From NCBI GenBank assembly GCA_023384495.1, contig JAHDWG010000024.1:1-32662 (forward strand): a stretch of 32,662 bases of DNA, in the 5' to 3' direction. The stretch comes from Caldilineaceae bacterium. GTDB taxonomy: Bacteria; Chloroflexota; Anaerolineae; Caldilineales; Caldilineaceae. This document shows, in pieces, positions 1 through 32,662 of the stretch. The notes under the pieces are model-generated. The model was not told the origin of the DNA, searched no databases, and saw only the letters and a program-made list of their open reading frames with translations. The position numbers and the translations under genes are program-made. Numbering within the stretch: position 1 is the stretch's first letter; every line of letters starts with the position of its first letter.

Positions 1-1196
1 GCGCTGGCGGGGGCGTAGTTGTGCGCCTCTTCCAGCAGGCAGAAAACTGGGAAGGGAATGTAGTTCTTGTCCCCCCGGCTTACCTTCTGTTTGGCCGTGT
101 CGAGCCGCGCCTGATAGACCCGGCGCAGCAGCGTGGCCGCGATCACCTGCTGCTCGCGCTGGTCCACCTCGTTGAGTTGGATCACCGTACACTGGCCGGG
201 GCGGAAGAGCTCGCGCAGCTCCAGGTTTTCCATGTCGTTGAAGATGCGGCTGTGCCCCAACACGGCGTTGAGCCGCCAGACCAGCGCGCCGGTGGTGGGG
301 TCTTCGTCGTCGGGCGCAAAGCCATCTTCGCCGTCGGCCTTTTTGCCCTCGGTGGTCTGGCGGACGGCGTAGAGCAGTTGCTCCAGCGTATAGCCGCCCT
401 TGAAGCTGCGTTGGGCAAAGGCGAAGGCGCGGCCAAGCTGATAGTGCATCTTTTCCGACAGATTGGGGAGCAGATAGCGCAGGTCGGGCAGGGTAAGGGT
501 GTCGATGCGGATGCGCACGCTGTCGGGCTGGAAGATGCGCACGGTGGGCTTGTAGTCGCCCTTGCGGAAGGCGGGCAGATTCATCATCCCCTGCAGCGTG
601 CTGTATTCGCCATGCGGGTCGATGATGAGCACGGCGGCCAGGTGGGTCTTGCCGCTGCCGGTGCTGGCGATGATGGCCAGGTGCGTGCTGGTAAAGCCGC
701 GCACATCCAGCGCTACGGGCACAGCGTCGGGCGCCCGGCTGAGCAGGCTGCCCAGGTGGGCGCTGCCTCGTTCGCCCTGTTTGCGCTTGCTGAGCACCGC
801 GGTAAGCAGCTCGTCGTCGGCAATGTAGATGGGCGACCCGCCCACCGGCGGCACGCGCGGGTTGATAAAGTCGCCCATGCCCGTGCTGTGATAGCCGAGC
901 ACCGCCACCGTGATCTCAAAGAGTTCATTCTCGTCGCTGTCGTAGCCCAGGAGCGCGGCCACCTGGCTGGGCGGCACCGTCGGGTCGGCCATAAAGCTAT
1001 CGGGGAAGAGCTTGACCGACCGGCGCCCGGTGACGCGGCCCAGAATTTGCCGCTCCTCGCCGTCGACGTGGGCCAGGTAGTAGACAAATTCGCCATGTTT
1101 AACCCGGCGTTCCGGGTCGGGCGCGATCAGGGTGAACTCGTGGGGCGTCTCGCCCGGCCCCTTGACCGTGCCGATGCAGTGTGGGTGTGAGATCAT
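1..1196 (-). CDS. herA: HerA-like ATPase (FtsK-HerA superfamily), 3' end outside window
   Basis: The frame is open from an ATG at 1196 through the left edge (398 complete codons visible). The N-terminal part (about residues 1-100) fits a HAS-barrel. It is followed by a Walker A loop, STGSGKT, with Lys183, a DPHGEY motif starting at Asp193, and near the edge a Walker B-type LLEEAHNYAP. These are hallmarks of the HerA DNA-translocating ATPases, which pump DNA together with the NurA nuclease in end resection; some homologues serve other roles. The distance from Walker A Lys to the DPHGEY Asp is only 10 residues, whereas HerA proteins usually have roughly 22-30, so part of the helix and strand after the P-loop seems missing without loss of frame. 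It is last in a minus-strand gene set after a HAS-barrel protein, a phosphatase-like hydrolase and a DUF pair. No NurA is seen within the window. Confidence 0.85.
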   Translation of the reverse strand, partial: MISHPHCIGTVKGPGETPHEFTLIAPDPERRVKHGEFVYYLAHVDGEERQILGRVTGRRSVKLFPDSFMADPTVPPSQVAALLGYDSDENELFEITVAVLGYHSTGMGDFINPRVPPVGGSPIYIADDELLTAVLSKRKQGERGSAHLGSLLSRAPDAVPVALDVRGFTSTHLAIIASTGSGKTHLAAVLIIDPHGEYSTLQGMMNLPAFRKGDYKPTVRIFQPDSVRIRIDTLTLPDLRYLLPNLSEKMHYQLGRAFAFAQRSFKGGYTLEQLLYAVRQTTEGKKADGEDGFAPDDEDPTTGALVWRLNAVLGHSRIFNDMENLELRELFRPGQCTVIQLNEVDQREQQVIAATLLRRVYQARLDTAKQKVSRGDKNYIPFPVFCLLEEAHNYAPAS

Positions 1197-1216
1197 ATTC
1201 ATTACGGCAAAGCGCG

Positions 1217-1513
1217 CTATGCCGGGACACGGGCCCAACGTTGGGCCATCTCGATCCACGCGTCGCGATACTCAGGCCAGTTGCGAAGGGTTTCAGGATC
1301 AAAGGCAGCATCATTGGGCCAGACCAGGTTGCGGATCTCCGAATCGAGCCGTACCTGATTGAAAAGTTTCAGATCACGCAGTGGCCCAAACAACTCCCCA
1401 TACAGCACGGGCTCTAGATTGACGACCTGTGTGACGCCATCATCAAACCGAATCTTCAATGTATATGGCCCAACAATGGCAAAGTCTTCCACATAATAGA
1501 TTTCGTGCGCCAT
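1217..1513 (-). CDS. DUF2442 family protein
   Basis: A 98-residue protein. The middle reads as a DUF2442 domain: a beta-rich segment with FDDG, then NLEPVLYGELFGPLRD, a phenylalanine-centred segment and NLVWPNDAAFDPETL, matching the family pattern (dy-L-v-F-dG ... pLrD ... F ... I-WpnG-D-dPe-L). The ATG at 1513 is chosen because AGGGGG lies five bases upstream; a longer reading would run into the preceding gene. Its start lies 7 bases after the stop of the DUF4160 gene, so the two are probably cotranslated. DUF2442 and DUF4160 genes are frequently found side by side and the arrangement resembles a toxin-antitoxin module, but I know of no firm biochemical role. The C-terminal ~20 residues (NWPEYRDAWIEMAQRWARV) extend past the core domain. 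Confidence 0.85.
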   Translation of the reverse strand: MAHEIYYVEDFAIVGPYTLKIRFDDGVTQVVNLEPVLYGELFGPLRDLKLFNQVRLDSEIRNLVWPNDAAFDPETLRNWPEYRDAWIEMAQRWARVPA

Positions 1514-1520
1514 AGTCCCC

Positions 1521-1793
1521 CTATTTGTGTAGCGGATCGATCTTGTGCGGCGCATAGCCGCTGCTTAGCAGCCGCCAGTTCTCCAGCAGTTCATCCTGGT
1601 GTAGTTCAATCCAGGCCTCGACAAGACGGCGTTGGCGGGGAGAAAACTGTCCACGAATCGGTTCAATTGGCTCGATACTGTAGCTAACAGTGACCCCCTG
1701 ATATGTAGCATGGAAGTGTGGCCGGTGATGATACATGCCGCCTTCGGGATACATACGAATAATGATACCAAAAAATCGAGAGATTTCGGTCAT
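1521..1793 (-). CDS. DUF4160 family protein
   Basis: A 90-residue protein starting MTEISRFFGIIIRMY, which is the family signature (pEisrFfGivI-my), followed by HHRPHFHATY (the conserved P-HFH-Y metal-like cluster), a central segment ending in RGQFSPRQRRLVEAWIELHQDELLENW and a basic tail. The upstream in-frame ATG at 1808 would add five residues (MSART); the shorter start keeps the conserved N-terminus. The gene lies directly upstream of the DUF2442 gene in the same direction. The pair is often conserved together across bacteria and has been suspected to be a small two-gene module of toxin-antitoxin type; that is inference, as no activity is visible from sequence. The pair separates the hydrolase gene from the HerA gene. 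Confidence 0.85.
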   Translation of the reverse strand: MTEISRFFGIIIRMYPEGGMYHHRPHFHATYQGVTVSYSIEPIEPIRGQFSPRQRRLVEAWIELHQDELLENWRLLSSGYAPHKIDPLHK

Positions 1794-1827
1794 TGTCCGT
1801 GCTGACAAAAGGCCTATAGCGGTCGTT

Positions 1828-1873
1828 GTTTGAAATCAAGCGTTTTGATCTGTAAGAACGCTTGATTTCAAAC
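1828..1873. repeat. 17-bp perfect inverted repeat
   Basis: Arms at 1828-1844 (GTTTGAAATCAAGCGTT) and 1857-1873 are exact reverse complements, separated by 12 bases. It begins 10 bases after the hydrolase stop codon and ends about 35 bases before the DUF4160 start. No T-run follows on either strand, so an intrinsic terminator is doubtful. The right arm and its flank (TTTCAAACAGAACTC) recur with one mismatch at 16461-16475, so the element may belong to a dispersed family. Confidence 0.7.
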
Positions 1874-1883
1874 AGAACTCGCG

Positions 1884-3131
1884 TTAGCTGTCACCAAGCC
1901 TTAACAACCCCACCGGGATCTCCATCTCCGCTGGCGTCAGCCCGCCGTGGTGGCCGTAGAATTTCTGCTCGAAGCGCCCCGCTTCATACCACCAGACCGC
2001 CTCGCCCGCATGAGGCAGGATGACCAGGTTGCCCAGCCGCGCCAGGAAACGGCCCGCATAGGGCGGCGGGCCAAAGTAACCCTCGTCGAGCATCGCCTGC
2101 GCCGCGCGCACCTCGGCGACGCCCGCCAGCCGTGGCGCCAGAAATGCCTGCGACTCTTCCAGCGCCTCGGGCTTGACATAGAGAAAAACATCCCGCGCCG
2201 AGCCGCCCGGCGGCAGCAGCCGTCCCTGGCGATCCGTGCGCAGGAATCGCTCCAGCCCCGCAAAGCGCCGGTCGGTGTTGAGATAGAGCGTGCGTTGCGG
2301 GCTGACATCCACCATGCCGTGGTCGGCGGTGAGGATCAGCAGCGCATTCTCAAGCCGCCCGGCCAGCGGTTCGAGCAGCGCTCGCTCCAGACTGAAGAGG
2401 CACGCCTCGATCTCCGCCGCCATCTGCGGCGAATCGGGGCCGTTGAAATGGCCGATATAATCCACCAGCGGGAAGTAGAGCGAGACATAGGCCGGCTTCT
2501 GCGTATGGGGCAACTCGCGGCGCAGGTTGACCAGCCCTTCGGGCAGCGTGCGATAGCCGCGCACGGCGGCCCCGCGCAACATCCACCGGCTATAGGTAGA
2601 GTCCACATACTCGCGCGGTTGGTAGACATACGAGGCAACGCCTTCGGCCTGGAGCGCCTGATAGAAGGTCTGACCTGGGTAGAGCGCTTCGGGCCCAATC
2701 CCGGTGGGCTGCAGCGTCTCGCGCGCCTCTTCGCCGGCAAACGAGAAAAGGAGCGGCTGGATCACCGCATCGAGCGCCGGCTCGTAGAACTGCCACTCGT
2801 AGACACCGCTCTGCCCTGGCGTCAGACCCGTGTTGAGGCAGGTGATATGCGCCGCCGTGGTCGAGGGAAACTGGCTCGTCCAGCGTAGCACGGCGCCCTG
2901 CTCGCTGAAACGGCGAAAGAGGGGCCGATTGGCGAACTGCTCAAAGAAGCGCCAGCCGAAAGCGTCCACCAACACCAGGATCACGGTGTCGTAGCGGCGC
3001 AAGTAGCCACCCCATTGGGCAGCCGCAGGCAGATCCACCGGTTCGCCGGTGAGGCAGTGGCGGATCAGCGCCGGCAGATCGGCGAAACAACCGCATCCAT
3101 AATTTGGACGTATGCTGTGAGCCACTATCAT
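1884..3131 (-). CDS. Alkaline phosphatase superfamily hydrolase (type I phosphodiesterase/nucleotide pyrophosphatase-like)
   Basis: A 415-residue protein. Motifs in order are LVLVDAFGWRFF (first metal Asp), QFPSTTAAHITCLNTG (nucleophile Thr in the STTA turn), DYIGHFNGPDS (metal Asp and His), LTADHGMVD (Asp-His metal pair) and YGHHGGLTPAEMEIPV near the C-terminus. This is the two-zinc layout of the alkaline phosphatase / nucleotide pyrophosphatase fold, so the protein should cleave phosphomono- or diesters; the substrate cannot be read from the sequence. No signal peptide is evident, suggesting a cytoplasmic protein. ATG 3131 is chosen because AGGGGG precedes it by a few bases and the upstream open frame only overlaps the HAS-barrel gene. 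The start lies 19 bases after that gene's stop, which argues for cotranscription and for a shared role with the HerA ATPase further on. Confidence 0.85.
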   Translation of the reverse strand: MIVAHSIRPNYGCGCFADLPALIRHCLTGEPVDLPAAAQWGGYLRRYDTVILVLVDAFGWRFFEQFANRPLFRRFSEQGAVLRWTSQFPSTTAAHITCLNTGLTPGQSGVYEWQFYEPALDAVIQPLLFSFAGEEARETLQPTGIGPEALYPGQTFYQALQAEGVASYVYQPREYVDSTYSRWMLRGAAVRGYRTLPEGLVNLRRELPHTQKPAYVSLYFPLVDYIGHFNGPDSPQMAAEIEACLFSLERALLEPLAGRLENALLILTADHGMVDVSPQRTLYLNTDRRFAGLERFLRTDRQGRLLPPGGSARDVFLYVKPEALEESQAFLAPRLAGVAEVRAAQAMLDEGYFGPPPYAGRFLARLGNLVILPHAGEAVWWYEAGRFEQKFYGHHGGLTPAEMEIPVGLLRLGDS

Positions 3132-3150
3132 TGAGCCCCCTGCAATAGAT

Positions 3151-3789
3151 TTACCCCGCCGGCTGGACGATGCTCTTCCAGGCCAGGTTGTTGCGCATGA
3201 CGCCCAACTGTCGCTGGTGGTCGGGGAAAAGCGCACTGAGCCGGTCGATAATGGTGATCATGAGCGGCGGGACGAGCGGGTTATTCTGCCCCAGCAGGAT
3301 GGGCGCATAGCGCAGACAGGGCTGCCCCGTCTCGCCGCAATGAAAGGCCTGTAGCTCGGTCTCATCCAGCCGGTGGACAAAATTGTTGACCGTGGCGGCC
3401 AGCGCCGGCACCCCCTGGTGATATTGCCCGCCGGTGTCGCGCCAGCCCAGCGTGGTCACGCCCACCAGCGTCGCCGTTTCGGACAGATAGTCGGGCGTGA
3501 AGATCGCCAGATCCTGGCGCGGGCTGAGGCGAGGGCCTAGATTGCCAAAGTCGGGGTTGAGCAGCAGTGTGTTGTAGATGACCCCGATCAGCCGGTCCAC
3601 GCTTACCCCGCCCAGCCCGGTTTCGTCCGGCGTCCCCAGCTCGATGCCCACAAAGGCGCCAAAGGTATAGTCGGTTGGCTGGGGCAAAAGGTCGGTCTCG
3701 CCGTCGTTGTAGACCTGGCAGATATAGTCGATGTGCGTGTTCGACTTGACGATCTTGCCGATGCAGATATTGTTCAGGTCAAGCGTCAT
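3151..3789 (-). CDS. HAS-barrel-like protein of the HerA gene cluster
   Basis: A 212-residue protein with no signal peptide or membrane segment. The N-terminus (IGKIVKSNTHIDYICQVYNDGE ... FGAFVGIEL) looks like a HAS-barrel, the small beta-barrel at the N-terminus of HerA ATPases and F1 ATPase subunits. The rest (NTLLLNPDFGNLGPRLSPRQDLAIFTPDYL, then LVGVTTLGW and a C-terminal helical part) I do not recognise as an enzyme. A start at ATG 3789 is supported by GAGGG five bases upstream. It is the first gene of a minus-strand run with the phosphatase-like hydrolase and HerA, so a scaffold or regulatory partner of the HerA complex is plausible. The HAS-barrel assignment is by pattern only and moderately sure; the operon link is inferred from spacing and direction. 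Confidence 0.6.
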   Translation of the reverse strand: MTLDLNNICIGKIVKSNTHIDYICQVYNDGETDLLPQPTDYTFGAFVGIELGTPDETGLGGVSVDRLIGVIYNTLLLNPDFGNLGPRLSPRQDLAIFTPDYLSETATLVGVTTLGWRDTGGQYHQGVPALAATVNNFVHRLDETELQAFHCGETGQPCLRYAPILLGQNNPLVPPLMITIIDRLSALFPDHQRQLGVMRNNLAWKSIVQPAG

Positions 3790-3870
3790 GATGCCCTCAC
3801 AAAGCCCTCACCGCGCCCTGCGCCGGCCTGGCGCCCAAATTGGCGTAGGCCGTTCCATTCAATCTTATCC

Positions 3871-4983
3871 TCAAACGGCAAAATTAGCCAATTTGTTCTG
3901 ATCAAGTTCTACGCCCAACCCGGGGCGCTCAAAGGGGCGCGCTTCGCCCCCCCGGATGGGCAGCGACTCCACCAGCAGGTCGTCTTCATAGTAGAACGGG
4001 CCGATAATGTCGCAGGGGAATTCTTCGGCGCCAATGGCCGGGGTGGCCAGGGCCAGATGGATCATGGCCGCGCTGGCCACGCCCAGCTCCAGATTGCTGC
4101 CCACGGTGCAGGTGAGCCCGGCTGCCTCGGCCACAGCGGCCACCTTCCGCGCCGGGCCAATGCCGCCCCCCTTGGCCACATAGACTGAGAGCACGTCGGC
4201 AGCCTGGGCGCGCACCAACGCCATCGCATCCTGCGGGGTGTTGACGCTCTCGTCGGCCATGATCGGCACGGGCGCGTTAGCGCGCACATCGGCCAGCCAC
4301 GTTACATCGTAGGGTTGCACCGGCTGCTCGGCAAAGAAAATGTTGTAGGCCGTGAGCCGGCGGATGGTCTGGATGGCGACGCGCGGGGACCAGCCGCCGT
4401 TGGCGTCCACGCCCAGGCGAATCTCCGGGCCGATGGCCTCGCGCACCGCGGCCACGCGCGCCACGTCGCCTTCCGGGTCGATGCCGACCTTGACCTTCAT
4501 GGTGTTGAAGCCCTGCGCCACGGCCCATTCGGCCACCGCGGCGGCCTGGGCAGGCTCCAGCCCGGAGATGGAGAACTTGGTGGCCACCACATCGCGCGCC
4601 TTGCCGCCCAGCAGTCGATAGACCGGCAGCCCGGCCACTTTGCCCAGAATGTCCCACAGCGCCATCTCAATGCCCGCCCGCGTAAAGACGTTGCCAAAGA
4701 TCGCCTTCTGCATCTTGGCCGTCAGCTGCTCGATCTGGGTTGGGTCCTCGCCGATCAGCAGGGGGGCCAGGATCGTCTGGATGAAGTGGGCTGCGGTCAC
4801 GTTGTCTTCGCCGCTCCAGACGGGCGTGCACGAGACTTCGCCCACGCCGGTGACGCCTTCATCGGTGTGCACCTGAAGCATGAGAAAGGGCGAGGTGGCG
4901 TGATACCCGCGCCCGCTGCGAATGGCGCGCGCCGGATGGATGGGAACCCGCACGGGAAAGGTTTCGATATGGGTGATCTTCAT
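3871..4983 (-). CDS. Enolase superfamily enzyme, muconate-lactonizing (MLE) subgroup
   Basis: A 370-residue, full-length protein. It has an N-terminal capping domain (1-125) and a TIM-barrel with TMKVKVG (catalytic Lys163 and Lys165), metal ligands in DANGGW (Asp193), AEQP (Glu219) and ADESV (Asp244), and Lys271 in YVAKGGG on the far side of the barrel. The Lys-x-Lys plus opposite Lys pattern defines the MLE subgroup, which includes muconate and chloromuconate cycloisomerases, o-succinylbenzoate synthase, N-succinylamino acid racemase and dipeptide epimerases. The C-terminal CDIIGPFYYEDDLL is typical of MLE-like members. The exact substrate cannot be assigned. AGGGA precedes the ATG at 4983. 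It is cytoplasmic and lies 81 bases upstream of the HAS-barrel gene in the same direction, so it may be a separate unit. Confidence 0.88.
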   Translation of the reverse strand: MKITHIETFPVRVPIHPARAIRSGRGYHATSPFLMLQVHTDEGVTGVGEVSCTPVWSGEDNVTAAHFIQTILAPLLIGEDPTQIEQLTAKMQKAIFGNVFTRAGIEMALWDILGKVAGLPVYRLLGGKARDVVATKFSISGLEPAQAAAVAEWAVAQGFNTMKVKVGIDPEGDVARVAAVREAIGPEIRLGVDANGGWSPRVAIQTIRRLTAYNIFFAEQPVQPYDVTWLADVRANAPVPIMADESVNTPQDAMALVRAQAADVLSVYVAKGGGIGPARKVAAVAEAAGLTCTVGSNLELGVASAAMIHLALATPAIGAEEFPCDIIGPFYYEDDLLVESLPIRGGEARPFERPGLGVELDQNKLANFAV

Positions 4984-5154
4984 GTTGTCCCTACTTCTTT
5001 CTTACAACCCAGCTGTTTGACGATTGGCGCCTATACCACCTGTCGGATTGCAGAGTCACTTTGTTAAAGATACACTAATGCAAAACGGATGGACTTGCAA
5101 TGACAATTTGTCTCTGCTGATAACCATTAGGCGCTTCGTAAGTCATGTGGAAAA

Positions 5155-5197
5155 GAATTGCGCTGTCGGGAAATCAGGCTTCTCGACAGCGCAATTC
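5155..5197 (-). terminator. Intrinsic terminator after the large FG-GAP gene
   Basis: Fourteen-base perfect inverted repeat (5155-5168 and 5184-5197, GAATTGCGCTGTCG) with a 15-base loop. Read on the minus strand it is followed directly by a short T-rich stretch (CTTTTCC). It lies about 80 bases past the stop at 5274, as expected for the end of that transcript, and separates it from the MLE-type gene. The remaining ~250 bases between the two genes show nothing else clear. Confidence 0.7.
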
Positions 5198-5273
5198 ATT
5201 ATATCGGATCTTACCCCCAGGCAAAACCAGCCCCTTAGCCGGATAGATGTCTGCTCGGCGGCAATCGACTGAG

Positions 5274-8200
5274 CTACCGTAAAGCGTCGGCCACAACGGG
5301 CAGATAGAGCGTGTGTGGCAAGCCCGCCGCGCCATCGTCAGGCCCATCCGGCCACAACGTAAACCGGGCCTCAGTCACAAGGTCAGGCTCGATCACAATC
5401 GCCAATCGCTCCGGCGCGCGATAGTCGGCGGGGGCCTCCAAATGATGCAGGTACTCACCAGCGAGCACCTCCTCAATTGTGTAGTACCCGTTGGGCTCAC
5501 TCTGTACGGGATAGCGATGGCGCCTCTCCAATTGATTCCGTTCTTCGAGCACGGCGGTCACTGCGGCGACAACCGGCGCGCCCGACGGGTCCAATATCTG
5601 GCCGCGCAATGCGCCTGGCGCCGCAGGGTTTTCCACCAGTTCGACTTCGTCCTCGGGTTCGATGATGGCGTTGGCATCGTTGCCGGCCACTTTTTCGAGG
5701 CGGACAGCGTCGACGCCATAGCGATCCCCCACAGCGTCGAACGGCGCAAGCCAGAAGCGCAGCCGCACATTGGTGGTGGGCTGGCTAAAGCCGGTGGTGA
5801 CAAATTCAACCGCAAAGGTTTGCCAGACGCTGGTCAGATCGACCCGATGGCCGTTGAGACCGTAATTGCCGCCCCCACTGTGAGGGTGGAGGAAGAGCGA
5901 CAGGTCGTTGCCGCTGTTGGAATAGGCCGCAAAGCTGAGTCGGTATCGGGTGTTGGGTTCGAGCAAGAACCCATACTGGTAGAGTTGTACGTTCGACCCC
6001 TGCGTTTGGATGGTGACCTGTGCCGCGCGATCGCACTCGTAGCCAGGGCTGACCGAGGTGAAGCTCCCTTTGCCGTCGGTATAGAAGCGCCAGAAGTCGG
6101 TTCCGCTTTCGAAGCTCGGGTTGCCCAGCACATTCCCTGGCGCTGCGCTGCACATACCGCTCTCCGGTGTGTTCGTGGCGGTGGCCGTGGGCGTGACGGT
6201 GGCTGTCGGCGGAGGTGTCGGTGTGTCGTCAGCCCCAGTGTCGACGGTTGGCGTTGCCGTGGGGGTGGGGGTCGGCGCCGGCGTGTTGACAGCCGGTGGG
6301 GTTGGGGTGGCGGTGGGCGTCGCAGTGGCCTGTGGCGGGGCCGACGTACAGGCCGACGTGTTCTCGTAGAGCAGGACGCGCCCGTGCGTCCAGCCAATCG
6401 AGACGACATCCAGATCGCCGTCCCCGTCCACATCAAACAACTGCGTCCCGTCGTGGTGCTCGTCGCCAGTGTGGATGAGGTGGAGCGCCCACTCGCCCCC
6501 ACGCCCGTCGAGGTTTTCAATCGCATAGACGCGCAGGGTATGGAGTTGGCTACCGGAGCCACGGTGCTGCCCCGCCACAATGTCCAGGTCGCCATCGCCA
6601 TCCATGTCACCCACGTCGATGCTTTGCGGCGATGTGTTCGACGGTGTGGTCAAATTGGCGACAAGGTGTTCGGGCCAGGCGGCAAAGGGGGATGCCTGTT
6701 GCTCATACCAGGCGACTTTGGACTCTGGGTCATGCCCGTAGCCAACCACGACATCAAGATCGCCGTCGCCGTCCATGTCCGCAAGCACGTTGCGGTCGGG
6801 CGCGCCGCTGGTGAAGGTGTAGACCGGGATGGGGGTCCACTGGTCGCCGGGGCCGTCGTTGCGCACCCAATGCGAGCCTGTGAAGAGATCAACATCCCCA
6901 TCGAAGTCGATGTCGGCGCTGCTCAGCGCCTCGCCCTCGGAAAAGGCCGTGGCCTGGCGACGTGGCCAAATGCCAACGCTCGGGTCATCGGGCACGGTCA
7001 ACATCTGGATGCCGCCCAGGTTGTTGTCCCACGCGATGGCGACCTCAAGCGGCCCCCCTGGTTGGAAATGGGCAATCGTCACCCCCTGGACGGGCCTGTT
7101 TTCTCGAATGCTCAGATTGCTGTCGATGTTGTCGAACACCGTAAAATTGCCAGCCCCATCATTGCGCGCCCACACAAAGGGCAGTTGATTGTTGACGCCG
7201 GCTGTGCCCAGCAGGTCGATGTGGCCATCGCCATCAAAGTCATGGACGGCGATCGTATCGTCAAACGGGGCGCCGATGGGGAATCGTTGCCACGCGCCGG
7301 TGGCGAAGCCTGGGTTGCGATACCAGAAGCGACCCGTGATCACATCGGTGCGCCCATCCCCATCGATGTCGGCCAGGTAGACAAAGGCGGAGCGCCCTGG
7401 GCGGTCGGCGTCAATCACATGGCGCTGCCACTGGTCGAGTCGGGCAACACAGCCAGCCGGGTTGAGCTGGTTGAGGAGAATGTCCACACGGGGGGCGCCA
7501 TGATTATACGGTTTGACGAGGATATCCAGATCATCGTCGCCATCCAGGTCGGCCAGACGCGACTCGTGGTTGTCCAGCCCCGTCGCGACCACAGTGGCCG
7601 TGAAATTGCCGGTTCCGTCGCCTAGAAGGAGCCAGGTCTTGCTGGCGCTGTTGCCGCCGTTGAGCCGCATTTCGGCCACAAAGATATCGAGATGCCCATC
7701 GCGGTTGGCGTCGGCAACTTCCAAGCTATGACCACGGTTGACATTGACGCCCAACAGGTTTCGTCCTACCCAGGCGTTGTTCTTCCATTCGTAAAGCATG
7801 AGCGGGCCAATCACATCACCGGCCACAAAGACGATCTCGGGGCGCCCACCGGGGATAAACTGACCAGCCGCGGCCCGTGTAAAGCGCTGGGCGTCGTCGA
7901 TGACCTGTTCGGCAAAGGTCATAGCGCCGGTGTGTTTGAACCAACGCCCCCCGCCGATGATGTCGACCAGACCGTCGCCGTCCACGTCGGCCTGAGCCAG
8001 ACCTTCCATCTCATCGCCGGTATAGGCATAGATCTCGACCAAGGGCCACGGCTGGGCTGTGCGCGGGTCGGCAGGGATTTCTGCCAGCAAGAGCTTGGCC
8101 GCGCGCTGATTCCAAAAGACCAGCTCGACCTTGCCATCGCCGGTGAAATCGCCAAACATCATGTCGTGATGCTTGCCCAAGCCACTGTTTTTGATCTCAC

Positions 8201-10109
8201 GGCGCGTCCAGCCCGTATGGATGTCGAAATTGGGGTAGGGATTCTCCCACCACCAGACCTTGTTGGTGCGAGCGTCTCCGCCCATGACGATGTCCAGATC
8301 GCCGTCGCCATCGATATCAAAATAGGCGCCGCCTGCCTCGATATCGAGAATCTCGTTGTCGATCAAGTATCGTTGCCAGCCGGTGGCATGTCGTCGATAC
8401 CATACCGCCGAGGGCGCGCCAGTGCGACGGCTGGCGATCACAAAATCGTTGACGCCATCCTTGTCAATATCCAGCACCAGCGCGGCGGTCTGTTCGGTGC
8501 TGCTGCCGGGAAGCTGGATATCGCCCGTTGCAGATGAGAGGTGTTGCCAGGTGAGTGCGCCGCCACCGCCGTCACTGGCCGAAAACTGGGCGGAGACCTG
8601 CTTGTTGCCATCCATTACGAGGGTGACTGGGTTGTTGCTGCCGGTCAGTGCGCCGCCCCATGCGCGAAAGGTGTGCCCGGCGCCTGGGATCGCGGTCAAG
8701 CTGACCGGTTCACCCGGCGCATAGCTTGCCTTCTGCGGGTCAACCGCCACCGCGCCACTGCCAGACGTCGTAACCGTAAGCGTATATTGGGGTGGCGCAC
8801 CGTGCTGTTCCACTGCGCCCACGGTGACCGCCACCTCTTTGTATGCGCTGCGGACGACGGCTGCTGCCGGTGCGCCGGCAATCTCGTCCATGAGGCCGAT
8901 GGTAAATTGTTTGGGTTGCGAGTTCAGCAATTTGTGGTTATTGCCAATGCGCCGGCCAAAGCCAAAGAGGGCCATCGCGCCGCCGGCGTCCGAGAGGGTA
9001 CGGTAGGAATCCTCGATGCCATCTTCATCGTGGTGGATCAGAAAGAGGGCGCGCCCGAGCGTGGGGTCAGCGATGTAGACCCACTCTTCGCCATTCAGAT
9101 CACCCGTCCACGATTGGGAGAGAAAATTCTGCGCGCCATCCGAGCGGACAAGGAAATCGCGATCAGGCTCGACACTTCCGCCGGGCGTCCCTTCATAGAG
9201 AAACCAGTAGGCGTGGTCAAAGTCGAGGACGCTCATGCGGGCATAGGTTGGGAAGAAGTCCCACACCACATGCCAAATGCGGGCGTCGGCATCGGTGTTG
9301 ACCTGGGTCGAAATCGACTTTTTCAGCGGGCCACTGTGCACGAGTACGGTCGTATGCCCCGTCGCGCCGGGGTGTAGCTTGCCTTCGGGATGCACCATAT
9401 TGGGGATGCCCCGGTAGCTGCCGCCCGAACTCTTGCTAGGCGTTGGGCTGTAGCTGATCCAGTCGTTGCCCTCTGTGTCATCCAGGCTGGAAAACCCACC
9501 GCCTTCTTTGTGATAGTAATAGGTTGCGTTGGCCGTCTGGATGCGAAAACTCTCTTGCCCCTGGTCTGTCACCGTGCTGATGGCGGTCTGATCGGGGAAG
9601 ATTGGCGCAGTCAATCCGCTGCCGGCCACATCGAAATAGAGATGGAACGTACGTTGGGCCGCAGGGGGCGTTTCGCCCGTCAAGAGAAAGGTCAAAGTCC
9701 CCGATGCGTTGGTTTGGGGATTGAACGCCGGCGCCAGGTCAAACTGATAGGGTTGATCGGGCAGGGCTGCGCCGGTGACGCTGTCGATCTCAACGAGACG
9801 CAGCGAGTTCAAGTCAATCTGCTGGCCGGCCCCTACGGTGTTGAGCAGGGTTGTAAAGTTCAATGGCGCTTCAACCGGCTTATCGATGCGCGCATGACCA
9901 TTGGCGCCGATGGTGATGGCCACGCGATAGCGCCAACCATCATGCCACCATGCCGAGACGGACGAGGCGACCACGGCAGGGGGCCCAAAAAATCCAGCAG
10001 CAGCTTTGCCATACACATGAGGGTTCGCAAAAAAAGGGGCGTAATGAGCGAGTCCGGCCAGCGATCCGAGCGCCAGCAATAACACAACAACACGAGTCAC
10101 ATAAGGCAT
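5274..10109 (-). CDS. Large secreted FG-GAP/VCBS repeat protein with CBM-like domain
   Basis: A 1611-residue exported protein. Residues 1-30 form a signal peptide (MPYVTRVVVLLLALGSLAGL). The ATG at 10109 is preferred over upstream frames because GGGAGAG sits six bases before it. Residues ~50-425 start WRYRVAITI (DUF2341-like) and run into a beta-sandwich region (YYYHKEGGGFSSLDD ... FLYEGTPGGS ... FGFGRRIG) resembling lyase/galactose-mutarotase-like domains. Residues ~440-506 are an InlB/Flg_new-type repeat (GSGAVAVDPQKASYAPGE). Residues ~523-1250 hold twelve Ca-loop FG-GAP/VCBS repeats such as DIDGDGDLD and DMDGDGDLD. A Thr/Pro linker follows at ~1258-1313, a CBM4_9-like domain (GNPSFESG ... 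DAVRLEKV) at ~1320-1473, and a carboxypeptidase-regulatory-like domain at ~1493-1600. The tail is LYLPVVADALR. It is a tandem paralogue of the next gene. A role in binding or degrading extracellular polysaccharide is inferred; no catalytic residues could be assigned. Confidence 0.85.
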   Translation of the reverse strand: MPYVTRVVVLLLALGSLAGLAHYAPFFANPHVYGKAAAGFFGPPAVVASSVSAWWHDGWRYRVAITIGANGHARIDKPVEAPLNFTTLLNTVGAGQQIDLNSLRLVEIDSVTGAALPDQPYQFDLAPAFNPQTNASGTLTFLLTGETPPAAQRTFHLYFDVAGSGLTAPIFPDQTAISTVTDQGQESFRIQTANATYYYHKEGGGFSSLDDTEGNDWISYSPTPSKSSGGSYRGIPNMVHPEGKLHPGATGHTTVLVHSGPLKKSISTQVNTDADARIWHVVWDFFPTYARMSVLDFDHAYWFLYEGTPGGSVEPDRDFLVRSDGAQNFLSQSWTGDLNGEEWVYIADPTLGRALFLIHHDEDGIEDSYRTLSDAGGAMALFGFGRRIGNNHKLLNSQPKQFTIGLMDEIAGAPAAAVVRSAYKEVAVTVGAVEQHGAPPQYTLTVTTSGSGAVAVDPQKASYAPGEPVSLTAIPGAGHTFRAWGGALTGSNNPVTLVMDGNKQVSAQFSASDGGGGALTWQHLSSATGDIQLPGSSTEQTAALVLDIDKDGVNDFVIASRRTGAPSAVWYRRHATGWQRYLIDNEILDIEAGGAYFDIDGDGDLDIVMGGDARTNKVWWWENPYPNFDIHTGWTRREIKNSGLGKHHDMMFGDFTGDGKVELVFWNQRAAKLLLAEIPADPRTAQPWPLVEIYAYTGDEMEGLAQADVDGDGLVDIIGGGRWFKHTGAMTFAEQVIDDAQRFTRAAAGQFIPGGRPEIVFVAGDVIGPLMLYEWKNNAWVGRNLLGVNVNRGHSLEVADANRDGHLDIFVAEMRLNGGNSASKTWLLLGDGTGNFTATVVATGLDNHESRLADLDGDDDLDILVKPYNHGAPRVDILLNQLNPAGCVARLDQWQRHVIDADRPGRSAFVYLADIDGDGRTDVITGRFWYRNPGFATGAWQRFPIGAPFDDTIAVHDFDGDGHIDLLGTAGVNNQLPFVWARNDGAGNFTVFDNIDSNLSIRENRPVQGVTIAHFQPGGPLEVAIAWDNNLGGIQMLTVPDDPSVGIWPRRQATAFSEGEALSSADIDFDGDVDLFTGSHWVRNDGPGDQWTPIPVYTFTSGAPDRNVLADMDGDGDLDVVVGYGHDPESKVAWYEQQASPFAAWPEHLVANLTTPSNTSPQSIDVGDMDGDGDLDIVAGQHRGSGSQLHTLRVYAIENLDGRGGEWALHLIHTGDEHHDGTQLFDVDGDGDLDVVSIGWTHGRVLLYENTSACTSAPPQATATPTATPTPPAVNTPAPTPTPTATPTVDTGADDTPTPPPTATVTPTATATNTPESGMCSAAPGNVLGNPSFESGTDFWRFYTDGKGSFTSVSPGYECDRAAQVTIQTQGSNVQLYQYGFLLEPNTRYRLSFAAYSNSGNDLSLFLHPHSGGGNYGLNGHRVDLTSVWQTFAVEFVTTGFSQPTTNVRLRFWLAPFDAVGDRYGVDAVRLEKVAGNDANAIIEPEDEVELVENPAAPGALRGQILDPSGAPVVAAVTAVLEERNQLERRHRYPVQSEPNGYYTIEEVLAGEYLHHLEAPADYRAPERLAIVIEPDLVTEARFTLWPDGPDDGAAGLPHTLYLPVVADALR
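6171..6335 (-). repeat. Thr/Pro-rich low-complexity linker within the large FG-GAP protein
   Basis: The coding sequence here is a degenerate short-period repeat of ACN-GCN-ACN-CCN codons, giving (T-P/A) runs such as TATPTATPTPP and TPAPTPTPTATPT. It joins the FG-GAP repeats to the CBM-like domain and is of the kind that is often glycosylated in secreted proteins. The paralogue has a related linker at about 10860-11020. Confidence 0.8.
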
Positions 10110-10512
10110 GAATCTCTCCCGAAGCATAAACGGCGCCGCCAACGGATTCGGTCTACCAGATCGGTGGTAAGCCGAGTCTACCGCTATCAGACGACAGGCC
10201 CCCACAAAAAGCGCGCGCCACAGTGCTGCTCTGCGCCGAAGGCAACAGCTCTCGTTAGAAAAATGCGCGTTCTGCGGCCCAAAATACCGAGAGGAACGAT
10301 AGGGACTCGCCTACCGCAAACGATCATAACTCAGTAGATGTCGTTTGTCGTCGGTTAAATTACCGAGAGATGGCTAACTTTTGTCGCAATATCACTACCG
10401 GACACTTTTCATCTTTGCGCTTTTGCAGGGTTGGAAACCCACTCCTGACAGCGAAACGTCGCCGCATCGCCTTGATTTTCAGCGCCTGGTAGCAAATGTC
10501 ACACCATCATGT
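10110..10512. other. Intergenic region between the two FG-GAP genes
   Basis: About 400 bases with no credible gene: open frames here are antisense extensions of the flanking genes. It should hold the 3' end of the upstream paralogue's transcript and the promoter of the downstream one. I see the near-repeat TACCGAGAG at about 10287 and 10362 but no convincing hairpin with a T-run and no clear sigma70 promoter. Confidence 0.5.
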
Positions 10513-13338
10513 TTAGCGCCGAACAAAGGGAAGGAACAAGCGGTGGCGCGCTTGCCCCGCCAGTGGGCTTACGGCATGTTCCACCTGAGTGACCGAACCC
10601 GCGGTCACTGCGAGCACAACCGGCTCGGGCGGGATATAGGCGGCGCGGGGTATGATCAGCAGCCAGTAGTCGCCCACTGGCACGTGAGGCAGATGATAGA
10701 CACCTTGCGTAGAGGTCGTCACGACATAGCGATGACGCCCTTGGGCGCCGTCCCGCGCGTCCAACTCAATTTCAAATTCCCCCTGAACGGGCCGCGGGGT
10801 ATCCCCCGCCACTTCATAGACAACCCCACGCACCACACCCATATCCTGTGAAGCCACTGGGGTTGCCGTCGGCTCGGGTGTAACTGTCAGGTGCTCAATC
10901 GGTGTGCGCTGGGGCGTCGTTGTCGGCCTGGCAGGGGTCTGAACTGGCGTCTCTTGGGATGGCGTCACGGTTGGTGTCTGCGTTGGCTCAAGGGTAGGTG
11001 TTGGCTCCATCGTGGGTTCGCTAGAGGGCTGGCAGCCCGGCGCCACGTTTTCATAGAGGAGCACGCGACGGTGTGTCCAGCCGATGGAGACGATGTCCAG
11101 ATCGCCATCGTTGTCGATGTCAACGGCCAGCGCGCCATCGTGGTGCTCATCACCCCGATAGACCAGGTGGGGCCGCCATTCTTGCCCAAGTCCATCCACA
11201 TTTTCAAAGATGAGGAGCCGCGCCTCGGCGGGACGGCGGGTGTTGTGCTCGCCCACAATCATGTCGAGGTCGCCATCGCCGTCGATGTCGGCCACATCGA
11301 GGCTCATGGGGCCAATGACCGTGGCCACGATCTGTTCAGCCCACGGCTGTGTAGGGTCTTCGGGTTGTTGATACCAGGCCACAATGCCCGGCGCGCTGAC
11401 CGCTTCATAGCCGACCACCGCGTCCAGCCGGCCATCTTGATTGATATCGGCCAGCCGGTTGCGGTCTGGGTCGTGATCGGTGGCAAAGAGCGTGTGGGCG
11501 CTCCAGCCTGCGGGGTTGTCACCCGCGCCCGGCTCGTTGCGCAGCCATTGTGTGCCCAGCAACAGATCCATGTGGCCGTCACCATCAATGTCGCCAGCGC
11601 TGAGCGCTTCGTTCTGCGAAACCTCAGAAACCCGCTCCCACACCCACGGCTCATTGCTTGGGTCCGCAGGGACACGCAGGCGCTGGACGCCCTGCCCGGG
11701 CTGGTGCCACGAGAGCATCACTTCGGGCGTATCGAGCTGGAAACGGTCGATGGCGACCCCTTGCAGAAAGTCGCCCTGCCCCGGTGGCGCATTGGTGAGC
11801 ACGGTGAACTGGCCGTCGCCATCGTTGCGCGCCCAGGCCAGGTTGGGGTTGCGCCCCTGAGCCTGCCACTGCGAGCCAAAGAGATCGGGCCGGCCATCGC
11901 CATCGAAGTCATAGACCGCGGCTACATTGGCCAGGGGAGCGCCCAAGTCGTGGCGGACCCAGGGTCTGTTGGGGCGGCCGGCATGTTCGTACCACCAACC
12001 GCCGGTGACAATCTCCAACCGCCCGTTGCCGGTCAAGTCGGCCGCCGCGACAAAGAGGGTGCGCCAGGGTGCGCTTGCATCGACGATGCGGCGCTGCCAC
12101 AGGCGGGGCGTGGGCTGGCAGACCGTCTGGTTGAGCCAGATATCAAGGCGGGGCGTCTCGTGATTGTAGGGCTTGCCCAAGATGTCCAGATCGCCGTCGC
12201 CATCGAGATCAGCCAGCACCGACTCGTGGTTGTCGTAGCTGACGGCCACCTCAGTCCGCTCGAAATTGCCCTGGCTGTCGCCCAGGAACGCCCACATGCG
12301 CGAAGTCGGGTGGCCGCCATTGAGGCGCATCTCAGCCGCAAATATGTCCAGATGGCCATCCAGGTCAATATCACCAATCGCCAGGCTGTGGCCGCGCGTA
12401 ATCGGTTCATCGAGCAGGGCGTGGGCAACCCAACCGTCGTCCGCCCATTCATACCAGCGCAGCGGGCCGACCTGGTCACCGGCGCCGAACACCACTTCCG
12501 GGCGCCCGCCCGCCACCAGTTGGCCGACGGCGGCGCGGGTAAAGCCCATGGATTCGTCGATGACATGGGCAATAAAGTGATCGTGTTTGGGATCGTATTC
12601 GAACCAACGGCCACCCCCCACCAGGTTCGCCACGCCATCAAGGTTGATGTCGCCCTGGGCCAGTCCCTCTAGCTCGCTGTCGCCTTCCCAAGTGAAGATC
12701 GCCCGGTGCGCCCACTCTTCGTCTATGTGTGGGTCGGCGGGGATCTCCGCCAACATCAGCTTTTGGGCGCGCTGATTCCAAAAGACTAGCTCGGCATGGC
12801 CATTGCCGGTGAAATCGCCAACGATCATGTCGTGGTGTTTGGATGAGCCGCTGTTTTTGATCGTGCGCCGCGTCCAGCCGGCGTCGGGGTCAAAATCAGG
12901 CGCGGGGTTTTCCCACCACCAGATTTGGTTGCTCCGCTGGTCGCCACCGAAGACAATATCGAGGTCGCCATCACCGTCAATGTCATAGAATGCGCCGCCG
13001 GCTTCAATGTCCAACACCTCAGCGTCGATGAGATGGCGATCCCAGCCCTCGACGTGGCGACGATACCAGACCACCGACGGCGCGCCATCGCGGCGGCTGG
13101 CGATGACAAAGTCGTTGACCCCATCGCCGTCAATATCGAGCACAAGGGCGGCGGTCTGTTGCGTGCTGCTGCTGGGCGGCGCCAGGTTGCCATAGGCGGT
13201 GGAAAGGTGTAGCCAGGTGAGCGGGTTGGCCTGCGCGCTGGCGCGAGGCTGTGGCTTACCCTGGATGAGTGAGGCCGTCAGGGCGGCGGCCAACAGCACA
13301 GCAATCAGGGAATATTGAGGGGGAGGGGTGTGGCTCAT
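10513..13338 (-). CDS. Secreted FG-GAP/VCBS repeat protein (paralogue of the neighbouring gene)
   Basis: A 941-residue exported protein. The start at ATG 13338 gives MSHTPPPQYSLIAVLLAAALTASL, a signal peptide, with GGAG eight bases upstream. Residues ~40-766 contain twelve Ca-binding loops (for example DIDGDGVND, DLDGDGDLD, DIDNDGDLD) collinear with those of the downstream paralogue. Whole blocks are near-identical, such as DFVIASRR.GAPS.VWYRRH, NSG..KHHDM, GDEHHDG and SIGWTH.RVLLYEN. A Thr/Pro linker (~772-826) leads to a carboxypeptidase-regulatory-like domain (~830-920) and the tail RHRLFLPFVRR. It lacks the N-terminal lyase-like region, the InlB-like domain and the CBM of the larger copy. 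FG-GAP repeats fold as beta-propellers used in extracellular binding. The two genes are most simply read as a tandem duplication followed by domain gain or loss. Confidence 0.85.
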   Translation of the reverse strand: MSHTPPPQYSLIAVLLAAALTASLIQGKPQPRASAQANPLTWLHLSTAYGNLAPPSSSTQQTAALVLDIDGDGVNDFVIASRRDGAPSVVWYRRHVEGWDRHLIDAEVLDIEAGGAFYDIDGDGDLDIVFGGDQRSNQIWWWENPAPDFDPDAGWTRRTIKNSGSSKHHDMIVGDFTGNGHAELVFWNQRAQKLMLAEIPADPHIDEEWAHRAIFTWEGDSELEGLAQGDINLDGVANLVGGGRWFEYDPKHDHFIAHVIDESMGFTRAAVGQLVAGGRPEVVFGAGDQVGPLRWYEWADDGWVAHALLDEPITRGHSLAIGDIDLDGHLDIFAAEMRLNGGHPTSRMWAFLGDSQGNFERTEVAVSYDNHESVLADLDGDGDLDILGKPYNHETPRLDIWLNQTVCQPTPRLWQRRIVDASAPWRTLFVAAADLTGNGRLEIVTGGWWYEHAGRPNRPWVRHDLGAPLANVAAVYDFDGDGRPDLFGSQWQAQGRNPNLAWARNDGDGQFTVLTNAPPGQGDFLQGVAIDRFQLDTPEVMLSWHQPGQGVQRLRVPADPSNEPWVWERVSEVSQNEALSAGDIDGDGHMDLLLGTQWLRNEPGAGDNPAGWSAHTLFATDHDPDRNRLADINQDGRLDAVVGYEAVSAPGIVAWYQQPEDPTQPWAEQIVATVIGPMSLDVADIDGDGDLDMIVGEHNTRRPAEARLLIFENVDGLGQEWRPHLVYRGDEHHDGALAVDIDNDGDLDIVSIGWTHRRVLLYENVAPGCQPSSEPTMEPTPTLEPTQTPTVTPSQETPVQTPARPTTTPQRTPIEHLTVTPEPTATPVASQDMGVVRGVVYEVAGDTPRPVQGEFEIELDARDGAQGRHRYVVTTSTQGVYHLPHVPVGDYWLLIIPRAAYIPPEPVVLAVTAGSVTQVEHAVSPLAGQARHRLFLPFVRR

Positions 13339-13367
13339 GGTTTGCTCCGGTTTGGCTCGTTGTAGCG

Positions 13368-13379
13368 TCCGTATACGGA
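13368..13379. promoter_or_regulatory. 12-bp perfect palindrome upstream of FG-GAP gene
   Basis: TCCGTATACGGA lies 30 bases upstream of the ATG at 13338. Its size and place fit a dimeric regulator's operator in the 5' leader, but a chance palindrome cannot be excluded. Confidence 0.35.
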
Positions 13380-13450
13380 GTCCCGCGTCGTGCAGCCCAG
13401 AACAGGCGGAGGCGGACAGCGCACGGCTCATCGTGCGTTCTGACGATAAA

Positions 13451-13489
13451 CAAGCAGGCCTTCCCAGATATGTAAGGAAGGCCTGCTTG
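13451..13489 (-). terminator. Hairpin, probable terminator of the amidohydrolase transcript
   Basis: Fourteen-base perfect stem (13451-13464 with 13476-13489, CAAGCAGGCCTTCC) and an 11-base loop. On the minus strand it is followed by TTTATC, a weak T-run. It lies between the amidohydrolase stop (13683) and the FG-GAP start (13338), so it would insulate the FG-GAP gene from upstream transcription. Confidence 0.6.
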
Positions 13490-13682
13490 CCTAACTTTAA
13501 TCTTATCTTACAGAACCAAAGTTAGTTTGTCGCCAGTCAAAAGTATGATACGGTGTGGGATCTTTGATGGAGGGATAAGACAAATCTTCATCCAGATGTA
13601 GGATTTGAGCAAATGCAGGATTTGGACACGCTTCCACCGCCCCCCGCGGGGCCACCCGCTGCGGCGGTCGGGCGCAGTGCGC

Positions 13683-14534
13683 TCATGCCTGCGTCGGGTG
13701 GGTCAACCCCAACAGCGCCAGCGCATCCCGGTGGATCAGCGCCTCGATCTGCTCAGCCGACAACTGGAAGCGGTCGATGCGAATATCGGCCAGGCTGCGC
13801 AGGCCAGCCAGCGACTCGGCCACATTGGTAACCGGGAAGTCGGTGCCAAAGAGCAACTTGTGCCAGACGCCATATTCCTGCACAAGCATCAGGCTGTGGA
13901 AGAGCTGCCAGGGGCGATAGTGGAGCGCGCTCACGTCGGCGTACACGTGCGGGTGCTTGCGGATCACGGCCACACACTCTCCCTCATATGGGTGCCCCAG
14001 GTGGGCCATGATGATACGCGCTTCGGGGTAGCGCCGCGCCACCACGTCGATATGGCGGGGCAGGGTGGTTTCGAGGTGACCCTGCGAGACAAAGGTCGTG
14101 CCCGTGTGCAACAAGACAGGCAGCCCGTGCTTCTGCACATAACGCCACAGGTAGTTGAGCCGGGCATCCTGTGGGAAGAAGCCGGCGTACATGGGCAGCA
14201 GCTTGACCCCCCGCAGCCCCAATTCCTGATGACCATACTCCAACTCCTCTTCCCAGCGCGGCTGTGTCGGGTCCACCGAGAGAAAGCCGATCAGCCGCTG
14301 GGGGTCTTGCTGGACATAGGCGGCCACATCGCGGTCGTCGATCCAGACGCCGCTGAGCCGCGCCTTGCCGCCAAAACAGATGCTCACCTCGCAGCCGGCG
14401 GCTGTGGCGCGATAGTCGTCATATTGGGTGACAAGGTCGATAGGACCTGAGCGCATTCGCGACGCTTCTTCAAGAAATTTGGCGGAAAAGACCGCATTCG
14501 ACGGCCAGACATGTTTGTGAACATCGATGATCAT
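13683..14534 (-). CDS. Amidohydrolase family 2 metal-dependent hydrolase
   Basis: A 283-residue protein of usual length for the amidohydrolase-2 (PF04909) TIM-barrel family. MIIDVHKHVWPS carries the N-terminal His-x-His metal pair. Further ligands are suggested by VLLHTG (third His), MAHLGHPY (fourth His region) and LLFGTDFPVTN (catalytic Asp). No signal peptide is seen, so it is cytoplasmic. Family members hydrolyse or decarboxylate small cyclic or aromatic compounds (for example ACMS decarboxylase and uracil-type lactonases); the substrate here is not readable. It starts at ATG 14534, 47 bases after the stop of the solute-binding protein gene in the same direction, so the two may be cotranscribed and it may process an imported compound. 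Transcription probably ends at the hairpin at 13451-13489. Confidence 0.85.
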   Translation of the reverse strand: MIIDVHKHVWPSNAVFSAKFLEEASRMRSGPIDLVTQYDDYRATAAGCEVSICFGGKARLSGVWIDDRDVAAYVQQDPQRLIGFLSVDPTQPRWEEELEYGHQELGLRGVKLLPMYAGFFPQDARLNYLWRYVQKHGLPVLLHTGTTFVSQGHLETTLPRHIDVVARRYPEARIIMAHLGHPYEGECVAVIRKHPHVYADVSALHYRPWQLFHSLMLVQEYGVWHKLLFGTDFPVTNVAESLAGLRSLADIRIDRFQLSAEQIEALIHRDALALLGLTHPTQA

Positions 14535-14581
14535 GGATGTGGCTATCCTCTCATGCTGTTGAATTGGAATCGGATGGATTC

Positions 14582-15913
14582 TTAACCTCGTTGACGAGCA
14601 GCCTCAAGACGGTCCAGCACCTCATCCAGGTTGAACGGACTACCTTGGCGCGGATCGGCCAACAACCGGCGCAGGGCGTCATTCACCGCGGCCTGCATCG
14701 GCTGGGAGGTGCTGAGGAAATAAGGTGTCACCACCGCTTGGGCGCGCGCGACCAGCGCCTGCCCCTGTTGCATCGTCGAGGATGGGTTGAGCGCTTCCAC
14801 ATGCGCCAACGCTGGGATATAGAGGCTGGCGGCGTTGACATCCTGGCTCACCAGCGTGCGCGCCGCGTCCGTGTTTAGATAGGCCAGGTAGGCCAAGGCT
14901 TCGATTCGATGCGGCGCGGCGGATGGAACCATATACCCGGCGACCAAGACGACTTCGTCAACGGGCGCCGTCGGGTCAATGATGGGGAAGGGAAAGAAAT
15001 CGAGTTCGGCGCGGAATGGTTCGGGCAACTCGTTGAGCGCGGCCGGCCCGGCCACGATCATGGCTGCGCGGCCGCGCACGAGGTCGAGCTGCTGTTGGCG
15101 CACCAGCGTCATAGCTGCGTTCAGCCCCGTGAGGGTGCTCGCCTCTTCCAAGAAGTAGCCCCGCTCGACCAGCGAACGCCAAAGCTCGAAGACGGTGCGC
15201 ACACGCGGGTCGGTATAAGGGATCTCGCCAGCGGCGAGCTGACGCTGAAAGGCCGCGCCATAAAGGCGCAGACCGAGATAATCGAGCCAGAGCAGCGCGG
15301 TGAACGGGTCGCGCCCGCTGATCGCCAGTGGCGTCTCGCCATTGAGCAAAAGGGTATCACAGAGCGTGATAAACTCATCCCAGGTGCGCGGGGGTTGCAA
15401 ATTGTAACGGTCGAAGACGGACCTGTTATAATAGACGCCATTCCATGTATAGCCAAGGGGGAGCAGAAACTGCTTGCCGTCATGAGTGGTTAAGAGGCGA
15501 AACGCGGTGGGAAAGCTGGCGTCCAGCCCCAGTTCTTGCCAAAGTTCGCTGATGTCGGTGAGCATCCCTTGTTGGATGGCGGCGTTCAACTGCTCGCCCG
15601 GCACAATGAGCATCAAGTCGGGCGGTGTCGACGCCGCGAGATAGGTCAACGGCGCCTGGCGATAGCGCTGAAGATCAATCTCGACATGGGGATGCAACGA
15701 TTCGTATTGAGCAATGAGCGCCTCTTCCAGCCCCCCCAGCGCATCAAAGGTGACATAGCCTAGGGTCACCGGCTCCGGCGGCGCCGCCGGCGGGGGGCGC
15801 GAAGGGCCACACGCCGCCATCAGCCCCGCCACAAGCAAGGCTGCAAGCAAACGCCAAAGCGTACTGGCGTGACGATTCCTGAATAAACCTACAGACCCAT
15901 AGCGGAAGATCAT
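14582..15913 (-). CDS. Extracellular solute-binding lipoprotein of an ABC transporter (family 1)
   Basis: A 443-residue protein. Residues 1-35 form a lipoprotein signal with lipobox LMAAC (Cys35), then a Pro-rich spacer. The mature part has the family 1 sugar-binding layout: VTLGYVTFDALGGLEEALIAQYESLHPHVEIDL, then PPDLMLIV, LLPLGYTWNGVYYNRSVFDRYNLQPPRTWDEFITLCDTL and a C-terminal helical segment with VNDALRRLLADP. It should bind a sugar or other small solute outside the membrane and deliver it to a CUT1-type permease. No permease gene is adjacent, but a CUT1-type ATPase gene lies 0.8 kb away on the other strand. The ATG at 15913 gives the clean signal peptide; it overlaps the ATG of the divergent SnoaL-like gene within a CATG tetramer. 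Starts further upstream would be antisense to that gene and are not supported. Confidence 0.88.
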   Translation of the reverse strand: MIFRYGSVGLFRNRHASTLWRLLAALLVAGLMAACGPSRPPPAAPPEPVTLGYVTFDALGGLEEALIAQYESLHPHVEIDLQRYRQAPLTYLAASTPPDLMLIVPGEQLNAAIQQGMLTDISELWQELGLDASFPTAFRLLTTHDGKQFLLPLGYTWNGVYYNRSVFDRYNLQPPRTWDEFITLCDTLLLNGETPLAISGRDPFTALLWLDYLGLRLYGAAFQRQLAAGEIPYTDPRVRTVFELWRSLVERGYFLEEASTLTGLNAAMTLVRQQQLDLVRGRAAMIVAGPAALNELPEPFRAELDFFPFPIIDPTAPVDEVVLVAGYMVPSAAPHRIEALAYLAYLNTDAARTLVSQDVNAASLYIPALAHVEALNPSSTMQQGQALVARAQAVVTPYFLSTSQPMQAAVNDALRRLLADPRQGSPFNLDEVLDRLEAARQRG

Positions 15914-15914
15914 G
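15911..15914. other. Overlapping divergent start codons (CATG)
   Basis: The tetramer CATG provides both the minus-strand ATG (15913-15911) of the solute-binding protein and the plus-strand ATG (15912-15914) of the SnoaL-like protein. Leaderless or mutually embedded promoters would be needed. One start may be misjudged, though no better in-frame ATG is seen for either. Confidence 0.6.
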
Positions 15915-16310
15915 TCCGAATCCCCGATAACACCGCCCGAACCACGGTTTGACGAAGTGCTTGCCGCCGAATTGGCATGGGCAGCGGCCTTCCGCACACT
16001 GGACATCGACGCCCTCGACGCCATGATGGCCGACGACTACACAATCATCCAGCCGGGCGGGGTCGTGGTCAACAAGGCCGACACACTGGCCTCGCTGCGC
16101 AGCGACCAGCGCCACTGGGAGACAGCCGCAAGCGATGAGCACGACATCCGCCTCTATGGCGACACCGCGGTCGTCACTGGCCGTTGGGTGGGCAAGGGTG
16201 TCAACCACGGCGTCGCGTTCGATTATCAGGCGCGCTATCTCTGCGTCTGGGTTCGGCGTGACGGGCGCTGGCAAATGGTGGCCGACCTTTCAACCGAGAT
16301 CCCGGTGTAG
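15912..16310 (+). CDS. SnoaL-like / DUF4440 nuclear transport factor 2 fold protein
   Basis: A 132-residue protein. The pattern E-LAWAAAFRTLDIDALDAMMADDYTIIQPGG, then ADTLASLRS, IRLYGDTAVVTGRWV and YLCVWVRRDGRWQMVADLSTEIP is typical of DUF4440/SnoaL-like alpha+beta-barrel proteins, which act as small cytoplasmic isomerases, hydrolases or binding proteins. GGAAG stands only three bases before the ATG, a tight spacing. It diverges from the solute-binding protein gene with overlapping start codons. No function can be assigned beyond the fold, and no catalytic residues stand out. Confidence 0.8.
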   Translation: MSESPITPPEPRFDEVLAAELAWAAAFRTLDIDALDAMMADDYTIIQPGGVVVNKADTLASLRSDQRHWETAASDEHDIRLYGDTAVVTGRWVGKGVNHGVAFDYQARYLCVWVRRDGRWQMVADLSTEIPV

Positions 16311-16618
16311 CCCCGCGGCCAACAGCCTTCCCCACATCGGCAAAACGTGTTCCACGGGCCATCCGATTGGATTTCGGCAAGGGGCAGGCATCGTTCTCTA
16401 CTACGGCTGCTTTAAAAACCAGACATTGCGAAGATGATGACCCCTGCGAGTAATTTTGGTTTTCAAACAGAGCTCAGGGCAAGTGTGCTCGTAGAGATTC
16501 TATCACTGTCTGTAGCCGGCGGCAATTGCACAAATCCGGCAGCGACGCCAGGCCGATGCGCGTGAATTGCGGGCAATCATCGCGTCACCGCCCCGCAAAA
16601 ATTGCCCATTTTTGCCAG
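16311..16618. other. Intergenic region before the ABC ATPase promoter
   Basis: About 300 bases without a supported gene. It includes TTTCAAACAGAGCTC at 16461-16475, a one-mismatch copy of the flank of the inverted repeat near 1866, and a 7-bp inverted repeat GGGCAAT ... ATTGCCC near 16571-16607. Confidence 0.5.
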
Positions 16619-16647
16619 TTGCGCATGAAAAAAAAACATGCTATACT
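16619..16647 (+). promoter_or_regulatory. Sigma70-type promoter of the ABC ATPase gene
   Basis: A -35 box TTGCGC (16619-16624), a 17-base spacer containing a run of A, and a -10 box TATACT (16642-16647). Transcription would start near 16654, giving a leader of about 70 bases. The ribosome site AAGGAG (16711-16716) lies 10 bases before the ATG. Confidence 0.7.
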
Positions 16648-16726
16648 ACGCGCCAGGTTTGCCCACTGGGTCTAAACCCTCATTCCTTTCGCGTTTTTCC
16701 CGCATGATCTAAGGAGAAAAAAGCAT

Positions 16727-17833
<1,107 letters not shown>

Positions 17834-17974
17834 TGACCGCTCTGTCGCATAGGCCCCTGTGCGACGGAGAACGGTGACTAGCCCCGCGGCCGCCAGGCCA
17901 TTGCAGACCCAGAGGGGATTCTCCGCCTGGACGTAGCTTCCTGAGACCAGGGCTGCCGCAACGCAAAATGATTA

Positions 17975-18010
17975 CGACCGGGCCGGCATTTGCTGGCCCG
18001 GTCGCTTTTT
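17975..18010 (+). terminator. Intrinsic terminator of the ABC ATPase gene
   Basis: Ten-base perfect GC-rich stem (17975-17984, CGACCGGGCC, with 17995-18004), extendable by three inner pairs to a 4-base ATTT loop, followed by CTTTTT. It is about 140 bases after the stop at 17833. A weaker hairpin GTCGCA/TGCGAC lies near 17840-17865. Confidence 0.85.
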
Positions 18011-18107
18011 GCCGGCTGTCCGCTTTGTCTACATTTCCCAAGAGCAGCACCAGTTACGACTGCCCGCCACCAACGACGGCGGCGTTCCCGAATACACAAC
18101 CCACGCG

Positions 18108-18224
18108 CGCAAAGACGCAATCGGGCGCGACTGTTTTTGCATCTTTTCCCCTTTGCGATTTAATCTGATTCCATCTTTGCAGATTTGGTTCAACGCAAAG
18201 ACGCAGAGGAGCAAAGACGCAAAG
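18108..18224 (+). repeat. CGCAAAGACGCA repeats in the apgM leader
   Basis: Three copies: 18108-18120 (CGCAAAGACGCAA), 18194-18205 (CGCAAAGACGCA) and 18210-18224 (AGCAAAGACGCAAAG). The last two are almost in tandem and end just before the GAGGAG ribosome site (18231-18236). No matching secondary structure was found. Confidence 0.7.
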
Positions 18225-18244
18225 CGGAACGAGGAGCCTACACC

Positions 18245-19474
18245 ATGATGGTCTTTTCCGAACACAACTTGATGCGCGAATTGCACCAACCAGGCGACAA
18301 GATCGTCCTGCTGGTGATGGATGGATTGGGCGGCCTGCCCATGACGCCGGGCGGCCTCACGGAGTTGGAAGCCGCCAATACACCCAATCTGGACCGCATG
18401 GCCGCCGAGGGGAGCATCGGGCTCAGCGCGCCGGTGCGCGCCGGGATCGAGCCGGGCAGCGGACCAGCCCACCTCAGCCTCTTCAGCTACGACCCGCTCC
18501 AATATGAGATCGGGCGCGGCGTGCTCGAAGCCATGGGCATCGGCTTTGAATTGGGCAAAGCCGACCTGGCCGCACGCGGCAACTTTGCCACCGCCGGCCC
18601 CGACGGCGCGATCACCGACCGCCGCGCCGGGCGCATCAGCACCGATGAGTGCGTCCGCCTCGTCCAAAAGCTGCGCGCCGCCACCAGCGACGCGTTGCCG
18701 GGCTATCAGGTCTTTGTCGAGCCGGTGCAAGACTATCGCTTTGTGCTCGTCATCCGCGGGCCTGGGCTGGGCGGCGAGCTGACCGAGACCGACCCTGGCG
18801 TCACCGGCCAGCCCCCCCTCCCTGTGACCGACACCAGTGGAACCGCCGAGGGCGAACAGACCGCGGCGCTGGTCAACCGCTGGGTGGCGCTGGCTCGCGA
18901 AACGCTCAAGGATGAACCAAAGGCCAACACGCTCAACCTGCGCGGTCTGGCCAAAGACCCGGGCCTGCCACACCTGACCGACATCTACGGGCTGCGGGCA
19001 GCCGCGATTGCGGTCTATCCCATGTACAAGGGGGTGGCCCGGCTGGTGGGGATGGATGTGGTCGATTTCACCGGCGACCGCCCCGCCCACCAGATCGACG
19101 CGCTGGCGCAGGTGTGGGAGCGCTATGATTTCTTCTTCGTCCACGTCAAAAAGACCGACAGCTATGGCGAGGATGGCAATTTTGACGCCAAAGCCCACGA
19201 GATCGAAGCCGTCGACGCCGTCATGCCGCGCATCCTGGCGCTCAACCCCGGCTGTGTGATCGTCACCGGCGACCATAGCACGCCGGCCCGGTTGCGCAGC
19301 CACAGTTGGCACCCCGTCCCCACCCTGCTCTGGAGCCCACGCGCCATGCCCGACACGAGCGAGCGATTCGGCGAGCGCGCCTGCGCAACCGGTGGGTTGG
19401 GCATCTTCCACGCCACCAATCTGTTGCCGCAGGCCATGGCGCACGCCGGGCGGTTGAAGCGATTTGGGGCCTAG
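18245..19474 (+). CDS. apgM: 2,3-bisphosphoglycerate-independent phosphoglycerate mutase, archaeal type
   Basis: A 409-residue protein. It interconverts 2- and 3-phosphoglycerate in glycolysis and gluconeogenesis. Motifs are LLVMDGLGGLPM (first metal site), EAANTPNLDRMAAEG, GIEPGSGPAHLSLFSYDPLQYEIGRGVLEAMG (active-site Ser region), FFFVHVKKTDSYGEDGNFDAKAHEIE and VTGDHSTPARLRSHSWHPVPTLL (second metal site). This is the compact ApgM form rather than the ~510-residue GpmI form. The family more often has GSDTAH where this protein has GSGPAH. The ATG at 18245 follows GAGGAG by eight bases; an immediately adjacent ATG at 18248 is also possible. The longer open frame from 18185 is translated repeat sequence and is not favoured. 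The stop is one base before the sirtuin ATG. Confidence 0.93.
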   Translation: MMVFSEHNLMRELHQPGDKIVLLVMDGLGGLPMTPGGLTELEAANTPNLDRMAAEGSIGLSAPVRAGIEPGSGPAHLSLFSYDPLQYEIGRGVLEAMGIGFELGKADLAARGNFATAGPDGAITDRRAGRISTDECVRLVQKLRAATSDALPGYQVFVEPVQDYRFVLVIRGPGLGGELTETDPGVTGQPPLPVTDTSGTAEGEQTAALVNRWVALARETLKDEPKANTLNLRGLAKDPGLPHLTDIYGLRAAAIAVYPMYKGVARLVGMDVVDFTGDRPAHQIDALAQVWERYDFFFVHVKKTDSYGEDGNFDAKAHEIEAVDAVMPRILALNPGCVIVTGDHSTPARLRSHSWHPVPTLLWSPRAMPDTSERFGERACATGGLGIFHATNLLPQAMAHAGRLKRFGA

Positions 19475-19475
19475 A

Positions 19476-20231
19476 ATGACAATGGGAAATGAGAGCGAGA
19501 TCAAACAGGCGGCGGCGCTGCTCAAGCAGGCCCGTTCGATTGGCTGCCTGACGGGCGCGGGCATAAGCGCCGAATCAGGGGTGGCGACCTTTCGCGATGC
19601 GCTGACCGGGCTTTGGGCCCACTTCGACCCACAGCGGCTGGCCTCGCAAGAGGGCTTTGCCCAAGACCCCGGCCTCGTCTGGCGCTGGTATATGGAGCGG
19701 CTACAGATGGTGGAGCGCGCACAGCCCAATCCGGGGCATGTGGCGCTGGCCCAACTGGAACAATGGGCGCCGGCGTTCAGTCTCTTTACCCAGAATGTAG
19801 ACGACCTTCACGAGCGGGCTGGTAGCCGCCAGATCTACCACCTGCACGGGAGCATTGCCCGTTTTCGATGCAACATCTGCGCCGTCGAACATCCCCTTCA
19901 ACCCGCCGAACGCGATGCGCCACAGCCACCCGCCTGCCGCCACTGTGGCGGCCCCGTGCGCCCCGCTGTCGTCTGGTTTGGCGAATTGTTGCCGGCGGCA
20001 GTGTTGGCGGCGGCGCGGCATGTGGCAAGCCACTGCGACCTCTTCCTCGTGGTGGGGACGAGCGGGGTCGTCTACCCCGCTGCGGAGTTGCCCTCATTGG
20101 CCCGCCGCAGCGGCGCAATGGTCATCGACGTCAACCCCGAGCCCGGCCCCATGGCTGATGAGGCGGATCTCTTTTTGCAAGGCCCCGGCGGGCAGATCCT
20201 GCCGGATCTGCTCGCCGCCATGCGCTCGTGA
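19476..20231 (+). CDS. cobB: NAD-dependent protein deacylase, Sir2 family (class III type)
   Basis: A 251-residue sirtuin of typical bacterial length. GAGIS (27-31) and TFRD bind NAD; TQNVDDLHERAG (105-116) and the catalytic His124 in HLHGS follow. Two CxxC pairs (Cys132/135 and Cys154/157) hold zinc, and VVWFGE and DVNPEPG complete the fold. WYMER (Tyr72, Arg75) gives the YxxR pair that in class III sirtuins (SIRT5, CobB) recognises succinyl and malonyl groups, so desuccinylase/demalonylase activity is likely. The start at 19476 is one base past the apgM stop, so translation is probably coupled; an ATG at 19482 is an alternative. The pairing with a glycolytic enzyme gene suggests, but does not show, a link to regulation of central metabolism by lysine acylation. 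Confidence 0.92.
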   Translation: MTMGNESEIKQAAALLKQARSIGCLTGAGISAESGVATFRDALTGLWAHFDPQRLASQEGFAQDPGLVWRWYMERLQMVERAQPNPGHVALAQLEQWAPAFSLFTQNVDDLHERAGSRQIYHLHGSIARFRCNICAVEHPLQPAERDAPQPPACRHCGGPVRPAVVWFGELLPAAVLAAARHVASHCDLFLVVGTSGVVYPAAELPSLARRSGAMVIDVNPEPGPMADEADLFLQGPGGQILPDLLAAMRS

Positions 20232-20370
20232 CGCTGCAAATGGCTTTTGCTCGAAAGGGGTTCAGTTCGATCTCACGAATTTGTAGTCACGCCCCCTGCC
20301 GTGACAAGTCCGGCCAGAGACTGGATCTACGTGTCGGCTTCACGGTGAATGCCCAATTGGGCCGGCCCGA

Positions 20371-21786
20371 TTAGGGCGCCCAACGGAGGCGGCCTTCGAC
20401 CAGTACGCCGGACCAGTTCTCGCCATCCACGGTGATGGAAAGCGGCAACGGGCCGGAACCGGATTGGCGCTGCACCACCAAGGCGTAATTGCGCGGGGTC
20501 AACTCCGGCGGCAAGGTGTAGCGCACCGTCACCACATGCTCCGCTCCCGGTTGCAGCGTGAAATAGCCGGCAAAGAGTTGAGCCTTGCCTTCCCCCCGCT
20601 GTGTCTTGACCGAGTCCGGCTCGACGCCGGTCATCTCGACAAGTTTGCTGCCCGCCGGCGCATAGATGCGCACATAGTCGAAGTAGCAACGCATGGTCAT
20701 GTCTTCATATGAGACGCCATAGCGGGGCGTCGGCTCGCACAGTTCATCGGTAACCGAAAGTGGGTGGGTGTAGGTGACCGTAACGGTCGCCTGCGCCGGC
20801 CTGACTACGCCGTCGGGCCAGCTCACGGCGTAGTCAAGCTGGCGCTCGATCACCGCATCCACTTTGTTGTAACCCATGTTGGTGTCCACCAGGGCGAGGA
20901 AGTCGTCGCCTGGCTCGGGGTGGAGGCCGCCATCCCACCCCAACTCGGCCATCTCAGCCTGCGCCGCCGGTTGCGCCAGCCAGAGCTGGATCGCCCGCTC
21001 GCTCAGCGCGGTCTGCGCCGCCGTGATCAGCTTGAACAGGTCGACGTCGCCGCTCTCCAGCCGGCTGCGTGCGCCCTGCGCCAACACGGGGATGAACTCC
21101 TTGCGCGCCCTCCACCATGCGCCCAGGCCCGCGGTTTCGATATCGGCGTCGAGGCTGGCCGGCACGCTGTAGAGCTCCTTGATCTGCTCGACCACGGTGG
21201 CGCCGGTGATTGTCTCTTCCGCCCCCTCGATCTGGAGCGGCTCCAGCGCGCTGATGATCAGCTCGACCGCGCGCAGATCGATGGTGATGATGCCATCGAT
21301 GGCAAGTCCCGTCTCGCGGTGGTGGAGCGCCTGAACCAGCCGCGCTGTGGTGGGCAGGTCGGGCGACCAATTGGCGTCGCGCAAGAGCAGCAATGGGATG
21401 TCCATGTATCGCTGCATGGGTGGCGGGGCAGGTGGGTAAGCAAGATCGCGGCTGAAAAACGCGTAGCTGTCCACAAAATCCAGCTCCGCAATGCGCGCGT
21501 TCTCGAGCGTAAGTGTACCGACGGCAGAGATAAAGCCGCCGGTGGCGCGCAACTCGTCATTGTTCTGCACCAGGATCAGATAGGTGACCGGGCCATTCAT
21601 GCCGATCAGGTCGGGCAACAACGGCCCCAGGCGCATCCCCAGCGCCGCCGGTGAAATCGGCTGCTCGATGGGTGTGCGGCTGGCGGCCCACGCCCCTCTG
21701 GTCACCAACAACATCGCCACCAACAACGAACTGAGCAAGATCAGGCCGCCAATCACGCGGCCACCGAATTGTCCATTCATGTTCAT
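20371..21786 (-). CDS. DUF4012 domain-containing surface protein
   Basis: A 471-residue protein. Residues ~11-34 form a membrane or signal segment (VIGGLILLSSLLVAMLLV). The DUF4012 core follows, with YLILVQNNDELRATGGFISAVGTLTL, the hallmark of the family, then DIPLLLLRDANWSPDLPTTARLV, GIITIDLRAVELIISAL and NMGYNKVD. The C-terminal part is beta-rich (VTVTYTHPLS, HVVTVRYTLPPEL). DUF4012 proteins are cell-envelope proteins found with polysaccharide genes; the fold resembles LytR-CpsA-Psr phosphotransferases in part, but activity is unproven. It lies 41 bases after the DUF2723 gene's stop in the same direction. The stop is followed by the 10-bp palindrome GGGCCGGCCC, which may help end transcription. 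Confidence 0.82.
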   Translation of the reverse strand: MNMNGQFGGRVIGGLILLSSLLVAMLLVTRGAWAASRTPIEQPISPAALGMRLGPLLPDLIGMNGPVTYLILVQNNDELRATGGFISAVGTLTLENARIAELDFVDSYAFFSRDLAYPPAPPPMQRYMDIPLLLLRDANWSPDLPTTARLVQALHHRETGLAIDGIITIDLRAVELIISALEPLQIEGAEETITGATVVEQIKELYSVPASLDADIETAGLGAWWRARKEFIPVLAQGARSRLESGDVDLFKLITAAQTALSERAIQLWLAQPAAQAEMAELGWDGGLHPEPGDDFLALVDTNMGYNKVDAVIERQLDYAVSWPDGVVRPAQATVTVTYTHPLSVTDELCEPTPRYGVSYEDMTMRCYFDYVRIYAPAGSKLVEMTGVEPDSVKTQRGEGKAQLFAGYFTLQPGAEHVVTVRYTLPPELTPRNYALVVQRQSGSGPLPLSITVDGENWSGVLVEGRLRWAP

Positions 21787-21827
21787 AGGTCTGTCTCACA
21801 TCGATTCATGCTGCACAGCAGGCAACA

Positions 21828-23357
21828 TCACGGAAGATAGCGCCAGAGCGGCCCCACCGGTTGCAAGCGTTCCGGCGGAATGTATGACAACAACTCGCTA
21901 AAAAAAACGGGGCGCACATGGCCGTTGGCAGCCAGGATCGCCTCGACTGAAGGCTCTTCGCCCACGATTTCGGGATATTGGGCGCGCAGCAAACGGCGGT
22001 ACCAATCAAACTGGTAGAGCGAATAGTTGATCAGCACCAGGCCCGGCGCAGCCTCCAACAACTCGCCGCTGCCCCACGCCCCATACCAGAGCATAAAGGT
22101 CTCGGCGTCGGCCAGCGTAATCAGGATGCTGTCCGGTTCGAGCACCGCCACCGCTTCGTCCACAAAGGTCTGCGCGGCGTGATCATCGCGCAAGGAGATG
22201 TCCGGGAGTCGCACGACCATCAATGTTAGCACGCCGAGGGCCAGCGCTGCTGCCAGCCCACCGGTGAACGGACGCAACGGCCAACGCTTCCGCACCCACA
22301 CACCTGCCTCCGCCATACCCAGGGCCAGCCAGAGCGCCATCACCCAGACCACGGGCAAGAGATAGATCTCGCTGTCGCGCGTAAAGTAGCTGACCGCATA
22401 GAGGCTCACCGGCCCAATCCAGAGCAAGCTCCACGTGCGCAGGGCGCCCTGCAGCCGGTCCCAATACGAAAGGCCAACCAGGCTCAGCGCCAACCCCATG
22501 GGCGTAAATTGATTGGTGACGACAAAGGCCCAGCCCGTTAGCCGCCCAAACAGATCGCCGCGTTCGCCTGCAAATAGATAGCCCCGATAGGCCGCGCCGC
22601 TGACCAGCCACCAGAAGCCGCGCCAGTTATCGGCATAGCCCCAGTTGATGGGCGGCGGGTTGCCCCCACCGGCGGCGGCCAACGGTGTTCGTAAATAGAA
22701 GCAAGCGCCCAAGATTACGCCGGCGGTGATCATCCCCAGAGAACGCCACCATGCGGTCTGGCTGCGGCCACCGACATGCCAAAGATAATAGAGCGTCGCC
22801 GGCAACAACAGGACCATGGTGAGATGGTGGGCAATGCCGCAGGCAACGACGGGGATGACACAGATTGCGCGCCCGCCCCGGTTGAAGAGCGCCCACCCCA
22901 ACAGCGCCACCAACAGGGCATGGAGGGCATAGACCTCGGTGACAATCGCCTGGCTCCACAGCAACGGTGAAACCGCCCACGCCCCCGCCGCAATGAGCGC
23001 CCACCCCCACCGCAACGGTCGCGCCGGCAAAAGATGATAGGCCACTGCCGCCGTCACGCCGGCGCTGAGCGCAGCACAAAGCGCGCTGAGCAGGTTGCCC
23101 AGGCGGGCAATGCTGGCGGTGGGGGCAAGCCACTGGCCCAGGGCCAACCAACCCTGCAACAACAGCATGTAGAGCGGATAGCCCGGCGGGTGGGGCACGC
23201 CATTGGTCACCGCTGCGGCCAGCAATTCGGCGCCATCCGCCGCCTGATGCGCCCACGTCAGCCCTGGCGCGGCCGTCCACATATAGAGCGCCAACGCAAA
23301 CCCTGTGGAGGCAACCACAAGCGTCGGTGTCATCCACAGGGTTTCAGATGTCTGCAT
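21828..23357 (-). CDS. DUF2723 polytopic membrane protein (GT-C-like)
   Basis: A 509-residue protein with about ten hydrophobic segments. The N-terminus reads APGLTWAHQAADGAELLAAAVTNGVPHPPGYPLYMLLLQGW, the DUF2723 signature (acidic residue in the first loop, then PPGYPLY), followed by AWAVSPLLWSQAIVTEVYALHALLVALL. The C-terminal ~130 residues are a soluble outer domain. The fold is that of GT-C glycosyltransferases or protein O-mannosyltransferase-like enzymes that use lipid-linked sugars at the outer membrane face; for DUF2723 this is inference from the family. ATG 23357 sits 33 bases after the SH3b gene's stop. Together with the SH3b and DUF4012 genes it forms a minus-strand envelope operon. 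Confidence 0.85.
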   Translation of the reverse strand: MQTSETLWMTPTLVVASTGFALALYMWTAAPGLTWAHQAADGAELLAAAVTNGVPHPPGYPLYMLLLQGWLALGQWLAPTASIARLGNLLSALCAALSAGVTAAVAYHLLPARPLRWGWALIAAGAWAVSPLLWSQAIVTEVYALHALLVALLGWALFNRGGRAICVIPVVACGIAHHLTMVLLLPATLYYLWHVGGRSQTAWWRSLGMITAGVILGACFYLRTPLAAAGGGNPPPINWGYADNWRGFWWLVSGAAYRGYLFAGERGDLFGRLTGWAFVVTNQFTPMGLALSLVGLSYWDRLQGALRTWSLLWIGPVSLYAVSYFTRDSEIYLLPVVWVMALWLALGMAEAGVWVRKRWPLRPFTGGLAAALALGVLTLMVVRLPDISLRDDHAAQTFVDEAVAVLEPDSILITLADAETFMLWYGAWGSGELLEAAPGLVLINYSLYQFDWYRRLLRAQYPEIVGEEPSVEAILAANGHVRPVFFSELLSYIPPERLQPVGPLWRYLP

Positions 23358-23390
23358 ATCGGTTTTGTCTGCTGGAGCCTCGGTGTGGCG

Positions 23391-24371
23391 TTATTGAAAG
23401 AGCGGCAATGTTGCCGGCGGCATCCCAATGGTCGCGCCAACCGTGTAGGGCTCGCCACCCGCCGCTGTCACGACGGCGAGATTGTCGATGATCGCGCCAT
23501 CCGGCACGGCTTCATCGACCTGGATGCGCACCATGACAGAGACGGAAGCCCCAGCCGCAAGCACCGGCCATGTGATGGTAAAGGCCAGTTGCCCCGCCTG
23601 GGCTTGCTCTGCGACCACGGCGCCGGCGCCGTCGGCCAACGCCTCGACCAAGGCCAGTTCGGAAGGCAATTCATCGCGCAGGGTAACCGCCAGCGCAGCA
23701 TCCTGCCCTAGATTGGTAATTCGATAGCGCAAAGCCAACTGCTGCCCCTGCCACGCAAAAGCGGGAACCTGCTCGACATCCACCGCCAGCATGGGCGCGC
23801 CCGCGGCTGTCACCTCGACAGGCGCGGCTGCCGGCGCACCAGCGGCCGAATCAATCACGGCCAGCAACTCGTTGGCCTGGGCGGCGTCAACATTGAGACG
23901 CACAAATTGGGCGCTTACCCACCCTTCGGTCGTTGTGCCCGACGCACAACAGATGCGCCACCACTGGCTGTCGGCGTTGCGGGCCAGAATCTGCAATGTT
24001 TCGCCGCTCACCACGGCGCCAATGATTGCGCTGTTGACGCCAGGGCCGGCGCGCACATTGAGACGATTGGCCGTCACCACGCCCGTAAGGGGCGCCGTGC
24101 TCGTCTGGGCTTCAGCGGCCTGCGGCGTGGCCGCGGGCGGCGGCGACGGTTCTTCGTCGCGATCACTGCTTGGGCGGCTCGGGGTGGCTGTGGCCGGGGG
24201 CGCCGTGGTAGGGGGTGGGGTGGGGTCGGGCACAGTCTGGTAGTTGGGCGCAGCGGTGGCTGTGCGACCGGCGGCCAGGAAGAGGGCGACGAGTATCAAC
24301 CCCGCCAGCCCCACCCAATAGCTTCGCAACCAGGCGCTCATCGTATGCGGTGTGCTTCGAATCTCTTTCAT
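23391..24371 (-). CDS. Secreted SH3b-domain protein with C-terminal DUF11-like domain
   Basis: A 326-residue protein. The start at ATG 24371 gives MKEIRSTPHT and then the hydrophobic segment WVGLAGLILVALFLAAG (signal or anchor); earlier frame lies in a structured intergenic element and is rejected. A Pro/Thr/Ala-rich region follows (PTPPPTTAPPATATPSRP), then a bacterial SH3 domain (LNVRAGPGVNSAIIGAVVSGETLQI ... WVSAQFVRL) of the kind that binds peptidoglycan stems, and a C-terminal beta domain resembling DUF11/CARDB (LRYRITNLGQDAALAVTLRDELPSELALV ... VRIQVDEAVPDGAIIDNLAVV). The last residues are TLPLFQ. It is first in the operon with DUF2723 and DUF4012, suggesting a wall-associated complex. 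The Cys pair (WRICCAS) inside the SH3 domain is unusual. Confidence 0.8.
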   Translation of the reverse strand: MKEIRSTPHTMSAWLRSYWVGLAGLILVALFLAAGRTATAAPNYQTVPDPTPPPTTAPPATATPSRPSSDRDEEPSPPPAATPQAAEAQTSTAPLTGVVTANRLNVRAGPGVNSAIIGAVVSGETLQILARNADSQWWRICCASGTTTEGWVSAQFVRLNVDAAQANELLAVIDSAAGAPAAAPVEVTAAGAPMLAVDVEQVPAFAWQGQQLALRYRITNLGQDAALAVTLRDELPSELALVEALADGAGAVVAEQAQAGQLAFTITWPVLAAGASVSVMVRIQVDEAVPDGAIIDNLAVVTAAGGEPYTVGATIGMPPATLPLFQ

Positions 24372-24408
24372 CTGTTTCGTTCCCTGTTTCTTGCCCACTA
24401 TACTCAAA

Positions 24409-24505
24409 TCAGAATGAAAACCGGAGTCTGAAATGCTAACGCCGAGTCCTTGACTCGGCGGTTCACGGAACCGCCTGGAGCACAAAAGTCTGGTTTTCAT
24501 GCTGA
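24409..24505. repeat. Structured intergenic element with terminal inverted repeats
   Basis: Ends 24409-24422 (TCAGAATGAAAACC) and 24492-24505 are inverted copies with 13 of 14 bases matching, and weaker similarity continues outward for about a dozen bases. Inside are two overlapping hairpins, 24440-24448/24452-24460 (CGCCGAGTC) and 24457-24464/24468-24475 (GGCGGTTC), which cannot form together. It precedes the SH3b gene on the minus strand. It could be a MITE-like remnant or a leader switch; nothing codes here. Confidence 0.6.
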
Positions 24506-24528
24506 ACTCACTATAATGTGAAAATAGA

Positions 24529-24550
24529 GCAAAACAGCGCAACACAGAGA
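24529..24550 (+). repeat. Dispersed repeat, copy 1
   Basis: GCAAAACAGCGCAACACAGAGA. Allowing one mismatch, its core recurs inverted at 32514-32539. Both copies are intergenic. Confidence 0.65.
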
Positions 24551-24594
24551 GCCCAGAGACTGCACAGAGTTCGGCGCTGTGCATCCATCATACC

Positions 24595-24650
24595 AGAACA
24601 CCGAGAAAAACCTCAGTGTGCTCGGTGTCTCCTCGGTGTTCTAAGTGTTC
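24595..24650. repeat. CTCGGTGT repeat cluster with 11-bp inverted repeat
   Basis: Units CTCAGTGT, CTCGGTGT, CTCGGTGT and CTAAGTGT start at 24612, 24621, 24632 and 24641 (spacing 9-11). AGAACACCGAG at 24595-24605 is the exact reverse complement of 24632-24642. It lies about 90 bases past the glycosyltransferase stop on the minus strand and could end that transcript, but no T-run follows. Confidence 0.6.
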
Positions 24651-24733
24651 CTGCTGTACGCTGCCATTTTCATCATTATGGTAATCGTGCCGGCAGGAAG
24701 TAGCCCCACAGCACATTCCATCGCCGTAGCGCC

Positions 24734-25774
24734 TTATCGACGAGGCGAGCGGCGACCCCAGCGCGCCGCGCCTACCGCAAAGCCAAGCCCCAGGGCCATC
24801 GCCCGCACCCAGAGCATCCCCAGCCCAGGCAACAGCAGATCCGGCGAGCGGCGGGCAAGTTTACGCAAAAAGGGCGCGGCTGAACCGACAAAGGCAAGGG
24901 CAGACACGCCGGTGATCCCATACAACCAGCGGCGGAGCGCGCCCCGGCTTATCGCGCCTACACCAGTCGCAAGCATCATCAGCGCGGCCAGGCCCATCTG
25001 CGCCTTGAGCGTTTGCGGGGTGTGGCTGTCTTGCACCAATCGGTCAGGATGCCAGCGCGTCAGCAGCGCCTTCCAATAGCCGATGTGGAACTTGCGTCGT
25101 GCGTAGTTGCGGACGCTCTCCACATGTTGATGCTCGACCCACGCCGCCGGCACAAAGTGTAGTTTGTGCCCTTGCTTGACGAGCCGAAAGCTCAGTTCCT
25201 GATCCTCACAGGCAATGAGGCGGGCGTCAAAGCCCCCCTGCGCCAAGAAGATCTCGCGTCGATAGCCCGCCGCATAGGTGTCGATAAAATCGATGGTGGG
25301 GCGACAATGCATCCGATCATAGCGGTCTTCGTATTCAGCCTGGACAAAACGCGCCACCCATGCCTGCTGCTGCGTCCGATAAACGCCTTTGACGCCCGCC
25401 ACATCGGGCTGACTGAGGGCCGCAAGCATGGTGGCGATCCAATCGGGGGCCGGGGCGCAATCGGCGTCGGTGAACAGGAGCAGCGGCGCGTTGGCGGCCT
25501 GGGCGCCGGTGTTACGTGCGGCGGCTGGGCCGGCGTTGGCCTGCTGCAACAGCCGCAGATGGATTTCAGGGCGCCCCGCCGCCCATGCTTGGATCCGAGC
25601 AACCGTATCATCGCGCGAGCCGTCGTCCACGATGATCAACTCATAGTCACTGGCGGGCGCGCTCTGGTTCGCCAGCGCGCGCAGACACTGCTCAATGGTG
25701 GCAGCCCCATTATAGACGGGGACAATCACCGAACAGCGCAGCGTATCGCGCGCAAAGGGCGAATGGGTCGTCAT
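24734..25774 (-). CDS. Family 2 glycosyltransferase
   Basis: A 346-residue protein. The N-terminal GT-A domain (about 14-235) has CSVIVPVYNGAATIEQCLRALANQ, ELIIVDDGSRDDT, NAGPAAARNTGAQAANAPLLLFTDADCAP (the metal-binding DxD-like TDAD) and IACEDQELSFRLVKQG (catalytic ED motif of processive and surface GT2 enzymes). The C-terminal ~100 residues hold two or three hydrophobic segments (AQMGLAALMMLATGVGAI, LYGITGVSALAFVGSA, GMLWVRAMALGLGFAVG), so it is membrane-bound and transfers sugar from a nucleotide donor at the cytoplasmic face. The ATG at 25774 lies 23 bases after the sortase-like gene's stop, so the two are probably cotranscribed. Donor and acceptor are unknown; envelope polysaccharide synthesis is inferred from the neighbourhood. 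Confidence 0.9.
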   Translation of the reverse strand: MTTHSPFARDTLRCSVIVPVYNGAATIEQCLRALANQSAPASDYELIIVDDGSRDDTVARIQAWAAGRPEIHLRLLQQANAGPAAARNTGAQAANAPLLLFTDADCAPAPDWIATMLAALSQPDVAGVKGVYRTQQQAWVARFVQAEYEDRYDRMHCRPTIDFIDTYAAGYRREIFLAQGGFDARLIACEDQELSFRLVKQGHKLHFVPAAWVEHQHVESVRNYARRKFHIGYWKALLTRWHPDRLVQDSHTPQTLKAQMGLAALMMLATGVGAISRGALRRWLYGITGVSALAFVGSAAPFLRKLARRSPDLLLPGLGMLWVRAMALGLGFAVGAARWGRRSPRR

Positions 25775-25797
25775 GGTTCAGCCCCAATCCGAGGGGT

Positions 25798-26493
25798 CTA
25801 TTCCACCGGCTCAACCAGCTCGGCAACGACAAAGACCCGGTGTGTGGTCGAGAAGTCAGGCCAACCTGTTGCCAGGGTGAGCAATGCGGCGTCACTGGGC
25901 GAGACATAGGCTGCGGCGCGCGCCTCATCGGCAACGGTCGCCCCAATCAGGGGAATGGGTTCGCTGACATCGATCACTTTGTATTCGAACACAGCGCCCG
26001 TCGTGTCGGTCAACAGAATGCGCTGGTCGATTTCGACCGCGCCTTGGGCCAGCGCCGCGAATGGCGCCGCGCCCATCGTCTGGTGGCCCGAGAGGATGAC
26101 GCGCCCCGACGCGCCGGGCAGAGCGCTGTTGACATGCCAACCCACCGCATCCTCGGGCAGCGCCCATTGGGTTGTGCGCTCGTCGTCAATGATGACCACC
26201 TCCCACCCCATGGGGACCACCGCCACGTCGAGTTCGATTGCCGGGATTGCCAAACGCATGGGGGAGACCGTCGCGGGCGAAAATGGTTGAGCGGCGTCCG
26301 CAGGTTCAACTTCCCCCGTGGGCGCGTTCGTGGCCGGTGGTGTGGGTGTTGGGATCAAGTTGACCTGGCAGCCAGCCAATACCAGGGCCGCGCTGACCAG
26401 CCAAAGCAGGGCGAAGCTCAACATCGAATGGTCTAGCCGGGAACGAGCCGATCCCCGAGCGGCGGGGATGAGGGTGGAACGAAGTTGTACCAT
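25798..26493 (-). CDS. Sortase-fold lipoprotein lacking the catalytic cysteine
   Basis: A 231-residue protein. ATG 26493 follows AAGGAAG by five bases and gives a lipoprotein signal with lipobox VLAGC (Cys42), then a short Pro/Thr spacer. The rest is a sortase domain: MRLAIPAIELDVAVVPMGW, LPEDAVGWHVNSALPGASGRVILSGHQTM with the family His (His137), EIDQRILLTDTTGAVFEYKVIDVSEPIP and the segment LTLATGWPDFSTTHRVFVVAELV. Sortases carry TLxTC here; the sequence reads TLATG with Gly210 from GGT (codon 25866-25864), one base from the Cys codon TGT. The distal Arg (in THRVFV) is retained. Either this is a non-catalytic sortase homologue, or the base is wrong. Lipid anchoring instead of a transmembrane helix is also unusual. 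It is paired with a GT2 gene. Confidence 0.85.
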   Translation of the reverse strand: MVQLRSTLIPAARGSARSRLDHSMLSFALLWLVSAALVLAGCQVNLIPTPTPPATNAPTGEVEPADAAQPFSPATVSPMRLAIPAIELDVAVVPMGWEVVIIDDERTTQWALPEDAVGWHVNSALPGASGRVILSGHQTMGAAPFAALAQGAVEIDQRILLTDTTGAVFEYKVIDVSEPIPLIGATVADEARAAAYVSPSDAALLTLATGWPDFSTTHRVFVVAELVEPVE

Positions 26494-26933
26494 CAATGCT
26501 TCCTTGCGAGTGGCCCACCCATCACACGGCGGCGACGGGCGGTGCAGAAAGGTTCTGTCTCGATTGAATCTGCCAGACAGGTTGCCGGGGTTCAGGCAGT
26601 GCCAAGTATAAAGGAGGTGTAACAAAATGGCAAACAATTTCGTCATATGAGTAGATACGAGGGCGCCTGTAAACAAGATACGGGGCAAACAAGATGCGAG
26701 AGCGCTGTATCAATTGACGCGCCATCTTGCATATGTCATATGGCGGGGGGTGATACAAGGGCCAAAGACCGGCATCTGCCTCTGCTATCGGCCAACAATA
26801 TTCGCCTGTGCATCCCCTTGCTGCCCCGGTGCGCCCAGGCGTTAGGCGAATGCGCCAGTGAAACAAGGATGAGCCCCTCCTGTGCAGACATGCCCGCCCT
26901 AAACGGAGGGCGCGTCGTGCGAGTCGGTGGAGT
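26494..26933. other. Intergenic region between sortase-like and GH3-like genes
   Basis: About 440 bases between divergent genes. Open frames here on both strands have no recognisable protein character. CATATG occurs three times (one near 26645, two near 26728-26740). The promoter of the sortase-like gene should lie here, but I could not settle on one. Confidence 0.5.
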
Positions 26934-26962
26934 TTGACGCTCCCCCCTGCAATGACTATACT
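26934..26962 (+). promoter_or_regulatory. Sigma70-type promoter of the GH3-like gene
   Basis: A -35 box TTGACG (26934-26939), a 17-base spacer and a -10 box TATACT (26957-26962): near-consensus. The start would be near 26969, giving a leader of about 98 bases before the ATG at 27067. Confidence 0.75.
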
Positions 26963-27066
26963 GTGTGTGTGCATTCCTGCGCTAACCTGACCACGAGCCG
27001 ACATCCAAGTGCAGCATGCGCATTTTGGCGTCCGCCCCTCACGCGGGCCAACCGAGAGTTACCTCT

Positions 27067-30000
27067 ATGCACCGATGGCGTCACCATATTTCCATCTTAC
27101 TAAGTGTATGCATATTCTGGGCGTCCATCGCATTGCCTGTGCTCGCGCAGGTCGCCACACCGACGCCAGCTGGGGGGGTCTCTGCTTCTGACGCCATGCG
27201 GGCGCAGATCCAAGCTGAAGAAGCCGCACTACAAAGCCAACTGGAGTTGCTCCTGGCGCGCATGTCCCCCGCCGACCGTGTCGGCCAGCTCTTTGTGGTC
27301 TCGTTCGTTGGCAATGACACCAGCTTCAACAGTGACATTGCCCAGCTGATCTACGATTATCGGATCGGCGGCGTTGTGCTCAGCCCGCGCGACAACAACT
27401 TCAGTAATGGGCGTGGGATCGACACGCCCGGTCAAGTGGCTGCGCTCACCAATCGGCTGCAAGCGCTGGTTTTTGGCGTGCTTCTGCCAGAGGGCCAAGC
27501 GCTTGCATGGACGGCCGATGAGCCGTGGCCCCCCCCCGGTATGCTTTCATTGACCAGCCGGACTGGCGCGCCCCCGCCGGCGATCCCGCTCTTGATCGGG
27601 GTGGAACAGTGGGGCGATGGCCTACCCCACACTGCACTGCGCCGTGACTTCACCCCGCTGCCTTCCCAGATGGCGTTGGGCGCCACCTGGAACCTCGATC
27701 TGGCGCGCAAGGTGGGCCAGATCGTGGGGCGCGAACTCCAGGCCGTGGGCGTCAATATGTTGCTTGGCCCCAACCTGGATGTGTTCGACCAACCGCGCGC
27801 CGATAGCGTGGGCGCGCTGAGCCTGCACTCGTTTGGCGGCAACCCCTATTGGGTGGGCCAGATGGGGCGGGCCTATATTGCCGGCGTCCATGAGGGCGGG
27901 GTGGGGCGGGTGGCCACCATGGCGCGCAATTTCCCCGGCCAAGGCAACATCGACCGCCTGCCGGAGCAGGAGATCGCAACCGTGCAACTGGGATTGGACG
28001 AGTTCCGCCAGACTGCGCTGGCGCCCTTTCGCATGGTCACGAGGCAGACCTCGGTGATCCTGCGCCGCGACGGCGACCTCTACACCAGCGCCGGCCTGAT
28101 GACGAGTCACATGCGCTACAATGCCCTTCCCGGTCGCGCCACACCTATCAGCCTGGGGCCTGAACTGAGCATGACGCTCGAACAGGAAGGCTTTGCCGAC
28201 TGGCACGCCAACGGGGGCGTGATCATGAGCAACCCGATTGGCACCCCCGCGATCCGCCGCTACTATGACCCAACCCTGCGCGACTTCTCACCGCGGCGGG
28301 TGGCGCTGGATGTCTTTGTCGCCGGCCACGACCTGATCTATCTGGACAGCCTGAACCTTGACGGCGATTGGGAAAGCGAAAAGCAGACCATCTTTGAGAC
28401 GATAGGCTTCTTTCAAGAACGATACACGGCCGATCCCGACTTTGCTGCCCGTGTGGATGCGGCCGTCCAGCGCATTCTCCGCCTTAAGCTGCGGCTCTAT
28501 GGCCCAACGTTTGTGCCCGCGCCTGTTGTCACCAATAACGGGGTGATTACCGCCACGGCGACAGTCACCGACGCCGGGCCGATCACAACGACCGCAACCC
28601 TGACGCCGCCTCTGGTGGGCCCACCGCAGGTATTGGTGGGGGCAGGTGGACTAGATGTGTTTACGGGAACGCTGCGCGCCGACGCCCATGCTGTTATCGG
28701 GCAGGTGGCGCGCGAGTCGCTCACCGTGCTCTATCCGGATCTTCAGAGCCTGCCCACTGTGTTGCCAACGGCGCCTCAGGCCGAAGACAAACTGCTCATC
28801 TTCAGCGATAGCCGCCTTTTGCGCGAGTGCGATCTCTGCACCGCTGAGGCTGCCCTGGGCCCCGATGACATTGCCGCCATTATCAATCGCCTTTACGGTT
28901 CGCAGGCCACCGGCCAAATTCTGGCCGAACGCGTCGTCAGTGAAACGTTTGTCGACCTCGACCACCTGCTGCAAAGCACGGCGACGACCGCGGCTGATTC
29001 ACTCTCGGCTGCGGCCGGGGTCACCCCCACCGTAACCGTGACCACCGGCGCGGGACAGACGCCAACCGCCATTGACCTCGATGTGCGTGAATCGCTGACA
29101 CAGACAGCCGAAACACTCGACAAGATCGCAAGGCTGGAGCAGGCCATTGATGAAGCTACTTGGATCATCTTTGCCATGCTCGATGTGGATGCGCAGAGTT
29201 CGTCCACGAGTACGGTGGTCAAGCGCTTTCTCAATCAACGTAGCGAAGAGTTGCGTGGCAAGAATGTGATTGTCCTGGCGCTCAATGCACCATACTTTCT
29301 CGACGCCACCGAAATCAGCAAGTTGACCGCCTATTTTGGCGTCTATGGCAAGACGCGCCCCTTCCTCGAAAGCGCCGTGCGTGCGGTCTTCCGCAGCTAC
29401 ACGCCCGGGGGGGCGCCGCCCGTCAGCGTGCCGGGCACGCTGTATGGCAGCCTGGCCGAACGGCTCCAGCCTGCGCCGCGCAACGATGTCCCGTTGCGGA
29501 TTCTTGTGGGCGACAGCGAGTTGAGCCTTCAGGCGGACGAAGAAGCGCCGCCCGTCGTATCGGTGGGTGACGTGATGCGGCTGCGCGTCGGCCCCGTTCT
29601 CGACCGCAATAGCCACCCAGTCCCCGACGGCACAACGGTCAGCTTTGAGTTGATCTACGAAGGGGAGAGCATGGCGCTCAACATCGAATCGGCATCCACC
29701 CGCAATGGTGTCGCCACGCGTGACGTGCCGCTGGAGCGCGCCGGTCGGCTGCTGGTTGCGGCTTCGTCGGGCCCGGCAACCACCAATGGCGCGGTGATGC
29801 TTGATGTCCAGCCTGTTGCTGTCCCCGATGAGGCGCTGACCTCCACCCCAGCCCCCGCCGCCGAGACGGTTCCGCTGACCGTTACGCCAGCCGTCAGTGT
29901 GACGCCGGGGGTCAACATCACGGATGTCTTTGACGATGGGCTGCCGTCGCTCTCTGCCAGCGGACGGCGGATCAACGTGGTGACGCTGGTCATCGCGCTT

Positions 30001-30255
30001 CTCACCATTTTTATTACGCTCTGTCTGTTGTTGATCGCCCAAGTGCAGATCCTGCCGCGCCCAGTCTTGGTTCACAATATGTTGTGGGCAACAATTTTTG
30101 GGCTATCCGCCTACATTCTCTATGGGCTGGGGATTTTGCCCGGGGTGACCTTGCTCCAACGGCGGCTGGATGTATTGGGGCCGGCGGTCGTCGTCTTTAT
30201 CGCCATGTTGATGCCCTTGTTGTGGCTGCAACTGCGTACCGAACAGACACAGTGA
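27067..30255 (+). CDS. GH3-family-like exported membrane protein, active-site residues altered
   Basis: A 1062-residue protein. ATG 27067 is preferred to 27016 because it begins a clean signal peptide (HHISILLSVCIFWASIALPVLA). Residues ~65-480 match the GH3 N-terminal barrel of NagZ type: MSPADRVGQLFVVSF, RIGGVVLS, LGATWNLDLARKVGQIVGRELQAVGVNMLLGPNLDV and LMTSHMRYNAL. The usual KHFPGxG...DxH loop reads RNFPGQGNIDRLP (Arg287, Asn288, Asp296), lacking both His residues. The nucleophile position, normally SD, is Ser388-Asn389 in VIMSNP. A GH3-C-like domain and a beta domain (~800-900) follow. Three transmembrane helices end the protein (about 968-992, 1004-1025, 1037-1057). Family members cleave beta-linked N-acetylhexosamines; here binding rather than hydrolysis is likely. 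Confidence 0.85.
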   Translation: MHRWRHHISILLSVCIFWASIALPVLAQVATPTPAGGVSASDAMRAQIQAEEAALQSQLELLLARMSPADRVGQLFVVSFVGNDTSFNSDIAQLIYDYRIGGVVLSPRDNNFSNGRGIDTPGQVAALTNRLQALVFGVLLPEGQALAWTADEPWPPPGMLSLTSRTGAPPPAIPLLIGVEQWGDGLPHTALRRDFTPLPSQMALGATWNLDLARKVGQIVGRELQAVGVNMLLGPNLDVFDQPRADSVGALSLHSFGGNPYWVGQMGRAYIAGVHEGGVGRVATMARNFPGQGNIDRLPEQEIATVQLGLDEFRQTALAPFRMVTRQTSVILRRDGDLYTSAGLMTSHMRYNALPGRATPISLGPELSMTLEQEGFADWHANGGVIMSNPIGTPAIRRYYDPTLRDFSPRRVALDVFVAGHDLIYLDSLNLDGDWESEKQTIFETIGFFQERYTADPDFAARVDAAVQRILRLKLRLYGPTFVPAPVVTNNGVITATATVTDAGPITTTATLTPPLVGPPQVLVGAGGLDVFTGTLRADAHAVIGQVARESLTVLYPDLQSLPTVLPTAPQAEDKLLIFSDSRLLRECDLCTAEAALGPDDIAAIINRLYGSQATGQILAERVVSETFVDLDHLLQSTATTAADSLSAAAGVTPTVTVTTGAGQTPTAIDLDVRESLTQTAETLDKIARLEQAIDEATWIIFAMLDVDAQSSSTSTVVKRFLNQRSEELRGKNVIVLALNAPYFLDATEISKLTAYFGVYGKTRPFLESAVRAVFRSYTPGGAPPVSVPGTLYGSLAERLQPAPRNDVPLRILVGDSELSLQADEEAPPVVSVGDVMRLRVGPVLDRNSHPVPDGTTVSFELIYEGESMALNIESASTRNGVATRDVPLERAGRLLVAASSGPATTNGAVMLDVQPVAVPDEALTSTPAPAAETVPLTVTPAVSVTPGVNITDVFDDGLPSLSASGRRINVVTLVIALLTIFITLCLLLIAQVQILPRPVLVHNMLWATIFGLSAYILYGLGILPGVTLLQRRLDVLGPAVVVFIAMLMPLLWLQLRTEQTQ

Positions 30256-30262
30256 TAGCATA

Positions 30263-30351
30263 TCAGAATCACGTTGCGCCCCAGCTTTCCGACAGGGCGC
30301 CAGCTTTCCGACAGGGTGGTCGACTCACTCGGCCCGCAACCGTGATTCTGA
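30263..30351 (+). terminator. Long inverted repeat enclosing a tandem repeat after the GH3-like gene
   Basis: 30263-30278 (TCAGAATCACGTTGCG) pairs with 30335-30351 with one bulged C, a 16-bp stem. The loop contains CCAGCTTTCCGACAGGG twice (30281-30297 and 30300-30316). It starts 8 bases after the GH3-like stop. No T-run follows, so transcript ending or 3' stabilisation is a guess. Confidence 0.45.
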
Positions 30352-30370
30352 ACACGCCAAGCCGGTGCGG

Positions 30371-31588
30371 ATGATGACACAGCGACTCTATTACACCGAC
30401 GCCTACCAGACCGAGTTTGACGGAGTGATCGAGGACGCCATCACGGTTGCCGGGCGCCCCGCCGTTATCCTCGACCAGAGTTGTTTTTACCCGACCTCAG
30501 GTGGGCAGCCCTTTGACACAGGCCGGCTCGCCGACCGTCAAGTGATCGATGTGCTCGTCACCAGCCAGGGGAAGGTGGCGCACGTTTTGGATGGCCCGCT
30601 GCACTCCGACCTGATCGGCCAAACCGTCCACGGCGCCATCGACTGGCCGCGCCGCTATGACCACATGCAGCAACATTCGGGCCAACATTTGCTCTCGCAG
30701 CTCTTTTATCGACAGTTCGGCATGGAAACCGTCGCTGTCCACTTTGGCGCGCTTGATTCGACCCTTGATCTGGATGCCGCGTCGCTAGACCCTGCCCAAC
30801 TGGCGGAGGCCGAGGAGGCCGCCAATGAGTTGGTCTATGCGGCGATGCCAATTCGCGCTTATGAGGTGACGGAGACCGAGCTGGCGCAGTTGCCGCTCCG
30901 TCGCCCACCCAAGGTGACAGGCCGCATCCGCATTGTCGAAATCGATACCTTCGACTATTCGGCCTGTGGCGGCGCCCATGTACGAACCACGGCAGAGATT
31001 GGGCCACTCAAGTTGGTGCGTCAGGAGCGCCGGCGCGGGCAGACACGCATCACCTTTCTCTGCGGCAAGCGCGCCCTGGCCGATTATCTTGCCAAGCACC
31101 GGCTGCTGACCGAGGCTGCGGCGTTGTTCAGCGCCGAGATCTCCGAAACCCCACGCCTGATTGAACGCAACCTGGCCCAACTAAAAACGTTGCAGCGTGA
31201 GTTGGAGATTGCCCAAGAACAACTGCTGGGCTACGAGGCTGCCGAACTGGTCGCCGCCGCGGGTGCGCCCGAACACCCACGCATTGTGAGCCGCCTCTTT
31301 GCAGGGCGAGAACTCAATCGCCTCAAAGGGCTTGCCAACCAGCTTCAGCAGCACCCCAACGTCGTTGCGCTGCTGGCAAGCTCGGCCAACGACAAACTAA
31401 CGATTGTCTTTGCCCGCTCGTCAGATCTAGCCATTCACATGGGCAACCTGCTGCGCGATACGTTGCAAACAGTCGGCGGCAAAGGCGGTGGGCGGCCTGA
31501 CTTTGCTCAAGGCGGGCTGGCCGACCCAACGCTCGGTCAGCGATTGCTTGATGCTGCGGCCCAACAGATCAGGGCGGTGATTGGATGA
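30371..31588 (+). CDS. Alanyl-tRNA editing protein (AlaX-L type with DHHA1 domain)
   Basis: A 405-residue protein. It is a free-standing homologue of the AlaRS editing domain that hydrolyses Ser- or Gly-tRNA(Ala). The N-terminal beta-barrel has SCFYPTSGGQPFDTG. The zinc site is formed by HSGQH (His102, His106) and CGGAH (Cys199, His203). The C-terminal part holds a coiled-coil helix (LIERNLAQLKTLQRELEIAQEQ) and a DHHA1 domain with GGKGGGRPDFAQGG, making this the long AlaX-L form. The initiation codon is not certain: ATG 30371, ATG 30374 and GTG 30365 are in frame and no strong ribosome site distinguishes them. Its stop overlaps the psuG start by four bases (ATGA). Confidence 0.9.
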   Translation: MMTQRLYYTDAYQTEFDGVIEDAITVAGRPAVILDQSCFYPTSGGQPFDTGRLADRQVIDVLVTSQGKVAHVLDGPLHSDLIGQTVHGAIDWPRRYDHMQQHSGQHLLSQLFYRQFGMETVAVHFGALDSTLDLDAASLDPAQLAEAEEAANELVYAAMPIRAYEVTETELAQLPLRRPPKVTGRIRIVEIDTFDYSACGGAHVRTTAEIGPLKLVRQERRRGQTRITFLCGKRALADYLAKHRLLTEAAALFSAEISETPRLIERNLAQLKTLQRELEIAQEQLLGYEAAELVAAAGAPEHPRIVSRLFAGRELNRLKGLANQLQQHPNVVALLASSANDKLTIVFARSSDLAIHMGNLLRDTLQTVGGKGGGRPDFAQGGLADPTLGQRLLDAAAQQIRAVIG

Positions 31589-32478
31589 ACCAACCCATGC
31601 AAAACCGTGCTCTCCCTCAAGTTGCGCTCGAATCGACTGTGATCGCCCACGGGCTGCCCTACCCGCACAACCTGGCCCTGGCGCAAGAGATGGAGCGGAT
31701 TATCAGCGCCGAAGGGGCCGAGCCGCGCACAATCGGCGTCATTGCCGGCGAGCTGGTGGCGGGGCTCAACGCCGATCAGTTGCGCCACATGGCCACCGCA
31801 ACCGGCATTCGCAAAGTCAGCCGGCGCGATCTGCCGCTTGTTGTCGCACACAAACTCGATGGCGCCACCACAGTGGCCACAACTATGTGGATTGCGCAAC
31901 GTGTTGGCATCGAGGTCTTTGCCACGGGCGGCATCGGCGGCGTCCACCGAGGGGATGGGGCGGATATCAGCGCCGATCTGCAAGAGCTCGCGCAGACACC
32001 GGTGATTGTGGTCTGCGCCGGGGCCAAGGCGATCCTCAACCTGCCTGCGACACTCGAATATCTGGAGACCTATGGGGTGACAGTAGTGGGTTACGGTGTC
32101 GACGAGTTCCCAGCCTTCTATAGCCGTACGAGCGGGCTGCCCGTCGATGTGCGTTGTGATACACCCGAGGAAGTAGCAACCATCTGGCGCGCCAAACGCG
32201 CGCTAGGATTGCCGGGGGGGCTGCTGCTGGCGGTCCCTGTGCCGGCTGGGGATGAGATCCCGGCGAGGGTAATTGAGCCGCTGATTGCACAGGCGGTTGC
32301 CGAAGCCGAAGCACGGCGCATCCGCTCGGCAGAGGTGACGCCTTTTTTGCTCACCCGCCTGAGCGAGTTGAGCGGAGAACAGAGTCTGCGCGTCAATCTG
32401 GCGCTGCTCAAAAATAACGCCAGCGTCGCCGCAAAGATCGCGGTGGCGCTGGCGGGTGAACGAAGTGGCGTCGTTTGA
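31585..32478 (+). CDS. psuG: Pseudouridine-5'-phosphate glycosidase
   Basis: A 297-residue, full-length protein. It reversibly splits pseudouridine 5'-phosphate into uracil and ribose 5-phosphate (equilibrium favours synthesis in vitro) in pseudouridine salvage. Conserved blocks are VALESTVIAHGLPYPHNL, RTIGVIAGELVAGL, KVSRRDLPLVVAHKLDGATTVATTMWIA (with the catalytic Lys region), FATGGIGGVHRG, VVCAGAKAILNLPATLEYLETYGVTVVGY and EVTPFLLTRLSELSGEQSLRVNLALLKNNA. The ATG at 31585 overlaps the stop of the alanyl-tRNA editing gene, so translation is coupled; ATG 31597 is an alternative. The kinase partner PsuK, usually adjacent, is not in the window. Both genes of the pair act on tRNA quality or RNA-derived nucleosides. 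Confidence 0.95.
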   Translation: MNQPMQNRALPQVALESTVIAHGLPYPHNLALAQEMERIISAEGAEPRTIGVIAGELVAGLNADQLRHMATATGIRKVSRRDLPLVVAHKLDGATTVATTMWIAQRVGIEVFATGGIGGVHRGDGADISADLQELAQTPVIVVCAGAKAILNLPATLEYLETYGVTVVGYGVDEFPAFYSRTSGLPVDVRCDTPEEVATIWRAKRALGLPGGLLLAVPVPAGDEIPARVIEPLIAQAVAEAEARRIRSAEVTPFLLTRLSELSGEQSLRVNLALLKNNASVAAKIAVALAGERSGVV

Positions 32479-32513
32479 CTCCAATCAGCGTGGATTTCAA
32501 ACGAGGGATTGCA

Positions 32514-32539
32514 TTTTTCTCGGTGTTGCGCTGTTTTGT
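32514..32539 (-). repeat. Dispersed repeat, copy 2
   Basis: On the minus strand it reads ACAAAACAGCGCAACACCGA followed by GAAAAA. It matches 24529-24550 except for one base, and its 3' part (ACACCGAGAAAAA) also matches 24598-24610. It lies between the convergent psuG and ftsH genes. Confidence 0.65.
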
Positions 32540-32545
32540 ACGATT

Positions 32546-32662
32546 TTATGCCGCGGCGGATGGCGCTTCCATCAGCTTCAAGAATTCCTGGCGGTCGAGC
32601 ACTTCGTTTTCCAGCAGATGCTCGGCGATCAGCGTAAGCTGATCTCGACGCTCCATCAGGAT
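32546..32662 (-). CDS. ftsH: ATP-dependent zinc metalloprotease FtsH, C-terminal end only
   Basis: The last 38 codons and the TAA stop of a minus-strand gene that enters from the right edge. The peptide LTLIAEHLLENEVLDRQEFLKLM matches the C-terminal helix of the FtsH M41 peptidase domain (pattern L-iA-~LLe-E-l-~~ef~~lm), followed by a short Ala-rich tail (EAPSAAA). FtsH is the membrane-anchored AAA protease that degrades misassembled membrane proteins. Only this fragment is visible, so the assignment rests on the helix pattern alone. It converges with psuG across 67 bases of intergenic sequence. Confidence 0.75.
   Translation of the reverse strand: MLMERRDQLTLIAEHLLENEVLDRQEFLKLMEAPSAAA

Follow-up and report, generated by a model that had tools for sequence, protein, structure and literature searches.

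Throughout a clade of Caldilineaceae (Chloroflexota), a lipid-anchored protein with the sortase fold has glycine in place of the catalytic cysteine, and a secreted DUF11 protein encoded in the same gene cassette has a C-terminal tail that no longer contains the Thr-Gly pair of a sorting signal. Judging from sequence comparison, the nucleophile and the scissile pair apparently disappeared together, with both proteins remaining conserved. We propose that this pseudo-sortase may act as a receptor at the membrane and bind the DUF11 tail, its candidate ligand, without cutting it, a reading to which we assign a probability of about 0.5. With slightly less confidence, we suggest that a sortase and the sorting signal dedicated to it may have jointly dropped their covalent chemistry to become a non-covalent receptor-ligand pair, in which the groove would read a free C-terminal LPxFx tail and thereby position a surface protein at the machinery for exopolysaccharide. 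The window referred to below is the complete stretch of 32,662 nucleotides that was analyzed, from a Caldilineaceae genome.

The pseudo-sortase gene (25798..26493, minus strand, as are all residues and cassette genes located below) encodes 231 amino acids, with the mature domain starting at Cys42. This residue belongs to the lipobox LAGC (26368..26370) and represents the lipid anchor according to the translation and the ortholog alignment; the lipobox is found in 22 of the 22 orthologs of the first alignment. One ortholog (L083, genome G318) lacks the lipobox Cys; its N-terminus carries a hydrophobic segment that may serve as a transmembrane anchor. The protein matches the Pfam Sortase family PF04203 (C60) with 55.1 bits (E = 8e-15), above the family cut-off of 26.6 bits, and its AF2 model (pLDDT 85.5, from an input alignment of 21 sequences) adopts the sortase beta-barrel fold. 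The best Foldseek match of this model is SrtE1 of S. coelicolor (5cuw, E = 1.4e-8), accompanied by many other sortases, and the NCBIfam class E profile NF033747 gives 37.7 bits, below its curated cut-off of 160 bits. Sequence match, fold and active-site Arg place the protein within the sortase family; what it lacks is the catalytic Cys of the TLxTC motif. That motif reads T206-L-A-T-G210-W-P, and translation of the codon GGT at 25864..25866 as Gly210 confirms the replacement described in the first-pass annotation. The catalytic-His position is occupied by His137 in SGHQT (26083..26085) and the active-site Arg position by Arg219 in THRVF (25837..25839). On another contig, the same genome encodes a second sortase (C129) with a normal Cys in the motif TLVSCWP. 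We rejected the idea that the pseudo-sortase is a recent duplicate of this enzyme, which lies elsewhere in the sortase tree.

Orthologs were searched in 60 related genomes and then in 396 genomes of the class, and neither set yielded any outside the family to which the window belongs; the genomes that carry them have contig titles that mostly name Caldilineaceae. In the search of 396 genomes the Gly clade scored 244-298 bits, versus 169 bits for the next best sequence. Glycine occupies the nucleophile position in 23/23 Caldilineaceae orthologs and Cys in 32/32 related sortases compared, and the nearest 14 sequences from outside the family all have Cys. Seen from the window alone, an isolated substitution, or an error of sequencing or assembly, might be suspected because GGT and TGT differ by one base; this explanation is already refuted, with a negligible residual probability, by 23 independent assemblies that have Gly and by the use of three different codons (GGC 18, GGT 2 and GGA 2 in the 22 orthologs checked). 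The alignment with sortases from related genomes, proposed as a check at first pass, therefore reveals a clade-wide state and not the exception of one genome. A tree built from 69 sortases groups the Gly proteins as a single clade, with a support of 100/100 and on a long stem, which positively answers the first-pass question whether Cys-less homologs constitute a conserved clade. This clade adjoins the Cys sortases of other families and stands apart from the Cys paralogs of its own, so that a single loss of Cys suffices to explain it.

The dN/dS ratios of the pseudo-sortase, from 0.13 to 0.24 in seven pairs, are similar to those of the Caldilineaceae Cys sortases and, together with the conservation described above, argue that the gene is maintained by purifying selection, in agreement with the earlier suggestion of a fold under constraint. 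A decaying gene on its way to being lost would account for the missing catalytic residues and for the 14 of 37 Caldilineaceae genomes, in the sample of relatives, in which neither the pseudo-sortase nor the TMEM260 ortholog of its cassette was found. We nevertheless regard decay as very improbable, since it is contradicted by the low dN/dS values, by reading frames that are open in 23 genomes of many genera, and by a cassette that stays together.

The changes in the active site extend to other residues. The catalytic His is present in 14/23 proteins of the Gly clade versus 32/32 Cys sortases, and Asn139, Asn193 and Asn216, invariant among the 32 Cys sortases, have been lost. Arg219 is kept in 23/23 members of the clade, which also retains His218, Trp211, Pro212 and Thr206, and Gln138, beside the His position, has become newly invariant. 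The claim that the family His and Arg are preserved consequently holds for both residues in the window, and clade-wide for Arg only. That the nucleophile and base were lost but the Arg retained would fit binding without catalysis. In the structure of SrtE1 this Arg may form a hydrogen bond with the backbone of the bound peptide (PMC5148588), which is consistent with its retention for binding. An active enzyme that uses an alternative nucleophile, such as Thr/Ser209 or Thr206, could be imagined because every member of the Gly clade has Thr206, with Thr or Ser at position 209; these residues are also present in the Cys enzymes, however, and the loss of the catalytic His in 9/23 proteins and of other invariant residues, together with a proposed substrate tail devoid of the scissile Thr-Gly, makes such an enzyme quite improbable.

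In nearly all genomes of the family that carry it, the pseudo-sortase heads a cassette with the order pseudo-sortase, GT2 (usually as a fusion with Bac_transf), SH3/DUF11, TMEM260-like and DUF4012. In the window, the GT2 glycosyltransferase gene (24734..25774) lies 23 bp downstream of the pseudo-sortase and has lost the C-terminal Bac_transf sugar-phosphate transferase half that is fused to the GT2 of most relatives. It is followed by the gene for the secreted SH3_3/DUF11 protein, a conserved cassette member and our proposed ligand (23391..24371, with a probable start at MKEIRST), and by the genes for a TMEM260-like membrane glycosyltransferase (PF11028; 21828..23357) and a DUF4012 protein (PF13196; 20371..21786), the latter being the last cassette gene as judged by synteny. 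Across the family, the pseudo-sortase and the TMEM260 ortholog are present or absent together, and the contig of the sole apparent exception (G003) stops within the GT2 gene. The GT2 gene is missing in two genomes (G017 and G022), where the sortase gene directly adjoins the DUF11 gene, and this absence weakens the candidacy of GT2 as an essential partner. The first-pass picture, in which a pseudo-sortase without Cys is anchored by a lipid and encoded beside GT2, is thus supported by one clade heading a syntenic cassette, and neither of the results named at first pass as refuting it has turned up; as a general rule for the clade, proximity to GT2 applies to nearly all genomes and fails in these two.

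Two further features of the window deserve mention. A divergent GH3-domain protein (27016-30255, plus strand) looks degenerate: its KHFPGHG-type motif reads ARNFPGQG, and SN stands in place of the SD nucleophile motif. SD is retained in most relatives, and about ten other Caldilineaceae genomes have Asn or Gly at the nucleophile, so that a second enzyme appears to have lost its nucleophile in some members of the family. In addition, two large, secreted-looking repeat proteins (5274-10205 and 10513-13431, minus strand) are encoded near each other and are apparently paralogous, with repeats that resemble FG-GAP/VCBS by eye.

A corresponding exopolysaccharide cluster occurs in two other families, f21 and f24, where a Cys sortase stands at its head in the same place as the pseudo-sortase. 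It is followed, with some losses, by genes for a Wzc-like kinase, a membrane protein, a GT2-transferase fusion and glycoside-hydrolase-like proteins and, further on where the contig extends, by DUF11, TMEM260 and DUF4012 genes. Because a Cys sortase heads these clusters, the change from Cys to Gly most likely happened in place, within the exopolysaccharide cluster. Family f15 branches as sister of the Gly clade in the sortase tree. In the loci read, the genes around its Cys sortase are unrelated to the cassette, and this family is therefore uninformative about the DUF11 tail. From motif and synteny, the probable substrate of the f21/f24 sortase is a dedicated DUF11 protein with LPPTG at its end. 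These LPPTG-tailed proteins are best described as putative substrates, because their tails have neither a hydrophobic segment nor a basic end.

The tails of the DUF11 proteins differ according to the sortase that accompanies them. In the families with Cys sortases, 9/9 orthologs (5/5 in f21, 4/4 in f24) end in LPPTG plus one to nine residues, a count that includes 4/9 genomes of fragmented assembly (G056, G141, G143 and G120) with the DUF11 gene on a contig other than that of the sortase, next to 5/9 with both on one contig. In the Gly family, none of the 23 DUF11 proteins encoded in the cassettes has LPxTG; 22 end in PPxx(L)PxFx-COOH, with one residue after the Phe, the remaining one (G013) ends in LPFAP, and the Leu of LP is absent from 5/23. 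The tail in the window, MPPATLPLFQ followed by the stop codon (23391..23423), is homologous to the LPPTG tail: homology between the two groups extends along the whole protein (hhalign E = 1.5e-37), and the profile alignment reaches LP and stops where Thr-Gly or Phe-x begins. The pattern P-P-x-x-x-P-x-F is invariant in 17/17 aligned DUF11 proteins, versus a mean column identity of 32%, and the SH3 domain is absent from about half of these 17. Conservation of the tail as part of the fold is disfavored, since it follows the last of the predicted strands and has a pLDDT of 64, although a structural role is still conceivable; the DUF11 model itself gives a generic Ig-like match to PDB folds. The window's DUF11 protein does not display the LPXTG sorting signal, with its LPxTG motif, hydrophobic segment and basic tail.

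A scan of six family genomes with the tail pattern recovered the cassette DUF11 proteins, one paralog and apparent chance matches, and the reversed pattern, used as a control, gave counts of similar size in some genomes. The DUF11 paralog (L200:5929-6927, minus strand) ends in LPPSALPDFR and lies beside an O-antigen-ligase-like (polysaccharide ligase) gene, with no sortase in view, so the tail could serve another partner. The family does possess canonical sorting signals: in a Caldilineaceae genome without the cassette (G011), the sortase loci L137 and L138 contain ORFs ending in LPVTG or LPDTG followed by a hydrophobic segment and a basic tail.

The joint loss of Cys and Thr-Gly is one evolutionary event and counts as one data point. 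Given that both halves of the chemistry were apparently lost and neither protein was, the most economical explanation would be that protein-protein recognition was always, or became, the useful part. Under the proposed mechanism, the pseudo-sortase would be the Caldilineaceae descendant of the sortase that heads the exopolysaccharide cluster of related families. In Caldilineaceae, Cys would have become Gly, the His would have drifted, and the DUF11 tail would have turned into PPxxLPxFx-COOH, with Arg and fold remaining. Anchored by its lipid outside the membrane, the pseudo-sortase would grip the DUF11 tail in the old substrate groove, and the DUF11 protein would be tethered at the site of surface-glycan assembly, near the glycan-assembly enzymes, without a covalent bond. 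We infer the absence of catalysis, the tail binding, the tethering and the glycan role in this system alike. The chief alternative, which we consider possible but rather doubtful, is that the pseudo-sortase serves as a binding or scaffold protein in exopolysaccharide assembly, with a glycan or another cassette protein as its partner, and that the DUF11 tail changed independently and binds something else. The glycan enzymes of the cassette, the single occurrence of the tail away from a sortase gene and new invariant positions such as Gln138, which suggest an altered pocket, are in line with this alternative, but the tail lacks Thr-Gly just where the neighboring sortase lacks Cys, and the sortase and DUF11 genes remain together where GT2 has been lost.

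Sortases are used by many bacteria to attach proteins to the cell wall. A His-Cys-Arg triad has been described as common to all native sortases (PMC8361268, PMC1569441, PMC13257024), and our searches of the open-access literature did not reveal any naturally Cys-less family of sortases. Class E sortases, represented by SrtE1, are the closest known relatives in structure, sharing the eight-stranded sortase barrel, the active-site Arg and the HR motif; unlike them, the pseudo-sortase has Gly for the nucleophile, a variable His, a lipid anchor and a class E profile score below the cut-off. The f21/f24 cluster resembles the LPXTG sortase systems of classes A-F in pairing a Cys sortase with a secreted, LPPTG-tailed protein, but the tails of these relatives lack a transmembrane segment and a basic end, and the Caldilineaceae pair has lost both Cys and Thr-Gly. 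The findings also point toward an undescribed sortase system in Chloroflexota exopolysaccharide clusters, with soluble LPPTG-tailed proteins as putative substrates. A conserved pseudo-sortase with a neighbor that has lost the corresponding cleavage site would clearly exemplify the conversion of a transpeptidase into a docking receptor. In the exosortase/PEP-CTERM system (EpsH), protein sorting is likewise tied to exopolysaccharide loci (PMC1569441). EpsH, however, is a multi-pass membrane protein that is not homologous to sortase and has kept its Cys, whereas the pseudo-sortase combines a lipoprotein anchor with a sortase domain.
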